From Truepera sp. (GTDB lineage Bacteria; Deinococcota; Deinococci; Deinococcales; Trueperaceae), in NCBI GenBank assembly GCA_032027045.1, contig JAVSMU010000001.1, forward strand, positions 1,244,646 to 1,308,645: 64,000 bases of DNA. Direction: 5' to 3'. Position numbers and translations under genes: made by a program. This document shows, one piece after another, positions 1-64,000 of the stretch. Position 1 is the first letter of the stretch; every line of letters starts with the position of its first letter. Under the pieces are notes generated by a model. The model saw nothing but the letters and a program-made list of their open reading frames with translations, was not told where the DNA came from and made no database searches.

Positions 1-1
1 C

Positions 2-1141
2 GACGTGCTCGTGAGCGAGGAGATCCTCAGGCATGTGGGCGTAGAGACCCGCTGGGACGGGCACGACCTCCACCTTCACGCGGCCAACCTGCGCAACCAT
101 CACGCCCCATACTCCCTGGTCAACAAGATGCGAGCCTCCTTCGTCATCATGGGCGCCCTCCTTGCACGAGCGGGCGAGGCGCGCGTGAGCATGCCTGGTG
201 GCTGCGCCTTCGGGCCCAGACCCGTGGACCGCCACCTCGAGGCGTTCCAGGCGCTGGGCGCAGTGATCGTCGAAGAGGACGGCGACTTCTACGCCAAGCG
301 CACCGGCAAACTGGCCGGCACGGTGCGGTTCGAGGCGCCCACGGTTGGGGGCACGCAGAACGTGCTCCTCGCTGCTGCGCTGGGGGCGGGCGAGGTCGTC
401 ATCGAGAACGCCGCCCGCGAGCCCGAAGTGCCCGACCTTGCCGCCATGCTGGTTGCCATGGGCGCCGACGTGCGGGGCGCCGGCACGTCTACCATCGTCG
501 TGCACGGTGCCGAGAAGCTTCACGGGGTACATCACCGGCCCATCGCAGACCGCATCGAGGTCGGCACGTTCCTGCTCGCCGCCGCGGCCACGAGGGGCGC
601 CATCACCGTCGACGACCTGGAGCCCGACCACCTTGGCGCCGTCCTGGACGCCCTGGAACGCACCGGCGTGGTCGTCACCCGCGGCGCGACCAGTGTGAGC
701 GTCGACGCGTCGGGTCCGCTGCGCCCGGTCGACATCGAGGCGCGCGAGTACCCGGGCATCCCGACCGACCTGCAGGCCCCTTTCTCCGCCTACCTCGCCA
801 CGCTGCCCGGACTGAGCCACGTTCGCGATCACGTTTACCCGGACCGGTTCACTCACGTGGAGGAGATGGCCCGCGCGGGAGCGCGGATGCAGTTGGAGGA
901 ACAGCGACTCGAGATCCGCGGTGGTCCGCTCCGAGGGGCCGCCATGTACGCGGCGGACATCCGCGCCGGCGGCGCGCTGGTCGTGGCGGCACTAGCGGCG
1001 GAGGGGCTCAGCGAGGTGGGTGGCATGCGCTTCGTGGACCGGGGGTACGAGGGCCTAGCCGAGCGCTTACGCAGCCTTGGGGGGCGAGTGGAGCGCACGG
1101 TGACCCCAGAAGTGACGGCCACCGGCACTTACGGCGGTTGA
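2..1141 (+). CDS. murA: UDP-N-acetylglucosamine 1-carboxyvinyltransferase, 5' end cut by window
   Basis: MurA transfers enolpyruvate from PEP to UDP-GlcNAc, the first committed step of peptidoglycan precursor synthesis in the cytoplasm. The frame is open to the left edge, and about 40-50 N-terminal residues (including the catalytic Lys region) lie outside the window, so the apparent GTG at base 5 is not the true start. The visible part has KMRAS (about residue 41 of the visible protein), the active-site loop PGGCAFGPRPVD with its Cys (the residue modified by fosfomycin) near visible residue 67, and GIPTDLQAPFSAY carrying the general-base Asp. The fold continues normally to the C terminus. The gene converges on the minus-strand operon, with only 30 bases between the stops. 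MurA is preferred over HisA-type or AroA-type EPT proteins because of the Cys loop. Confidence 0.95.
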   Translation, partial: DVLVSEEILRHVGVETRWDGHDLHLHAANLRNHHAPYSLVNKMRASFVIMGALLARAGEARVSMPGGCAFGPRPVDRHLEAFQALGAVIVEEDGDFYAKRTGKLAGTVRFEAPTVGGTQNVLLAAALGAGEVVIENAAREPEVPDLAAMLVAMGADVRGAGTSTIVVHGAEKLHGVHHRPIADRIEVGTFLLAAAATRGAITVDDLEPDHLGAVLDALERTGVVVTRGATSVSVDASGPLRPVDIEAREYPGIPTDLQAPFSAYLATLPGLSHVRDHVYPDRFTHVEEMARAGARMQLEEQRLEIRGGPLRGAAMYAADIRAGGALVVAALAAEGLSEVGGMRFVDRGYEGLAERLRSLGGRVERTVTPEVTATGTYGG

Positions 1142-1171
1142 GAATCCAGCAGTTGACGCACTGGCACCGGT

Positions 1172-2839
1172 CTAACCGGCACCCTCGTCCTCATCGTTCC
1201 CAGGTACCCCGGCTTCGTCCTGGTGCGAAGCCGCGTCACCCGCCTCAGGGGTCCCTACCTGGACCCTCCTCGCGCGTGGGTGCCAGAAGCTCTCCTCGGC
1301 GTCATCTTCGCTGAGCAGGTCCGTGATGGCTCGCGGATCGTCCAAGGACAGTAGGAAGCTCTCCTCGACCGCCGTGCCGAACGGGTCGGCGCCCGCGGGG
1401 CCGGGTTCGGTAGCGGCGCTCCCAGTCTCGTCCGCGGGCGTGGTGGACTCGGGGCCGGCTTGTCCCTTCGGCTCCCCGTCTGCGGCGCCATCCGCCGGAG
1501 CCGTGGTGGGCTCGGGGCCGACCAGTCCCTCCAGCTCCCCGTCTGCGGCGCCATCCTCCGGAGCTGTCAGGGTTTCGAGCGAGGACTGGTCCTCGTTCGC
1601 TTCCGGCGGCGGGGGCGTGGCCACGACCGCGACCTCCGTGGCGTCCTCGGGTTCGGTAACCCCCGTGGCGTCCTCCGACTCGGCCACCCCAACGGCGTCC
1701 TCCGGCCCGGCGATCTCCACGGCGTCCTCCGGTTCAGCAACCTCCGCGGCGTCCTCCGGCTCGGCCACCATCGGTGCCTCTGCGTCCACGGCACCTTCGG
1801 CATCTTTCGGTTCGGGGGGCTCTGTGGCCTCAGGGGCCGTTGCGCCCTCCGCGGCCGACGGCTCGTCCGCGACGGCGGGTTGGGGATTGCGAACCCGACC
1901 GCGCATGACCAGCCCCGCTACGGCAACCAAGAGGCCGGCCACCATGACCCACAGCCACGGGACCTTCCAGAGCGAGGATTCGTTTCCGGCACGGGGCAGG
2001 ACCCCGCTCCTCAGCGCGTCACGTTGTGCGTCGGCGTTGCGGGCGATCAGGTCGACCACGGGGCTCTGCTGCGCGGTGGCGCCGGAGTACTGCCACGGCG
2101 AGGGGGTCTCCGAGAGGCCGCGCCAGCCGCTCGCGGAGAAGGGGTCGTACACGCCGGTCATGGCGTGAATCTGGGTGTCGGCGGCGAGCGTGACGGGCAG
2201 GTAGACCACCAGGGTATTGCCGGTGGCGTACACATCGAGGTGGCGGCGCGGGAGGGATGACACGTCCACAGGCTCGTCGGGCTCCTTGGGCGGCTCGTCC
2301 GTCGTCTGGGGGTAGGTGACGAAGAACGCTCCGGCGCTCGTGATCCGGACGGCGTACTCCCAGCCCGTCCCGTCAGGGAAGCCGAGGTCCGGCCCCGGGA
2401 GCGTGCGACTCGAGCCCCCAGTGACAGCGCCCAGATAGACGTCTACCACCGCCGGGAGGAAGCCTTCGAGCGGGGCCTCCTCGCCGGCGTCCTCGCCTGC
2501 GGCGGCCCCAATGGGCCCGTCCAGGGTGGTGAGATCAGCGTGGCCGGCCACGTCGCCATCGCCGGCGGCATGGGCGTCGCCAGGTGCAGCCGCGTAACCA
2601 GACGCAGCGGCGCCACTAGGCGCCGCCTTGTCGGCGGGGAGCCCGAGGGAGCCGAGGGTGACCGCGAGCCTCGTGCCCTGCTCGGCCTTGTCCAGCGTTA
2701 CCGACTGCAGGTCGAAGACGGCCACGTTCGCATAGATGGGGGCGGTGGGCGGGGTGAGCGTGCCGTCACCGAAGGCGTCACCGCTGGGGTCGGTAACGGT
2801 GGTCAGCGCGACGAGAGCCAGGATCGGGAGGAGGTTCAA
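1172..2839 (-). CDS. Membrane-anchored glucodextranase-C-type domain protein with acidic repeat tail
   Basis: 555 residues. There is a short signal peptide (about 1-17), then a beta-rich domain beginning DPSGDAFGDGTLTPPTAP with later FDLQS. This matches the C-terminal carbohydrate/S-layer-like domain family of glucodextranase (Glucodextran_C type). A single membrane segment lies near residues 293-313, followed by a long acidic, probably disordered tail with five 9-residue repeats (EPEDAxEVA type) and a 21-residue duplication. The start is TTG, overlapping the yvcK stop (TTGA), with GGAG about 9 bases upstream. It is the last gene of the his-rapZ-yvcK operon. The N-terminal domain would be outside the cell and the tail inside if the single segment follows the signal peptide. 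The function is unknown; a cell-surface glycan-binding role is inferred from the domain only. Confidence 0.75.
   Translation of the reverse strand: MNLLPILALVALTTVTDPSGDAFGDGTLTPPTAPIYANVAVFDLQSVTLDKAEQGTRLAVTLGSLGLPADKAAPSGAAASGYAAAPGDAHAAGDGDVAGHADLTTLDGPIGAAAGEDAGEEAPLEGFLPAVVDVYLGAVTGGSSRTLPGPDLGFPDGTGWEYAVRITSAGAFFVTYPQTTDEPPKEPDEPVDVSSLPRRHLDVYATGNTLVVYLPVTLAADTQIHAMTGVYDPFSASGWRGLSETPSPWQYSGATAQQSPVVDLIARNADAQRDALRSGVLPRAGNESSLWKVPWLWVMVAGLLVAVAGLVMRGRVRNPQPAVADEPSAAEGATAPEATEPPEPKDAEGAVDAEAPMVAEPEDAAEVAEPEDAVEIAGPEDAVGVAESEDATGVTEPEDATEVAVVATPPPPEANEDQSSLETLTAPEDGAADGELEGLVGPEPTTAPADGAADGEPKGQAGPESTTPADETGSAATEPGPAGADPFGTAVEESFLLSLDDPRAITDLLSEDDAEESFWHPRARRVQVGTPEAGDAASHQDEAGVPGNDEDEGAG
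1471..1563 (-). repeat. 63-bp direct duplication in coding sequence
   Basis: The block starting at 1471 recurs at 1534, a period of 63 bases (21 residues). It encodes two copies of a DGAADGExxGxxGPExTT segment. It lies in the same disordered tail as the 27-bp repeats and keeps the frame. Confidence 0.7.
1628..1762 (-). repeat. Five tandem 27-bp repeats in coding sequence
   Basis: Five in-frame 27-bp units encode nine residues each (EPEDAAEVA, EPEDAVEIA, GPEDAVGVA, ESEDATGVT, EPEDATEVA) in the C-terminal tail of the glucodextranase-C protein. The units differ mainly at third positions and at residues 1, 6, 7 and 8, so the array is diverged but still in phase. Length variation between strains is likely. 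Confidence 0.85.
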
Positions 2840-4191
2840 GCGGAGGCTCCTGGCGTCATGCGCACCGCTTGGAGGATCCGCGGCTTGCTATCGCGCCGGG
2901 TGGCGAGTACTGCGAGTGCGGTTCCCAGCTTGTCGCTGTCGTGCTTGGCGTGCTCACCGCTCCCGAGTAGGGGCGCCTCGACGAGCTCGATCCCCGCCTC
3001 CTCGAACCGCTGCCTGGCGGCGTCGACGAGTTCCGCTGCCTCCCCGCGGTAGTTCTCCAGCCGGCCGCGGTCCACTGGGGTCGAGTTCAACAGCACCATG
3101 TCGGGGAGGCGTACTCCGTGGTTGCGCAGGGCTGCCACGTGATCGAAAGCGTCGAACCCGTCCGTCTCGCCCGCCTCCGTCATGATGTTGCACACGTAGA
3201 CGAGCTTGGCGCTGCTGAGGTTGACGGCCTCGCGAACCGATGGCACGACCAGCGGTGGGATCGTGCTCGAGAACAGACTGCCGGGGCCCAGCACGATCAG
3301 GTCGGCAAGGCGGATCGCCTGCTCCACCTCCGGCAGGCCTTCAGGATCGGCGGGTTCGGTCGAGAGCGTCTTGATCGGCCCCGGCGCGTTGCGCAGGTTC
3401 TCTTCGCCCCTTACCGTCTCCCCGTTCTCCTTCTCGACTACCAGCGTGACTGCCTCGGCCGTCGCGGGGTACACCGCACCGGAGAGATCGAGCAGGCGGT
3501 TGATCAGGCGCAGCGCGTTGCCGAAGTCGCCCTCGACCTCGGCAACGGTGGTGATGAACAGGTTGCCGAAGGTGTGGCCGCTCAGCTCTCGGCCGCGGTC
3601 GAAACGGTACTGAAGGAGACGCGTGAACTCGGACTCGTTGTCGGAGAGGGCGGCCAGGCAGTCCGTCAGGTCGCCAGGGGCAGGCATGCCGTAGGCCTCG
3701 CGCAGCCGCCCCGAGCTGCCGCCGTCGTCGCTGACGGCCACCACGGCAGTCAGGTTCGACGTGTGCTTGCGCAGGCCGCGCAGGAGGTTCGAGAGCCCCG
3801 TGCCACCTCCCAGGGCGACCACCCTGGGGCCGCGGGCCAGGACGAGGCGGCGGTTGAGCAGGCGCGCCGCGTCGTCGGGGTGGGGCAGCCAGTTGGAGAG
3901 GAGCGACCGGTTGAGGCGGCCGATGGCCACCACCGTCAGGGTCAGGCCCGACAGGGCCACGGCGAACGAGACCCAGCCGCCGATCGCACCCCAGGGCCGG
4001 GAGCTGAGCACGCGCTCCACCGGTTGGGAGAGCTCCGCGCGGCCCTCGCCGTAGACCCAGAGCGTGAACAGAACAGCGCCGAGCACCAAAGCCAGGCCAC
4101 CGCCGATAGCCGCCACCATGTGGCGCTTGACGCCCATGCCCGGCGCCAACCAGAGCCGCAGCCTACGCGCGCCGTCCCACACGGGTCTCAT
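2836..4191 (-). CDS. yvcK: YvcK/CofD-family gluconeogenesis factor with N-terminal membrane segments
   Basis: YvcK-family proteins bind UDP-sugars (UDP-GlcNAc) and control growth on gluconeogenic carbon sources and cell-wall synthesis. The 451-residue product has two predicted membrane helices (about 24-47 and 70-92), absent from the shorter cytosolic forms. The CofD-like Rossmann domain follows: GGGTGLS at 128-134, VAVSDDGGSSGRLR at about 151-164, PGDLTDCL at 172-179, and LGPGSLFSS further on. It overlaps rapZ by 4 bases (ATGA) and the downstream gene by 4 bases (TTGA). The rapZ-yvcK pairing is widespread, often with whiA, but no whiA is present here. The membrane-anchored form suggests action at the envelope; that is inference. 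Confidence 0.9.
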   Translation of the reverse strand: MRPVWDGARRLRLWLAPGMGVKRHMVAAIGGGLALVLGAVLFTLWVYGEGRAELSQPVERVLSSRPWGAIGGWVSFAVALSGLTLTVVAIGRLNRSLLSNWLPHPDDAARLLNRRLVLARGPRVVALGGGTGLSNLLRGLRKHTSNLTAVVAVSDDGGSSGRLREAYGMPAPGDLTDCLAALSDNESEFTRLLQYRFDRGRELSGHTFGNLFITTVAEVEGDFGNALRLINRLLDLSGAVYPATAEAVTLVVEKENGETVRGEENLRNAPGPIKTLSTEPADPEGLPEVEQAIRLADLIVLGPGSLFSSTIPPLVVPSVREAVNLSSAKLVYVCNIMTEAGETDGFDAFDHVAALRNHGVRLPDMVLLNSTPVDRGRLENYRGEAAELVDAARQRFEEAGIELVEAPLLGSGEHAKHDSDKLGTALAVLATRRDSKPRILQAVRMTPGASA

Positions 4192-5090
4192 GGCGCTTCA
4201 CCGCCCCCTTGCTCATGCTCGGCGAGGGCGGCGGCCAGGTCACGGTGCTGTGTTTGAGTGCGGTAGGCGCCCGCCAGGTCATGGCTCAAGCGCTCCACCA
4301 CCGCCACCGAGCGGTGCTGACCGCCGGTGCACCCCACGGCGACCGCGTAGTTGCTCCTGCCGCCGCTTTCGGCCAGATACGCGAGGGAGCGCACGAGCAA
4401 GCGGATCTGCTGGTAGAGCTCGAGGGCCTCCGGCGAGAAGACGTAGCGCTGCACCTCGGCGTCGGTTCCTGGCAGCGGCCGCAGCGTCTCGGAGTAGAAC
4501 GGGTTGGGCATCCCCCGCACGTCGAGAACCACGTCGACGTCAGTGGGGGCACCACGCTTGAAGCCGAACGACACGAGCCTCAAGAGCGTGCCGGTCCCGC
4601 CCGAGAAGCGGTCCCACAGGAGTTGAGTCAGCGCCCTCGCGCTCGTTGCCGTGGTGTCGATGACGTCGTCTGCCAGGGCCCGCAGCGGCTCCAAGGCCAC
4701 GCGCTCGGCGGCGAGGTCACCGGTCAGTGTGCCCGTCGAGACCGGGTGCGCGCGGCGCGTGAAGTTATAGCGCTTCACGAGCACCTCGTCGGAGGCGTCG
4801 AGGAACAGCAGGCGCGGAACGTGGCCCAGCGACGTCAGTTCCGCAAGCGCCGTCGGCGCCTCGGCCAGAAGGCCGCGCGCGCGGATGTCGATGCTGATGC
4901 AGATGCCCTTCCACTCGTCGGTCACCTTCTCGACCAGGCCCCGCCATAGGCCGGGCGGCAGGTTGTCGACGGTGTAGAAGCCGACGTCCTCGAGCGCGTG
5001 CAGCGCCGTGGTCTTACCGGCGCCGCTGACGCCCGTGAGGATGACGAGCGGGCGCACCCTGGGCTGGGCAGCGCCTGAGGAGTCGGTCAC
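4188..5090 (-). CDS. rapZ: RNase adapter / nucleotide-binding protein RapZ
   Basis: RapZ-family ATP/GTPases regulate amino-sugar metabolism. In E. coli RapZ binds the small RNA GlmZ and RNase E; in Gram-positives the role is less clear. Walker A GVSGAGKT is at residues 20-27, followed by HALEDVGFYTVDNLPPGL, and the C-terminal family signature GCTGGQHRSVAVVERL is present. I chose the GTG at 5090 rather than the ATG at 5114. It overlaps the upstream stop as GTGA, has GGAGGAG 6 bases before it, and gives 300 residues, close to the family size. Translational coupling to the SPOR gene upstream and to yvcK downstream places it in the his operon. Confidence 0.93.
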   Translation of the reverse strand: MTDSSGAAQPRVRPLVILTGVSGAGKTTALHALEDVGFYTVDNLPPGLWRGLVEKVTDEWKGICISIDIRARGLLAEAPTALAELTSLGHVPRLLFLDASDEVLVKRYNFTRRAHPVSTGTLTGDLAAERVALEPLRALADDVIDTTATSARALTQLLWDRFSGGTGTLLRLVSFGFKRGAPTDVDVVLDVRGMPNPFYSETLRPLPGTDAEVQRYVFSPEALELYQQIRLLVRSLAYLAESGGRSNYAVAVGCTGGQHRSVAVVERLSHDLAGAYRTQTQHRDLAAALAEHEQGGGEAP

Positions 5091-5752
5091 GGCGTCTCCT
5101 CCGTGAACTCGCACGCCACCAGGAGGTCCCCCTGTTCCACGATCGCCACCTTACCCACGTGAGCCAGCAAGCGGCCCGGGCAGACGACATATTCCTTGCT
5201 GCCGAGCTTCTGGGCCACGAACCGGACGCCGCCCCTCACCAGTTCCTGGAACTCACCCGCGGGTTCAGCGGCCGCCTCGGGGATGGGGCCGAGCCCCTGT
5301 AGTACCCGCCAGCGGGTGCCGTCGTGGACCACGCGCGCTTCGCGGCCGGCCACCTTCACCGCGAAGGCCGGCACCGCGCCGGGCTCGGTCAAGGGCTCCC
5401 ACTCACCCGGCTTGACGAAGCCCACGGTGCTCGTGGCGCAGGCGTGCGCTGGGGCACCCGAGGTGAACTCCACGACCGCAGCCTCGCTGACGATCTTCCC
5501 GGCCAGCACCGAAGCCATGGCCTCGGCGGCGGCCCTGTCCGTATAGCAACCGATCCTTACCCGCACGAACTGCAGTCCGTCTTGCATGGCGAACTCCGTG
5601 TAGGCATCGAACGAGCGGTCGCGCAACTCCTGCGCGGCGGCCTGCGCCTCCCGGTAGTCGCGCAGCGCAACCGTCTGGACCGCCCAGGCCTGGGCCGTCG
5701 CCAACGTCGCCGAGGCCATGAGCAGCAAGGTGATGGCCGCGCGGGCGATCAC
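5087..5752 (-). CDS. Secreted SPOR-domain protein
   Basis: 221 residues with an N-terminal signal peptide (hydrophobic to about residue 20, cleavage near AQA-WA). A SPOR-like repeat follows at about 25-95: VQTVALRDYREAQAAAQEL, then VRVRIGCYTDRAAAEAMA. SPOR domains bind denuded glycan strands of peptidoglycan, often at division sites. The C-terminal half carries a second compact beta-rich region without a family I recognise. The GTG start overlaps the hisH stop (GTGA). Its place between hisH and rapZ suggests a cell-wall link for the second half of this operon. The SPOR call rests on pattern, not on a profile search. Confidence 0.65.
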   Translation of the reverse strand: MIARAAITLLLMASATLATAQAWAVQTVALRDYREAQAAAQELRDRSFDAYTEFAMQDGLQFVRVRIGCYTDRAAAEAMASVLAGKIVSEAAVVEFTSGAPAHACATSTVGFVKPGEWEPLTEPGAVPAFAVKVAGREARVVHDGTRWRVLQGLGPIPEAAAEPAGEFQELVRGGVRFVAQKLGSKEYVVCPGRLLAHVGKVAIVEQGDLLVACEFTEETP

Positions 5753-6387
5753 GCGGCCGCCTGCTGCACGATAGGCGCGAGGTTGGCAAGTATCCGCAGG
5801 CCGACCGCCTGGCTCTTCTCGGGGTGGAACTGCGTGGCGTGCACGTTGCCGAGCGACATCGCGGACAGGAAGGTCACGCCGGCGTACTCGGTCGTCGCCC
5901 CGTTCAGGGCGGGGCCGTGACCCGTAAGGTCGGCGTAATACGAGTTGGCGAAGTAAACGTAAGCCCCGGGCGCGACGCCCTCGAGCAGGGGGGAGGCCCC
6001 GCGAGGCGTGAGCTGGTTCCAGCCCATCTGCGGCACGCTCCCCAGGCCGGCGGGGAAGCGCCGCGCCCAGCCCTCGACGATGCCGAGCCCCGGTTCGTCG
6101 GGCGCCTCCTCGGAGCCCCGTAGGAGGAGTTGAAGTCCCACGCAGATGCCCAGGAACGGCCTGCCGGCAGCGATGTGCCGTCGCACCAGGTCCTCGAAGC
6201 CGGACGCGCGGAAGGCCCTGGCGACCTGGCCGAAGTGGCCTTGGCCGGGTAGCACCAGTAGCCCTGGACCACTGACCTCTCGCGGGTCGGCTACGACCCG
6301 TGGTGAGAGGCCCGCTCGCTCGAGCGCCCGCTCGATGCTGTGGAGGTTTCCCGCACCGTAGTCGATGACCACGGTCTCGAAACTCAC
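5749..6387 (-). CDS. hisH: Imidazole glycerol phosphate synthase glutaminase subunit
   Basis: HisH releases ammonia from glutamine and channels it to HisF, giving IGP and AICAR in histidine synthesis. At 212 residues it has the class I amidotransferase triad: Cys82 in GICVGLQLL, His188 and Glu190 in ATQFHPEKS. It also has the N-terminal VIDYGAGNLHSIERAL. The GTG start overlaps the hisB stop as GTGA. hisF and hisA, the usual partners, are not in the window, so the histidine genes are split across the chromosome. Confidence 0.96.
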   Translation of the reverse strand: MSFETVVIDYGAGNLHSIERALERAGLSPRVVADPREVSGPGLLVLPGQGHFGQVARAFRASGFEDLVRRHIAAGRPFLGICVGLQLLLRGSEEAPDEPGLGIVEGWARRFPAGLGSVPQMGWNQLTPRGASPLLEGVAPGAYVYFANSYYADLTGHGPALNGATTEYAGVTFLSAMSLGNVHATQFHPEKSQAVGLRILANLAPIVQQAAA

Positions 6388-6971
6388 AGCAGGCCCTTGG
6401 TCGAGGGGAGTCCCTCGTGCGTCACCCGCGTCGCGTCGCGCAGTGCGCGGGCGAAGGCCTTCATGATGGCCTCGCAGGCGTGGTGCGTCTCGTCGGCGGC
6501 AAGCAGTCGCACGTGCAGCGTCGCCCCGGCGTGGTTGGCGAAGCCCCTGAGCAGCTCTCGCAGGTGGTAGGCGCCGAAACCTCCCGGCTCGCCGCTGAGA
6601 GCGCCCGGTTCGAAGGAGATGTGGGGCCTGCCCGACAGGTCGAGCACCACGTGGGCGAGCGTCTCGTCCATCGGCACGAACGAGCTGCCGTAACGCTCGA
6701 TCCCCGTCCGGTCGCCTAGCGCCTTCGCCACGGCCTGACCGAGGACGATGCCGGTGTCCTCCGCCAGGTGGTGCACGTCTATGTGCAGGTCGCCGACGGC
6801 CTTCACCCCCAGGTCGAGGCGGCCGTGCCGCACGACCTGCTCGAGCAGGTGGTCGAGGAAGCCATGACCCGTCGCCGCGCCACTGGTCGCGCCGGGGGCG
6901 CCGTCTAGGTCTAGGGTCACCTGGATCTGGGTCTCGCGCGTGTTGCGCTCGACTCGCGCGTTGCGGCTCAT
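6384..6971 (-). CDS. hisB: Imidazoleglycerol-phosphate dehydratase
   Basis: HisB dehydrates IGP to imidazole acetol phosphate using Mn. It is the short monofunctional form (195 residues), without the histidinol phosphatase domain of enterobacteria. Metal-binding motifs GFLDHLLEQVVRHG (37-50) and DLHIDVHHLAEDTGIVLG (61-78), plus a later DETHHACEA, are intact. The start is the ATG at 6971, overlapping the hisC stop (ATGA). The frame stays open far upstream through hisC, but that extension is only the shadow of hisC. Confidence 0.96.
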   Translation of the reverse strand: MSRNARVERNTRETQIQVTLDLDGAPGATSGAATGHGFLDHLLEQVVRHGRLDLGVKAVGDLHIDVHHLAEDTGIVLGQAVAKALGDRTGIERYGSSFVPMDETLAHVVLDLSGRPHISFEPGALSGEPGGFGAYHLRELLRGFANHAGATLHVRLLAADETHHACEAIMKAFARALRDATRVTHEGLPSTKGLL

Positions 6972-8047
6972 CGGTCTCCTCCGTGGGCTTGGGGTACTTC
7001 CATCACGGCCGCCTCGCAGGCGGCGATGAAAGCGTCGTTCTCGGCCGTGGTGCCCACCGACACGCGCAGGCAACCCGCCGCGCCCGGCAGGTGGTCCTGG
7101 CGCCTGATCACCACGCCGGCAGCGAGCAGCCGCCGGTAGAGGCCGGCCGGGTCCGCGGTCCTGAACAGGATGAAGTTCGCGCTGGTCGGGAACGGCTCGA
7201 TCCCCGGCAACCCGGCCAGGGCGGTCCTGATGCGCTCGCGCTCGTGGAGCGCGTGCTCTACGCGCGCAGCTACCAGCTCTGGTTCGTCGAGCAGCGCCGC
7301 GGCAACCGCTTCCTGCCAGGGGCTCACGCTGAACGGCAGGAGCGCCTTGCGCACGGATTCGGCCACGTCGGGGTGGGCGAGGGCGAAGCCTATCCTGGCG
7401 CCGGCCAGCCCGAGCGCCTTGCTGAAAGTGCGCAGGATGACGGCGTTGGGGTGGCGCAGCGCCAGCCCGGTCAGGCTGCCGCCGGCGAACTCCGCGTAGG
7501 CCTCGTCGATGACCACGAGCATCGCCTGGCCCGCGGCCTCGATGAGGTCCTCGACCTGCGCCTCGCTGAAGAGGTTGCCCGTGGGCGCGGCGGGGTTGGC
7601 GAGGAACATGACGCCGGGGCGGTCGGCCATGGCCGACCGGAGGTCGGCGCTGGGTAGTCCGAAGCCCGGAAGGAGCGGCACTTCGACGAGCTGTGCGCCC
7701 AGCAGGCGCGCCTGCTGGGCGTAGACGGCGAAGGTCGGCGTGACCGTCACGACGGTGCGGCCTATGCCGGACACCACCGTGAGGGCCTGTATGAGCGTGT
7801 TCGAACCATTCGCCACGACGACGCCGGCCGGGTCCCAACCGTGCCGCGCGGCCAGGCGTCCCTCGAGGGCCGTTGGGGTGAGGTGTGGGTAGCGGTTCCA
7901 GGGAACCTCGAGCATGTGCCGGAAGACGCGCTCTTTGACGGCCTGTGGAACGTCGTCGGGACTCTCGTTCTGGTCGAGCTTGATGGGCTCCGAATGCGGC
8001 GTGAAGCGGTAGGGGGCCAGCGCCTTCACGGCGTTCCTGATCGTCAT
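6968..8047 (-). CDS. hisC: Histidinol-phosphate aminotransferase
   Basis: HisC is a PLP enzyme (fold type I, class II aminotransferase) converting imidazole acetol phosphate and glutamate to histidinol phosphate. The visible motifs are LDQNESPDDVP, NGSNTLIQAL, ANPAAPTGN (PLP phosphate/substrate site), DEAYAEF and the PLP lysine in RTFSKALGLAGARIG (Lys210 in this numbering). I chose the ATG at 8047 over the one at 8056 because a TACCAT box lies exactly 7 bases before it and there is no Shine-Dalgarno. The product is then 359 residues. It is the first gene of a seven-gene operon. Confidence 0.94.
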   Translation of the reverse strand: MTIRNAVKALAPYRFTPHSEPIKLDQNESPDDVPQAVKERVFRHMLEVPWNRYPHLTPTALEGRLAARHGWDPAGVVVANGSNTLIQALTVVSGIGRTVVTVTPTFAVYAQQARLLGAQLVEVPLLPGFGLPSADLRSAMADRPGVMFLANPAAPTGNLFSEAQVEDLIEAAGQAMLVVIDEAYAEFAGGSLTGLALRHPNAVILRTFSKALGLAGARIGFALAHPDVAESVRKALLPFSVSPWQEAVAAALLDEPELVAARVEHALHERERIRTALAGLPGIEPFPTSANFILFRTADPAGLYRRLLAAGVVIRRQDHLPGAAGCLRVSVGTTAENDAFIAACEAAVMEVPQAHGGDR

Positions 8048-8054
8048 GCGTTCC

Positions 8055-8060
8055 ATGGTA
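8055..8060 (-). promoter_or_regulatory. -10 box of leaderless hisC
   Basis: TACCAT followed by 7 bases and then ATG (8047). The spacing puts the transcription start at or next to the start codon. It overlaps the alternative upstream ATG at 8056. No clear -35 was identified. Confidence 0.5.
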
Positions 8061-8098
8061 GCGCTTCGGTCGGAACCTACCGCGGCGTGGCCCCGGTC

Positions 8099-8124
8099 GC
8101 GGCCCGTCGCCCTACGCGGCGGGC
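8099..8124 (-). terminator. Possible terminator hairpin after TPR gene
   Basis: An imperfect GC-rich inverted repeat (GGCCCG-T-CG ... CG-G-CGGGCC) lies immediately after the stop of the TPR gene, with no strong U tract. It may separate that gene from the his operon promoter. Confidence 0.3.
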
Positions 8125-8125
8125 C

Positions 8126-10279
8126 CTACTGGCCCATGCGCTTGCGGACGTCGGCGATGAGCCCATCGGTGGTCGCCTGGAGGCTCGGGTCGAGCCGGCC
8201 GGCTTCCGTGAACTCGGATATCGATTCGTCGAAGCGCTGGATGGCGTAGTACACGATGCCCAGGTTGAGGTGTGCCTGCGCGTTGTCCGGGTTGCTCGCC
8301 ACCGCCCGGCGGAGGTAGTCGAGGGCGAGATCGAAGCGCCCGAGCTCGATCTGCGCGTAGCCGAGGTTGTTGAGCACGATGTCGGAGTCCGGGTACGACT
8401 GAAGCGCTACCTGGTAGGCGTCGACGGCGCCGCGGGTATCGCCGCCGAGCTGCTTGGCGTAGCCGAGGTAGAACGACGCCAGGCCCGTCGCCTGTGCCGC
8501 GTTGGAACGGGCGAACGCGCTTGCCGCCGCGGTGTAGTCCTTGACGTCCAGGGCGTAGAGCCCCTGCTGGAACGCGACGCCGGCCTCCTCGTCGAACGTC
8601 ACGTCGGCGCCGCCGGTCAGCTGGCGCTGCTGGTCGAGGAGCTCGAGGCTGCGCTTGGCCAGCGCCTGGCCAGGTTCCAGGGCGAGGGCCTTGTCGAGGG
8701 CCTGCTTGCCGTCGTCCAAGCGGCCGAGCCGCACCAGGGCAGTGCCGTAGAGCGCCTGCAGTTCGGCGTCGTCGGGAGCGGCGGCGACCAGCGGCTCCAA
8801 CAACTTGAGTGCGCCGCTCGCGCGGCCGGCAGCCAGGTAGAGCTCGGCGAGGCTCCGGTCCACGTCGGCGCCCTGACCCCGCATCGCTTCGAACGTGCGC
8901 TGCGCGCCTTCCAGGTCGCCCCGGCGAGCCTGCGCCACCGCGAGAAGGTTGCCGACGGCCAGATCGTTGGGCGCCTGGGTGTAGAGGGGGCGCAGGATGG
9001 CCTCGGCCTCCTCCGCGTGCCCGCTCTGCAGCAGCAGGTCCGCCTGGGCGACCTTGAGGTCGGTGCTGCCCGGGTAGAGGGCCTGGCCGTCCTGGACGAT
9101 GGCCAGGGCCTTGTCGGCATAGGTCGATGGCAGTAGCCTCGCGAGGGCGTAGAGGCCTGCTGAGCGGGCCAGGGGCTCCGCCAGGGCCTGTTGCAGGTAC
9201 GCCAGCGCGTCGCCTGCGGCGCCGCCTTCTATCAGGCGGTGCATGACCGTGCTGCGCAACAGGATGGACTCGGGCGCGTAGGTCTCGGCCCTGCGGAGGG
9301 TCTGCAGCGCGCGCTGCGAGTCGGGCTGCAGGGCGCTCAGCCTGACGTAGGCGTCCACGAACCGCGGGTAGGCGTTTATGGCGGCCTGCAGGTCGGCGCT
9401 CGGGTCGGCCCCGCCAGCGGTGGCCGAGGCGGCTTCGACGGCGGCGCGCCCGGCAAGGGCCACCGCGTGCGCGGGGTTGGTGGCCAGGGCGGCGGCGAAG
9501 GCGGCGCCGGCGGCTTCTAGGTCGTTGGCTGCATCGAACACCACCCCCGCGCCGGCTTGTACCTCGGCGTCGGCTGGGGCCAGGGTGGCGGCTTGCTTGG
9601 CGGCAGCCACGGCGGCGCTCAGGTCGCCTTCGAGCGCCAGGACGCGCGCGTATTCCACCAATACCCAGGCAGAGCCGGCGTCGAGATCGGCCGCCGCCTT
9701 GAGATCCTCCGCGCGTGCGCCCGGTAGGCCCGAAGCGGCCAGGCCCGTAGGCCCGAGGCTGGGCACCGAAGGCGTCTGCCCGGCCGCGTCGCCGACGCGT
9801 TTCAACGTCTCTGCCGATGACTCGGGCAGCACAATACGCAAGACGGCCTCGGCCGCCGCCGTCGCGAGGGCCGCCGGCGTGGCGCCTTGGACCTCGACCG
9901 GCTTGACGGCGCCACCGATGGCAACGTTGATGGTGGCCTTCACGCCGCCACCGCCGGTGGCCACGCGGCCTGTGATGACCGCGTTGGCATCGAACAGCCG
10001 GCCGATGGTGGCGCCAACGTCGAGTTGTGCGGCGGCGGCCTTGTTGGCCACCAGGGCCGCGTCTCCCACCGGTGGCGCGTAGAGGTTCGGCACTTGGTTG
10101 AGCGCGTGCTGCAGCGCGGTGGGGAGGCCGAGCTGGTAGGGCGAGACGGTCGCGTCGGTGTCGAACGGCAGGATGACCACCCGCGTTATGGCGGGTACAC
10201 CCTGGGCTGCGGCCGGCGCTTGCAGCAGGGTAAACGCTGCCGCCAGCGCGAGGAACGTTATCAGGAGACGTCGAGGCAT
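8126..10279 (-). CDS. Exported TPR-repeat protein with FlgO/TolB-like N-terminal domain
   Basis: 717 residues. A signal peptide (about 1-26, cleavage after AAAQG) is followed by a domain starting RVVILPFD with later ITGRV (about 30-160). This resembles the FlgO/TolB-N type domain often placed before TPRs in secreted proteins. About a dozen degenerate tetratricopeptide repeats follow from about residue 190 to the end; the clearest are YPDSDIVLNNLGYAQIELGR and NPDNAQAHLNLGIVYYAIQR. It is probably a periplasmic protein-protein scaffold; the partner is unknown. A TTG lies directly before the ATG (MMPRR). I use the ATG at 10279. TATACT lies 8 bases before it. Confidence 0.8.
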   Translation of the reverse strand: MPRRLLITFLALAAAFTLLQAPAAAQGVPAITRVVILPFDTDATVSPYQLGLPTALQHALNQVPNLYAPPVGDAALVANKAAAAQLDVGATIGRLFDANAVITGRVATGGGGVKATINVAIGGAVKPVEVQGATPAALATAAAEAVLRIVLPESSAETLKRVGDAAGQTPSVPSLGPTGLAASGLPGARAEDLKAAADLDAGSAWVLVEYARVLALEGDLSAAVAAAKQAATLAPADAEVQAGAGVVFDAANDLEAAGAAFAAALATNPAHAVALAGRAAVEAASATAGGADPSADLQAAINAYPRFVDAYVRLSALQPDSQRALQTLRRAETYAPESILLRSTVMHRLIEGGAAGDALAYLQQALAEPLARSAGLYALARLLPSTYADKALAIVQDGQALYPGSTDLKVAQADLLLQSGHAEEAEAILRPLYTQAPNDLAVGNLLAVAQARRGDLEGAQRTFEAMRGQGADVDRSLAELYLAAGRASGALKLLEPLVAAAPDDAELQALYGTALVRLGRLDDGKQALDKALALEPGQALAKRSLELLDQQRQLTGGADVTFDEEAGVAFQQGLYALDVKDYTAAASAFARSNAAQATGLASFYLGYAKQLGGDTRGAVDAYQVALQSYPDSDIVLNNLGYAQIELGRFDLALDYLRRAVASNPDNAQAHLNLGIVYYAIQRFDESISEFTEAGRLDPSLQATTDGLIADVRKRMGQ

Positions 10280-10287
10280 CAAGCCGA

Positions 10288-10293
10288 AGTATA
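10288..10293 (-). promoter_or_regulatory. -10 box of TPR gene
   Basis: A near-consensus TATACT, 8 bases before the ATG at 10279 and 5 before the alternative TTG at 10282. The gene is therefore probably transcribed apart from cdd upstream and may be leaderless. Confidence 0.55.
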
Positions 10294-10332
10294 CCTATGA
10301 CGTCGTGAGAAAACGCATGCCTGCCGCAACCG

Positions 10333-10740
10333 TCACAGACGGAATCCGCCGGGCAGCAGGCCGGCGACCGTCGACGCCACCACGGTGCCGGCGGCGTTGA
10401 CCTGGTAGACGCGGGCGTGCCCCGCGAACTCGAAGAGGATCTGACGGCAGGCGCCACACGGTGACGCCGGAACCTCCGAGCCCGATACCACGACGATCTC
10501 GGTGAAGTCACGCTCTCCGGCGGTGACCATGGCCTGCACCGCCGACTGTTCAGCGCAGCGCGTGAGACCGTAGCTGGCGTTCTCCACGTTCGCGCCGGAG
10601 TACACGATGCCCGAGGCGCTCCTCAGCGCGGCGCCGACGGGGAAGTGGGAGTAGGGCACGTAGGCGTTCGCAAGCGCCGCCCTGGCCGCTCGCAGGAGGT
10701 CTTGGGGCACGCTTTCAGGAGCGGGCTCGGTGTCGGTCAC
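10333..10740 (-). CDS. cdd: Cytidine deaminase
   Basis: Cdd deaminates cytidine and deoxycytidine to uridine and deoxyuridine in pyrimidine salvage. It is the short homotetrameric form (135 residues). The active site is complete: zinc ligands Cys62 (CAEQSAV, with the proton-shuttling Glu64), Cys95 and Cys98 (PCGACRQ). FPVGAAL and NVENASYGL match the substrate-binding segments. GTG start at 10740 with AGGAGG 7 bases upstream, 3 bases after the dgkA stop. It is the last gene of the nfeD-phoH operon. The phoH-ybeY-dgkA-cdd order is widely conserved; era, often next, is absent. Confidence 0.95.
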   Translation of the reverse strand: MTDTEPAPESVPQDLLRAARAALANAYVPYSHFPVGAALRSASGIVYSGANVENASYGLTRCAEQSAVQAMVTAGERDFTEIVVVSGSEVPASPCGACRQILFEFAGHARVYQVNAAGTVVASTVAGLLPGGFRL

Positions 10741-10743
10741 CTC

Positions 10744-11121
10744 TCAACCTCCTAAGAAGATCGCACGCAGCGCGCGCACGAGCGGTGGCCCGATGACCAG
10801 GACACCGACCACCGCAGCCATGACGGCGCCCACGAGGACGGCGGCCGCGGCCAGGTCCTTGGCGGCCTTCGCCAGTTCGTGATGACTCGGTTGTACCAGG
10901 TCGACCAACGCCTCCACGGCGCTGTTCACGAGTTCGAGTGCCAACACGAGTCCGATCACCACGACGATGGGTACGAGGGCGGCGCCCGTCAACCAGCCCA
11001 GGGCGACGGCGACCGCCGCCAGGGCCACTTCCACGCGGAAGTTGCGCTGATCGCGCCACGCCCTCGCGAGGCCCGTCGCCGCGAAGCCGAGGGAGCGCCG
11101 CACGTTGCCTCGGCCCGTCAC
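10744..11121 (-). CDS. dgkA: Diacylglycerol/undecaprenol kinase
   Basis: An integral membrane lipid kinase of the DgkA family (in many non-proteobacteria it phosphorylates undecaprenol, feeding cell-wall lipid carrier recycling). 125 residues with three hydrophobic helices (about 32-50, 52-66, 92-115) and the family signature LELVNSAVEALVDL (Glu63, Asn66, Glu70, Asp74). Glu31 in the first helix is also conserved. The GTG start overlaps the ybeY stop (GTGA). The substrate cannot be decided from sequence alone. Confidence 0.88.
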   Translation of the reverse strand: MTGRGNVRRSLGFAATGLARAWRDQRNFRVEVALAAVAVALGWLTGAALVPIVVVIGLVLALELVNSAVEALVDLVQPSHHELAKAAKDLAAAAVLVGAVMAAVVGVLVIGPPLVRALRAIFLGG

Positions 11122-11570
11122 GCGTCGGGCCGCTCCCGGGCCAGCTCCAAGATACGAGCCTGTGCCGCCCTGAAGGGCTCCCAGGCCGCCTCGTCCTGAT
11201 GGTCGTGGCCGCTGAGGTGGGTGAGCGCATGCGCCGCCAGGACCAGCACCTCGTCGGCCAGGGCGTGGCCGTGCGCCTTGGCCTGTCTCTTCGCGGTGTC
11301 GAGACTGATGAACAGATCGCCTAAAGACGGGACGCCGGGGAACCAGGCCCCGTCCGGCTCGTACGTCGGATACGAGAGCACGTCGGTGGGGCCCGCGACG
11401 CCGCGGTCCCTCGAGTTGCGCTCCGCGATCGCCGCGTCGCTCGTCAACACGATCGTCACCTCGCGGCCCCCGAGGCCCGTGGCCTCCATGTACGCCGCCA
11501 CGACGTCGCGCAACCGCCGGTTGAGGCGGTAACTCCTCGTCTCGTCGATGACCTCTACCTTAGGCGACAT
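11118..11570 (-). CDS. ybeY: Endoribonuclease YbeY
   Basis: YbeY is a zinc-dependent RNase involved in 16S rRNA 3'-end maturation and ribosome quality control. 150 residues. The zinc motif H-x3-H-x5-H is at His114, His118 and His124 (HALTHLSGHDH), slightly changed from the usual HGxLHLLGYDH. The upstream TDVLSYP and GDLFISLDTAKRQA segments are typical. It overlaps the HD-domain gene by 11 bases and dgkA by 4. It probably works with PhoH encoded two genes upstream. Confidence 0.93.
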   Translation of the reverse strand: MSPKVEVIDETRSYRLNRRLRDVVAAYMEATGLGGREVTIVLTSDAAIAERNSRDRGVAGPTDVLSYPTYEPDGAWFPGVPSLGDLFISLDTAKRQAKAHGHALADEVLVLAAHALTHLSGHDHQDEAAWEPFRAAQARILELARERPDA

Positions 11571-13510
11571 GCCCGCCCGAGACGGCCGCGAAGCGCTCGG
11601 AACGCGAGCGCTTCAGGCCCTTGAGCTCGTCGGCGCTCGGGTAGGTGATGCGCCGGTGCAGGATGGCGGTGAGCATGCGCTGGAACGTGGCGGCGATGAC
11701 CTCGATGTCGTTGAAGGTCAGGGGCGTCTCATCGAGCTGGCCGTCTTGCAGCCGCTGCTTGATGAGCTTGTCGATGAGAGAACGGATGCTCGTGGGCGTT
11801 GGGTCGGTGAGGGTCCTGGACGCCGACTCGACCGCGTCGGCGAGCATGAGGATGCCCGTCTCCTTCGAGCGCGGCTTCGGCCCCGGGTAACGGAAGTTGA
11901 GCTCCTCGACCTCGCCCTCGTCGAGGGCGCGCTTGTAGAAGTAGCTGAGAACGGTGGTCCCGTGATGTTCTTCCACGAACTGCAGCAGCTCCTCGGGCAG
12001 GTGGTACTCCTGCAGGAGTTCGACGCCGTCGCGAACGTGGCTGGTGACGATGAGGTACGAGAGGTGCGGGCTGATCCGGTCGTGCGGGTTGTCGCCCGAG
12101 AACTGGTTCTCGACGAAGAACCCGGGCCGCTTGATCTTGCCCACGTCGTGATAGAGGGCGCCCACCCGCGCGAGGAGGGCGTTGCCGCCAACGCTGTTCA
12201 CGGCCTGATCGACGAGGTTCGAGATTATCAGGCTATGCTGGTACGTTCCCGGGGCCTCCGTGATGAGCCGCTGAAGCAACGGATTGCTGGGGCTCGAGAG
12301 TTCGGTGAGGCGGAAGTCCGTGAGGAACCCGAACCCGCCCTCGGCGATGGGCAGGAGCCCAAGGGCGAGAACGCCGGCCAGTACGCCGCCGGCGACCAGA
12401 AGCATGGCGCCGGCTGCCATGGAGGCCATGGGCATGCCGCCACCGACGAGGACGAGGGCCACCAACGACAGCGCCGCCGCCAGCCCGCCGACGCTGCCGG
12501 CGAGCAGCAGGGTGAGGCGGCTGCCGGCGCTGCGGACCATCAGCGCCGCCACGGCCCCCCCGATGAGCGTGCCGGCCACGGCGTATAGCGGGGCAGCCGG
12601 GACCATGATGCCCATTGCGAGGGCCATCCAGGCCGCCCAGGGCAGCGCCAGGCGAGGCCCCAGCAGTGCGGCGACTACCAGGGGCACCAGCAGGGCGAAG
12701 AGGAAATGCGCGGAGAAGTCGAGGGCGACCCGTTGGAGCGCCAGTATCCCCAGCGTGAGCGCCACCAGGAACGCGATCTTCCTGAAGGTCATGGCCCTGC
12801 TCAGTTGCACCCTGGCCACGACCAGGGGAGCGAGCAGCAGGAGCGAGAGCAGCGCGACGCCAACGACGATCCACGCGGTTTGGGTCGCGGCCTCGGTGCG
12901 TGCGCTGTAGAGGCCGAGCGAGTCGAGCACGCGCAGTTGATCCTCGGTGAGCGGCTCTCCCGCGCGCACAATCACCTGGCCGGCCTCCAGCGACTGCATG
13001 ACCGGGGCCACCGCCGCGGCGGCCGCGTCGCGGGCCACCTGTGTGAGGCGGTCGTTGGGCACGGAGTTCGCGACCAAGCGCTTGTCGAGCACCAGGCGCA
13101 CCTCTCGCTGCCTCTCGGGCGGTGACTGGGCCACTAGCTCATCCACCAGCCCGGGCAGTTCCGAGGCACGCACGCCGCCGGCAGCACGGTAACGACTGAT
13201 GACCTCGTCGACGACGTGAGTCGGCAGCCCCGAGCTGGTGATGGCGGCCAGCACCAGGGCCGTGACCTGCGGGTCGGGCGTGTAGACGGGTTCGATCTGG
13301 GAGCGTGCCGACTGCCGCTCACGCTGAGTGGCGATCATGTCGATCACTTGAGTGTCGACCGGGGCGACGAACTCCTGCGGGCTGGCCTGGCCCACCCGCA
13401 GCGGGGTGCGCTGGCGCGTACCGTAAACGCTATACAAGATGAGCGCGAAGGCAGCGGCGGCGAGTACGGCGAGCACCCAGTAGCGCGCCCTGGGCGGCCC
13501 CGCTAGGCGT

Positions 13511-13527
<17 letters not shown>
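11560..13527 (-). CDS. 7TM-HD family phosphodiesterase (PgpH-like)
   Basis: 655 residues. An N-terminal membrane helix (about 16-35) is followed by an extracytoplasmic 7TMR-HD domain (about 40-210), seven or so membrane helices (about 215-405) and a cytosolic HD domain. Metal-binding His460-Asp461 lies in LYHDVGKIKRPGFF; GTYQHS, SPHLSYLIVTSH and LADAVESASR complete the usual HD set. Characterised members (Listeria PgpH, B. subtilis YqfF/PgpH) hydrolyse cyclic di-AMP, so that is the likely reaction. It overlaps phoH by 17 bases and ybeY by 11. The phoH-HD-ybeY order is the standard arrangement. Confidence 0.9.
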
Positions 13528-14503
<976 letters not shown>

Positions 14504-14511
14504 CGAAGTCG

Positions 14512-15303
14512 CTATCGTGTCCTCCTGAGCCGCCTAACAGCGGCCGGTTCCGAGAGAATCTCATGCCAGATCATGCCGCGCACGAGTTCGCTCCGGCTCG
14601 TCCCGATGAACGGTTGCTCATGCGGAACGGCCGTCCCCAGTCTAGCCGCTGTGGCCAGGTCCCTTGGTCGCCTGGTCGAGGCGTCCAGGGCGGCGACCGC
14701 TTCCATGGCGCCGCTCGCGGTGCGACCCTTGGAGCGCAGTCGCGTGACGCGCGCGGGGTCGGCCTCGTCCGGGGGAACGAACCGGGCCCCCTCGCGGCCA
14801 AGACTGCTCGAAGTGGTCTGTCCTTGTACGAGCCCTCCGCCGAACGGGTCGCTCCTGACCAGCCCGCCGCCGCTGGACCCCGGTCGACCACTCGCCCCCG
14901 CCGTGCCCGCAGGCGCCGCCGTGCCCGCCTGCCCGCCGGCAGCGGCCTGCGGCATGTGGCCCGGCGTAGCTCGGCCGGCGAGGCTCGGCTCTCCGACCAC
15001 GGGACCACGCCCGCTCGCCGCCGCCTCCGTCGCCTCAGCGCTCTGCACGCGGCGCTGGACTTCCTGCAGGATCTCGCGCCACGAGCCGGGCTGGCCGCCC
15101 GTGTCGGCGACTACTCGACCGCCACCCCCGCCGGCCGGCGCCGAGTGGCCCGGGCCACTCGCCTGCCGGGCCGGTCCCTGACCGGGCCCAGGGGCACGTG
15201 GCGGACGGCTCGTCGGCCCCTTCGACTTCTTCGTGAACAGTGGCACGATCACGAAGAAGACCAGGAACAACAGGCCGAGGATCTCTTCGAACCCGATCTT
15301 CAC
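14512..15303 (-). CDS. Single-pass membrane protein with disordered linker, floA neighbour
   Basis: 263 residues from the GTG at 15303, which overlaps the floA stop (GTGA). Residues about 5-20 form one membrane helix ([14 protein letters not shown]). A basic stop-transfer KKSKG follows, then about 190 low-complexity Gly/Pro/Ala/Ser residues. The only conserved-looking part is the C-terminal [19 protein letters not shown]. Similar short xxIxxxEILxxP tails occur at the ends of unrelated small membrane proteins in other bacteria, but I cannot name a family. The frame remains open upstream through floA; that is a shadow. Co-translation with floA suggests a role at the same membrane sites. Confidence 0.7.
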
Positions 15304-16277
15304 CCTTGGTCGCTGCCCTCCTCGGCGGCGCGGCCGATGTTGCCCCTCATCTTGGTGTCTGACTGGATGTTCTGGATCTGGTAGTAGTCCATGATGCCCA
15401 GGTTGCCGTCCCTGAAGGCCTGCGCCACCGCGAGCGGGACCTCGGCCTCGGACTCGACGACCTTGGCACGCATGGCCTCCACGTGGGCACGGTTCTCCTG
15501 CTCGGCGGCCACGGCCATGGCCCGCCGCTCCTCGGCCTTGGCCTGCGCCACGCGCTTGTCGGCCTCGGCCTGGTCGGTCTGCAACTGTGCCCCGATGTTG
15601 CGCCCCACGTTCACGTCGGCGATGTCGATCGAGAGGATCTCGAACGCCGTGCCCGAGTCGAGGCCCTTGGCCAGCACCGTCTTGGAGATGGTGTCGGGGT
15701 TCTCGAGCGTGTGCTTGTGGCTGTCGGTGGAGCCGATGGAGGAGACGATGCCCTCGCCCACGCGCGCGATGATGGTCTCTTCGCCCGCGCCGCCCACCAA
15801 GCGTTCCAAGTTGGCGCGCACCGTGATGCGGGCCGTGGCGATCAGCTCGATGCCGTCCTTCGACACGGCGCTCACGTTGGGCGTCTGGATGACGCGCGGG
15901 TTGACCGACACCTTCACGGCGTCGAGCACGTCTCGCCCGGCCAGGTCTATGGCGGCCGCCCGATCGAAGGGCAGCGCGATCTGCGCCTTGTCGGCCGCGA
16001 TGAGCGCATCCACCACGCGGTTGACGTTGCCGCCCGCCAGGAAATGTGCCTCGAGCTGGTCTTGGGTTACCGCTATCCCTGCCTTGTCGGCCTTGATCAA
16101 CGGCAAGATGATCTGGTTGGGCGGCACCCGCCTGAGCCTCATGGCCACGAGGGAGAAGAGCGATACCTTGACGCCCGCCGCCACCGCCGAGATCCACAGC
16201 CCAACCGGGATGAAGTTGAACAAGATGATGAAGAAGAGAAGTACGGCACCGGCGAGGATCAGTATCGGTATGTCCAT
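15300..16277 (-). CDS. floA: Flotillin-like protein FloA
   Basis: FloA/YqfA proteins are SPFH-like scaffolds of membrane microdomains in bacteria. 325 residues. There are two N-terminal hydrophobic segments (about 4-20 and 24-45) that dip into the membrane. The family core follows ([68 protein letters not shown]) and then an Ala/Glu-rich coiled-coil (about 235-285). The ATG follows the nfeD stop directly (TAGATG), with AAGGAG before it. The nfeD-floA pair is a common operon. Confidence 0.94.
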
Positions 16278-17645
16278 CTAGGTCTCCTTGTCGCCCGAAC
16301 GGGCGGAGGTGGGCTCGGCTAGCGAGCGCACGGTTATGCGATTACCTTCGACGCGCAGGACGTGCACGGGTGTTCCGGCGTTCACGAAGTCGCCCTCGCT
16401 GACCACGTCCACCCGGTCGTTACCGAAGCGCGCCACCCCCGCCGGCCTGAGGTCGGACAGCGCGACCCCGTCCTGGCCCACGAGGTCCTTGCGGCCGCCC
16501 TGGAACTGCAGGCCGCCCCCGTCGGGAGTGGCTATGCGGGTGGTGAGGCGGAAGGCCGACGCCAGGCGGCTGTTCGGCAACAACCAGAGCAACACCGCCA
16601 GCAGCACCCCGCTGAAGAGTACCGAGTAGCCGAGAACGGGCACCACGCCCTCCTCGAAGATGCGGATGAGGGCGACGACGATGGCGGCGATCCCGAGGAC
16701 GCCCGCCACCCCGAAGCCCGGGATGACGAAGACCTCCACCGCCAGCAGCACCACCCCGACCACCAAGATGGCCACGTCGACCAGCCCGAGGGGGTTGGCG
16801 AAGTAAGTGGCGGCGGCGAACACCACCAGCGCGATGAGCCCGATGGCGCCGGGGACGCCGAAGCCCGGCGTGAACGCCTCGATGAGTAGGCCGCCGATCC
16901 CCAGGACGATGAGGGCGGCCGCGATGAGCGGTCTCGACAGGATGCCGGCCAAACGCTCGGCCAGCCCTGGTTCGAGGCGCACCGTCTTGGCGCCGGCGAA
17001 GCCGAAGGTGGCCAGCGCCGCGTCGACCGTCCTGGCCTCCGTGTCGGCTATGCCGAACTCGACGGCTTGCTTGGACGTGAGCGTCACGAGCTCGGAGCTC
17101 GTCGACAGCCCCGGGATCTCGACCTTGGCGTCCACCATCCCTTCGGCCACGACGGGGTTGCGCCCCCGCGCCTCGGCAACGCTACGGAACTCGCCTCGCA
17201 GCGCGGACGAGAACTTCTCGTCCACGGCCTGGATGCCGGTGGGGGTCGACAGGATCGGCAACGCAGCGCCGATGCTGGCACCCGGAAGCATGGCGAGGTG
17301 CTCGGCGCTCATGGCGATGAGGGCGCCCGCGCTGAAGGCGTTCTGAACCACGGCGATGGTGGGCACGTTGGTGTCGTGAAGGATGATGCCGACGATGTCT
17401 TGCATCGCGCTTACGGCGCCGCCCGGGGTATCGAGGTAGAAGACGAGCGCCAACGGCTGCTCGTCGTTGGCGAGCTTCACCCGGTTGCGGACGAACGCCG
17501 TGGTGGCCGACGTGATCTCGGTGTCGATCGGCACCACCCAGACCTCGTTCGTGGCCGCAAGCGCGGGCGTTACGAATGCAAGGCAGGCCAGCACCGCCGC
17601 AAGCACCCTGAGGGGCTTGGCGGGGCGGACGGTGTTCGGGTTCAC
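16278..17645 (-). CDS. nfeD: NfeD-family membrane serine protease
   Basis: 455 residues. Signal peptide (1-30), an extracytoplasmic ClpP-like protease domain (about 33-220), four to five membrane helices (about 230-375) and a C-terminal NfeD OB-fold domain (about 390-445). By comparison with the archaeal 1510-N protease, the catalytic Ser is Ser105 in NAFSAGALIA and the Lys is probably Lys144. Long NfeD proteins act with stomatin/flotillin-like partners, here floA. The GTG start lies 6 bases after a TATCTT box and there is no Shine-Dalgarno, so the operon probably starts leaderless here. Confidence 0.92.
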   Translation of the reverse strand: MNPNTVRPAKPLRVLAAVLACLAFVTPALAATNEVWVVPIDTEITSATTAFVRNRVKLANDEQPLALVFYLDTPGGAVSAMQDIVGIILHDTNVPTIAVVQNAFSAGALIAMSAEHLAMLPGASIGAALPILSTPTGIQAVDEKFSSALRGEFRSVAEARGRNPVVAEGMVDAKVEIPGLSTSSELVTLTSKQAVEFGIADTEARTVDAALATFGFAGAKTVRLEPGLAERLAGILSRPLIAAALIVLGIGGLLIEAFTPGFGVPGAIGLIALVVFAAATYFANPLGLVDVAILVVGVVLLAVEVFVIPGFGVAGVLGIAAIVVALIRIFEEGVVPVLGYSVLFSGVLLAVLLWLLPNSRLASAFRLTTRIATPDGGGLQFQGGRKDLVGQDGVALSDLRPAGVARFGNDRVDVVSEGDFVNAGTPVHVLRVEGNRITVRSLAEPTSARSGDKET

Positions 17646-17651
17646 GCAGCC

Positions 17652-17657
17652 AAGATA
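17652..17657 (-). promoter_or_regulatory. -10 box of leaderless nfeD operon
   Basis: TATCTT, then 6 bases, then the GTG start of nfeD at 17645. This would be the main promoter of the eight-gene nfeD-to-cdd operon. Confidence 0.55.
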
Positions 17658-17734
17658 CCACGGGGGGATTGCCCGTTAGAGACGGCAAGATGCAGCCGCA
17701 GGCCGGGCCCACCGCCGCCCGCCGAGTCGAGAAA

Positions 17735-17770
17735 GCGTCCGGCGCCCGGTGATCTACGGGCGCCGGACGC
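17735..17770 (-). terminator. Strong terminator after tRNA-Trp
   Basis: A perfect 14-bp stem (GCGTCCGGCGCCCG and its complement) with an 8-base loop is followed on the minus strand by TTTCTC. It begins 5 bases after the encoded CCA of tRNA-Trp, so it ends that transcript. Confidence 0.85.
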
Positions 17771-17775
17771 ATGTC

Positions 17776-17851
<76 letters not shown>

Positions 17852-17896
17852 AGGTGGCCGGCGCCAGGCTTCCGCATGGGCCGCGGCCGGGTAGGA

Positions 17897-17925
17897 AGTA
17901 TACCGGGCGCCCGCCGGCACGTCCA
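17897..17925 (-). promoter_or_regulatory. tRNA-Trp promoter
   Basis: TATACT at 17897-17902, with TGGACG 17 bases further upstream at 17920-17925. The transcription start would be near 17890, giving a 5' leader of about 40 bases that is rich in inverted repeats and would be removed by RNase P. Confidence 0.6.
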
Positions 17926-17972
17926 GACGTGCGAACGTCACCTCGCCCCTGCGCAAGGCCGCGCGGGTGCTG

Positions 17973-17978
17973 TATCCT
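17973..17978 (+). promoter_or_regulatory. -10 box of leaderless Fe-S carrier gene
   Basis: TATCCT, then 6 bases, then ATG at 17985. No Shine-Dalgarno precedes any of the three candidate ATGs. Confidence 0.5.
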
Positions 17979-17984
17979 GCCCGC

Positions 17985-18383
17985 ATGCAGCAGTCGATGG
18001 CAGACCAGGATCACATGACCCTCACGCCGGCGGGCGCCGAGAAGGCCGGCCAGCTCCTCGCAGGCAACGACAAGGCGAACGCGGCCATCCGCGTGTTCGT
18101 GAAGTCGGGGGGCTGCAGCGGCTATCAGTACGGCATGAAGATCGACGATCAGCGCCTGGACGGCGACCACGTCTTCGAGGTAGGCAACGTGAGGCTGGTC
18201 GTGGACGAGCGGAGTTGGCCGCTACTGAAGGGTTCTCAGGTCGATTACGTCGAGAACATGATGGGCGGCGGCTTCAGCGTCAGCAACCCCAACGCCTCCA
18301 GCGAGTGCGGTTGCGGCCACAGCTTCCGCACCGACGGCGCGGCTCCACCCAGCGGCGAGGGCTCGTCGTCCTGCTCTTCTTGA
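17985..18383 (+). CDS. A-type iron-sulfur carrier protein (IscA/ErpA/HesB family)
   Basis: A-type carriers hold and deliver Fe-S clusters to apo-proteins. 132 residues from the ATG at 17985. The three conserved cluster ligands are present: Cys44 in [10 protein letters not shown] and Cys108/Cys110 in SECGCGHSF, 63 and 65 residues later, as expected. The tail beyond residue 115 is Ser/Gly-rich with an extra Cys near the end (SSSCSS), unusual for the family. Alternative ATGs at 17997 and 18015 are possible. The first is chosen because of the TATCCT box. It is monocistronic and converges with gcvPB. Which of IscA, SufA or ErpA it corresponds to cannot be decided. Confidence 0.9.
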
Positions 18384-18424
18384 ACCCGGTAACTGGTAGC
18401 TGAACGCTACGACCGCATAGTTTT

Positions 18425-18454
18425 GGCGCCCCGGACGAACGAGCCCGGGGCGCC
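18425..18454. terminator. Hairpin between convergent Fe-S carrier gene and gcvPB
   Basis: A perfect 10-bp stem (GGCGCCCCGG and its complement, loop 10) lies between the two stops, followed by TCGGTTCGTG on the plus strand. There is no strong U tract in either direction, so it may act as a weak bidirectional terminator. Confidence 0.55.
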
Positions 18455-18468
18455 TCGGTTCGTGTGGT

Positions 18469-19950
18469 TCAGTCCGCGCCGAACTCGTACTTCAGGACGG
18501 GCTGTCTGGCGGCGCGCACCTCGTCGAGACGCCTGACCGGCGTGTTGTAAGGCGCGCCGTGCAGGTATTCGGGGTCCTCCTCCGCGCGCTGTAGCACGTC
18601 CGCGAGGCCCTCGGCGTACGCGTCCAACGACTCGAGCGACTCCGTCTCCGTGGGCTCGACCATCAGCGCTTCCTTCACTATGAGGGGGAAGTAGACGGTG
18701 GCCGGGTGCATGCCGTGATCCAGCTGCGCCTTGGCGATGTCGAGCGTGCGCAGGCCGCCGGGTGGCTGTGCCACGAACTCGTGCATGTTCACCCGGTCGA
18801 ACGGCACGGTGAAGCCGAGTTCCTTGAGCTTGATGCGCAGGTAGTTGGCGTTCAGTACGGCGTGGCCGCTCACCTCCCGGAGCCCCTCGCGGCCGAGGGC
18901 ACGGATGTAGGTGTACGCCCGCACGAGGTTGCCGAAGTTGCCGTAGAACGAGCGCATGCGGCCGATGGAGCGCGGGATGTCGTACTCGAGGTAAAACTGG
19001 CCGCCCGGGCGCCTGGCCACGACCGGCACCGGCAAGAACTCCCGCAAGTGCGCCTTGACGCCGATAGGACCCGTGCCGGGGCCACCGCCGCCGTGCGGGG
19101 TAGTGAACGTCTTGTGGAGGTTGAGGTGGACGACGTCGAAACCCATGTCGCCGGGACGCACGCGCCCGACGATGGCGTTAAGGTTCGCCCCGTCGTAGTA
19201 GAGCTGCGCGCCGACCGCGTGGGCGGCCTCCTTGATCTCGAGGATGCGCCGCTCGAACAGGCCCAAGGTGTTCGGGTTCGTGAGCATGACCCCCGCGACC
19301 TGCGGGTTGAGGCGCGCCTTGAAGGCGGCCAGGTCGACCTCGCCGTCGGGGCCGGTGGGAACCTCCACGACCTCGTAGCCCGCCATGGCGGCCGAGGCGG
19401 GGTTGGTGCCGTGCGCGCCGTCGGGGACCAAGACGTACTTGCGTTGCTCGCCCTCACCCCTGGAGCGGTGGTAGGCCCGGATCATCAGCATGCCCGCCAG
19501 CTCCCCGTGGGCGCCGGCGGCTGGCTGGAGGCTGACGGCGTCCATGCCCGTGATGGCAGCCAGATCGCCCTGCAGGTTGTAGAGGAGCTCCAGGGCGCCC
19601 TGCACGGTCTCCTCGGCCTGGTACGGGTGTAGGTCCTGGAACAGCTTGGCGGCGTCCTCGTTGACCTTGGGGTTGTACTTCATGGTGCAGCTGCCAAGCG
19701 GGTAGATGTTGGCGTCGATGCTCATCTGCCTGTGCGCCAGTTGGGTGTAGTGCCGCACGAGGTCCAGCTCGCTGACCTCGGGCAGCCGCGCGGGCTCCTT
19801 GCGCAGGTTGTCCTCACCCAGCAACTCGGCCAAGTCGACCGCCGCCGGGGTGGGCGGCTGGGAGGCCCGGCGGCCCTGCCTCGAGCGTTCGAAGATCAGG
19901 GGAAGCTGGGGGTGGAGCGGAATGGGGGGGAGCTTGGAGGCCTCAGCCAT
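18469..19950 (-). CDS. gcvPB: Glycine dehydrogenase (decarboxylating) subunit 2
   Basis: The PLP-binding half of the split P-protein. With GcvPA it decarboxylates glycine and passes the aminomethyl group to lipoyl-GcvH. 493 residues. PLP lysine is Lys280 in [30 protein letters not shown] (85-96), [10 protein letters not shown] and [15 protein letters not shown] are the family motifs. The ATG overlaps the gcvPA stop by 8 bases. It is the last gene of the gcv operon. Confidence 0.96.
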
Positions 19951-21304
19951 GGCTGGCCACCTCCCCGTAGCCGGCGGGCGCGCCGAGGCCCTCTCCCGAG
20001 GCGGTGAGCGCCGCCACCAGCGCCCCGATGTGAGAGCGAGTCGTGCTCTCCGTGGCGCTCAAGACGATGGCGTTGCCGAAGCCGTACTCGGGGGGCACTT
20101 CCACGCCCGCATGAACACCGTGCGCTGCCAGCGCGCTGCGAAGCGCCGCCGGCTTCTGCCGCACCTTCAGGACGAACTCGTTGAAGTAGCGCCGCTCGAT
20201 CTCGGGTTCGAAACCCGCGTTACTCAGCGCCGCGCCCAGGGCGTGGGCGTTAGCCAGCGAGCCGAGGGCCAGGTCGCGCAGGCCCTGCGGCCCTAACGCC
20301 GCAACGTTGATGGCGGCCATGACGGCCGTCAGCTGGTGGTTGGAGCAGATGTTCGACTTCGCCTTTGAACGCCTTATGTGCTGCTCTCGGGCCTGCAGCG
20401 TGAGCACGAACGCGCGGCGGCCGTCCACGTCCACGGTCTGGCCCACCAGGCGGCCCGGTAGCTGGCGGATGAGCTCGTCTCTAACGACCATGAAGCCGAA
20501 GGCGGGACCACCGAAGTCGAGGGGGTTGCCGAGGGTCTGGCCGTCGCCGGCGGCTATGTCGGCGCCGTACCCTCCCGGAGGCGCGAGGACGGCGAGGCTC
20601 AGCGGGTCGACGGCCGCCACCATCAACGCCCCGGCCGCATGGGCGCCCTCGGTCAGCGCGCTCATGTCCTCGACGTAACCGAGGTAGTTGGGTTGTTGGG
20701 CAACCAGGCACGCCACGCCGTCGTCCATGTCGGGCAGGACCGTGGTGTGAGGGTCGAGGTCGACGACCTCGACCACCGTGTCGAGGGCGGTGAGGTAGGT
20801 GGCTATCACCGCGCGCGTTTCGGGATGTACGCCGCGGCTGACGAGCACGCGGTCGCGGCCCGTCTGACGCATGGCGAGCAGGACGGCCTCGGCCACGGCG
20901 CTGGCGCCGTCGTACATGCTCGCGTTGCTCACGGGCAGGCCCGTGAGCTCGGCCATCACGGTCTGGTACTCGAAGGTGGCCTGCAGGAGTCCTTGCGCCA
21001 CCTCGGGCTGGTAGGGCGTGTAGGAGGTCACGAACTCGCTCTGCATGGCGAGGTGGGCGGTGACGGCGGGCATGAAGTGGCGCCTAGGGCCGCCGCCCAG
21101 GAAGTTGGGGCCCGCCACGTCGTTCTTGGCCGCCAGCCCTTGCAGGTGTTCCAGCAGGCCGGCCTCGTCCATGCCGCTGGGCAGGTCGATCTCGGGGTCA
21201 CGCAGCGCGGCCGGGAGGTCGGCGAAGAGTGCGTCGATCGAGGGCGCGCCAACCTTGTTCAGCGCCCGCTCGACGTCCTCCCTCGTGTGGGGGACGTAGC
21301 GCAC
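19943..21304 (-). CDS. gcvPA: Glycine dehydrogenase (decarboxylating) subunit 1
   Basis: The N-terminal half of the split glycine decarboxylase, which has a PLP-dependent fold but no PLP lysine. 453 residues: [15 protein letters not shown] at the start, then [13 protein letters not shown] (near the usual FLGAGxYxHxxP), [36 protein letters not shown] and [20 protein letters not shown] start directly after the gcvH stop (TGAGTG). Standard order T-H-PA-PB. Confidence 0.95.
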
Positions 21305-21691
21305 TCAGCCCTCCTCTAAAGCGCTCTTCTGATACGCGTCGGCGTCGAGCAGCTCGTTGAGCTCCGCATCGTTCTCCATCTCGACGCGAAAGAGCCAGCC
21401 CCCCGTGTAGGGCTGGTCGTTGATGAGTTCGGGTGTGTTCTCGAGCGCACCGTTCACGTCGGTGATGACGCCGCTGACAGGTGAATAGATGTCGGAGGCG
21501 GTCTTGACGGACTCCACCACCGCCACCTGCTCGCCCTTACTGACGCGGCGGCCAGACTCTGGCAGCTCCACGAACACGACGTCGCCGAGCTGGTCCTGGG
21601 CGAAGTCCGTGATGCCCACGGTGACGGTCTCGTCCTCGCGCCTGGCGTACTCGTGAGTGGGGGCGTAGCGGAGTTCTTCGGGTGTGTTCAT
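21305..21691 (-). CDS. gcvH: Glycine cleavage system H protein
   Basis: GcvH is the lipoylated shuttle of the glycine cleavage complex. 128 residues. The lipoyl-accepting Lys63 lies in [21 protein letters not shown] at the N terminus and GWLFRVE near the C terminus are typical. ATG at 21691 with GAGGAG 6 bases upstream. It is separated from gcvT by 47 bases. Confidence 0.96.
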
Positions 21692-21738
21692 CTGTTCTCC
21701 TCAGGCCGCGCCAGCGGGGCGCGGGCCGTTTACTCGCA

Positions 21739-22800
21739 TCATGCCCCGTGGAACGGGGGCTTGGCCACTCGCGCCGCGACAGCCTGGCCGCGGATCTCGA
21801 CGGTCAGCTCCGTACCGGCCTCGCACAGTGCGGTGTCGATCCAGGCGAAGCCTATGCCGTCTCGCGTGAGGGGCGAGAGAACGCCGGACGTGACCTCACC
21901 GACGGCGTCACCGGCCAAGTTCAGCACGCGGTAGCCCTGGCGCGGCACGCCCCTCTCGCTCAACCGCAGGCCAACGAGCATGCGGGTGCAGTCGGGTGCC
22001 CACATGGCCTCGCGGCCGAAGAACGGCTTGTCCTTGACCACCCACGCGAACGGCGTGCAGAGCGGGTTAGAGGTCTCGGTGAGCTCGTGGCCGTAAAGCG
22101 GGAACCCGGCCTCGAGCCGCAGGGTGTCGCGAGCCCCGAGGCCGCAGGGCGTGGCGCCGGCCAGCGTGAGCATGTGCCACACCGCCACCGCGTCGGTCGG
22201 CCGCAGGTAGATCTCGAAGCCGTCCTCGCCCGTGTAGCCCGTGCGGCTGACCCGCACCGGGATGCCCGAGAGGGTGATGTCGAGGGTGGCGTTGCGCCTG
22301 ACCTGCCCGAGGTCGACGTCGGTGAGTTGCCCGAGCAGCAGCGGGGCGCCCGGGCCCTGCAAGGCGAGCAGCGCGACCGAGTCGGACTCGTCGATCACGT
22401 GGCAATCCTTACCCTGCGCCAGTGCTTGGAGGTGGCTGAAGACCGCGTCCTTGTTGGCGGCGTTGGCGACGATCAGGTACTCCTGTTCACCGTCGCGGTA
22501 CACGAACAGGTCGTCGATCAGCCCTCCACGGTCGTTCGGAAGCATGCTGTACTGCCCCCGGCCCAGCTTCAAACGCCCGGGATCGTTGAGGGTGGCGAAC
22601 TGCAGGAACTCCGTGGCGTCGGGCCCGATGACACGGACCTCGCCCATGTGCGACACGTCGAACAACCCGACGCCCTGCCTCACCGCCAGGTGCTCCTCGT
22701 TGATGCCGGTCGGGTAGTTGAGGGGCATGGCGTAACCGGCGAACTCGACCATGCGCGCCCCGAGCTCCTCATGCGTCTCGAACAAGGGTGTACGCTTCAT
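21739..22800 (-). CDS. gcvT: Glycine cleavage system T protein (aminomethyltransferase)
   Basis: GcvT transfers the methylene group from aminomethyl-lipoyl-GcvH to tetrahydrofolate and releases ammonia. 353 residues from the ATG at 22800. VEFAGYAMPLNYPTGI, GLFDVSHMGEVRV, the folate-binding Asp in LNDPGRL, SRTGYTGEDGFEIYL and LGARDTLRLEAGFPLYGHEL are present. A TATCGT box lies 7 bases before the ATG, so the gcv operon appears to start leaderless. The 77 bases up to mglA leave no room for a glycine riboswitch. The frame is open further upstream, but only as a shadow of mglA. Confidence 0.95.
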   Translation of the reverse strand: MKRTPLFETHEELGARMVEFAGYAMPLNYPTGINEEHLAVRQGVGLFDVSHMGEVRVIGPDATEFLQFATLNDPGRLKLGRGQYSMLPNDRGGLIDDLFVYRDGEQEYLIVANAANKDAVFSHLQALAQGKDCHVIDESDSVALLALQGPGAPLLLGQLTDVDLGQVRRNATLDITLSGIPVRVSRTGYTGEDGFEIYLRPTDAVAVWHMLTLAGATPCGLGARDTLRLEAGFPLYGHELTETSNPLCTPFAWVVKDKPFFGREAMWAPDCTRMLVGLRLSERGVPRQGYRVLNLAGDAVGEVTSGVLSPLTRDGIGFAWIDTALCEAGTELTVEIRGQAVAARVAKPPFHGA

Positions 22801-22807
22801 CGCGTCG

Positions 22808-22813
22808 ACGATA
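22808..22813 (-). promoter_or_regulatory. -10 box of leaderless gcv operon
   Basis: TATCGT, then 7 bases, then the ATG of gcvT at 22800. No Shine-Dalgarno is present in this interval. Confidence 0.5.
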
Positions 22814-22853
22814 TCACGCTGCCCGGGTCGGGCTTTTCCCGTCCAGGTGGGGC

Positions 22854-22873
22854 AGAACAACAAGGCTGCCTTG
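22854..22873 (-). terminator. Terminator after mglA
   Basis: On the minus strand, CAAGG-CAG-CCTTG forms a 5-bp stem with a 3-base loop, followed by TTGTTC, 4 bases beyond the mglA stop. It is short, but the T-rich tail supports it. Confidence 0.45.
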
Positions 22874-22877
22874 CGGC

Positions 22878-23468
22878 TCAGGCCTTCTGGGCCAGCTTCT
22901 CCAACACCATGGTGGCCACGCCCCGCAGGGGCTCGAACACGCCTTCGAAGTTGGCCGCCACGGCCTCGTACATGGACAGCTTGCCTTGCGGGTCGAGGAC
23001 CGCCCTGAGCATCTCCATGTCCAGCGCATCGGGCAGGTCGCGCTTGTTGGCCTGGATGACCAGCGGCACGTCGGCGAGGCGCAGGTTGTACTCCTGGAGG
23101 TTCTCCCGCAGGTTGCGGAGGCTCTCGGCGTTGGCGCGCAGGCGTGCGGGATCGGAGTCGGCCACGAACACGACGCCGTCCACGCCGCGCAGGATCAACT
23201 TCCGAGACGAGTTGTAGAACACTTGGCCCGGCACCGTGTAGAGGTGGAAGCGCGTCTTGAAACCGTTGACCTTGCCGAGGTCGAGCGGCAGGAAGTCGAA
23301 GAACAGCGTGCGCTCGTCTTCGGTGGCGAGCGACACCATCTCGCCCTTGGACTCCGCGGGCACCTGCTGGTAGATCTGCTTGAGGTTCGTCGTCTTGCCG
23401 GACAGGCCCGGCCCGTAGTAGACGATCTTGAAGTTGATCTCGCGCGCCGAGAAGTTGATCGTGCTCAT
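22878..23468 (-). CDS. mglA: MglA-type small GTPase
   Basis: MglA is a Ras-like GTPase that sets cell polarity and directs type IV pili and gliding in Myxococcus; Thermus also has one. 196 residues. P-loop GPGLSGKTT (19-27), the MglA-specific G3 motif TVPGQ (78-82) in place of the usual DxxGQ, and NKRD (141-144). The ATG overlaps the mglB stop (ATGA), coupling it to its presumed GTPase-activating partner. pilT lies elsewhere in the window (45.9 kb), consistent with twitching motility. Confidence 0.93.
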
Positions 23469-23965
23469 CCTTGCCTCGTCCCGAAGAGGCCATCGAGCAA
23501 CGCCGTGGCGTCTTGCTGGAAGTCGGCGTCGAGCTCCATGGCGGGAGATGCCTCGGTGGACTGCTCGAGGGCCATGCGGATGGCGTCGGCGGCGTGCTTG
23601 GTGGCGATCTTGACGCGGCCCAGTTGGGCGGTGCTGTCGAACACGGTGACGAGCAGCGCCTCGGCGCCCAGCTCCTCTAAGTACGTGCCTACCTCCGCGC
23701 CCTGTTGCACGGTCTCCTTGAAGCCGTCCTCACCGAAGAGGTGCGCGATGGCGCGGTTGGCGGCGTAGTTGGAGGCAACGAGGGTGGCGAAAGAGTCGAA
23801 GGACGGCGGCTTCGGGGCCCACAGGGCCCGCACGTTCATGAGCACGAAACCCTTGTGGTCGATAATCAGCGCGTAACGGGCGCGGCTCTTGGCGAGCAGC
23901 TCGCGCAAGATGCCATCGACGGCGTCGAAAGTGGAACCGTAAAGGTCCAGCGATGGCTCGAGCAT
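23465..23965 (-). CDS. mglB: MglB-type roadblock/LC7 protein
   Basis: Roadblock-fold GTPase-activating or regulatory partner of MglA. 166 residues from the ATG at 23965. The roadblock core runs to about residue 125: [46 protein letters not shown], then [14 protein letters not shown] helical tail follows (about 126-166). I prefer 23965 to the longer reading from 24046 because TAGAGT lies 7 bases before it and the upstream residues look non-native. Adjacent mglB-mglA is the usual arrangement. Confidence 0.85.
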
Positions 23966-23972
23966 GAGCACC

Positions 23973-23978
23973 ACTCTA
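23973..23978 (-). promoter_or_regulatory. -10 box of leaderless mglB-mglA operon
   Basis: TAGAGT, then 7 bases, then ATG at 23965; no Shine-Dalgarno precedes the start. Confidence 0.5.
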
Positions 23979-24092
23979 GCAGCAGCCGTGAGAACTCCTG
24001 GTTGAACAATGCACTCTTGCCTGGGCCGGTTTCGACAGAACGACACCGCTCCGCTCGGGCCCCTCGAGCTGGCCGTTGGCCCGTGAAGAACG

Positions 24093-24121
24093 AGGACGCG
24101 CCTCCCGAGGAAGCGCGTCCT
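24093..24121 (-). terminator. Terminator after tRNA-Met
   Basis: A 9-bp stem (AGGACGCGC/GCGCGTCCT) with an 11-base loop, followed on the minus strand by CGTTCTTC, 5 bases downstream of the tRNA CCA end. Confidence 0.7.
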
Positions 24122-24126
24122 GCAAC

Positions 24127-24203
24127 TGGTAGCGATGGACGGGATCGAACCGTCGACCTCACGATTATGAGTCGTGCGCTCTCACCGGCTGAGCTACATC
24201 GCC
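24127..24203 (-). tRNA. tRNA-Met (CAT anticodon)
   Basis: 77 nt with encoded CCA. Acceptor GGCGATG against CATCGCT gives a G1-U72 wobble at the end of the stem. D-stem GCTC; anticodon stem CACGA/TCGTG around loop CTCATAA; T-stem GACGG/CCGTC. The CAT anticodon fits elongator Met; tRNA-Ile2 (lysidine-modified C) has the same anticodon and cannot be excluded by eye. It lacks the three G-C pairs at the base of the anticodon stem that mark the initiator. Confidence 0.85.
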
Positions 24204-24260
24204 TTGCGCCCGCCGACGTCCGTTGGCGGCCGGTCGTGCAAACCACGGCCGGGCCCTGAG

Positions 24261-24289
24261 ATTATACCTGGCGCCGGCCCGGGTGCCAC
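24261..24289 (-). promoter_or_regulatory. tRNA-Met promoter
   Basis: A perfect TATAAT at 24261-24266, with GTGGCA 17 bases further upstream (24284-24289). It gives a leader of about 50 bases containing a GC-rich hairpin before the tRNA. Confidence 0.6.
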
Positions 24290-24316
24290 CCCGCCGTTTA
24301 GTCCTTGAGTCCTCTG

Positions 24317-24571
24317 TCAGCGCTTCCGGGCCGTCAACTCGCCGACCGACCCACTCCACCCGCAATGGTCGCAGGCCGCGGCCGAGTTCTCGTCCCAATC
24401 GCCGTCGCCCACCTGCTCTTCGATGATCTCGAGGTCTTGCGCCGTGATCGCGTAATGCACGCGGTACTTGACCTCCACCGACGTGTCTATGCGCACGATG
24501 GCGTTGCCGCAGGCCGGGCAGAGAGGGGTGGAAGAGCAGTGCCGGGAGGTTAGGGGGGTAGGAGCGGCCAC
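24317..24571 (-). CDS. Small zinc-ribbon protein
   Basis: 84 residues with two CxxC knuckles about 49 residues apart, CPACG (18-22) and CDHCG (67-71), which would bind one zinc in a ribbon fold. The stretch between them is charged and beta/alpha mixed (VKYRVHYAITAQDLEIIEEQ). I do not recognise the family. It sits alone between tRNA-Met and tRNA-Leu on the same strand. The GTG start at 24571 has no clear Shine-Dalgarno; the true start may be the second codon cluster nearer the first CxxC. Reality is supported by the paired knuckles and acidic composition, unlike the antisense reading. Confidence 0.65.
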   Translation of the reverse strand: MAAPTPLTSRHCSSTPLCPACGNAIVRIDTSVEVKYRVHYAITAQDLEIIEEQVGDGDWDENSAAACDHCGWSGSVGELTARKR

Positions 24572-24635
24572 GCCGAGCGCAGTTCTATCGTCCGGCGTCT
24601 TACAACGCTCTTACGGAGTATGTGGGCGACGTGAG

Positions 24636-24656
24636 AGGCGGCCCTTCACGCCGCCT
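24636..24656 (-). terminator. Possible terminator after tRNA-Leu
   Basis: A 7-bp stem AGGCGGC/GCCGCCT with a 7-base loop, followed on the minus strand by CTCACG. The tail is T-poor, so the call is moderate. Confidence 0.45.
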
Positions 24657-24675
24657 GCTTACACGGTTTTCAGAT

Positions 24676-24762
24676 TGGTGCCGGAAGCGGGACTTGAACC
24701 CGCATGCCCGTTGGGGCGGCAGATTTTAAGTCTGCTGCGTCTACCAGTTCCGCCATTCCGGC
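24676..24762 (-). tRNA. tRNA-Leu (TAA anticodon)
   Basis: 87 nt class II tRNA with a long variable arm and encoded CCA. Acceptor GCCGGAA/TTCCGGC, discriminator A, anticodon loop CTTAAAA within GCAGA/TCTGC, T-loop TTCAAGT. It reads UUA and UUG, which are rare codons in this GC-rich genome. Confidence 0.96.
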
Positions 24763-24823
24763 CAGCCAAGTTGCCCTCATCGGTCGGCCCCAGCACGCCT
24801 CCTCACAAGTCTAACCAGCCCGC

Positions 24824-26329
24824 TCAGGCTTCGTCCTGCGCCCAGTCGCGCGAACGGGAAACGGCCTCGGCCCACCGTTCCATTACCGCTGCCCGTTCAG
24901 GGTCGGATAGCCGGGGCACGAAGCGGGCGCCGGCACGCCATTGAGCCGCCAGCGCGGCCCTGTCGGGCCACACGCCGACCGCCAACCCTGCCAGGTAGGC
25001 CGCGCCCAGCGCGGTCGTCTCGACCTGCGCCGAGCGCACGACCGGGACGCCCATGACGTCCGCCTGAAGCTGCATGAGGGCGTCGTTCCGGGAGGCGCCA
25101 CCGTCTACGCGCAGCTCAGGGATGGCGATGCCGGAGCCTGCCTGCATGGCGCCCATGACGTCGGCCACTTGGAGGGCGACGCCCTCGAGAGCGGCGCGAG
25201 CGACATGCGCGGCGGTGGTCCCGCGGCTGATGCCGACGATGGTTCCGCGGGCCCGTGGGTCCCAGTAGGGCGCTCCCAACCCCGTCATGGCGGGCACGAA
25301 CACGACTCCACCGGCGTCCGGAACGCTGAGGGCGAGGGGAGCGGCGTCGGCGACGTCGCGGATGATGCCCAGCCCGTCGCGCAGCCACTGCACCACCGCG
25401 CCGGCCATGAAGATGCTCCCTTCGAGGGCGTACTCGAGGGGCCCACCCTGTTGCCACGCCACCGTAGTGAGGAGGCGGCCGGCCGGTGGCCGCGGCTTCA
25501 GGCCCGTGTTCAGGACGATGAAGGCGCCCGTGCCGTACGTCGCCTTCGCCTGCCCCGGCTGGAAGCAGGCCTGGCCGAACGTGGCCGCCTGCTGGTCGCC
25601 CACGAGCGCGGCGATGGGCACGCCCGCGAGCGGTCCGACCGTGGCCTCGCCGACGACGTGAGAGGAGGGCACGACCTCCGGCAGCAGGGCGCGGGGCACG
25701 CCGAAGAGCTCCAGGAGCTCGTCGTCCCAGACGCCCCGCCCTAAGTCGAACAGCAGGGTCCTGGAGGCGTTCGACACGTCGGTCACGTGCCGGGCGCCCC
25801 CGGTGAGCCGGGCCGTCAACCAGGTGTCCACCGTGCCGAAGGCCAATTCGCCCGCCTCCGCGCGCTCGCGCGCCCCCGGCACGTTGTCGAGGAGCCAGGC
25901 GATCTTGGTGGCCGAGAAGTACGGATCGAGAAGGAGGCCCGTTTTCGCGCGAACGCGCTCCTCGACCCCGGCCTCCCGAAGGCCCTCGACCACTCCCGCG
26001 GTGCGGCGGTCCTGCCACACGATGGCGTTGGCGATGGGTGTCAGGCTGCGCCGGTCGTAGACCACGGTGGTCTCGCGCTGGTTCGCCACCCCGATGGCGC
26101 TCACGCGGCCGGCGTCGACTCCGGCCCTGGCGAGCGCCTCGCTGGCGACGCCCACCTGGCTCGACCAGAGGTCCATGGCGTCGTGCTCCACCCAGCCGGG
26201 CCGCGGGTAGTGCTGCTGGAACTCCTTCTGCGCCGAGCCGACCACGCGCCCCTGGTCGTCGAAGAGCAGGGCACGCGAACTCGTAGTGCCCTGGTCCAGG
26301 GCGAGGACGAGCCCAGGCGTGCGTGGCAC
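24824..26329 (-). CDS. glpK: Glycerol kinase
   Basis: GlpK phosphorylates glycerol to sn-glycerol 3-phosphate. 501 residues, a normal FGGY kinase: [16 protein letters not shown] at the N terminus, [41 protein letters not shown], and in the second domain [12 protein letters not shown] and [21 protein letters not shown] start 2 bases after the stop of the SpeH-like gene, so the two are probably co-transcribed. No glpF or glpD is nearby. Confidence 0.96.
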
Positions 26330-26331
26330 GG

Positions 26332-26799
26332 CTAGAGCGTCACGCGCTCGGCGGGCACGACGCGCAACCAGGTGTAATCGCGCTCACCGGCCAGCGCAAG
26401 CCGGAGCCGGCCGGGGTCACGGGGCACGAGCAGGCTGCGTCCGCTCACGGCGCTCTGGTACCGGCCCACGCCGTAAGCCTCCAGGAACAGCTTGGTGGTG
26501 CGCCCGAGCGGCAGGTCGCGCACCGAGAAGAACTTCAGCGTTACGGCGCGCACGGACGGGAACGAGTGTAGCGACACGGATGTCTCGCCGACGACCAGCG
26601 CCGCGCTGTGCCCCTCTCGCTGAAGATCCAGGACCACCACGCCCTCGGGTGCCGCTCCGGGGTTGGAGCCCTCGACGGCCGCCGCCAGTTCGGCGATCAC
26701 GCGCCTCGCCAGCTCCACGTCCGCGAGCGCTTCGACGTCGGCTTTGGCGCCGTCCAAGCAGATCTGCGTGCCGAACCCGATGCTCTCTCCAGCGTTCAC
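26332..26799 (-). CDS. AdoMet decarboxylase-like protein lacking the pyruvoyl serine
   Basis: 155 residues resembling class 1B S-adenosylmethionine decarboxylase (SpeH). The diagnostic segment reads [20 protein letters not shown]. Aligned with the canonical AESHxxxHTxPE, the Ser that becomes the pyruvoyl cofactor is Thr, the next His is Ser, the processing His is kept and the final Glu is Ser. The catalytic Cys of FTCG falls at FFSV. Self-cleavage and decarboxylation are therefore unlikely. It could be a regulatory subunit, as in trypanosomes, or a protein with a new role. The start is the GTG at 26799, 8 bases after TAGAGT. A longer reading begins at 26817. It is coupled to glpK. Confidence 0.6.
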
Positions 26800-26807
26800 G
26801 AAGTGAG

Positions 26808-26813
26808 ACTCTA
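26808..26813 (-). promoter_or_regulatory. -10 box of SpeH-like/glpK operon
   Basis: TAGAGT, then 8 bases, then GTG at 26799. The box lies within the alternative longer N terminus of the gene, which argues for the shorter start. Confidence 0.45.
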
Positions 26814-26828
26814 CCACCCGTCAAGGGG

Positions 26829-28157
26829 TCATCCTTTGACGCTTCCGGCCGTGAACTGGCCCGTCAGGGCGTTCTGGAACGAGTAGAAGATGACGAGGAT
26901 GGGGACGCTGCCGAGCACGGCGGCCGCGGCCATCGCGCCCCACTGCGTGGCGAACTGGTTGGTGGAGAAGTTGCGCAACCCGATCCCGACCGTCCATAGG
27001 TCTTGGCCGACGAGGATGGTGTTGGCGAGGATGAACTCACTATAAGTGCCGATGAACTGCTGCAAGAAGATGAACAGCAGCATGGGGAGGCTGATGGGCA
27101 GGATTATCCGCCAGAACGAGCCCCAGCGCGTGGCGCCGTCGACCATCGCGGCTTCTTCCAGGCTGGTGCTCAGCGAGTCGAGGTAGCCCTTGAAGATCCA
27201 CGAGGAGAACGCGATGGCGCCGCCGGAGTAGGCCAGGATGAGGCCGGTGAACGTGTTGAGGAGGTCCAAGCGGCTCATGAGGTAGAAGATGGCCACGAGC
27301 GCCATGAACGTGGGGAACATCTGCACGAACACGAACGCCAGCAGGGTGCCGTAGCGCCCCTCGAACTTGAGCCGCGAGAACGCGTACCCGGCCGTGGTGG
27401 AGAGGAGCACGGCCATTACGCCGGTGACGCCCGATACCAGCAGCGTGTTGCGGATGTACAGCGGCACCATGCCGCCGATGCTGGCGGGCAGGCGCGCCCC
27501 GTCGCTGGCGCGTATGCCGTAGAACTGCGCGGGACCGACGGAGAACACGAGGACCGCCGCGCTCGCGAAGATCGTCCAGCCGGCGTACGTACGCAACTGT
27601 TCGGCACGTGCGGGCAGGTAGCCGAACCGCGGCAACGCGAAGGTCACGATCAGGACGATCACTCCGAGTACCATGACGCCCGCGAGCGCCCACTGGTACC
27701 AGTACACGTGCGTCTCGGCCAGGATCTTCTGGAACTGGACCAGCGAGAAGTCCGCCGGGTTCGGCACCACCCCGGCGCGCACCAGCAGGTTCCCCACGCG
27801 CGGCAGGGCGCCCGCCAGCGTGTCGTTGCGGTTGAGGGAGACCGCCAGCAGGTAGGCGACGGGGTAGAAGACGGCGAGAATGACCACCCATAGGAAGATG
27901 TGCGTGCCGAAGGTCATGGCGTAGCGGGCCGCCCGCATGGGTCTGGTGGCAAGCCCGTAGAGGTACGCGATGCCGCTGATGCCGCCGATCACCAGTACGA
28001 AGGCGCTCAGGAACCGTTTCCACAGGCCGGGCACCACCAGCATGCGGTTGCGGGTGATCACGTCCGGCGCCGTGGCGAACAGGAAGTAGACGGCCACTGC
28101 AACGACGACCGCTACTGCCACCATGCTCACGTAGTGGATCGACTTGCCGCGGTTCAC
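26829..28157 (-). CDS. malG: Maltose-type ABC transporter permease MalG, enlarged
   Basis: Inner-membrane permease of a carbohydrate ABC importer. 442 residues from the GTG at 28157 (overlapping the malF stop, GTGA), much longer than the roughly 300 of E. coli MalG. Two additional hydrophobic segments precede the core (about 10-28 and 48-68). Two more (about 170-190 and 205-225) lie in a long stretch between the first core helix (about 83-105) and the rest. The C-terminal BPD_transp core is normal, with the EAA loop EEAAMVDGATRWGSFWRIILP that contacts the ATPase. The ATPase is not encoded here. Confidence 0.9.
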   Translation of the reverse strand: MNRGKSIHYVSMVAVAVVVAVAVYFLFATAPDVITRNRMLVVPGLWKRFLSAFVLVIGGISGIAYLYGLATRPMRAARYAMTFGTHIFLWVVILAVFYPVAYLLAVSLNRNDTLAGALPRVGNLLVRAGVVPNPADFSLVQFQKILAETHVYWYQWALAGVMVLGVIVLIVTFALPRFGYLPARAEQLRTYAGWTIFASAAVLVFSVGPAQFYGIRASDGARLPASIGGMVPLYIRNTLLVSGVTGVMAVLLSTTAGYAFSRLKFEGRYGTLLAFVFVQMFPTFMALVAIFYLMSRLDLLNTFTGLILAYSGGAIAFSSWIFKGYLDSLSTSLEEAAMVDGATRWGSFWRIILPISLPMLLFIFLQQFIGTYSEFILANTILVGQDLWTVGIGLRNFSTNQFATQWGAMAAAAVLGSVPILVIFYSFQNALTGQFTAGSVKG

Positions 28158-29767
28158 GCCTGCGCCCCCTCGTCCTTGAGCGCGCCTGTGACCCTGAAGT
28201 TCATCAGGCTCACGGCGAGGGTGATGATGAAGATGAGCAGGGAGATGGCCGAGCCGAACCCGTAGGCGTACCCGCCCTGGCTCCTGAACGCCTCGTTGTA
28301 GGCCCAGCTGATGAGGATGTCGGTGCCCCGCGCCGTCGCCGTACCCCAGCTGACGGGAGGGCCCCCGTCGGTGAGCAGGAAGATCACGTTGAAGTTGTTG
28401 AAGTTGAACGCGAAGCTGCTGAGCGTTATGGGCAGCAGCGCGGCCCGCAGCAGCGGCCCGGTGACGCTCCAGAACCCCTGCCACACGTTGGCGCCGTCGA
28501 TCCTGGCGGCCTCGTAGATCTCGTCGGGAATGGCGGACAGAGCGCCCAGCGTGGCCGTCATGATGAACGGCAGGCCCAGCCACAGGTTGACGATGAGCAC
28601 GGCCGCGCGGGCCGCCGTCGGATCGCCGAGGAGCCAGTTGATCGGCTCGTGCGAGACGTCGAGTAGTGCCAAGACGCGGTTGATGGCGCCGAAGTTCTGG
28701 TTGAGGAACCCGCGCCACACCTGCAGCGTGATGACGCTCGGCAGTGCCCACGGGATGATGAGCAGGGTGCGGTAGAAGTTCCTGAACCGCAGCGCCTTGT
28801 TGTTCAGCAGCACGGCCAGCAGCACGCCGACGGCCGTGTTGATGAGCACCGTCAGGAAGCCGAACGAGATGTTCCACAAGAAGACGGGGAAGAGCGCCTT
28901 CGGCGCGCTCGCCCAGATCTGCTTGAAGTTGCGCCAGCCGACGAAGCCGAAGTCGTTGTAGCGGGCGATGGAGGTGGCGTCCACGTCGGCGGGCAGCGGC
29001 TCGTTCAGGACGAGCTGGTTGCCGTCCTCACTGATGATCGTCCGCTGGATGGCGGCCCTGTCGAGCTCTACTGTCACGTGCGTGAGGTCCGGTGGGAACG
29101 GCGGTGCACGCTCGAGCGTCAAGACGTCGCCGTCGACTTCGAGCACGCGGATGGTGACGGGGAACCCGAGATCGGGCAGCTCGAGCTCGACGGCCTTGAC
29201 GATCCGGCCCGCGGGCGGCGGCGTTGCGAGCGTCAGCCGCGTGCCGTCCAACGACTCGGCGTCGACCACGTCGGTCGCGGAGGCGTAAACCACGGCACGT
29301 ACGCCGTTGCAGCCGTTGCGGAGGTTCTTGCAGTCGAGGGTCGTCGGGTTGTCGATCGTCAGGCGCGTGCCGTCGACGCTGACGATGCCCGTCTCGCTAC
29401 TGATGTTCAGTTCGCCGTTGCGGATGCCTGCATAGTCGGTGAACCCCAAGAAGACCGTGAGGAGCACCGGGAACACGGTGAAGGTGAGTAGAAAGATGAT
29501 GGCCGGAAGAAGGTAGTACCAGGGCATGAGCCAGGAGAACCGCTGCGCCATGTAGCGCAGTTCCAGCACGAGGACGACGACGGCTACGGGGATGCCCAGG
29601 AAGGACGGGGCGTCGGGGGCCAGTAACTGAACGAGATAGGTGGCGGCCAGGCCGGCGGCAGTCGCGACGAACAGCGCGAGAGCCAGGAGCCCCAATGACT
29701 TGAGAAGGCCGCCGGCGGCGGTCTTGCTGCGCGGCAGGAAGTCTTTGCCGGGGCGAGAGATGTCCAT
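28154..29767 (-). CDS. malF: Maltose-type ABC transporter permease MalF with large periplasmic domain
   Basis: 537 residues. N-terminal membrane helices (about 22-50, 57-75, 83-108) are followed by a beta-rich extracytoplasmic insertion (about 115-280) like the P2 loop of E. coli MalF, which clasps the binding protein. Further helices follow, with the EAA loop EAARIDGANVWQGFWSVTGP. ATG at 29767. It is separated from malE by a 76-base gap carrying a 13-bp hairpin. The transported sugar is probably maltose or maltodextrin on architecture, but this is not proven. Confidence 0.9.
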   Translation of the reverse strand: MDISRPGKDFLPRSKTAAGGLLKSLGLLALALFVATAAGLAATYLVQLLAPDAPSFLGIPVAVVVLVLELRYMAQRFSWLMPWYYLLPAIIFLLTFTVFPVLLTVFLGFTDYAGIRNGELNISSETGIVSVDGTRLTIDNPTTLDCKNLRNGCNGVRAVVYASATDVVDAESLDGTRLTLATPPPAGRIVKAVELELPDLGFPVTIRVLEVDGDVLTLERAPPFPPDLTHVTVELDRAAIQRTIISEDGNQLVLNEPLPADVDATSIARYNDFGFVGWRNFKQIWASAPKALFPVFLWNISFGFLTVLINTAVGVLLAVLLNNKALRFRNFYRTLLIIPWALPSVITLQVWRGFLNQNFGAINRVLALLDVSHEPINWLLGDPTAARAAVLIVNLWLGLPFIMTATLGALSAIPDEIYEAARIDGANVWQGFWSVTGPLLRAALLPITLSSFAFNFNNFNVIFLLTDGGPPVSWGTATARGTDILISWAYNEAFRSQGGYAYGFGSAISLLIFIITLAVSLMNFRVTGALKDEGAQA

Positions 29768-29784
29768 AGCGGCAACCCCCTAGA

Positions 29785-29821
29785 GCGGCGGCCAGGGGCG
29801 CGAATCGTCCCTGGCCGCCGC
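29785..29821 (-). other. Intercistronic malE-malF hairpin
   Basis: A perfect 13-bp stem (GCGGCGGCCAGGG and complement) with an 11-base loop, placed between the malE stop and malF. There is no U tract on the minus strand (CTCTAG follows), so it looks like a processing or stabilising element that keeps malE mRNA in excess over malF, rather than a full terminator. Confidence 0.75.
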
Positions 29822-29843
29822 GACCGATCGGTCTAGCCGAGGG

Positions 29844-31031
29844 TCACTGGCCCTTGATCTCGTCGACAGCCTGCTGCAGAACGTCGGCGACGTTGGCGTT
29901 GGCGTCTTCGGTGATCGCCGTCAGCGCGTTGCCCATGGGCGACCAGACGGCGCCCATCTCGGGGATGTTCGGCATGGGCTCGGAGTTGACCAGCGCGGCG
30001 CCGAAGCCGGCGATGATGGGATCGTCGATGACGAGTTCGAGTGCCGACATGGAAGCCGGGATGCGGCCGGAGAGGCGCGCCATGGACACCTGCGCGTCTT
30101 TACGCGAGAGCCACTTGGCGAAGTTGGCGGCCTCCACCTTGAGGTTCGTGAACGAGTTCACGAGGACGCCCTGGACGCCCATGAAGCCCGAGAACGGCGT
30201 GCCGTCGGCGAGGGGTGGGATGGGGTGGACGCTGACGTTCAGGCCGGCGTTCTGGTACTGGCTGATCGCCCAGGGGCCGGTGTAGATCATCCCCAGCGCT
30301 CCGTCGACGAAGAGGCCGTTGGCCACGTCGTTGTTGGTGCCCGACGGGATGAGGTCGAGGCCGAAGCGTAGCGCCTTCAGGGCCTCGCCGCCCTTGACGG
30401 CGCCCTCGTTCGCGAGGCCGATGTCGGTGGGGTCGAGGGTGCCGTTGGCGTCACGTCCGAACACGTAACCACCGTAGGTGTGGATCCAGGCGTAGCTGAA
30501 GTAGAAGTTGGCGATGTCGTACATGAAGCCGAAGGTGTCGGCAGTGGTGAGCTGTTGCGCCAAAGCCATGGTCTCGTCGTAGGTGGCCGGCAGGCTCTTG
30601 ACGAGGTCGTCGTTCACGACCAGCGCCGGGCCCTCGACGTACATGGGCAGGCCGAAAAGCTTGCCGGCGAAGGTGTAGCCCAACCGGGCCTGCTCGCTCA
30701 GGTCGGAGAGGTAGTTGGCGGTCGCGTAAGAGCTCATGTCGAGGAGGATGCCACCGACGGCCATCTCACCGATCTGGTCGTGCGGCACACCGGCGAAGAC
30801 GTCACCGGCTTCGCCCTGTGGCGCGGCCAGCAGGGCCTGCTGCTTCAGTTCGTTGACGTCTAGGCGCACGATCTCTACGTCGACCCCGAATGCCGCCGTG
30901 AAACTGGCGGCTTCGGAGCGCAGCCAGTCGAGCGTCTGATCTTGCCAGGTGGTCCACACCTTGAGGGTTTGAGCGTTGGCGACGCTCATGGTGGCGATCA
31001 AGACGCCGAGGACTATTAGTAGTTTCTTCAC
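29844..31031 (-). CDS. malE: Sugar ABC transporter substrate-binding protein (maltose-binding type)
   Basis: 395 residues with a signal peptide (1-20, KKLLIVLGVLIATMSVANAQ) and no lipobox Cys. The family 1 solute-binding fold follows: LKVWTTWQDQTLDWLRSEA, VFAGVPHDQIGEMA, PMYVEGPALVVNDDLV, DALGMIYTGPWAISQY (shown as DGALGMIYTGPW), and FSGFMGVQGVLVNSF. GTG start with AAAGGAG 8 bases upstream. It binds the sugar in the periplasm and hands it to MalF/MalG. First gene of the operon. Confidence 0.92.
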   Translation of the reverse strand: MKKLLIVLGVLIATMSVANAQTLKVWTTWQDQTLDWLRSEAASFTAAFGVDVEIVRLDVNELKQQALLAAPQGEAGDVFAGVPHDQIGEMAVGGILLDMSSYATANYLSDLSEQARLGYTFAGKLFGLPMYVEGPALVVNDDLVKSLPATYDETMALAQQLTTADTFGFMYDIANFYFSYAWIHTYGGYVFGRDANGTLDPTDIGLANEGAVKGGEALKALRFGLDLIPSGTNNDVANGLFVDGALGMIYTGPWAISQYQNAGLNVSVHPIPPLADGTPFSGFMGVQGVLVNSFTNLKVEAANFAKWLSRKDAQVSMARLSGRIPASMSALELVIDDPIIAGFGAALVNSEPMPNIPEMGAVWSPMGNALTAITEDANANVADVLQQAVDEIKGQ

Positions 31032-31116
31032 CTTGGAGTGCTCCTTTCGGCCAGAGGCCGGGACGTTGCGCTCCAGGGCAGCTCACCCCCGGTCGGCCGC
31101 AACGCAGTACGTCCAT

Positions 31117-31145
31117 AGGATAGCGGCCCGGGGTCTCGCTGTCCA
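31117..31145 (-). promoter_or_regulatory. malEFG promoter
   Basis: TGGACA at 31140-31145 and TATCCT at 31117-31122, with exactly 17 bases between them. The start point would be near 31110, giving an 80-base untranslated leader with AAAGGAG. Unlike many genes here, this one is leadered. Confidence 0.65.
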
Positions 31146-31170
31146 TTTGCGTGCCTTGAGTAGACGTTGG

Positions 31171-32379
31171 TCAACTCCGCCACCTGAAGCGGCCGCTCGC
31201 CGTGCGCTCCACGAGGCCCTCCAGCTCGAGCATGCCGAGCACGGGGAGCAATTCGGAGGCCGGCAAGCCGCTCGCACTTGAAAGGGCGTCAAGCGCAACC
31301 TCGCCGCCGAGTTCGAGGGCGGTGCGGATGGCGGCCGTGGCGGGCGGCGCCGATGGGTCGAGGGTTCCGGCCGCGCCCGAAGGCCCGATCGTCCCGGGCG
31401 CGGCCGAAGGCCCGATCCGCCCTCGTGTCGCGGGCCACTCCACGACCTCCGCGAGGCGCTTCACGCCGAACGGCTGCAGGAGGTCGTCCACCTCGAGCAA
31501 CAGGCCGGCGCCCTCGCGCAAGAGCTCGAGGGCGCCGCGGCTGCGTTCGTCGGTCCGGCGACCGGGAACGCTCAGCACGTCGCGGCCCAACTCGGCGGCG
31601 TGCGTCGCGGTGTTCAGCGCCCCGGACGGCTTGCCGGCCTCGATCACTGCAACCACCCTGGAGAGCCCGGCGATCACGCGGTTGCGGCGCAGGAAGTAGT
31701 GCGGTTGTGGGTTCGTCAGGGGCGGCCATTCCGAGATGACCGAGCCACCCTTTTGCACTATGCGCGTCGCGAGGCCGCGGTTGGCAGCTGGGTGAAGCCG
31801 GCCATGGCCACCACCGAGGACCGCCACCGTCGGACCCACCGCGCCCGTGGCTTCCAGGGCGCCCTCGTGGGCCGCGGCGTCTATGCCCAGAGCCAGGCCC
31901 GACACCACGGTCAGCCCGTGCCTTGCCGCCGCGCGCCCGAGGTCTCGCGCGAACCCCAGTGCGTGCGCGGACGCCCTGCGCGTCCCGACCACGGCGCAGG
32001 CCATCAGGTCCTCCGGGGGACCCAGGACCTGATGGGGCAACTCGCCCTCTCCGAACAGAACGGGCGCACAGCCCGCCTCGTCTTGTAGCAGAGCCAGGGG
32101 ATAGTCGGCGTCTTCCCAACAGGAGACCCACAGTCCGCGGGCGCGTGCCTCGGCTACAACCCGCTTGGCTGCGGGCAACGACTCCCTGGTCGAGGCGCCG
32201 ATCTTAGGCAGCAGGCCCTCGAGCCTCGCCCGGTCCGTCTGCTGGTCCGGCTGGTGGTCGGGCCGGGCGCCGCTCAGTAGCGGCTCCAACCCGCCACAGG
32301 CGGTGACCAAGCGCTTCAGGCGGGTGACGCCGAGTTGGGGCGTGCCAAGCGCGGCTAGGTAGTGAGCTGCCAGCGTCAT
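31171..32379 (-). CDS. dprA: DNA processing protein DprA
   Basis: DprA loads RecA on incoming single-stranded DNA during natural transformation. 402 residues. There is an N-terminal helical (SAM-like) region. The Rossmann core has VGTRRASAHALGFARDLG, SGLALGIDAAAHEGAL, TVAVLGGG, SEWPP, RNRVIAGLS and SVPGR. A low-complexity linker with three GTIGPS-type repeats (about 315-345) leads to a C-terminal winged helix (about 350-400). The ATG at 32379 follows cysS by 69 bases. With pilT nearby, competence is plausible. Confidence 0.93.
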   Translation of the reverse strand: MTLAAHYLAALGTPQLGVTRLKRLVTACGGLEPLLSGARPDHQPDQQTDRARLEGLLPKIGASTRESLPAAKRVVAEARARGLWVSCWEDADYPLALLQDEAGCAPVLFGEGELPHQVLGPPEDLMACAVVGTRRASAHALGFARDLGRAAARHGLTVVSGLALGIDAAAHEGALEATGAVGPTVAVLGGGHGRLHPAANRGLATRIVQKGGSVISEWPPLTNPQPHYFLRRNRVIAGLSRVVAVIEAGKPSGALNTATHAAELGRDVLSVPGRRTDERSRGALELLREGAGLLLEVDDLLQPFGVKRLAEVVEWPATRGRIGPSAAPGTIGPSGAAGTLDPSAPPATAAIRTALELGGEVALDALSSASGLPASELLPVLGMLELEGLVERTASGRFRWRS

Positions 32380-32448
32380 GCCCCCAGCCTGAGGTCTTCG
32401 CCGCGCCCCCAGGAGGGGCCATAGGCCTCCGCCCAGCTCTTCTGGGTT

Positions 32449-33876
32449 TCAGCCGAGCTTCCAGCGACTCCCGTCGGGGGTGTCTTCTATGCTCACCCCG
32501 AGCTCGCCGAGGCGGTCTCTCAGCGCGTCGGCGCGCCCGAAGTCGCGGCGGTCCCGGGCGAGCTGCCGCTCCTCGAGCAGCAGTTCGACCACGCCCGCCA
32601 GAGCGTCTCCCGCCGTGCTCGGGGCCTCGTCGATGACCGGCACGCCGAGGACGCCCGTCAGGTGTTCCCTGAGAAACGCTCCTGCTCCGGCCCGGTAGGC
32701 GTCGTCGGCCCCCGCCTCGGTGTTGCGGTTGATGGCGCGGGCGGCGTCGAACAGCACCGCTATGGCCTGCGGCGTATTCAGGTCGTCGTTCATGGCTTCC
32801 GCGAAGCGCGCGCGGTACTCGGCGAAGGGCGCGTCGTCTCGTAGGTTGGCGTCGGCCAGGCCGAGCGTGGCGGCACGGTACGTCTCCCGCAGGCGCTTGA
32901 GGCCCTGGGCGGTGGACGTGATACCGACCTCGCTGAAGTCCGAGGCGCTGCGGTAATGAGAGCGCAGCAGATGAAGCCGCACGACGATCGGGTCGTAGGC
33001 GGCGAACAGCTCCGCGAGCGTAACGAAGTGGCCCTTCGACTTCGCCATCTTCTCGCCCTGCAGGGTGATCATGTTCCAGTGCAGCCACACCCGCGCGAAG
33101 GGCTTTCCCGCCGCCTGCGCCTGCGCCAACTCGGCCTCGTGGTGGGGGAATACCAGGTCGAGGCCGCCGCCGTGGATGTCGAACTCGTCGCCGAGGTACT
33201 TGACGCTCATGGCGGAGCACTCGATGTGCCAGCCCGGGAAACCGTCGCTCCATGGGCTGGGCCAGCGCATGATGTGCCCGCCTTCCGCTCTCTTCCACAA
33301 GGCGAAATCGCGCGGGTCGTCCTTGTCGGAGCGCACCTCGACGCGCGTGCCCTCCAACTGCTCCGCTGGGTCTCGGCCTGAGAGCTTGCCGTAGTCGGGC
33401 CAGGAGGAGACGTCGAAGTAGACGCTACCGTCGCGCTCGTACGCCGCCCCTCGGTCGATGAGCTCGCTCGTCATGACTTGTTGTTCGATGATGTGGCCCG
33501 ATGCGCGCGGCACGATGCTCGGCCGGCGCACGCCCATGGCGGCCATGGCGTCGAAGTAGGACCAGAAGTACTTCTCGGCCACCTCCATGGGCTCCAGGCG
33601 CTCGAGCCGGCCGCGGCGCGTGAGCTTGTCCTCGCCGTCATCGGCATCGTCGACGAGGTGGCCCACGTCGGTCACGTTGCTCACGAAGCGAACGACGTAG
33701 CCCTCGTGTTCCAGCCAGTTGCGTAGTACGTCGAAGACCACGGGGCCCCGGGCATGGCCCAGGTGCGGTTCCGAGTAGACGGTGGGTCCGCACATGTAGA
33801 TGCCGACGTGGCCCGGAACTACTGGGCGGAACTCCTCTTTGGAACGCGACAGGGTGTTGTAGAACTCGAGCGGCAT
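32449..33876 (-). CDS. cysS: Cysteinyl-tRNA synthetase
   Basis: Class I synthetase charging tRNA-Cys. 475 residues. Zinc ligand and substrate Cys in MCGPTVY (about 29), HIGH motif as HLGH in [27 protein letters not shown] and [10 protein letters not shown] for the remaining zinc ligands, and the KMSKS loop as KMAKSKG. The C-terminal domain (about 390-470) ends normally. The ATG at 33876 has GGAGGAG only 3-4 bases upstream. The tRNA-Cys gene is at 51.9 kb. Confidence 0.96.
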
Positions 33877-34137
33877 CTACTCCTCCGAGGTCAGCCGAGG
33901 ATCGCGGCCCGGGGCCGGCCGGCCGTCACAGAAATGTTTCGAGGGGTCGAGCGTCGACGAGGCGCCTCGCCGGTTGCTGCCGTTACCAACGGTTCCGCGG
34001 TCCGCGACATCGCGCGGTCGTCGACACCCACCACACGGCGCGAGGCCGGCACACCATGGCGACCACCGCGGGTGCCTCGGAAACGTCCATGGCGCGGAGT
34101 TTAGCACGTCCCGAGCGGCTTCCGTATCGCCCCGAGG

Positions 34138-34143
34138 TACACT
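34138..34143 (+). promoter_or_regulatory. -10 box of leaderless yigZ
   Basis: TACACT, then 6 bases, then GTG at 34150. The upstream 260 bases (33877-34137), between the divergent cysS and yigZ genes, hold no other feature I can support. Confidence 0.5.
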
Positions 34144-34149
34144 TACGCC

Positions 34150-34764
34150 GTGGCCCACAGCACCATCGCCCGAGCCGCCATGCACGAGGAGGTGGTGCAG
34201 GGATCGCGGTTCATCGCCTACGCCGACGTTGCCGGTGCCGTTGGCGCCGCCACCGACCACCTGGCCGCCATCAGGGCCGAGCACCCGGCCGCCACTCACC
34301 ACTGTTGGGCGTACAAGATCGGGACGGCGCAGCGGTTCTCCGACGACGGCGAGCCGGGCGGTACGGCGGGTAGACCCATGCTGGAGGTCATCCTCAAGCG
34401 CGGCCTTGACCACGTTTCGGCCGTCGTGGTGCGCTACTTCGGCGGCAAGAAGCTTGGAGCCGGCGGGTTGGTACGCGCCTACTCCGGCAGCCTCGCGAAG
34501 GCGCTGGACCTGGCGGGCACGCACGAGGTTCCCGACACGCTCTCCGTCACCGTCCGGGCGCCGTTCGCTTACACCGATGCCGTGTTGCGGCTCCTCGATT
34601 CGTACTCCAAGACGCACGCGCCGTTCGTCCGTGAAGCGCCCGAGTTCGATGGTGCCGGGCTCGTGGCGCGAGTGACGCTGGCCGTGCACGACGAAGGCGG
34701 GCTGCTGCGCGACCTGACCGAGCTCACCCAAGGCACCGCCCGGCTGCAAGCCGACGCCGACTGA
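34150..34764 (+). CDS. yigZ: YigZ/IMPACT family protein
   Basis: 204 residues. The N-terminal UPF0029/IMPACT domain (about 1-120) has SRFIAYA, HHCWAYKIG, FSDDGEPGGTAGRPML and VVVRYFGGKKLGAGGLVRAYSG, all diagnostic. The C-terminal ferredoxin-like domain (DUF1949 type) spans about 135-200. The molecular role of bacterial members is unclear; eukaryotic IMPACT regulates Gcn2. GTG start 6 bases after a TACACT box. Confidence 0.93.
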   Translation: MAHSTIARAAMHEEVVQGSRFIAYADVAGAVGAATDHLAAIRAEHPAATHHCWAYKIGTAQRFSDDGEPGGTAGRPMLEVILKRGLDHVSAVVVRYFGGKKLGAGGLVRAYSGSLAKALDLAGTHEVPDTLSVTVRAPFAYTDAVLRLLDSYSKTHAPFVREAPEFDGAGLVARVTLAVHDEGGLLRDLTELTQGTARLQADAD

Positions 34765-34772
34765 CGTGCAAA

Positions 34773-34790
34773 CGCCCGCTAAGGGCGCCT
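34773..34790 (+). terminator. Weak terminator after yigZ
   Basis: CGCCC-GCTAA-GGGCG forms a 5-bp stem, followed by CCTTTAT on the plus strand, 9 bases past the yigZ stop. Confidence 0.4.
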
Positions 34791-34839
34791 TTATGCGCCG
34801 CTCACCGCACGCGGGCGGTTGGGGTGCGACCATGGGGAC

Positions 34840-35457
34840 ATGATGAGATTGCCTGGCAAGTTCCTCACGCTGGCCCTGCTGATGGGCGCGCTCCTGGCTG
34901 CCTGCGCCCCGGCCCCCGCGCGAACGGGTACCGTGCTCGTCGCCATGATGAACGGCCCGGCGCAGTCCGTGCTGGCGGGCAGCGCCGATGGCGTGCAGCA
35001 CATATTGGAGCGCGACGTCTCCAACTTCACCTACGTCTCCGAGTTCACCATGCGCTTCCTGGAGACCCACAACGACCTGTTCCACAGTCGCGCGGCGCCG
35101 AGCGCCGCGCGCATCGCCCGCAGCCAAGGCGCGGACCTCGCCATCATGGTGGGGGCCCCGGTCCTCGAGCGCACCGTCACCCCGTCGCGAGACGGCGCAG
35201 CGCGACGGGTCGACGTGTCGCTGGCCCTGGAAGCGCAGGTAGTGGATCCCCGCACCGACGCGGTGGTGCAGGTCCTGAGAACGCGGACGTCGCAAGGCTC
35301 GCGCGTGGAGTCCAACGCCGAGCCGTTGGTTCCGGTGGGGTCGGACCCGACGGTGATCGCGCTCAGAGATCAGGCGATTCCAGAGCTGGCCGCCGCCCTG
35401 GAGGCCGAGCTACCGTACTTGGCCAGCAGCCTGCTCATCGGAAGTAACGGCGAATGA
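34840..35457 (+). CDS. Lipoprotein of unknown function
   Basis: 205 residues from the ATG at 34840. A lipoprotein signal peptide with lipobox LLAAC (Cys at about residue 22) is followed by APAPARTGTVLVAMMNGPAQSV. The mature part mixes alpha and beta (ARSQGADLAIMVGAPVLERTV, VDVSLALEAQVVDPRTDAVVQ). This layout resembles the FlgO/CsgG-like class of small outer-membrane or envelope lipoproteins, but I cannot assign it. Its 3' end overlaps the convergent 499-residue gene by 23 bases, so the two mRNAs are complementary at their ends. GGGGA lies just before the tandem ATGs. Confidence 0.65.
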   Translation: MMRLPGKFLTLALLMGALLAACAPAPARTGTVLVAMMNGPAQSVLAGSADGVQHILERDVSNFTYVSEFTMRFLETHNDLFHSRAAPSAARIARSQGADLAIMVGAPVLERTVTPSRDGAARRVDVSLALEAQVVDPRTDAVVQVLRTRTSQGSRVESNAEPLVPVGSDPTVIALRDQAIPELAAALEAELPYLASSLLIGSNGE

Positions 35458-36934
35458 TCTCCTGGTAGTCGGCCGGGAGATCGCCCTCGCCCAGGGCTTC
35501 CTCGACCGCCGTAGCGTAATGGCCCAGCTCGACGCCCTGCGGCAGTTGCACCTGATCGTCGCCCGGCAGGCGAACGTTGCCCGCCGGCGTGAGCGGCCCG
35601 TCCTGAATGACGCCGGGTAGGAGTTCCACCCCGCCGGCGAGCGCGCCCTCCGGCGCCGCGCCCGTGTCGGGCACCTCGGATCCGCCGGCGCCCGCGGCAC
35701 CCGCCAGATCGTCCCCCGCCCCACCGGGTTCGGTTCCGGCCTCGCCCCCGGCGCCCTCTTCGCCGGGCCGTTTGGTGTCGCCGCCGGCTACTACCTGACC
35801 GCCTTCGTCCAGTCGGGCGCCTTCATCGGCGCCTTCGGCACCGGCCCCCTCGGCTCCAGCACCACCACCCTGGCTGGACTCGTCGGCGCGCGTGCCACCC
35901 GCATCCTGGCCGGAATCGGCGTCCTGGCCGGCTTCCGCACCCTGCCTCGCGTCGGTCCCTTGGTTGGCCCGGTCGCCTTCGGCGCCCGCTTGTCTCGACC
36001 CAGGTGCCTGCTCGCTTCGCTGTTGAGTCTGGTCCGTCGCGGGCGGGACCTCGGACGCCTCAGGCGCCGGCTCTGCCCGGCTTGGGGCGGACCGGATATC
36101 ACCGGCGAGGCTGCCGTCGCCGGCGCCCTGCGGTCCACCGCTTCCGGCCTGCTCGCCGGAGCTCCTCCCGTCTGGGGGGCTCTGCCTCAGCGCCTCCAAG
36201 AACCTGGAGAGGGCTTCGTTCCCTGCGTCTGAACCGCCGGGCGGCAGGGCGTCCCGCGTCTCCGTGCCGCCTGCCGGCGCAACGGCGGTGCTCGGCGCGT
36301 CGGCGCGGCCGGCCGCCGGCAACGCCGGCGTGAGGTCGTCACCGAACTCGAGCGGCTCGGCTACCGCTTCTGCGGTATCGGTGGTGGCCGCAACGGGTGG
36401 CGGCCGGGTGGACTCCGAGAGACCGGGAACCATACGCGACAGCGCGACCACCGTGAGCGCCAGGGTCGCCACGGGCAGCCACCAAGGCGGCGTCGGTTCG
36501 GGTCGGTAGTCGCGGATGGATCGCCCGGCGCGCCGAATGAGCTGGGCTTCCAAGCCGTACTCGTCGACGCGATCACGGACGCCTGTTCCGGTGGCGCCTG
36601 GTGTGGGACCGTCACGGTGCGCTTGGACCCCCAAGGCCGTCTCGTACGCGAGCCCCGTAGTGGCGGCGATGTGCGACAGGGCCGGCCGCGTCTGGGGCCG
36701 GACGGGTAACAGCGCCCCGACCGCCGCCCCGACCACGAGCCCGGCAAGCTGCGCGAGCAGCGAGACCGGCATGAAGAAGCCCACGACTGCCCCCACCAGT
36801 GCGAGGCCCAGGGCGCCTACCGCGGCGCGCCTTAACCGCTTGTGTGTAGCCAACCGCCTGGCCGCGGTGAGGTGGAGGGTGAACTCCGCGCCCATGTTCG
36901 CCGCGCTTCGCCTGCGCTTGCTCGGGGAGATCAT
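35435..36934 (-). CDS. Membrane protein with long disordered region, MoxR-cluster type
   Basis: 499 residues from the ATG at 36934 (overlapping the previous stop, ATGA). N-terminal part: two adjacent membrane helices (about 38-56 and 59-75), a soluble segment with GLAYETALG and DEYGLEAQLIRRAGRSIRDY, and a third helix (about 150-166). The remaining 320 residues are Gly/Ala/Asp/Glu-rich low complexity with many GAEGAGAEGAD-like near-repeats. The end is again ordered: GHYATAVEEALGEGDLPADYQEIIRRYFR region. That last piece resembles the C-terminal LPxxYQxxVRxYF motif of proteins found in MoxR-DUF58 operons. The function is unknown. Confidence 0.65.
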   Translation of the reverse strand: MISPSKRRRSAANMGAEFTLHLTAARRLATHKRLRRAAVGALGLALVGAVVGFFMPVSLLAQLAGLVVGAAVGALLPVRPQTRPALSHIAATTGLAYETALGVQAHRDGPTPGATGTGVRDRVDEYGLEAQLIRRAGRSIRDYRPEPTPPWWLPVATLALTVVALSRMVPGLSESTRPPPVAATTDTAEAVAEPLEFGDDLTPALPAAGRADAPSTAVAPAGGTETRDALPPGGSDAGNEALSRFLEALRQSPPDGRSSGEQAGSGGPQGAGDGSLAGDIRSAPSRAEPAPEASEVPPATDQTQQRSEQAPGSRQAGAEGDRANQGTDARQGAEAGQDADSGQDAGGTRADESSQGGGAGAEGAGAEGADEGARLDEGGQVVAGGDTKRPGEEGAGGEAGTEPGGAGDDLAGAAGAGGSEVPDTGAAPEGALAGGVELLPGVIQDGPLTPAGNVRLPGDDQVQLPQGVELGHYATAVEEALGEGDLPADYQEIIRRYFR

Positions 36935-37626
36935 GCGGTCCTCTTCCGGCGCGCCAACGGGGGTATACGAGGCCCGGTGGCGGGGCGAGTACGGATCAGG
37001 GTGACGACGGAGAGGCCCAGCATGCAGACCAGGTAGGCGGGAGCAACGGTGAGCGGTCCCGCCCACGGGTTGGCGATGACGGTGTGCAGGGCGAAATCGA
37101 GCCAGATGGTGCCGGCGAGGGTGGCGGGCACGCACACTAGCAGCAACACGCCCGAGAATGGCCCTCTCAGGAACCGGCCCATGAGGAGGCCCAGTCCGAA
37201 GTACCCCGTCACGGTGACGGGCGCCACGATGGCCGGCCAGTAGCCCGGAGTGGCGGGGAAGCTCCCCGCCTGCGCCGCCAGCTCGAAGGGCCAGCTCAGC
37301 AGCGTGATCACGAGCAGCGCGAACCAGGTGACCCGCGTGCCCTCGCGTGCTTCGTGGAAGCTTGGCTGCGTCGCGTCCTCGCCGCCGGACTGGGCGTCCA
37401 CCGATCGGGTGGGAAGAGCCGCGTGATAGGCGCCGAACGCGAGGCCCAAAAGGGCCAGCACGCTGTTGCGTAGTGGCGCCACCACCAGCCAAGACTCGTT
37501 CACGCGGGCCCCGGAGCCGGGCCAGTTGGCGTTCAGAGCCACGACGAGCACGACGAGGAACAGGCCCCCGATCTGGAGGAGGTCGGGACGCTGCAGGCGC
37601 GCCGACACGAGCGCCACCTGCCTCAT
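36931..37626 (-). CDS. Polytopic membrane protein of unknown function
   Basis: 231 residues from the ATG at 37626 (ATGA overlap with the preceding gene). About six hydrophobic helices (about 15-32, 46-65, 93-112, 130-150, 155-178, 185-207) and a basic C-terminal RRKRTA tail. No conserved catalytic pattern is visible. It is translationally coupled on both sides, so it almost certainly works with the 530- and 499-residue products. A frame extension above 37626 is a shadow of the neighbour. Confidence 0.65.
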   Translation of the reverse strand: MRQVALVSARLQRPDLLQIGGLFLVVLVVALNANWPGSGARVNESWLVVAPLRNSVLALLGLAFGAYHAALPTRSVDAQSGGEDATQPSFHEAREGTRVTWFALLVITLLSWPFELAAQAGSFPATPGYWPAIVAPVTVTGYFGLGLLMGRFLRGPFSGVLLLVCVPATLAGTIWLDFALHTVIANPWAGPLTVAPAYLVCMLGLSVVTLIRTRPATGPRIPPLARRKRTA

Positions 37627-39215
37627 CGCGCTGCCTCCGCGAGTCCGGCGACCGGCATGGGGCCGCGGGCAGCCGGCGGGGCGTGTCTGCCGGATGCGAC
37701 CGGGATGGCTCCGCCGGCTGCAGCCGGGTTGGAGCCCGCCGTGGCCCCCGTGTCTGCTAGCCACAAGACGCAGGCGCCTTCGTCCTCACAGCCGCTCTGG
37801 GCCACCAGGGTTCCGTCCGGTAGGAGAGGCACGAGCGAGTCGTAACGGGCCGGGAACGCACCAAGCTCGCCCTCTTCGAGCCTGACGGTGCCGCCCGGCG
37901 CCAAGTCGCTTTGAGCCCCGAGACCGGTTACGTAGAGGTTGGTAAGGGGGAGGCGTGAAGCGTTCCCGATAGTCAGCCCATCTATGTGGATGGGCGCGCT
38001 GACGGCGCGTGGCGGAAGCAGCATGGTAACGGAGCGCCAGGCGGCTGTCGGCACGTGCACGCCGCCGTCGTCGGCGAAGTACGCCTGGGGCCTGGCAGGG
38101 GCGGCTCCGGCCTCGAAATCGAGCACCACGGGTGGCAAAGTGACGCTCTCTCGTGCCTCATGCAGTAACGCAAGCTGCCCCCCGATCACCCCCACCGCCA
38201 CAGAGCTCTCATAGGGCGGAACCGGGGGCCTGAGCGCCCGCCAGCCCCCGAGGCCGACCAGAACGGCCACGAGCAAGGCGGAGATGAGCCCCGGCCCACC
38301 GCCGAAGCGCAGCAGGACGAGGACCAGCAAGGCGTAGGTGGCCGAAGCGATGAGCACGCTGCCCACGGACACCGACTTCGGATAGACCACGAGCGGTTCG
38401 GCGAGTGCCGCCAGGAGGAGTTCCCGGGGCCTGAGAGCAGCGAGGTCGGCCGCCTGGGGAGGCATTCGATCGTCCCCTCGCGTGAGGGACAGGGTACCGG
38501 CCCCCAGTCTCGAGGCGGTCGCGTCCCCCAGCAGCGTCTCCAGGCTGGGGGAGAGGTCGACGGCCCCGCCGACGAACACCACCCTCGCCCCGGCGACCGC
38601 GGCGGCCACCAGTGCGTCCAGCGGGGGCGCTGCGTGATCGACGAGGAGAGCGCTCACGCCGTCGTAGCCCGCCGGGGTGACGGGCAGGTCGGACGGGCGC
38701 ACGCTCACGAAGCGCGCCCCCGGCACGGCAGCACGCAGCTCGCCTGCGGCCGCGGGAGCCCGGGGGTCCGCGAGCCCCAGGACGAGTTCGCGCGGGTCGG
38801 ATTCGCGGCTGGAGAGGCTACCGCTCGCCAGGACGCGGTCGGCGGTAGCCACCCGCCAGGCGAGGCTACGGAACGGCGGCACGAACAGGTCCGTCTCGTA
38901 GGTGAACACGCCGCCCCCGCCGCGGAGCTCATGGGTGATGTTCACGGGGATCTCACCCTCACGCAGCGTGCCGACGTCTAGCGCAAGGGTCAGGGTGCTG
39001 GGCGGGAGGTCACGGGTCTCTACCCTCAGATGGTTCCACGCGCCGGCCACGACCTGGTTGGCGACGCCGAGGGTGAAAGTCGCCGAGGCGTCCGCCGCCC
39101 TGGCCGCCTGGGCGAGGCATAGCCCGACCAGCAGTGCAGCCAGCGGCAAGCGGCTGAGCTTGGCCAAGAAGCGTCTGGGCCGGCCTTCACTTGCTTTGAC
39201 GAGGGACGCGGTCAT
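37623..39215 (-). CDS. Exported two-domain membrane protein (GAT-like domain), MoxR-cluster type
   Basis: 530 residues. Signal peptide (about 15-40, cleavage near ARA-AD) and a beta-sandwich (about 42-130). A Rossmann/amidotransferase-like domain (about 137-275) has GYDGVSALLVDHAAPPLDAL and AVAGARVVFVGGAVD, with no catalytic Cys. Two membrane helices (about 285-305, 309-326) and a C-terminal beta-rich domain follow (about 335-500). Proteins with this order accompany MoxR-DUF58 or DUF4350 clusters, but no moxR is in the window. ATG start at 39215; TATACT lies 11 bases upstream, so a very short leader is possible. First of three coupled genes. Confidence 0.65.
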   Translation of the reverse strand: MTASLVKASEGRPRRFLAKLSRLPLAALLVGLCLAQAARAADASATFTLGVANQVVAGAWNHLRVETRDLPPSTLTLALDVGTLREGEIPVNITHELRGGGGVFTYETDLFVPPFRSLAWRVATADRVLASGSLSSRESDPRELVLGLADPRAPAAAGELRAAVPGARFVSVRPSDLPVTPAGYDGVSALLVDHAAPPLDALVAAAVAGARVVFVGGAVDLSPSLETLLGDATASRLGAGTLSLTRGDDRMPPQAADLAALRPRELLLAALAEPLVVYPKSVSVGSVLIASATYALLVLVLLRFGGGPGLISALLVAVLVGLGGWRALRPPVPPYESSVAVGVIGGQLALLHEARESVTLPPVVLDFEAGAAPARPQAYFADDGGVHVPTAAWRSVTMLLPPRAVSAPIHIDGLTIGNASRLPLTNLYVTGLGAQSDLAPGGTVRLEEGELGAFPARYDSLVPLLPDGTLVAQSGCEDEGACVLWLADTGATAGSNPAAAGGAIPVASGRHAPPAARGPMPVAGLAEAAR

Positions 39216-39226
39216 CTGGAACTGGC

Positions 39227-39232
39227 AGTATA
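39227..39232 (-). promoter_or_regulatory. -10 box of the three-gene membrane cluster
   Basis: TATACT 11 bases before the ATG at 39215. The transcription start would fall about 4 bases before the codon. No convincing -35 is seen. Confidence 0.45.
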
Positions 39233-39295
39233 AGGGCGCCTTGGAGCGACGCCGGTAGCGCCCTGGGCAGGCGCCTAGTGGCCGGTCCGGGGGGC

Positions 39296-40912
39296 TCAGC
39301 GGCCCGCCAAGGCTCCGAGAAAAACGACCGCGCTGACGACCTTGCGCTCGCTGGTTCTGTTCATCACCTTGCCGTCCACTACCAGAGTGGTGCTGCTACC
39401 ACTATCGAAGCGCATCGCCCGGTCCACCCCCAGGCTCAAGAAGAGCTGCACGAGGTCCGCCGCACGCATGGTCTCGCCGACCAGGAGCAGCGTGGTGCCG
39501 TCGGGCTTGACGCCGACGGCCGCCTGCTGCGTGAGCCCATCCAGGATCCGCTCACCGGTCTGGAAGCCTTCCTTGGCAGGGTCGTACGCCGCAACGCCAT
39601 CTTGCACCAGGAGCGGCCCGGCCTCGACGGCGTACGGGGCCGTCTCGAACCCGGGCGGCCTCAGGTCCGTATCGAGCGCCACCGAGTCGCCGGGGTTCAG
39701 CAGGGCGAGGTCCCGGTCGCTGGCCGGATAGGCAAGCGCGAAGCCGTCATCCGGCACCAGCCGCGGCCCGATCTTGTTCTCGATCACGACGCCGTTCTGG
39801 ACGACGAGGACGCCTTGCGACGGGGTCCCCGCCAGCGTGCCCGGCGTCCTGGAAACCGCAACACCTCCCGAGTTGGCAGTGCCCACGTGTAGGGTGCCGC
39901 GGGAGGTATAGAGCAAGACGTCCGCGTCGAGGCGGTCTATGAGTGGAGCACCGGTGGGGGAGAAGGCCACGCTGGCGCGGCCGCGGCTCGGCAACGAGAG
40001 GAGCCCGTAGTCCACCTTCAGGAGACCGATGGCTGCGTAGCTCCGGGTGTCGAAGTAGCCGGCGTTTAGCGCGATCAGCGCGCCGTTACCGAGCTCCGAG
40101 ACGGTCCTTGGGACCCGGCTCTCGCCCACGACGCGGAACTCGCCGGAGCCGGGCGCGATGCTCACCAAGTGCACGACGCTAGGACCACTGGCCGTCGTCA
40201 CGTGGTACTTGCGGTAGGTGACGCCGGGGGCGATCTCACGCTCGACCTGCACCAGCTGGCTCAGGTCTCGCCGTGGTGTCACGTCGATCACCAACCGCGT
40301 CGGATTCTCGAGGGGGAAGACGGCGTAATCGAACGCCGGTCCGGAAAGGCGCAGTTGTACCTCGGCCTTGGAAGCCGTGAGTTCGAGTTCGAGGCCCGAA
40401 ACGTCCTCGGGCGCCGTTACCGGAACGAGCATCGGTGGCAAGTGGAGCACCAGCGGCGAGCCGGCGCTTCTCGAGCCACCCGTTCTCAGGCCGGCGAGGA
40501 ACGCGGGGCTCACCTGGGGCATGTCGAGCACTATGCGCACCTCTACGCTGCCCGAGTAACGGATGGCCTCTAGGCGCGGCTCCCTGATCTCGAGCGCGTC
40601 GAGCACGCTGGCGTTCAACAGCACCTCTCCGCCAAGCAGCACGGGCGGGTCCGCGTCCATGTTCGAGAGCCAGCCGAGCCCGGCGACGTAGGTCTCGTGA
40701 TAGGGACCGTGAACTACCGTGATGGCGTCATCGGCAACCCTCACCGCGACGTCGGGAACCCTGTAGTAGGTACCAGGAGGGGTCTCGCCACGTGCGACGA
40801 CGAGAGGAAGGGCGAGCACCCCTACGAGTAACGACAGGGTGAGGTTGCGGCGCGTGAACATCGCTGCGAGTCTCGCAAGCCCAACTGCGGTTTTGATGAG
40901 CGTGCGCAACAT
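39296..40912 (-). CDS. Exported phosphodiester glycosidase (NAGPA) family protein
   Basis: 538 residues. An N-terminal hydrophobic segment after MFTRRN suggests that the functional start may be the internal ATG at 40861, which begins a typical signal peptide. A first half (about 50-235) of beta-rich AMIN-like sequence is followed by a NAGPA/DUF2233 domain (about 245-538): LIALNAGYFDTRSY, AVGVKPDGTTLLLVGETMRA, DLVQLFLSLG, AMRFDSGSSTTLVVDG. The family includes the human GlcNAc-1-phosphodiester glycosidase and bacterial proteins near cell-wall genes; the likely substrate is a sugar phosphodiester of the envelope. It follows the AroE-like gene by 34 bases. Confidence 0.82.
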   Translation of the reverse strand: MLRTLIKTAVGLARLAAMFTRRNLTLSLLVGVLALPLVVARGETPPGTYYRVPDVAVRVADDAITVVHGPYHETYVAGLGWLSNMDADPPVLLGGEVLLNASVLDALEIREPRLEAIRYSGSVEVRIVLDMPQVSPAFLAGLRTGGSRSAGSPLVLHLPPMLVPVTAPEDVSGLELELTASKAEVQLRLSGPAFDYAVFPLENPTRLVIDVTPRRDLSQLVQVEREIAPGVTYRKYHVTTASGPSVVHLVSIAPGSGEFRVVGESRVPRTVSELGNGALIALNAGYFDTRSYAAIGLLKVDYGLLSLPSRGRASVAFSPTGAPLIDRLDADVLLYTSRGTLHVGTANSGGVAVSRTPGTLAGTPSQGVLVVQNGVVIENKIGPRLVPDDGFALAYPASDRDLALLNPGDSVALDTDLRPPGFETAPYAVEAGPLLVQDGVAAYDPAKEGFQTGERILDGLTQQAAVGVKPDGTTLLLVGETMRAADLVQLFLSLGVDRAMRFDSGSSTTLVVDGKVMNRTSERKVVSAVVFLGALAGR

Positions 40913-40946
40913 GCCCGTCAGGGCGCCGTCGTGGATGGGGCCTCGG

Positions 40947-41726
40947 TCAGAGGCGATGGAACATCGTCAGGATGGGCTCCAGGCCTACGGAACCACCCAG
41001 GATCTGGCTGAGGGCGAGCTCGAAGCGGTAGGCCTCGACGTCGCGCCGGTTGAACGTGAGCGCGCCGAGCGCCAGCGCGCGGCTACGCAGCTCCGAGACG
41101 CCGCCGTCGGCCAGGTCGATGACGGTGAGGTGTGGGCCGAGGAGTTCGTCGTCCACGCTTGTGGCGGGGTCGAGCCTTACGACCAGGTCCGCTCGCTCGA
41201 GCAGCGTGCGCCCCAATGGGTCACTCACCGAGCGGGCGTAGAACGTGGCGCCGGCGGCGCTGGGCCTGGCGCGCTCGGCGGTCACGCGGTCCGCAGCCAG
41301 GACCGACAACGAGGCCACCCCGAGGCGCGTGAGTTCGCGGCCCACGGCGCGCGCCTCGGGCGAGGCCCCGAGCACCACGGCGTGCGCCCCGTCGGCATGC
41401 CAGCGGCGCTCGCTGAGCATGGTGCTCAGCGCCCGCCCGAAGGTGTGATCGGCCATGATGCCCGCTTGCGTGACGGTGAGCGTGTCGGCCACGCCGAGCT
41501 CCTCGGCGTCGAGCGAGGAGCGCGACGCGAGGGCCTTGGCCTCCGCCTGGTGGGAGTCGTCGAGGACGATGGCCCCGGCGAAGTCCAGGCGCGGGAGGGC
41601 CCGCATCAGCTCGCTTACGGAGCCGTCGGGAACGGGGTGGAGAAGGAAGCGGCCGGACTCGTCGTGGAAGTCACGAAGCGCGTGTTTGAGGTTGGCGTCT
41701 TCGGTGACGAGGGCCACGAGATGCAT
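40947..41726 (-). CDS. Shikimate dehydrogenase-like protein, degenerate
   Basis: 259 residues with the two-domain layout of AroE: an N-terminal part, then a Rossmann domain with VVLGASPEARAVGRELTRLG (about 117-136) in place of VLGAGGAARAV, and TFGRALSTM and SVSDPLG where AroE has related segments. The shikimate-binding residues (the SxS near the N terminus, the catalytic Lys in NVTxPxK and the Asp of NTD) are not evident. It probably binds a nucleotide but is unlikely to reduce 3-dehydroshikimate. The ATG lies 7 bases after TAAGCT. Divergent from thrS. Confidence 0.55.
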   Translation of the reverse strand: MHLVALVTEDANLKHALRDFHDESGRFLLHPVPDGSVSELMRALPRLDFAGAIVLDDSHQAEAKALASRSSLDAEELGVADTLTVTQAGIMADHTFGRALSTMLSERRWHADGAHAVVLGASPEARAVGRELTRLGVASLSVLAADRVTAERARPSAAGATFYARSVSDPLGRTLLERADLVVRLDPATSVDDELLGPHLTVIDLADGGVSELRSRALALGALTFNRRDVEAYRFELALSQILGGSVGLEPILTMFHRL

Positions 41727-41733
41727 GGACCAG

Positions 41734-41739
41734 AGCTTA
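41734..41739 (-). promoter_or_regulatory. -10 box of leaderless AroE-like gene
   Basis: TAAGCT, then 7 bases, then ATG at 41726. It probably also drives the phosphodiester glycosidase gene downstream. Confidence 0.5.
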
Positions 41740-41773
41740 CCAATCCCGTGCTGTGGTCACACGTCCCTCATGG

Positions 41774-41779
41774 TAGTAT
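41774..41779 (+). promoter_or_regulatory. -10 box of thrS
   Basis: TAGTAT, giving a start point near 41786 and a leader of about 178 bases before thrS. A -35 is not clear. Confidence 0.4.
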
Positions 41780-41883
41780 CGCGCGGTGCAGGGTGCGAAA
41801 CGCCGTACCAGAGCGGTGGGCACGTGCCGGGCCACTCGGCGAACGCGTAGCTGAGGCCACGGCCCTTACACGCCTTCGCCGCC

Positions 41884-41910
41884 ACGCCGGGCACCGCCCG
41901 GCGTCCTTCC
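41884..41910 (+). promoter_or_regulatory. Strong hairpin in the thrS leader, possible attenuator
   Basis: A perfect 9-bp stem ACGCCGGGC/GCCCGGCGT with a 3-base loop, followed by CCTTCC, lies 54 bases before thrS. The placement fits an attenuator or translational operator. I could not find a convincing T-box consensus in the leader. Confidence 0.45.
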
Positions 41911-41963
41911 AAACGCAGCCAATGCCGAGGCGTAAAGCCCGGTCGCCAGATCGCAGGTGAACC

Positions 41964-43934
41964 ATGTTCGTGTTGCTACCAGACGGTAAACGCCTTGACG
42001 TGCCCCCGCACGCGACCGGCGCCGACGTCGCGGGCGCCATCGGCCCCGGCCTCGCCAAGGCGGCCCTGGGCGTTCGCGTGGACGGGAAACTCTCCGACCT
42101 GCAAAGCGAGGTCCCCGAGGGCGCGCGGGTCGAGGTCCTGACCAAGAAGGACGACGCCTCGATCTTCCTCGCCCGCCACACGCTGGCGCACATCATGGCT
42201 CAGGCGGTGAGGGAGATGTTCGTGGCCGAGGGCTTCGCCGCCGACCAGGTGAGGATGGGCATCGGCCCGGTCATCGAGAACGGCTTCTATTACGACTTCG
42301 ACCTGCCACGCACCCTCACCCCGGAAGACCTCGAGGGCATCGATCGGCGCATGCGTGAACTGGTGAAGGCCGACCTGCCCCTCGTGAAGTACGAGCTGCC
42401 GCGCAGCGAGGCGCTGGCCCGCTTCGAGGCGCAGGGCGACCCTTACAAGGTGGAGCTGATCAACGACCTGCCCGAGGGGGAGCACATCACCTTCTACGAG
42501 CAGGGCGGCCCGGACGGTTTCACCGACCTCTGCCGTGGTCCGCACCTGCCGCGCACGGGCGCCGTACCCCTTCACTTCAAGCTTATGAACGTGGCTGGGG
42601 CCTACTGGCGTGGCGACGAGACCCGGCCCATGCTGCAGCGCATCTACGGCGTGGCCTTCGCCACCAAGGAGGAGCTGGAGCACCACCTGTGGCAGCTCGA
42701 GGAGGCCCGGAAGCGCGATCACCGCAAGCTGGGCAAGGAACTGAAGCTCTTCACGTTCGCGGACGACGTGGGTCCGGGGCTGCCTCTGTTCCTTCCGCGC
42801 GGCGAGATCATCCGTCACGAGATGGAGCGCTTCGTGCGCGAGGAACAGACGGCGTTCGGTTACGAGCACGTCTGGACCGGTCACATGGTGAAAGAGGAGC
42901 TGTACGTCAAGAGCGGGCACATGGCGAACTACGTGGACGACATGTTCCCACCCATGGTTGACGGGGAGGTGAGTTATCGGCTCAAGCCGATGAACTGCCC
43001 GTCTCACATGACGCTGTTCAACACGCAGTACTATTCGTACCGCGACCTGCCGCTGCGGATGGCCGAGTTCGCGACCCTGTACCGCAACGAGCGCTCCGGG
43101 CAGCTTTCCGGCCTCACGCGCGTCCGCTCACTCACCCAGGACGACTGCCACATCTTCTGCACGCCGGAACAAGTGCGCTCCGAGTTCGCGTTGGCGCTGC
43201 GCCTCATCCGCCAGACGCTGGACACGTACGGCATGACGGATTACCGGGTGCAGCTCTCGCTGCGCGGCGACAAGGGCAAGTACCTGACCGACGACGACAA
43301 GTGGGAGCAGGCGACCACCGCGTTACGCCAGGCGCTCGACGCCGAGGGCGTGGCGTACGTGGAGGAGGAGGGGGAGGCGGCCTTCTACGGCCCGAAGGCC
43401 GACTTCATGGCGCGCGACGCGCTCGGCCGCGAGTGGCAACTCTCGACCATCCAGGTCGACTTCATCCAACCCGCGCGGTTGGGCTGTGAGTACGTTGCCG
43501 AGGACGGCAGCAAGCAGACGCCGGTCGTCATACACCGCGCCGTTACGGGCTCCACCGAGCGGTTCATGGGAGTGATGCTCGAGCACTTCGCCGGCGACCT
43601 GCCACTGTGGCTGGCACCGGAGCAGGTGCGGGTCGTGCCCATCTCCGACCGCCACCGCGAGGCGGCCCTGCGGCTGGTGCGGCGCTTCAAGGACGCGGGG
43701 CTCAGGGCGGGTATCGCAGACGAGGGCGAGCGCATGAACGCCGCTGTCCGCGACGCGGAACTCCTCAAGATCCCTTACATCGTCATACTGGGCGACAAGG
43801 AGGAGGCGACCGAGAGCGTCAGCTTCAGGAGCCGCAAGGAGCCCAACCGCAACGGCGTCGCCACCGAAGCGTTCGTAGCCCACCTGCGGCAGGCGTCCGA
43901 GGCTCGGGTGCTGGAGGTTGCGCCGCTAGGGTGA
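41964..43934 (+). CDS. thrS: Threonyl-tRNA synthetase
   Basis: Class II synthetase, 656 residues. TGS domain (1-62), an editing (SAD) domain with the zinc/editing motif HTLAHIMAQAV (about 71-81) and the later DLCRGPHLPRTG, a catalytic domain with zinc Cys in LKPMNCPSHMTLF, motif 2 in YRNERSGQLSGLTRVR, TQDDCHIFC, motif 3 in RAVTGSTERFMGV, and a C-terminal anticodon-binding domain (about 555-650). ATG with AGGTGA 5 bases upstream. A long leader may regulate it. Confidence 0.97.
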   Translation: MFVLLPDGKRLDVPPHATGADVAGAIGPGLAKAALGVRVDGKLSDLQSEVPEGARVEVLTKKDDASIFLARHTLAHIMAQAVREMFVAEGFAADQVRMGIGPVIENGFYYDFDLPRTLTPEDLEGIDRRMRELVKADLPLVKYELPRSEALARFEAQGDPYKVELINDLPEGEHITFYEQGGPDGFTDLCRGPHLPRTGAVPLHFKLMNVAGAYWRGDETRPMLQRIYGVAFATKEELEHHLWQLEEARKRDHRKLGKELKLFTFADDVGPGLPLFLPRGEIIRHEMERFVREEQTAFGYEHVWTGHMVKEELYVKSGHMANYVDDMFPPMVDGEVSYRLKPMNCPSHMTLFNTQYYSYRDLPLRMAEFATLYRNERSGQLSGLTRVRSLTQDDCHIFCTPEQVRSEFALALRLIRQTLDTYGMTDYRVQLSLRGDKGKYLTDDDKWEQATTALRQALDAEGVAYVEEEGEAAFYGPKADFMARDALGREWQLSTIQVDFIQPARLGCEYVAEDGSKQTPVVIHRAVTGSTERFMGVMLEHFAGDLPLWLAPEQVRVVPISDRHREAALRLVRRFKDAGLRAGIADEGERMNAAVRDAELLKIPYIVILGDKEEATESVSFRSRKEPNRNGVATEAFVAHLRQASEARVLEVAPLG

Positions 43935-43986
43935 TCTTGACGGTCCCTTGCTTCGAGGACGGGGCGTGCACCGACCGCGGCGCGCC

Positions 43987-44562
43987 TCAGCGGGCGTAGA
44001 TCTCGACGCCCTCCATCTTGTCGGGCTGCGGCCCACCGCGGCGCCCGGGGTCGACGCGCTGGATCTTGCCCAGTACCTCGGCGCCGTCGATCACCCTGCC
44101 GAAGACGCTGTGCTTGCCGTCCAGCCATGGCGTCGCGGCGAACGTGATGAAGAACTGCGAGCCGTTCGTGCCCTCGCCACGCGGCCCGGGCCCGGCGTTC
44201 GCCATGCTCAGAACCCCCGCGCCGTCATGGCTCAGCTCGGGGTGGAACTCGTCGGCGAACGTGTAGCCGGGACCGCCCGTGCCGGTGCCCGTCGGATCAC
44301 CGGTCTGCGCCATGAAATCTTCGAGGACCCGGTGGAAGACGATGCCGTCGTAGTAGCCGTTGAGGGTGAGGAAGACGAAGTTGTTCACGGTATTTGGCGC
44401 CTGATCCGAGAATAGCTCCAAGACCATCGCGCCCTTATTGGTGGTGACGACGGCGCGGTACTCCTTGCCAGCCTCGATGACGTGCTCAGCGCCGGCGAAG
44501 CGTGTCTTGCGCTCAGCCGCCAGGGGCTCAACCTTCTGGAAACCGTTCAACAGTTCGTTCAC
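43987..44562 (-). CDS. Cytosolic cyclophilin-type peptidyl-prolyl isomerase
   Basis: 191 residues with no signal peptide. The cyclophilin core (about 36-185) has [29 protein letters not shown] with the catalytic Arg, [46 protein letters not shown] start with AAAGGA 8 bases upstream. The second cyclophilin gene lies just upstream on the same strand, 46 bases away, so they are likely co-transcribed duplicates addressed to different compartments. Confidence 0.94.
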
Positions 44563-44608
44563 GTTCGGATCCTTTCTTGCGGGCCCGCGGGCCCGTTACC
44601 GGGGGGCG

Positions 44609-45661
44609 TTACGGCCGTGGACGCGCCGCTATGACTACCGTTTCGAGCTGGTCGGGGACCTGGAAGAAGCCGAAGGCGGGCTGGCCACCGGCCTGCCCGA
44701 CGGCGCCGACGTAGCCGGCCACGTTGAAGGATTGGCCGGCCAGCGGCAGCGTGCCGAGCAGGGCCTCGATGGCGTCCGAGACGGTCTCGTCGGCCGCGCC
44801 GGGCAACTTGACGCCCTGGTCCGCGAGCGAGGCCAGGGTGTCGTCGAAGAAGGCGATGGCGCTGGGTGTGCCGGGGTCGACGCGGGTGATGGCGTCGAGC
44901 ACGTCGTCGCCGGCGGTCACGTGGCCGAAGATGGTGTGGTTACCGTCCAGCCAGGGTGTCGCCTCGAACGTGATGAAGAACTGCGAGCCGTTCGTGCCGC
45001 CGCCGTCCGCAGCCTTTCCGGCGTTCGCCATGGCGAGAACCCCGCGGGAGTCGAAGTGGAGGTCGGGGTCGATCTCGTCGTCGAACTGGTAGCCGGGGCC
45101 GCCGCGCCCGGTGCCGGTCGGGTCTCCCGTCTGCGCCATGAAGCCCTCGAGGACGCGGTGGAAGGGAACGCCGTCGTAGAAGCGGCTGAGCGCGAGGAAC
45201 ACGAAGTTGTTGACCGTGTTGGGCGCCCTCGCCTCGTAGAGGTCCACGGTCATGTCGCCGCGGTCGGTGCGCAAGACGGCGGCGTAGTCGAGGGATGGGT
45301 CGAGGACCTGCTGCGCTGCGCTGAACTCACGCACCGGGGCGTCGGTGAGGTACGGGACTTGGGTGTAGCCCTCGGGCAGGACGAGCGCGCCAAGGGCCTG
45401 GCCAGCTGGAGTGCCCTGCTGCGCGGCGTCGCCCTCGGTGTTATCCGGAGTCGCAGCCTCGCCGGGCTCCAGAGTGTCGACGCCGGCATCGGGCTGGACC
45501 GTGCTCGCGTCCTGGGCGGCTTGCCCATCTTCCGCGGGCGGCGCGGGCGTCTCGATCTGGGGCGCGGTGCCCGCGGAGCCGCCCGAGCGGTCGCGCGCCA
45601 ACCAGAAGCCGCTGGCCACTATCACGGCGAGAAGGACGACCAGGGCGACGATGCGGCTCAC
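44609..45661 (-). CDS. Membrane-anchored extracytoplasmic cyclophilin
   Basis: 350 residues. An N-terminal hydrophobic anchor (about 4-22), a low-complexity acidic linker (about 28-95), and a cyclophilin domain (about 120-290) with [65 protein letters not shown]-terminal extension of about 80 residues carries [20 protein letters not shown] start with GGAGGA 6 bases upstream. It probably acts on proteins folding outside the cytoplasmic membrane. Confidence 0.92.
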
Positions 45662-45894
45662 TGGCTTCCTCCGGGGTTCATCGAGGAGTCGGGTGCGCCT
45701 GCCCGCCGCTTGCGCGAAGTATCTTCGGAGTCAACGTTCATAACGGGGCAGTGTAACCACTACCCGCATGAGGCCGCGTCACGCGGGTTAGGGGCCGCTG
45801 GCGTCTCACGACCGCAACGTAGGAGTGACGCGCCGCGGGGCAGGTTGTGGGGTAGTGCACAAGCTCGTGACAGAAAGCCGTAAGAGCCGCTGAA

Positions 45895-45900
45895 TACAGT
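45895..45900 (+). promoter_or_regulatory. -10 box of leaderless pilT
   Basis: TACAGT, then 6 bases, then ATG at 45907. The divergent region back to 45662 holds no gene. It also contains the cyclophilin promoter area, where I could not fix a clear -35/-10 pair. Confidence 0.5.
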
Positions 45901-45906
45901 GGGTTC

Positions 45907-47001
45907 ATGCACTTCAACGAGCTGCTGCAACGCATCGTAGAGCTGGGGGCGTCCGACGTCCACCTCCACGTCGGACTGCCGGCGATGGCCCGCGTGGCCG
46001 GCAAGCTCACGCCCGTAACCGAGGCCCGCATAACGCCCAAGTTCACGGCCGCCCTCGTCGACCTCATGTGCGACGACGTTCACCGGGCCACTTTCGAGGC
46101 CAAGTACCAGGTCGACCTCGCCTACTCGGTCGCCGGCCTGGGCCGCTTCCGCGTGAACCTGTTCAGGCAACGCGGCAGCGTCAGCGCCGTGCTGCGCGTG
46201 ATCAACTCCAGCGAGGAGTCGCTCGGGGTGGTCAACCTGCCGCAGGAGACCATCGAGTACTTCCGCGACCAGGAGAAGGGACTCGTGCTGGTGACCGGCC
46301 CCACCGGTTCCGGTAAGTCGACGACCCTCTCGCGCATCGTGCACGAGATCAACGTCAAGCACGCCAAGATGATCGTCACGGTCGAGGACCCGATCGAGTA
46401 CCTTCACCGCTCGCGGAGCTCGATCGTCGTCCAGCGCGAGCTGGGCATGGACGCGCCGTCGTTCTCCGAGGCCCTGGTGGCGGCCATGCGGCAGGATCCG
46501 GACGTCATCCTCATAGGTGAGATCCGCGACCACGCCACGGCCGCGGCCGCCATCAGCGCGGCGCAGACCGGTCACCTCGTGTTCAGCACGCTACACACCC
46601 AGGACTCCGTGCGCACCATCAACCGCGTCATGGAGCTGTTCCCACCGCACGAGCGCGACACCGCAAGGGTGCTGTTCGCCGAGTCGCTCGTGGGCGTGGT
46701 CTCTCAGCGCCTCATCCCACGGGTCGGCGGGAAGGGCCGCGTGGCCGCCACCGAGATCCTTAAGGCGACCCTACGCGTGAAGGACCTCGTCCGCGACCCC
46801 GACCGCACCCCCGAGCTCTACGACGTGCTGCGCGAGGCGCGCCTCGACGGCATGCGGTCGTTCGACGACCACCTGAGCGAGCTTTACGCCGAGGGCGTGA
46901 TCGATTTCGAGACCGGCTACGCCTCCGCCACCAGCAGCCAGGCCTTCAAGATGGCGGCCACTCAGGTGGACGTGGGTCGCAACCTGAGCGCCGCCAGCTG
47001 A
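45907..47001 (+). CDS. pilT: Type IV pilus retraction ATPase PilT
   Basis: Hexameric ATPase that retracts type IV pili. 364 residues: N-terminal PAS-like domain (MHFNELLQRIVELGASDVHLHVG), Walker A GPTGSGKSTT (about 133-142), Asp box TVEDPIEYLH, Walker B DVILIGEIRD, His box TGHLVFSTLHTQDS, and the C-terminal AIRNLIR-like segment partly diverged (AGVIDFETGYA follows). It is monocistronic and convergent with dnaE. It supports twitching or DNA uptake together with mglA and dprA. Confidence 0.95.
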   Translation: MHFNELLQRIVELGASDVHLHVGLPAMARVAGKLTPVTEARITPKFTAALVDLMCDDVHRATFEAKYQVDLAYSVAGLGRFRVNLFRQRGSVSAVLRVINSSEESLGVVNLPQETIEYFRDQEKGLVLVTGPTGSGKSTTLSRIVHEINVKHAKMIVTVEDPIEYLHRSRSSIVVQRELGMDAPSFSEALVAAMRQDPDVILIGEIRDHATAAAAISAAQTGHLVFSTLHTQDSVRTINRVMELFPPHERDTARVLFAESLVGVVSQRLIPRVGGKGRVAATEILKATLRVKDLVRDPDRTPELYDVLREARLDGMRSFDDHLSELYAEGVIDFETGYASATSSQAFKMAATQVDVGRNLSAAS

Positions 47002-47016
47002 GAGCCGGAAGCGGCC

Positions 47017-50000
47017 TCAGAAGGGGGTGGCCTCCTGAGGTTGGTTCTTCCGTTGTTGCCACGCCCCCTGCGACTTCTCGGCCAGGAGCGCGAAGCGGTC
47101 GACCGTCAACCTTGCCTGCAGCCACGGGCAACTGCTCCGTAGCTCGTCGAGGGCGTCCGGGTCGACGGCCGCCCCGGCGAGGCTGTACAGGACCTGCTCC
47201 TCGTCCACCCTCAGGTCCAAACGCACTGGCGTCCGCCCCGAGTGTTCGTCCATCAGGGACCTGAGCTCGAGGAGTTGCTCGCGTGGCACCTGAGCGATGT
47301 CGAAGCTCAACACGGCGACCTCGGGCGCGCCCCCCGTGGACGCCGTCCTCGTGTCCCACCGGATCAGGCGCTCGACGATGGCCCTGACGCCCTCGCCCTC
47401 CTCGGAGAGCTCGACCAGCGCGACGACGGGCGCGTCTTCCTCCAGCAGCGGCGCCACGGAGTCGAAGGTGCGGCCGAACGCCAGCACCTCGCGAGCTCCG
47501 GACTCGTCCGCCACCTCGAAGCGCGCCATCATGCCGCCCTTGCGCGTGGGGCGCTTGACGACGTTCTGCAGCAGCCCGGCCAGGACGAGGCGCATGCGGC
47601 CGCCGCCCTGCGGTTTACCAGGTTGCTGAACCTCTTGCTGAAACGCCCGGAACGCGCGGTCTATGCCGTCCACGCTCACCGACGCCGCGTCGGCGAGGCC
47701 CGGGTACGAGTTCATGGGGTGAGCGCTGATGTAGAGCCCCAGCGCCTCCTTCTCGTAACGCAGCAGCGTCAGTTGGTCTATGGGCGGCGCGTCCTCGAGC
47801 CGGGGCGGTGGCACTTGTTCGGCACCGAAGAGGCTGAACTGTCCAAGAGCCGCTTGTTCGCGTTGCGCCGCCCCCCACTTCATGGCGGTATCGAGGTTGG
47901 CGAGAAGCAGGTGGCGCGCCTCCGTGTCCGCGGCGGAGCGGTCCGCTCCGCGGCCGGCGCCGGCTACCAACGAGTCCATGGCCCCCGACTTGATCAGGTG
48001 TTCGAGCGCGCGCCGGTTCACCACGGTCGTGTCTATGCGGTTACACAGGTCGAAGAGGTCCTTGAATGGACCCCCACGGTCGCGCTCGGCCAGAACGTGA
48101 TCCACCGCGCCGTCGCCCACGTTCTTGATGCCGTAGAGCCCGAACCGCACGACCTCGCCCACCGGGGTGAAGTCGCCGCGTGAGGAGTTGATGTCGGGCG
48201 CCAGGACCTCGACACCGAGGTGAAGGGCGTCGGCGACGTACTGCGCGACCTTCTCCGAGTCGCCGCGTTCCACCGTGAGGAGGGCCGCCGCGAACTCGAC
48301 CGGGTAGTGCGCCTTGAGGTAGGCGGTCTGGTACGACAGGACGGCGTACGCGGCCGCGTGCGACTTGTTGAAGCCGTAGTTGGCGAAGCGCTCGAGCAGG
48401 TCGAAGATCCGCGCCGATTCGGCCTGGCCGATGCCCTGCTGCGCCGCGCCCTCCTGGAACACGGAGCGCTGTTCGACCATCTCCTCGAGTTTCTTCTTGC
48501 CCATGGCGCGGCGCAGGAGGTCGGCCTGGCCAAGCGAGTAGCCGGCCACGGACTGCGCGATCTGCATGATCTGTTCCTGGTACACGGGTATGCCGTAGGT
48601 CTCTGCCAGGATGGGCGCGAGAAGCTTCTCGGAGTCGGGGAAGTCGGAGTAGTCCACCGGTTCCTGGCCGTGATGGCGCCGGATGTAGGTGGGGATGTTC
48701 TCCATCGGGCCGGGCCGGAAGAGCGCCCCTACCGCGATCAGGTCGTGGATCCGGCGTGGCCGCAGCCGCTTGAGGGTGTCGATCATGCCCGAGCCTTCGA
48801 ACTGGAAGACGCCCGACGACTCGCCCCTCGCGAGCAATGCGAACGTCTCCTCGTCGTCGGCCGGGAACGAGTCGGGGTCCAAGGTCACGCCGCGCGATTC
48901 CTTGACGATGCGAACGGCGGCCTCGATGAACGACAGGGTGCGCAGTCCGAGGAAGTCCATCTTGAGGAACCCGAGCTCCTCGATCGAGCCCATGTCGTAC
49001 TGGCACACGACGGGGCCGTCGCCGACCTTGAAGACCGGCGCCAGCTCCTGAACCTCGTGCCGCGCGATGATGACCCCGGCCGCGTGCACCGAGGCGTGGC
49101 GCGTCAGGCCCTCGAGCTGCCGTGCCACGTCGATGTACTCGTTGCCGCCCTGCTCGTAGGCCTCCTTCAGTTCGGGCACCTCACTCAGGGCCTTGTCGAT
49201 GGAGATGCTGCGGCCGTAGTGCAGGGGGATCAGCTTGGCGATCTTGTCGGCCGCCGCGAACGGCGCGTCCATGACGCGAGCAGCGTCCTTGATGGCGGCA
49301 CGCGACGCGAGGGTCCCGAACGTCGCGATGTGAGCCACCTTGTCGTGGCCGTACTTCTCCCGCACGTAGTCGATGACTTCGCCCCTCCTCACGTCGGAGA
49401 AGTCGATGTCGAAGTCGGGCATGCTCACGCGGTCGGGGTTGAGGAAGCGCTCGAACAGGAGGCCGAACGCCAGCGGGTCGATGTTCGTGATGCCGAGCGC
49501 GTACGCCACGATCGACCCCGCGCCGGAACCGCGGCCGGGTCCGACCGCAATAGCGTTGCGCTTCGCCCAGTTGATGAAGTCGGCGACGATCAGGAAGTAG
49601 TCGGGAAAATCCATCGAGACGATGACGCCCAGTTCGAACTCCACCCGGGCAAGCACCGTCTTCGCGGTCTCGTTGGCGTCCGACTCCTCGAACGCGGCGA
49701 GGTGCGGATAGACGTACCGCGACACGTTCTCGCCGTTCGCCTTGGGCCGGCGCCCGGCCTCCCCGGCACGAGCAAGGCCTAGCAGGACCTCGTTCATTGG
49801 AGCGGTAGCGGCGGGGGCGAAACCGGCGAGCGCGGCATACGCGCGCATCGTGCCCTCGTCTACCTGGGGGTAGCGCCGCATGACGCCCTCGTAGGAGTCC
49901 ACCCGCAACTGCTCCGCGAGGGTGCGCCCCTCGGGCAGCGGCAGCTCGGGCATCTGGTAGGTGCGCTTGGAGCCTATCGGCAGGTCGACGTTGCAGAGGT

Positions 50001-50841
50001 CGGCCACGTGGTTCGAGTTGGCCAGCGCCCCGGGGTAATCCGACTCCGGCAGCGCCTCGGCCATCTCGGCAGGCGTCTTGACGTAGAACTCATCACAGGG
50101 GAACCGCATGCGGTGCTCGTCGCTCACCAGCGACTTGGTGCCGATGGCCAGGAGGACGTCGTGCGCGTGGGCATCGTCCTTATGCACGTAGTGGCCGTCG
50201 TTGGTGGCGACCATCCCGATGCCGTGCTTGTCTGCGAACTCCTTGAGTATCGGGTTGAGGAGCCGTTGCTCCTCCAGGCCGTGGTTCTGCAGTTCGACGA
50301 AGAAGTCGTCACCGAAGATGCTCAGGTGCTGCAGGAGCGCCTGCTCGCCCGCGTCGGGACCGATGTCGAGGATGGTCCTGGGGATCTGGGCGCCGAGGCA
50401 ACCCGACAGCGCGATGACCCCTTCGGAGTGCTCGCGCAACAGCTCCAGGTCGACCCGAGGCTTCATGTAGAACCCCTCGAGGTAGGCGCGGCTGCTCAGG
50501 CGGCAGAGGTTCTGATACCCCTTGAAGTTCTTCGCCAGGAGCGTGAGGTGGAAGTAGCCGCCGTCGAGCTTGCTGGAGCCGCGGCGCTTCTCGAAGCGTG
50601 AGCCGGAAGCGACGTACGCCTCGAGGCCGATGATCGGCTTCACCCCCATGGAGACCGCCGTCTTGTAGAACTGCACGGCGCCATGCATGTTGCCGTGATC
50701 GGTCATGGCCACGGCGGGGTCGTCGGGGGAGACCTGCTTGACCCAGGAGACCAGGTCCTCGATGCGCGCAGCGCCGTCCAGGAGCGAGTAGTCGGTGTGT
50801 TGATGCAGGTGTGAGAAGCGCTGGGGCCCCGAGCTGGACAT
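47017..50841 (-). CDS. dnaE: DNA polymerase III alpha subunit
   Basis: The main replicative polymerase, 1274 residues. The PHP domain (about 1-290) has HLHQHTDYSLLDG, MTDHGNMHGAVQFY, ALSGCLGAQIPR and ATNDGHYVHKDDAHAHD, an apparently complete metal-binding set as in Thermus. The palm has the catalytic pair in PDFDIDFSDVRR with GPGRGSGAGSIVAY before it. The beta-clamp/OB region (about 1080-1160) includes MARFEVADESG. A TAAGCT box 6 bases before the ATG suggests a leaderless transcript. No separate dnaQ is nearby. Confidence 0.96.
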   Translation of the reverse strand: MSSSGPQRFSHLHQHTDYSLLDGAARIEDLVSWVKQVSPDDPAVAMTDHGNMHGAVQFYKTAVSMGVKPIIGLEAYVASGSRFEKRRGSSKLDGGYFHLTLLAKNFKGYQNLCRLSSRAYLEGFYMKPRVDLELLREHSEGVIALSGCLGAQIPRTILDIGPDAGEQALLQHLSIFGDDFFVELQNHGLEEQRLLNPILKEFADKHGIGMVATNDGHYVHKDDAHAHDVLLAIGTKSLVSDEHRMRFPCDEFYVKTPAEMAEALPESDYPGALANSNHVADLCNVDLPIGSKRTYQMPELPLPEGRTLAEQLRVDSYEGVMRRYPQVDEGTMRAYAALAGFAPAATAPMNEVLLGLARAGEAGRRPKANGENVSRYVYPHLAAFEESDANETAKTVLARVEFELGVIVSMDFPDYFLIVADFINWAKRNAIAVGPGRGSGAGSIVAYALGITNIDPLAFGLLFERFLNPDRVSMPDFDIDFSDVRRGEVIDYVREKYGHDKVAHIATFGTLASRAAIKDAARVMDAPFAAADKIAKLIPLHYGRSISIDKALSEVPELKEAYEQGGNEYIDVARQLEGLTRHASVHAAGVIIARHEVQELAPVFKVGDGPVVCQYDMGSIEELGFLKMDFLGLRTLSFIEAAVRIVKESRGVTLDPDSFPADDEETFALLARGESSGVFQFEGSGMIDTLKRLRPRRIHDLIAVGALFRPGPMENIPTYIRRHHGQEPVDYSDFPDSEKLLAPILAETYGIPVYQEQIMQIAQSVAGYSLGQADLLRRAMGKKKLEEMVEQRSVFQEGAAQQGIGQAESARIFDLLERFANYGFNKSHAAAYAVLSYQTAYLKAHYPVEFAAALLTVERGDSEKVAQYVADALHLGVEVLAPDINSSRGDFTPVGEVVRFGLYGIKNVGDGAVDHVLAERDRGGPFKDLFDLCNRIDTTVVNRRALEHLIKSGAMDSLVAGAGRGADRSAADTEARHLLLANLDTAMKWGAAQREQAALGQFSLFGAEQVPPPRLEDAPPIDQLTLLRYEKEALGLYISAHPMNSYPGLADAASVSVDGIDRAFRAFQQEVQQPGKPQGGGRMRLVLAGLLQNVVKRPTRKGGMMARFEVADESGAREVLAFGRTFDSVAPLLEEDAPVVALVELSEEGEGVRAIVERLIRWDTRTASTGGAPEVAVLSFDIAQVPREQLLELRSLMDEHSGRTPVRLDLRVDEEQVLYSLAGAAVDPDALDELRSSCPWLQARLTVDRFALLAEKSQGAWQQRKNQPQEATPF

Positions 50842-50847
50842 TGGCTC

Positions 50848-50853
50848 AGCTTA
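50848..50853 (-). promoter_or_regulatory. -10 box of leaderless dnaE
   Basis: TAAGCT, then 6 bases, then ATG at 50841; the same hexamer as that of the AroE-like gene. Confidence 0.5.
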
Positions 50854-50968
50854 CCGCGGTGAACCGCGGCCGCCGGGAACCAGGCGGGACTTTCCGTGCT
50901 CGCGGTGGCGCCCACCACATCTCCGTCAGCTACTCGCTTCGGTCGCCGCGTTCAGCCCGCGTCCAAGC

Positions 50969-51670
50969 TTAGGCGTCGCTCATAGCGATGAAGCGCTCCA
51001 CTTCGATGATGTGCTCCGTGATGCGGATACCGCGCGGGCAACAGTCGGTGCAGTTATATGCCTTCCGGCAGCGCCACACGCCATCCGGCGGCCGCATGGC
51101 CTCCAGGTGCGCCTCGGGGTGCGCGTCTCGCGAGTCGAATATGAAACGGTGGGCGTTCACTATCGCCATGGGTCCGATGTAACGGCCGTTCGTCCAGAAG
51201 ATTGGACACGAGCTCGTGCAGGCTGCGCAGAGGATACATTTGGTCGTATCGTCGAACACCCGGCGCTCCTCCCCGCTCTGGAGCCGTTCTCGCGGAGGGA
51301 CTGCACCCTCTGCAGGGACCAGGTAGGGGCGGACCGCCTTGTACTGGTCGAGAAAGCCGTCCATGTCGACAATGAGATCCTTGAGGACGGGGAAGGCGCC
51401 CAGGGGTTGGATCTTGATCCTTGGACCTACGTCCCTGGCGAGCACCTTGCACGCCAAGTGGTTGAAGCCATTTATGCGCATGGCATCGGAGCCGCAGACC
51501 CCATGGCCGCAGGAACGCCGGAACGACAGGCTCCCGTCTTGCTCCCACTTGACCCGGTTCAGCAGGTCCAGCACACGCTCGGCGGGTTCGGCCTCGAGCT
51601 CGTAAGTCTCCCAGTGGGGCTTCTCATCACGTTCAGGATCGTAGCGCCTGATCTCCATCGTTACGTGCAT
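50969..51670 (-). CDS. sdhB: Succinate dehydrogenase iron-sulfur subunit
   Basis: SdhB carries electrons from the flavoprotein SdhA to quinone. 233 residues from the ATG at 51670 (GGGAG 5 bases upstream; a TTG at 51682 is less likely). [2Fe-2S] motif SCGHGVCGSDAM, [4Fe-4S] motif CILCAACTSSCP and [3Fe-4S] motif CRKAYNCTDCCPRGI are all present. The gene is alone: sdhA, sdhC and sdhD are absent on both sides, unlike the usual sdhCDAB operon. Succinate dehydrogenase is preferred over fumarate reductase by sequence style only. Confidence 0.9.
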   Translation of the reverse strand: MHVTMEIRRYDPERDEKPHWETYELEAEPAERVLDLLNRVKWEQDGSLSFRRSCGHGVCGSDAMRINGFNHLACKVLARDVGPRIKIQPLGAFPVLKDLIVDMDGFLDQYKAVRPYLVPAEGAVPPRERLQSGEERRVFDDTTKCILCAACTSSCPIFWTNGRYIGPMAIVNAHRFIFDSRDAHPEAHLEAMRPPDGVWRCRKAYNCTDCCPRGIRITEHIIEVERFIAMSDA

Positions 51671-51873
51671 GCCGACTCCCAACCGCGCCGCAATGGGCGC
51701 GAGAGACGGACATGGCGCCCTGCGGCTGCTGTCCAGGTGTTAGTTCGAGGCTAGCATGCGTTAGGTAGTGAGGTCGGGCAATTTGGCCGTGACGCTCACC
51801 TTGTGGATGGGGGGAGACCACGGTGCCGGTCCACGCGGCACAGTCGGAGTGGTCGGAGCACTTAGTGGAGCAG

Positions 51874-51887
51874 CGAAACGCGTTTCG
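51874..51887. promoter_or_regulatory. 14-bp perfect palindrome, operator-like
   Basis: CGAAACGCGTTTCG, centred on CG as in LacI-family operators, lies 8 bases upstream of the tRNA-Cys -35 box, in the non-coding interval between sdhB and tRNA-Cys (51671-51933). No LacI-type regulator gene is in the window. Confidence 0.45.
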
Positions 51888-51894
51888 GGCGTCG

Positions 51895-51923
51895 TTGACG
51901 CCCCTCACGGGGCGTGGTAACTT
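51895..51923 (+). promoter_or_regulatory. tRNA-Cys promoter
   Basis: TTGACG at 51895-51900 and TAACTT at 51918-51923 with a 17-base spacer. The spacer contains the hairpin-capable CGCCCC-TCA-GGGGCG type repeat. It ends 10 bases before the tRNA and probably drives tRNA-Cys and tRNA-Val together. Confidence 0.75.
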
Positions 51924-51933
51924 CTCTGGGCTT

Positions 51934-52008
51934 GGCGCCGTAGCCAAGCGGTAAGGCAGAGGTCTGCAAAACCTCGATTCACCGGTTCGATTCCGGTCGG
52001 CGCCTCCA
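51934..52008 (+). tRNA. tRNA-Cys (GCA anticodon)
   Basis: 75 nt including CCA. Acceptor GGCGCCG/CGGCGCC, discriminator T as expected for Cys, anticodon stem GAGGT/ACCTC with loop CTGCAAA, T-stem ACCGG/CCGGT. Confidence 0.97.
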
Positions 52009-52058
52009 CTTCCCACCCGGTCGGCGGCGAGCCCCAACCGGTAGAAGTCAGATCGTAA

Positions 52059-52133
52059 AGGCGCGTAGCTCAGTGGGAGAGCGCTACACTGACACTGTAG
52101 AGGTCGACAGTTCAATCCTGTCCGCGCCTACCA
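52059..52133 (+). tRNA. tRNA-Val (GAC anticodon)
   Basis: 75 nt including CCA. Acceptor AGGCGCG/CGCGCCT with an A1-U72 pair, D-stem GCTC, anticodon stem CTACA/TGTAG with loop CTGACAC, T-stem GACAG/CTGTC, discriminator A. Confidence 0.96.
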
Positions 52134-52144
52134 CCATCACACTC

Positions 52145-52178
52145 GGCGCCGCCCCGGTTGGAGCGGCGCCTATTGCTT
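52145..52178 (+). terminator. Terminator of the tRNA-Cys/tRNA-Val transcript
   Basis: An 8-bp stem GGCGCCGC/GCGGCGCC with a 10-base loop, followed by TATTGCTT, 11 bases after the tRNA-Val CCA. Confidence 0.75.
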
Positions 52179-52272
52179 GGCTTCGACGCAGCGATAACCT
52201 GCGGCCCGAGGGCGAGGTCATCTGCCGGGAAGCGATCGAGTAGCTGACATCACAGTGTTGACGCCGCCGCGC

Positions 52273-52278
52273 TAACAT
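52273..52278 (+). promoter_or_regulatory. -10 box of leaderless MFS gene
   Basis: TAACAT, then 5 bases, then GTG at 52284; no Shine-Dalgarno is present. Confidence 0.45.
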
Positions 52279-52283
52279 CAAGA

Positions 52284-53771
52284 GTGCCCGAGGATCCCCA
52301 GCAGCTAAAGGCGTACGTACCTGACCCCCACAGGTGGCGCACCCTGGGGGTGCTTTCGATCGTGTTGTTCATGTCTCTCATCGACGTGAGCATCGTGAAC
52401 GTGGCTCTGCCGTCCATCCAGCTGGGGCTAGGGGCGACAGACGCTCAGTTGCAGTGGATCCTGTCCGGCTACGCCCTGACGTTCGGAGTGGGCCTGGTGA
52501 CCGCCGGCCGGGCCGGCGACATCCTGGGCCGGGGCCCCCTGTTCATCGTCGGGGTGGCGCTGTTCACGCTCTCTTCCATGGCCGCCGGGCTGTCGCAGGA
52601 CGCAACGCTGCTGAACATCGCTCGAGCGTTCCAAGGGATCGGCTCTGGCCTCATCAGCCCCCAAGTGGTTGGGATGGTGCAGCAGTACTTCCGCGGCGCC
52701 GAACGTGCCCGCGCCTTCGCCATCTTCGGCGCCGCCGTCGGGGTGTCGGTCGCCGTGGGGCCGCTCCTCGGCGGCTTGCTCATCCATGCCGGCGGCGTGG
52801 AGCACGGCTGGCGCTGGACCTTCTTCGTCAACGTGCCCGTAGGCATGCTGGCCATCGCGCTCGCCTTGCTCTGGTTCCCCAGACCGCTACTCAACAGGAA
52901 CCTGCCACGAGACGCCCGCGAGAGAACGCAGAGCCGTGACCTCGACCCGGTGGGCGCAGTGCTTCTCGGCTTCGCCGTGCTGGCCCTGCTCCTCCCGTTC
53001 GTCGAGGCCAGGGCGGGCGCATGGATCTGGTTCTCGATACCCGTCGGCGTTGGGCTCGTGCTTCTATGGTTGTGGTGGGAGAGGCGCCAAAAGCGCCTTG
53101 GGCACCGGCCCATGGTCGATCTAGGCATCTTCAGAGTGCCGAGCTTCTCCTACGGCACTCTGCTCATCACCGTGTACTTCGTGGGCATCACGAGCGTCTG
53201 GGTGCTCCTGGCCCTCTACTTGCAGAACGGCCTGGGCCTTACGGCGCTGGAAACCGGGCTCATGGGCCTGCCTAGCGCCATCGTGTCGGGCTTCTCGGCA
53301 CTGCTGGCCGGCAGGAACGTAGTGAAGCATGGCCGGAAGGTCGTGATCATCGGCATCTACAGCGCGCTCCTGGGCCTCGTCGCGAGCATGGTCGTCGTCT
53401 GGCTGAGGTCGCAGGGGCTCGCGAGCGAGTGGTGGCTGCTGCTTAGCGTGAGCTTCATCGGCATCGGGCAGGGCTCCGTGATCAGCCCGAACCAGACGCT
53501 TACGCTTGCCGACGTACCGCTGGAGTACGCGGGAAGTTCCGGTGGCATCATGCAGACGGGCCAGCGCATCGGCACGTCGATGGGCATCGCCATGATCACC
53601 GCGTTGGCCTTCGCCACGTTGGCGGTGAGCAGTTGGTCGGTGGCGTTCATCGCCGGCTTCGCGGGCATCACCGCGGTGGTGCTGATCACGCTAGCGATCG
53701 CCTATGCCGACCAGCGGCGGCGGGCAGGGCGACCTGGGCACGCTCCGTCGAGGCATGCACGGGCTGATTGA
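52284..53771 (+). CDS. MFS drug exporter, DHA2 (EmrB/QacA) type
   Basis: 495 residues with about 14 membrane helices. Motif D1-like LIDVSIVNVALPSI (about 36-49), motif A GRAGDILGRGPLFIVG, motif B ARAFQGIGSG and motif C AVGPLLGGLLIHAGG mark a proton-driven antiporter of the DHA2 class. C-terminal cytosolic tail is Arg-rich. GTG start. The substrate is unknown; there is no adjacent regulator. Convergent with nnrE. Confidence 0.9.
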   Translation: MPEDPQQLKAYVPDPHRWRTLGVLSIVLFMSLIDVSIVNVALPSIQLGLGATDAQLQWILSGYALTFGVGLVTAGRAGDILGRGPLFIVGVALFTLSSMAAGLSQDATLLNIARAFQGIGSGLISPQVVGMVQQYFRGAERARAFAIFGAAVGVSVAVGPLLGGLLIHAGGVEHGWRWTFFVNVPVGMLAIALALLWFPRPLLNRNLPRDARERTQSRDLDPVGAVLLGFAVLALLLPFVEARAGAWIWFSIPVGVGLVLLWLWWERRQKRLGHRPMVDLGIFRVPSFSYGTLLITVYFVGITSVWVLLALYLQNGLGLTALETGLMGLPSAIVSGFSALLAGRNVVKHGRKVVIIGIYSALLGLVASMVVVWLRSQGLASEWWLLLSVSFIGIGQGSVISPNQTLTLADVPLEYAGSSGGIMQTGQRIGTSMGIAMITALAFATLAVSSWSVAFIAGFAGITAVVLITLAIAYADQRRRAGRPGHAPSRHARAD

Positions 53772-53776
53772 GCGAA

Positions 53777-53795
53777 CTGGCGGTACGGCCGCCAG
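53777..53795. terminator. Hairpin between convergent MFS and nnrE genes
   Basis: CTGGCGG/CCGCCAG, a 7-bp stem with a 5-base loop, 5 bases after the MFS stop, without a clear U tract. Confidence 0.4.
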
Positions 53796-53809
53796 CCCGG
53801 TTGCCGGGT

Positions 53810-54517
53810 CTAGCTCGTGACCTCGGTAACGTATCCGGGCAGGTTCACGGGCGGTAATTGCAGGTTCTCGTATAGGGCCGGGGGAAGGCTGAGGTCGCCA
53901 ACGAAAAGCCGACCGACGTTCCCACCCGGTTTGACCCCGACCTTGGGCAGCCCGATGCTCATCGTCAGCGTTGCGTGAACCACGTCTCCGGGAGTACTGC
54001 CGTCGTCGGCGCTCATGCCGGTGGGCATGTCGAGGGAGATGACGACGCTATCGGCGAGGTTGTTGAGCACCGTTATCACGTCCAGGGTGCGGCCACGTGG
54101 TGGGCCTTCCAAGTTGGTTCCGATGGCGGCGTCTATGACGCACCCGAACTTCATCTTCGGCAGGCTGGTGCGTACCTTGGCACGGTCGAAGTGTCTGAGG
54201 TGCTCCAGCTGCTCCTTCGGCGTGCCCGAATAGTTCTCGGCCTCGTGGGTCGGCACTACCCAGACCCTGCGGCCACGCGCCGCCAGCAGCCTGGCGGCCG
54301 CCAGGCCCCCGCTGCCGTTATTGCCGCGGCCCGCGACGACCAACACGGGTCCATCGCCGCCGAAAGCGTCTACGAGGGCAACCAGGTTGCGCGCCGTGTG
54401 CTCGACCAAGACGCGGTTATCGAGCCCGAACTTGCCGGTAGCGAGCATTATCAGTTGTTGCATCTGGTTGGCATCGATGGAAGGCAGGTCGTCCCAACTG
54501 ACGAGCGGAAAGCTCAT
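53810..54517 (-). CDS. nnrE: NAD(P)H-hydrate epimerase (YjeF_N)
   Basis: NnrE epimerises R-NAD(P)HX to the S form for repair. 235 residues from the ATG at 54517 (AAAGGG 6 bases upstream). It is the stand-alone N-terminal domain: DANQMQQL, VVAGRGNNGSGGLAAARLL (near the usual GxGNNGGDGL), DAAIGTNLEGPPRG, VISLDMPTGMSAD. The dehydratase domain NnrD, often fused, is not in the window. A related role as an AibF-like or YjeF regulator cannot be ruled out. Confidence 0.8.
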   Translation of the reverse strand: MSFPLVSWDDLPSIDANQMQQLIMLATGKFGLDNRVLVEHTARNLVALVDAFGGDGPVLVVAGRGNNGSGGLAAARLLAARGRRVWVVPTHEAENYSGTPKEQLEHLRHFDRAKVRTSLPKMKFGCVIDAAIGTNLEGPPRGRTLDVITVLNNLADSVVISLDMPTGMSADDGSTPGDVVHATLTMSIGLPKVGVKPGGNVGRLFVGDLSLPPALYENLQLPPVNLPGYVTEVTS

Positions 54518-54535
54518 GCGCACCCTTTCTTCGGC

Positions 54536-55276
<741 letters not shown>

Positions 55277-55348
55277 AGTCGCGTTTCCTTTCGAAGGGCG
55301 CCGCGGCCGCACACGGCCGCAGCCCTCGCATTGTACTCCACCAAGAGA

Positions 55349-55379
55349 GCGTCACGGCCCGTTGGCGGCGCCGTGACGC
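55349..55379 (-). terminator. Terminator after the DUF4384-type gene
   Basis: A 10-bp stem GCGTCACGGC/GCCGTGACGC with an 11-base loop, followed on the minus strand by TCTCTTGG, 35 bases beyond the stop at 55415. Confidence 0.65.
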
Positions 55380-55414
55380 GAAAGTAGCGTTCGCTGGTTG
55401 TTTTGCGGCGTGCC

Positions 55415-55921
55415 TCAGCGGATGTAGAAGGACGTCTCCACCACGTCGCGCACCGGGTACGGTCGGATCTCGATCTGGATGGCACTCGTCCACTCGCCGG
55501 CGCCGTAGCGTCCGGAGTAGCTGACGCTACCGTCGGTGCGCTGCGACGTGAAGCTCGCCCGCACCCGTTGCAAACCGGCCGGCGGGTTGACCGAATAAAC
55601 GTGCCGGGCGTTGGGTAGCGGCAGGTAGGTGGTGCCGGCCTGCACCGGGATGTTTCGCTCGAACACGTAGACCTTGCCGTCGGGGTCAAGGGCCGTGAGC
55701 GTCACGTACCCGGCCTGGTTGGTAACGAGCCGGAACTGGACGTCCTCACCGACGTAATACGTGGAACGAGGGCCGCGCGTGGGCTCGAAGTTCTGGATGA
55801 CTCCGGAGAGCGAGAGGTCGCCGCCGGAGAAGCCCCCCGGCCGCACGGTCACGGTGCACGCCGTGGCGAGCAGGGTGACGGCCAGCGCCACGAAGGCGAG
55901 AGCAACGGTTCTGTGTTTCAT
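55415..55921 (-). CDS. Lipoprotein with DUF4384-type domain
   Basis: 168 residues. Lipoprotein signal with lipobox LLATAC (Cys near residue 22). The mature part has YVGEDVQFRLVTNQAGYVTL, LDPDGKVYVFERNIPVQAG and PAGLQRVRASFTS, the pattern of DUF4384 domains in envelope proteins of Deinococcus and Thermus relatives. ATG with AAGGAGG 6 bases upstream. The biochemical role is unknown. Confidence 0.75.
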   Translation of the reverse strand: MKHRTVALAFVALAVTLLATACTVTVRPGGFSGGDLSLSGVIQNFEPTRGPRSTYYVGEDVQFRLVTNQAGYVTLTALDPDGKVYVFERNIPVQAGTTYLPLPNARHVYSVNPPAGLQRVRASFTSQRTDGSVSYSGRYGAGEWTSAIQIEIRPYPVRDVVETSFYIR

Positions 55922-56030
55922 GTGGCCTCCTTGCGTTCTCTGACGAGTCTAGCAATGAGCGACATTCCCTCGACGCTCCTTGACCCACGGACCCTTAACC
56001 GTGCGTTGGGAGTTCCGGGACAGCGCCGCG

Positions 56031-56378
56031 CTAGGGCGCCTTGTCGACGTTACGGTCGTAGCTCGTCAGGAGGTAGGGGAGGTCGGTCTGCAGGTACCGG
56101 CCCCGCTCGTCGTACCAGTAGATATAAGCGCCGAGCGACTCGGCGCCCGTGCCGCCTTCGGAAGCGTTGCCCGACCGGGTGACTTTTCCATCGACCAGGC
56201 CGTTGAACACGACCTTCCCGTCGTATGAATAGACCGTTATGTACATACGCTGGGCGGTGTACTCCTGGATGCTGCGCCTGATGCGGTTCTGCGTCTCGTT
56301 ACGGCATGCCGACAGGCCCCCTACCAGTAACACCGCAAGGGCCAACGCCATGAATAGCTTCCTCGAACTCCGGTTCAC
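56031..56378 (-). CDS. Small lipoprotein of unknown function
   Basis: 115 residues with lipobox LLVGGLSAC (Cys near residue 25). The mature sequence has [25 protein letters not shown] and ends in charged and Tyr-rich sequence ([18 protein letters not shown]). I do not recognise it. GTG start with GGGAGG 6 bases upstream. It lies upstream of the DUF4384-type lipoprotein on the same strand, 109 bases away, so joint expression is possible. Confidence 0.65.
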
Positions 56379-56461
56379 GCCTCACCTCCCGTCTTGGCGC
56401 GAGCGAACTGCTGCGGGCTCGGCCAGCGATCAGGATATCACCAGTTGCCCGGCGTCCACGA

Positions 56462-56482
56462 CTTCAGTCTCCAGCGCTCAAG
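56462..56482. promoter_or_regulatory. HAIR-like HspR operator upstream of dnaJ
   Basis: CTTCAGT-N7-GCTCAAG matches the HAIR consensus CTTGAGT-N7-ACTCAAG at 12 of 14 positions. It overlaps the expected -35 region of the promoter whose -10 is at 56488, and the hspR gene is the second gene of the operon, so autoregulation by HspR is likely. Confidence 0.7.
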
Positions 56483-56487
56483 CAAAG

Positions 56488-56493
56488 TATGCT
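56488..56493 (+). promoter_or_regulatory. -10 box of leaderless dnaJ-hspR operon
   Basis: TATGCT, then 7 bases, then GTG at 56501. The alternative ATG at 56489 would start inside the -10 box itself. Confidence 0.6.
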
Positions 56494-56500
56494 CAGTGCT

Positions 56501-57535
56501 GTGAGTTCCAGCACCCGCGACCCGTACGAGGTCTTAGGCGTGACCAAGGACGCCACGCCCGACGCGCTGAAGGCTGCGTATCGGCAGAAGGCCCTGCAGT
56601 ACCACCCGGACCGCAACCCCGGCGACAAGGTGGCCGAGGAACGCTTCAAGGAGCTCTCGGAGGCGTACGCGGTGCTTCGCGACCCCGAGTCGCGCGCTCG
56701 TTACGACCGGTACGGACCCACGAGACCGGCGGGCTACCGTCACGACACCAGCAACGTCGATTGGAGGGAAGTCTTCCGCGAGGCCGACATCCACGTCGAT
56801 TGGAGTGGTGGGGGAGGCGTACCTCACACCGGTAACGCCGTCTTCGACGCCCTGTTCGGCATGATGGCGGGCATGCTCCGAGGAGCGGGGCTCGTTGCCG
56901 GCCAGACGTACGAGCTGAGGCTGGGCCTGAGCCTGGGCGAACTCCATTCGGGCGCCTCGAAGCTGGTGACGGTGCCTGGACCCTGCGTCTGCCCGACCTG
57001 CAAGGGGACGGGCCGCCTTGACCCGGCCACCGCCGGGGCCCGGTCGCCGGGACCGTTCGAGGCCGGTGCGAGGGTTGCCAGCGTCGCCGCCTGCCCGGAT
57101 TGCGGCGGCCGCGGCGTGCGGCGGGGCGGTGCAAGGGTGCAGGTGAAGGTGCCGGCCGGAGCGGGCGTCGGCAGCAGGCTGCGCCTCGCCGGTGTGGGCG
57201 GGCCCGGTAACCCGCCAGGTGACGTGTTGGTGCAGATCGGTTGGGTCCCGCCGGTCGGCGCAACGGCCCGCGGGAACGATGTGATCGGCCGGCTGGTACT
57301 CACACCGCTCGAGGCTTCGAGGGGCGCTACCGCCATGTTCGACGGCGTCCCCGTCAAGGTGCCCCCGGGTAGCGCCGGCGGTTCCACGATCCTGGTCAAG
57401 GGTCAGGGATTGCCCGGGTCCGGTGGCATTAGGGGCGACTTGCGCTTGACCCTTGAACTCTCTTGGTTGGAAGGTGCGGCTCGCGCGGCAGGCCGCTGGT
57501 TTCGTAAGCTTGCAGGAGGAGGCGAACCCAGTTGA
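56501..57535 (+). CDS. DnaJ-family chaperone with a reduced zinc-binding region
   Basis: 344 residues from the GTG at 56501. J domain (about 8-70) with HPD in [10 protein letters not shown] and [21 protein letters not shown] Gly-poor linker, then client-binding CTD I and II. Canonical DnaJ has four CxxCxGxG repeats; only two occur here, CPTCKGTG and CPDCGGRG, separated by about 30 residues, enough for one zinc site. DnaK stimulation should be kept because the HPD is intact. dnaK and grpE are not nearby. The TGA overlaps the hspR TTG start. Confidence 0.88.
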
Positions 57536-58017
57536 GCTGGTCACGTATCTACGAGTTGCTGGCGCCGGCCGCTGCCGGCGGCGGCGGCCACGATGCAGAT
57601 GACGTTGCGCCGGACAAGTCCCAGGATAAGGAACGCGGAGCGGTGGACGACCAACGCGCCATCGACCAGGACAAGCCCCTCTACGTCATCAGCGTGGCTG
57701 CCGAACTCGTCGACATGCATCCGCAGACGCTGCGCCTGTACGAGCGTAAGGGCCTGATAGAACCAAGCCGCAGCGCGGGCAAGACGCGGCTCTATTCGCA
57801 GCGAAACATCGAGCAGCTGCGCGAGATCAGGCGCCTGACGCAAGAACTCGGCGTGAACCTGGCCGGGGTGGAGGAGATCATCCGCCTCAGGCACCGCCTC
57901 GACGAACTGCAAGCGAGCATGGAGGGGCGGATCACGAACCTACAGGGCCAGCTGCGCGACCGCCTGGACACGCTGAAGAACCGCGCCCTGCCGCGTCCGC
58001 AAGACGACGAGGACTAG
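57532..58017 (+). CDS. hspR: MerR-type heat-shock repressor HspR
   Basis: HspR represses chaperone genes by binding HAIR sequences. 161 residues from TTG at 57532, overlapping the dnaJ stop, with AGGAGG about 10 bases upstream. A variable acidic N-terminal 45 residues precedes the MerR winged helix: [40 protein letters not shown] coiled-coil follows (about 110-150). The YxISVAAxLxxMHPQTLRxYE signature is specific to HspR rather than other MerR regulators. A HAIR-like site lies over the operon promoter. Confidence 0.92.
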
Positions 58018-58044
58018 GCGCGAGCGCGTGAGGGGTTTGATCGA

Positions 58045-61000
58045 GTGCGCCTAGCGTCGCTGACCCTTCAGGGTTTCAAGAGCTTCGGGAACCGCGTCAG
58101 CATCGAGTTCGCGCCTGGCGTGACGGCCATCATCGGGCCGAACGGCTCCGGCAAGTCGAACGTGATCGACGCCCTGCGCTGGACGACGGGTGGCGGCCGA
58201 GCGCGAGAGTTCCGCGCCGCGGACAAGACGGACCTCATCTTCCATGGGGCCAGCGGGAAGCGTTCCGTGGGCCTCGCAGAGGTCGAGGTGGAACTCAGGG
58301 ACGATCGCGTCAGTGTCAAGGTCTACCGTAGCATCGACCGCGAGGGCACCACCCGCCTGCGCCTGAACGGCCGCAGCGCTCGGCTCCTGGACGTCGAGGA
58401 GGCGCTCACCGGTAGCGGTCTCGGTCGCTCTGGCCTGGCGATCATCGGACAGGGTGAGGTCAGTCAGGTTCTCATGGCGGACCCGCAGAAGCTCCTCGAC
58501 TACGTTGCCGAGGCGGCAGGGGTGGCACGCCTGGCCGGCCGGCGCGACCAGACGGTCCTGCGCCTCGAGACCGCAGCGCAGCACCTGGTTCGCCTCGAGG
58601 ACGTCCTCAACGAGCTCGCGAGCCGCTGCTCGGAGTTGGAGGCGGAGGCGGAAGGCGCCAGGCTGCACTCCGCGCTGAGCGCAGAGCACCTCAGCTTGAG
58701 GTTCACGCTGGCCAGCCTGCGCGAAAACGCGCTCGTTACCGAACTGCGGGCCCTCGAGACGAAGCGCGGTCTGCTCGAGGCCTCGTTGGTGGAGGGTCGT
58801 GAGAGGCTCGCGGACCTGCGCGAGGTGGGCAAGGCTGCAGCCGGCGACCGTGACCGGGCCGAGGAGCGTTACCGGGAGGCCGCCGCGCAGCTGGAGTACC
58901 GCCGTGGCAACCTGCGCGTTGCCGAGGAACGCCTGGCGCGCCTAAGCGAGCGGAGCGCCGCCCTCGACTCGAGGACTGGCTCTGCCAAGGCCGAACTGGA
59001 GAAGTTGGCCCAAGCCACCCCACCCGCGCCCCCCGACGAGTCGCCGCGGGAGGTGGCCGAGCGTGCCGCGGAAACCTCGAGCTCGGAGCGCGAGGCGGCC
59101 GAGGAGTTGTCCACCGCAGCGGAGGTCGAGCGGGCCCACCGCGCGGAGTTCGAGCGACTGCGCGCCGCCTACGTGACGTTCGAGCGCGAGACCGCCGGCC
59201 TCGCCTCGAGGCGCGAGGCGGTCCAAACTAGTCTCGCGCAAGTGGAGGCACAACTCGGTTCGCTCGATCAGGACACGGAGGACGACCTGACGGGGCTGGC
59301 GGAGAGGCAGGCCTCGGCCGGCGAACGGTTGGCCGCGGCCGAGTCCCGCCTGGAGGCCCACCGAGCCGCCCTGCAGAGCGCTCACGAGCGGCACGCGCTG
59401 GCAGCGGCCGAGGCCATGTCGCGCGGCCGCGCCGCCTCCCGCAGTCGTCAGGCGTTCGAGGCTCGCAGGGGGTTCGCGCAGGGGCCCCGCAACGCGCTCG
59501 ACTCCGGCATCGCCGGCGTAATCGGCGCCGTCGCCGACCTCTTGAGCGTGGCTCCCGAACACCAGGAGGCCATCGGGGCGGCCCTCGGCAGGCGCGCCGA
59601 GTACGTGGTAGTGGACGACGCCGGCACCGCCCAGGCGGTCCTGCGCCACGTGCGGCAGGCGGGGGGCTTCGTTACCGTGCTGCCCCTCGACCTCTTGAGG
59701 GCACAACCCAACCGTGGACTCGGAAGCGCCGGCGGTATGCCCGGCGTGGTCGCTCCCGCCACCGACCTCATCGTGAGCGACCCGCGCTACGAGACACTCT
59801 TCGAGATGCTCCTGGGTGGCACCCTGGTTGTCAGCGACCTGGACGCGGCAACCGCCATAGCCAAGCTACCCGGCGGCCGCCCACGGCTCGTGACTCGAGA
59901 AGGCGAGATCGTCGAGCCCACCGGCGCCATGAGCGGCGGCAAGCGTTCCCAACACGCCGCGGTGCTGGGTGCCGCGGCGGAACTCGAAGAGGCGGAGGCC
60001 GCGGCTGCGGCCAGCTCGGCGAGCGCGGAGGAGGCCGCCACGAGGCTCGCGACGGAGCAGGCCCTCGCGCGCGGCCTTCTGGCCGAACTTCAGACCGTGA
60101 CCGAGGAACACCGCGCTGCAGCACAGGCACTGGCCGCCGCACGTGAGCGTCGCGCCGGCCGCGACAGCCTCCACGCCGACTTGAGCGCGCGCCGCCGGCA
60201 GTTGCGGGCCGACCTCGAGGCGTTGCCCGAACGCCCTGCCGGTGACGGGAGCGACCTTGCGGAGGCGGTTGCCACGGCCGAAGCCGGGTTGACCGAGGCC
60301 GTGGCCGCGTTGGAGAAGGCACGTTCCAAGCTCGAAGAGCGGCGCCTGGCTGCTGCCGAGGCCCAACAGGCCGTGAGCATGAGCGAGGAGCGGTGGCGCC
60401 TGTACGCCGAAGCCCGCGCAAGGTTCGCCGCCGGAGAAGAGCGCGCTGAACAGTTCCGGGCCGAGATAGAACTGATGGCCGAGAGTGGCGCCGTGCTGGC
60501 GCGGGAGCTGACGGAGGCCACCGCTGCGCGTGACCTCGCTAAGTCTGCCGTCCCCGCCGACCTAACACCGGAAGAGGGTGCCCTCGCCGAGGCGCGCAAG
60601 GCGCTCTCGACGACCGAGGCGCTACTGACCGCCGAGACCGAGGCCCAAGCGCGCCGCGCGCAGGAGCTCGAAGAGTCCAAGGTGCAGGCCGCGAGGCGCG
60701 AGACGGCGCTGGAGTTGGCCCAGGAAGAGCTGCGGTCGTTCTCCCCGGGCATCGAGCTGGTGGACGTGAGCGAGCGCGCCGCCCGCGCCCGTTTGCGTGA
60801 GGTCTCCGAGGCGCTCGAGGCGCTGGGCGCCGTCAACCACAGGGCGGTGACCGACCTAGCCGAAGTGGTCGAGCGCAAGGAGAACCTCGAGGTCGAGGCC
60901 GTCCAGGCCGCGCTCGCCGTCACTGAACTCCAGGCGGCCCTCGAGCGCATCGACAAGGAGACCAGCGCGCGCCTGAACGCCGCGCTGCAGCGCCTCCAGG

Positions 61001-61455
61001 CGTCGTTCAGCGGCCACGTACGGCAGCTCTTCGGCGAGGGTGGCCAGGGCGGCATCGAGGTCGAGGCCGAGGGCAACCGGCCCACCGGCTTGCGCATCCG
61101 GCTTCAGCCACCAGGCAAACAGACGCAGTCACTGCACCTCCTCTCGGTAGGGGAGCGGACGATGGGCGCACTGGCATTCCTCTTCTCCCTCATAGCCGAC
61201 GACGCGGGCGGCCTGCCCGTGGCGGTACTGGACGAGGTGGACGCGCCGCTTGACGAAGCGAACATCCGGCGTTACGGCTCCTTCGTGCGCCGCCTGGCCG
61301 CAGAGGGCACACAGTTCGTGCTGATAACGCACCAGAAGGCCACCTTCGAGATCGCCGAGACGTTGTGGGGCATCACCTCCGAGCAGGGTGTAAGCCGCGT
61401 GTTCAGCATCAGGCGTGAAGAAGCGGCAAGTGAGGCCGCCGGCGCGCTGCGATGA
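58045..61455 (+). CDS. smc: Chromosome segregation protein SMC
   Basis: SMC dimers with ScpA/ScpB organise and segregate the chromosome. 1136 residues: N-terminal Walker A GPNGSGKSN (31-39), coiled-coil (about 165-480), hinge (about 485-640), return coiled-coil (about 650-960), C-terminal head with signature LSVGERTMGALAF (1033-1045) and Walker B AVLDEVDAPLDEANI (Asp1063, Glu1064). The signature differs from the usual LSGGE at one Gly to Val. GTG start with GAGGGG about 9 bases upstream, 27 bases after hspR. scpA and scpB are not in the window. Confidence 0.96.
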   Translation: MRLASLTLQGFKSFGNRVSIEFAPGVTAIIGPNGSGKSNVIDALRWTTGGGRAREFRAADKTDLIFHGASGKRSVGLAEVEVELRDDRVSVKVYRSIDREGTTRLRLNGRSARLLDVEEALTGSGLGRSGLAIIGQGEVSQVLMADPQKLLDYVAEAAGVARLAGRRDQTVLRLETAAQHLVRLEDVLNELASRCSELEAEAEGARLHSALSAEHLSLRFTLASLRENALVTELRALETKRGLLEASLVEGRERLADLREVGKAAAGDRDRAEERYREAAAQLEYRRGNLRVAEERLARLSERSAALDSRTGSAKAELEKLAQATPPAPPDESPREVAERAAETSSSEREAAEELSTAAEVERAHRAEFERLRAAYVTFERETAGLASRREAVQTSLAQVEAQLGSLDQDTEDDLTGLAERQASAGERLAAAESRLEAHRAALQSAHERHALAAAEAMSRGRAASRSRQAFEARRGFAQGPRNALDSGIAGVIGAVADLLSVAPEHQEAIGAALGRRAEYVVVDDAGTAQAVLRHVRQAGGFVTVLPLDLLRAQPNRGLGSAGGMPGVVAPATDLIVSDPRYETLFEMLLGGTLVVSDLDAATAIAKLPGGRPRLVTREGEIVEPTGAMSGGKRSQHAAVLGAAAELEEAEAAAAASSASAEEAATRLATEQALARGLLAELQTVTEEHRAAAQALAAARERRAGRDSLHADLSARRRQLRADLEALPERPAGDGSDLAEAVATAEAGLTEAVAALEKARSKLEERRLAAAEAQQAVSMSEERWRLYAEARARFAAGEERAEQFRAEIELMAESGAVLARELTEATAARDLAKSAVPADLTPEEGALAEARKALSTTEALLTAETEAQARRAQELEESKVQAARRETALELAQEELRSFSPGIELVDVSERAARARLREVSEALEALGAVNHRAVTDLAEVVERKENLEVEAVQAALAVTELQAALERIDKETSARLNAALQRLQASFSGHVRQLFGEGGQGGIEVEAEGNRPTGLRIRLQPPGKQTQSLHLLSVGERTMGALAFLFSLIADDAGGLPVAVLDEVDAPLDEANIRRYGSFVRRLAAEGTQFVLITHQKATFEIAETLWGITSEQGVSRVFSIRREEAASEAAGALR

Positions 61456-61487
61456 GCGGGCAATGGTGAGACCCGCTGGCCCGGAGC

Positions 61488-61525
61488 GGTGAGTCCCGGT
61501 GACCTGGCCCGGTGAGTCCCGGTGA
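61488..61525 (+). repeat. Pair of 15-bp direct repeats before birA
   Basis: GGTGAGTCCCGGTGA occurs at 61488-61502 and 61511-61525, with related GGTGAG pieces on either side (61465, 61532). The copies overlap the likely ribosome-binding site and start of birA. Confidence 0.7.
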
Positions 61526-62334
61526 GCGGGAGCGGTGAGAATCGGCCGCGGCTCCACACCGTGAGGACCGAAACGTATGCGTCGCTGCCGTCCACCCAGC
61601 AGCTGCTGAAGGAGCGCGTCCGGCGGGGTGAGGGCGTGGACGGCCTGGTGGTTCGCGCGCGAGAACAGACCGCCGGCCTGGGCAGGCAGGGTAAGCGCTG
61701 GACCGGACCGCCCGGCGGGAGCTATCAGAGCGTTGCCTTTGCCGACCCGACCGGGCAGTTGAGGCGCACCTACACCGCGCTGGCGGTAGCCATCGGCATC
61801 GCCGAGGCGCTTTGCGCCGCGGGCGCGCCAGTGAAGGTGAAGTGGCCGAACGATCTCTACCTGGCGGACGGCAAGTTGGGCGGTGTGCTCAGCGAGTACG
61901 TGCGTGGGCACCTGGTCGTGGGCATCGGAATCAACGTGGCGAACGAGGTGCCGGCCGGCGCGCGGGCCCTCGGAGGCTGGGACGTGAGCACGGTGGGCGA
62001 TCTCGCCCTCGCCGGTGCCAGGCGCGGGCTGGAGGACCTCGTGCTGGGCGAAGCCGCCCGCGACGTGGAGCCGCCCGGCGCAGGTGAGGGCGATCCGGCA
62101 TCGGCGCGATCTGAGGCCCTGCCGGCAGGGAACAGCGCTCAGGCCGGCAACCGTCGGCTGACCGACCGGTACGCGGCTTTGGACCTTCTCACAGGAATGC
62201 AAGTCGTAGTAGCCACGGCCGCAGGCGAGGTGGCTGGGGTGGCCCACGGCGTCGACGCTTCGGGCTCGCTTCTGGTCTTGGGCCCCACCGGGGTGCAACG
62301 GATCATTAGCGGAAGTGTGGTTTCTTGGGGCTGA
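61522..62334 (+). CDS. birA: Biotin-[acetyl-CoA-carboxylase] ligase, no DNA-binding domain
   Basis: Attaches biotin to the biotin carboxyl carrier protein. 270 residues from GTG at 61522 (GGTGAG 5 bases upstream); a start at 61561 (RTETYASLPSTQ) is also possible. SLPSTQQLL, REQTAGLGRQGKRW (biotinyl-AMP loop), GSYQSVAFADP, KVKWPNDLYLADGKLGGVL and VVGIGINVAN are diagnostic. It is class I without an HTH domain, so it does not act as a repressor. A disordered Gly/Ala insertion (about 185-215) precedes the small C-terminal beta domain. Confidence 0.92.
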   Translation: MSGSGENRPRLHTVRTETYASLPSTQQLLKERVRRGEGVDGLVVRAREQTAGLGRQGKRWTGPPGGSYQSVAFADPTGQLRRTYTALAVAIGIAEALCAAGAPVKVKWPNDLYLADGKLGGVLSEYVRGHLVVGIGINVANEVPAGARALGGWDVSTVGDLALAGARRGLEDLVLGEAARDVEPPGAGEGDPASARSEALPAGNSAQAGNRRLTDRYAALDLLTGMQVVVATAAGEVAGVAHGVDASGSLLVLGPTGVQRIISGSVVSWG

Positions 62335-62510
62335 CGTCGTCGTCGGCGCACCGGGTCCGCCCGCGGGATCAGCCTGACTACACGCGGGTCTGCCCCTCGC
62401 TGGCTCCACTGTGCCGGCTCCGCTAGCTTCGGCGGGAGACCCGGTTGCGGGCGCGCCGGCGAGCCTCGTTCGTCAGCGTTACGCCGCAGCCGCTGCGGGC
62501 CGAAGTGTAA

Positions 62511-62532
62511 TGTGCCGGTACTATTCGGCACA
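62511..62532. promoter_or_regulatory. Inverted repeat, operator-like
   Basis: TGTGCCG-N8-CGGCACA, a perfect 7-bp inverted repeat with an A/T-rich spacer (GTACTATT), about 190 bases upstream of the DUF1328 gene. It could be a regulator site. Confidence 0.35.
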
Positions 62533-62672
62533 CCGGAGCAACAGCGACATGCTAGCGCGCAGTACCCTCTCCGCTAATACTCCTTCTCAGCAAGAACTGC
62601 ATTGGTTCGCACTCCGAGTGCGGGCCGCCAACTCCAAGAATGTGCGCACTGCGGCTGACTCGCAATGGGAAG

Positions 62673-62692
62673 GCGCTAGTCTTACTTAGCGC
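62673..62692. promoter_or_regulatory. Second inverted repeat near the small-protein cluster start
   Basis: GCGCTA-N8-TAGCGC, 6-bp arms with the same 8-base spacing as the one at 62511. It overlaps the -10-like TAGTCT and lies 31 bases before the DUF1328 gene. Confidence 0.35.
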
Positions 62693-62722
62693 GCAAGACG
62701 CGCAGATGGAGGGAACAACGAC

Positions 62723-62890
62723 ATGCTACGCTGGGCAGTCATCTTTCTGATCATCGCGATCATCGCGGCGCTGTTCGGATTTGGCGGCATCGCCGCCAGC
62801 GCAGCCGGCATCGCCAAAGTCCTCTTCTACATCTTCGCCATCATCTTCGTGATCTCCCTGATCGCTGGATTACTGAGGCCAAAGGCCTGA
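62723..62890 (+). CDS. DUF1328 (YtjA) family small membrane protein
   Basis: 55 residues: [20 protein letters not shown], then [19 protein letters not shown] and a short tail. Two hydrophobic helices with the Gly/Ala-rich turn FGFGGIA typical of the DUF1328 family. GGAGGG lies about 10 bases before the ATG. The family is associated with envelope and stress conditions; its function is unknown. First gene of the small-protein cluster. Confidence 0.88.
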
Positions 62891-62945
62891 ACGGACCGCC
62901 GCAAGCAGCCGGTCCGTGCGCCACCGACCTCGGAAGGAGCTACGG

Positions 62946-63143
62946 ATGAACCGAGACCAAGTTGCGGGAAGATGGAAGCAGCTCAAGGGAACAGTACGTC
63001 AGCGTTGGGGCAAGCTCACCGACGACGACCTGGACAAGGCCGAAGGCAACCTGGAGCGGCTGGAAGGCCGCATTCAGGAGCGCTACGGCATTACCAAGGA
63101 ACAGGCAAAGCGCCAGGTCGACGATTGGCTCGACAAGCTCTAG
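62946..63143 (+). CDS. CsbD-family stress protein
   Basis: 65 residues, highly charged and helical: DQVAGRWKQLKGTVRQRWGK, LTDDDLDKAEGNLERLEGRI, YGITKEQAKRQVDDW. This is the full CsbD pattern. Members are general-stress-induced (SigB-controlled in Bacillus). ATG with AAGGAG 7 bases upstream, 55 bases after the DUF1328 gene. Confidence 0.93.
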   Translation: MNRDQVAGRWKQLKGTVRQRWGKLTDDDLDKAEGNLERLEGRIQERYGITKEQAKRQVDDWLDKL

Positions 63144-63199
63144 CCGCCAGGCAGGCGAACGTGCTCGTCGCTGGTGGCTGAACCCAAGGAGGTAAGAAC

Positions 63200-63514
63200 A
63201 TGGCCGAGCGTGATGTTGCCAAGGAACTCGATGAACTCAAGAAAGCCTTGAAGGACCTGCAGAAGGACGTGCAAGACGTCGCCAAGAGCGGGGGTAGGCT
63301 CGCCGGTGACGAGGTCGATGCGCTCCGGAGCAAGCTTGAGAAGGAAGCCGAACGACTGATATCGAAGCTTCAGGGCGTGGCTAGCGGCGCGGTGGAGTCG
63401 GGGGAGAAAGTGCTCCATGGCGTCGAGAGCAAGATCGAGGAGCGCCCGGTAGCTTCCGTTCTCACGGTGTTCGGGGTCGGATTAGCGGTCGGCTGGTTAT
63501 TGGGCCGAAAATAG
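63200..63514 (+). CDS. DUF883 (ElaB/YqjD-like) membrane-anchored protein
   Basis: 104 residues. A long amphipathic, coiled-coil-prone region (KELDELKKALKDLQKDVQDVA) is followed by a C-terminal membrane helix (VLTVFGVGLAVGWLLG) and a basic end (RK). ElaB/YqjD-type proteins bind the inner membrane and, for YqjD, ribosomes in stationary phase. ATG with AAGGAGG 7 bases upstream. Confidence 0.88.
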   Translation: MAERDVAKELDELKKALKDLQKDVQDVAKSGGRLAGDEVDALRSKLEKEAERLISKLQGVASGAVESGEKVLHGVESKIEERPVASVLTVFGVGLAVGWLLGRK

Positions 63515-63528
63515 GACTGCGGTAGCCG

Positions 63529-63813
63529 ATGCTTGAACGGTTCACCGACTACGCCATCGCTTTCTTGGGGCTGCTCGAAGCCGAAGGGCGCGCGGCCCGC
63601 AAGGGTCTCGTGGCCGCGGCCACGAAGCTCGCCCTTAGCGCGGGCGGCGCCCTCCTGCTCACACTGGCGTTCGCCCTCTTCGGCTGGGCGCTGTACCTGG
63701 CTCTTGCGCCGGTCTGGGGGCAGGCGTGGGCCACCGTGGCGTGCGGCGCACTGCTTCTCATTCTGGGAGGAGGTCTGCTGTGGTTCGCGAACAGGAAGAG
63801 CTCTCGGAAGTAG
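63529..63813 (+). CDS. Holin-superfamily-III/YqjE-like membrane protein
   Basis: 94 residues with two strong membrane helices (about 33-55 and 64-86), a helical N terminus (LERFTDYAIAFLGLLEAEGRA) and a basic RKSSRK end. Membrane proteins of this type (YqjE) sit next to YqjD and YqjK in enterobacteria, and the order is repeated here. It overlaps the next gene by 34 bases. A phage holin is unlikely because no lysis genes are nearby. Confidence 0.8.
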   Translation: MLERFTDYAIAFLGLLEAEGRAARKGLVAAATKLALSAGGALLLTLAFALFGWALYLALAPVWGQAWATVACGALLLILGGGLLWFANRKSSRK

Positions 63814-64000
63814 ATCGTGCGAAGGCGCGATTGCGTGCGGCGGCCGCGCCGGCGACCGGGACCGTTGCGGCCCTGAGGGCGACGTCGGGGCTTCTCCGAC
63901 TGCTACGCCCCACGACTCGCTCACGCGCTGGGGCCCAAGCAGGCGAACCTGCCGCCACTGAACGCGGTTCGTTGCGTCCGTTGGTCATACTGGCCGGTGC
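63780..64000 (+). CDS. YqjK-like small protein, 3' end cut by window
   Basis: GTG at 63780 with a perfect AGGAGG 7 bases upstream (63767-63772), overlapping the previous gene by 34 bases. The frame is open to the window edge (73 codons): VVREQEELSEVDRAKARLRA, then Ala/Arg-rich helical sequence, ending in LVILAG, possibly the start of a membrane helix. The arrangement matches yqjD-yqjE-yqjK. It cannot be confirmed because the 3' end lies outside. Confidence 0.6.
   Translation, partial: MVREQEELSEVDRAKARLRAAAAPATGTVAALRATSGLLRLLRPTTRSRAGAQAGEPAATERGSLRPLVILAG

Follow-up and report, generated by a model that had tools for sequence, protein, structure and literature searches.

The question raised by this locus is why three coupled envelope genes, here termed A, B and C, which resemble parts of MoxR-DUF58 operons, are found in a setting devoid of moxR. 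Within the window, i.e. the whole analysed stretch of 64,000 nucleotides, no match to MoxR, DUF58, BatA or VWA_2 was obtained, in agreement with the first-pass annotation, which had reported moxR, DUF58 and vWA genes as missing and had correctly placed the coupled genes at 35435-39215. They lie on the minus strand (Table 1), and four bases are shared at each of the A/B and B/C junctions. As the same overlap (-4) is kept between A and B in 23/26 and between B and C in 20/25 homologous loci, it is not a product of chance. A search with the A profile detected A in 35 of the 39 Trueperaceae genomes and in all four genomes of the sister family (f5); the remaining Deinococcota genomes searched gave no match (39 positive genomes out of 111 in total). 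A, B and C match no Pfam or NCBIfam family, PDB sequence searches with the A and C profiles gave no match, and no paper on the gene set was found in the openly available literature. At the locus, no match to a sigma-70 promoter was recognized, and terminator matches stayed near chance level.

Table 1. Features in and around the A-B-C locus (positions in the window).
Feature	Position	Strand	Size or setting	Evidence
Gene A	37623..39215	minus	530 aa	ORF, family alignment, AlphaFold2 model
Gene B	36931..37626	minus	231 aa	AlphaFold2 model, fold searches, loop comparison, profile match
Gene C	35435..36934	minus	499 aa	alignment, hydropathy/charge, tail and N-terminal homology
Conserved C-terminal tail of C (...EEALGEGDLPADYQEIIRRYFR)	35438..35500	minus		alignment; same tail in MoxR-operon C proteins
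NAGPA-like gene	39296..40912	minus	upstream of A, 80-base gap	Pfam PF09992 E=9e-22; synteny
AroE-like gene	40947..41726	minus	first in conserved block	remote shikimate dehydrogenase match; synteny
Lipoprotein-like ORF	34819..35457	plus	convergent with C	

Trueperaceae loci whose flanks are intact almost all have the gene order ThrS / AroE-like, NAGPA, A, B, C / lipoprotein-like, YigZ / CysS. The two upstream neighbours named earlier, an NAGPA-type phosphodiester glycosidase and a remote AroE relative, are both real. The glycosidase gene precedes A in these loci except in L054, where NAGPA is missing and A directly follows the AroE-like gene. The AroE-like protein is kept in the family, falls well short of the curated shikimate dehydrogenase thresholds and probably serves another function. 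The lipoprotein-like ORF is found in most Trueperaceae loci and matches no family. Since the sister family has kept A-B-C in other surroundings, the trio itself constitutes the conserved unit, and the NAGPA/AroE-like neighbourhood is a trait of the Trueperaceae and not of the module. Four Trueperaceae genomes lack A, one of which (G030) is explained by contig ends. In genus g7 (G028 and, within the limits set by their contig ends, G011 and G023) a diverged C-like gene is located directly after NAGPA; A and B appear to have been lost there, with the diverged C remaining (L245, L246 and L247 for G028, G023 and G011, respectively). A function deduced from the NAGPA and AroE-like neighbours was ranked lower, given that the sister family lives without them and that the pair persists after the loss of A and B.

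The relationship to MoxR operons became accessible via the A profile across phyla; hmmsearch with the first A, B and C profiles around the DUF58 loci of relatives revealed no convincing homologue. Applied to 390 genomes, the A profile produced three weak matches in other phyla, with E-values of 4e-5 to 1e-3. Each of the three genes opens a run of A, B, C and MoxR on one strand, accompanied by DUF58 in two cases and BatA in one. In one of these runs (L166) the A/B and B/C junctions, read from the sequence, are again 4-base overlaps. In the reverse direction, a profile of the three distant A proteins recovered the Trueperaceae A proteins (best E=3e-11) and extended the set to further phyla. Altogether, an A homologue upstream of MoxR on the same strand was found at 15 loci (14 distinct contigs, some of them near-copies), 12 of which have the profile-confirmed order A, B, C, MoxR; A hits without MoxR (e.g. 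L200, L205, L206 and L210) were not taken as operons. In several phyla the trio thus precedes moxR directly, which is usually part of moxR-DUF58-BatA. Among the loci are a Spirochaetales MAG (L259), in which the set is complete as far as DUF58 and a BatA-like gene, the latter assigned by reading its sequence, and a Nitrospinota MAG (L260, on the same contig as L167). Comparison of the Trueperaceae alignments with those of 7-8 distant operon proteins by hhalign yielded E=1.9e-16 over 412 columns for A, E=1.9e-7 over 132 columns for B, and E=1.6e-11 for the tail and E=4.2e-6 for the N-terminal part of C, against 0.021 to 0.94 for column-reversed, column-shuffled and cross-family controls. For B, the value was non-significant with only three distant proteins (E=0.045) and became significant with seven proteins and the controls. 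The suggested resemblance to MoxR-DUF58 operons is accordingly borne out: the trio is conserved jointly, and A, B and C are each homologous to genes of A-B-C-MoxR-DUF58-BatA operons, where unrelated structures or a scattered trio would have spoken against it.

The AlphaFold2 model of B (mean pLDDT 91.4) depicts a six-helix membrane protein. All 50 matches listed by VIA-align are membrane domains of ABC transporters or the Mce1 permease, with Z-scores among these matches of 8.4-13.7 over 175-217 residues; the partners comprise ABCG, ABCA, ABCH, NosY, PmtCD, KpsM, Wzm, TarG and, in last place, Mce1. Foldseek placed the same proteins on top with probabilities of 0.98-1.00 for the top six, at E-values of only 0.01-0.3. 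On the basis of the model, B is predicted to have the ABC-2/type V exporter permease fold over nearly its full length; no curated ABC-2 family in Pfam is matched. The loop between helices 2 and 3 has a median length of 8 residues in 25 B proteins of Trueperaceae and the sister family and comprises 26-31 residues in 7 distant operon B proteins, several of which carry an E-K/R-x-x-x-DL pattern in this loop that we take to be typical for the coupling segment of ABC-2 permeases. No coupling segment is recognizable between helices 2 and 3 of the Trueperaceae and sister-family proteins: in 22/25 sequences a coupling helix would not fit into so short a loop, and the motif is missing from the other three, whose loops are long. 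No ABC ATPase gene is present in the A-B-C locus of the window. The novel aspects of the present analysis are the predicted ABC-2 fold of B and the apparent shrinkage of its cytoplasmic loop from ca. 27 to 8 residues in the Trueperaceae.

A link to ABC transporters is also visible in the gene order. At two loci (L140 and L209) a gene for an ABC ATPase, identified by Pfam ABC_tran (E=1.4e-30) in L140 and by sequence reading in L209, is inserted between A and B, with C, MoxR, DUF58 and a BatA-like gene nearby; B of L140 matches ABC2_membrane_3. The ATPase gene is missing from most other A-B-C-MoxR operons. A series emerges from A-ABC ATPase-B-C-MoxR-DUF58 via the same arrangement minus the ATPase to the Trueperaceae, where the loop of B is gone too, and in this direction, which we infer, it would read as a stepwise loss of an ABC motor.

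Protein A is composed of an N-terminal hydrophobic helix, a β-sandwich (~43-140), a Rossmann-like domain (~142-257), a transmembrane hairpin (~284-327) and a C-terminal β domain (~335-490); the mean pLDDT of its AlphaFold2 model is 83.9. No cysteine column is conserved in the Rossmann domain across the A alignment, which renders glutamine amidotransferase activity, and hence a role of A as an active amidotransferase, unlikely. For GATase1-like, DUF4350 and DUF7408 families, no curated match was obtained with A of the window and sub-threshold matches were obtained with distant A proteins. Foldseek returned no E-value below 0.001 for the A model, and the VIA-align rows mostly cover the β-sandwich (Z about 7-8), such that they may reflect just a common arrangement. 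In two loci of other phyla (L207 and L212), A-like proteins found with the profile of operon A proteins are encoded directly beside ABC ATPase genes, with no MoxR detected there, which suggests that A-like proteins serve ABC exporters as accessory components. Protein C consists of a basic N-terminus, 2-3 transmembrane helices, ca. 300 acidic residues rich in G/A/P/E/D and a conserved C-terminal tail with the consensus TEGxxPxEYQEIIRNYFR. This motif, already pointed out in the first-pass annotation, is conserved to the final residue in the family alignment and recurs in MoxR-operon C proteins of other phyla. The basic segments of C look cytoplasmic in a hydropathy and charge analysis, and the positive-inside rule points to a probable extracytoplasmic location of the tail.

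The partners expected from the operons are encoded elsewhere in the genome; the window itself spans 1244646-1308645 of one contig of 2.92 Mb. A search for moxR-DUF58 outside the window was answered positively at 2.20 Mb, where the only strong MoxR match (2200750-2201148) adjoins the sole DUF58 (2199604-2200200). The single BatA-vWA protein is encoded at ~0.499 Mb (0.50 Mb) and is 31.5% identical to the operon BatA of L166 over 463 aligned positions (E=3e-20). Directly downstream of moxR-DUF58, a 732-aa protein with a C-terminal branched-chain-type permease domain is encoded (L006 5205-7400, ~2.197-2.199 Mb). In none of the Trueperaceae or sister-family loci examined is moxR or DUF58 located beside A-B-C; the trio stands alone. 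Whole-genome co-occurrence with DUF58 provided no discrimination because DUF58 is nearly universal. In a quick tree of 60 MoxR proteins, in which the branches that matter here have SH-aLRT values of 92-99 and some forks stay open, the Trueperaceae MoxRs and the second MoxRs of other Deinococcota form a supported set (99), which nests with operon-type and PQQ-type MoxRs (95) and apart from the canonical Deinococcota MoxRs (99). The MoxR of the window's genome accordingly branches with operon-type MoxRs. The MoxR of G011 (genus g7) sits on a long branch (0.94). Deinococcota families f3 and f4 hold MoxRs of the same clade with A not detected, and MoxR must therefore be able to work without A-B-C.

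Based on these data, A-B-C probably represents the membrane and extracytoplasmic half of a MoxR-DUF58-BatA system which derives from an ABC exporter and has become dispersed in this lineage. In the scenario we propose, an ancestral ABC exporter composed of A, an ABC ATPase and B would have joined C and the MoxR-DUF58 chaperone pair. The ATPase gene would have been lost first and, in the Trueperaceae, the ATPase-facing loop of B as well. In the Deinococcota lineage the operon would have fallen apart into pieces that might still cooperate in trans. A-B-C would then more likely form an ATPase-free envelope complex, with the domains of A and the tail of C located outside, that is assembled or remodelled by MoxR-DUF58 at its cytoplasmic face, than an active ABC transporter. 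Such a process might be analogous to the maturation of the membrane enzyme nitric oxide reductase by the MoxR protein NorQ together with the vWA protein NorD, as described in PMC9976466 and PMC13036017. Several findings speak against this scenario: A-B-C and MoxR are joined in none of the Trueperaceae or sister-family loci examined, MoxRs of the same clade occur in families f3 and f4, in which A was not detected, A and B appear to have been lost in one sublineage, and B is linked by sequence only once more distant proteins are included.

The main rival holds that A-B-C originates from MoxR operons yet acts independently of MoxR after recruitment, in the Trueperaceae, into an envelope-carbohydrate unit with NAGPA and the AroE-like protein. 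The one-strand block AroE-like-NAGPA-A-B-C with its small gaps in nearly all intact-flank Trueperaceae loci and the persistence of MoxR relatives in families without A are in its favour; but the sister family's trio lacks these neighbours, A in L054 follows the AroE-like gene with no NAGPA between them, and NAGPA and the AroE-like gene remain where A and B are lost, so that we regard this explanation as rather unlikely. The other alternatives concern the fate of the motor. That an ABC exporter has changed its power source, with the permease fold kept and the MoxR AAA+ ATPase and DUF58 driving or gating the membrane complex after loss of the ABC ATPase and its docking loop, seems improbable. 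Even less credence is given to B as a transporter subunit borrowing an ABC ATPase encoded elsewhere. Its ABC-2 fold, the ATPase gene that separates A from B in L140 and L209 and the coupling-like segment kept in several other operon B proteins would fit this idea, against which stand the locus without an ABC ATPase, the insufficient loop length in 22/25 sequences and the motif-free long loops of the other three. A convergent or coincidental likeness to MoxR operons, finally, might be considered in view of the low sequence similarity (20-30%) and the lack of Pfam or NCBIfam coverage for A, B and C; it is extremely improbable, as all three weak cross-phylum matches of the A profile hit the leading gene of A-B-C-MoxR operons, the distant-A profile recovered the Trueperaceae A, and the hhalign controls were negative.

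MoxR-DUF58 operons occur widely and, to our knowledge, few of their membrane substrates have been identified. With the preferred assignment to a dispersed MoxR-DUF58-BatA system, A, B and C become candidate membrane partners outside any Pfam or NCBIfam family, and the gene-order series, which ties them to an ABC exporter minus its ATPase, offers a concrete client hypothesis for MoxR-DUF58. As the system is naturally scattered, its parts are separately deletable. The most interesting element is the predicted ABC-2 fold that has neither an ATPase nor the loop. B shares this fold over almost its whole length with ABC-2/type V permeases such as NosY, PmtCD and ABCG and differs from them by the lack of an ATPase at the locus, of the coupling segment and of a Pfam ABC2 match. 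The A-like proteins of L207 and L212 resemble A in matching the operon-A profile and adjoin an ABC ATPase, but MoxR is not detected in their loci. At two further loci of some Trueperaceae (L134 and L164 in G007 and G010), a PQQ-dehydrogenase-like gene, so labelled from a reading of its sequence, stands in a run with genes for a protein that may bind solutes, as judged from a weak match, for a helical membrane protein ending in a PxxYRE..RYF tail, and for MoxR, DUF58 and a ~1470-aa BatA/vWA protein. These PQQ-linked operons share with the present system a PxxYREEL/VVSRYF-tailed protein beside moxR-DUF58 and BatA/vWA, but no A or B was found in them and their MoxRs constitute a separate clade. 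The classical Bacteroides aerotolerance (Bat) operon is composed of DUF58, VWA and TPR, with A-, B- and C-like genes not described there (PMC11834572), and differs in that moxR, DUF58 and vWA are not all encoded together in the genome of the window. The closest correspondence is to the MoxR-DUF58-BatA/vWA operons: the genome of the window has the three parts at three loci, but homologues of A, B and C lie directly upstream of such operons in several phyla, and the partners are all encoded in this genome.
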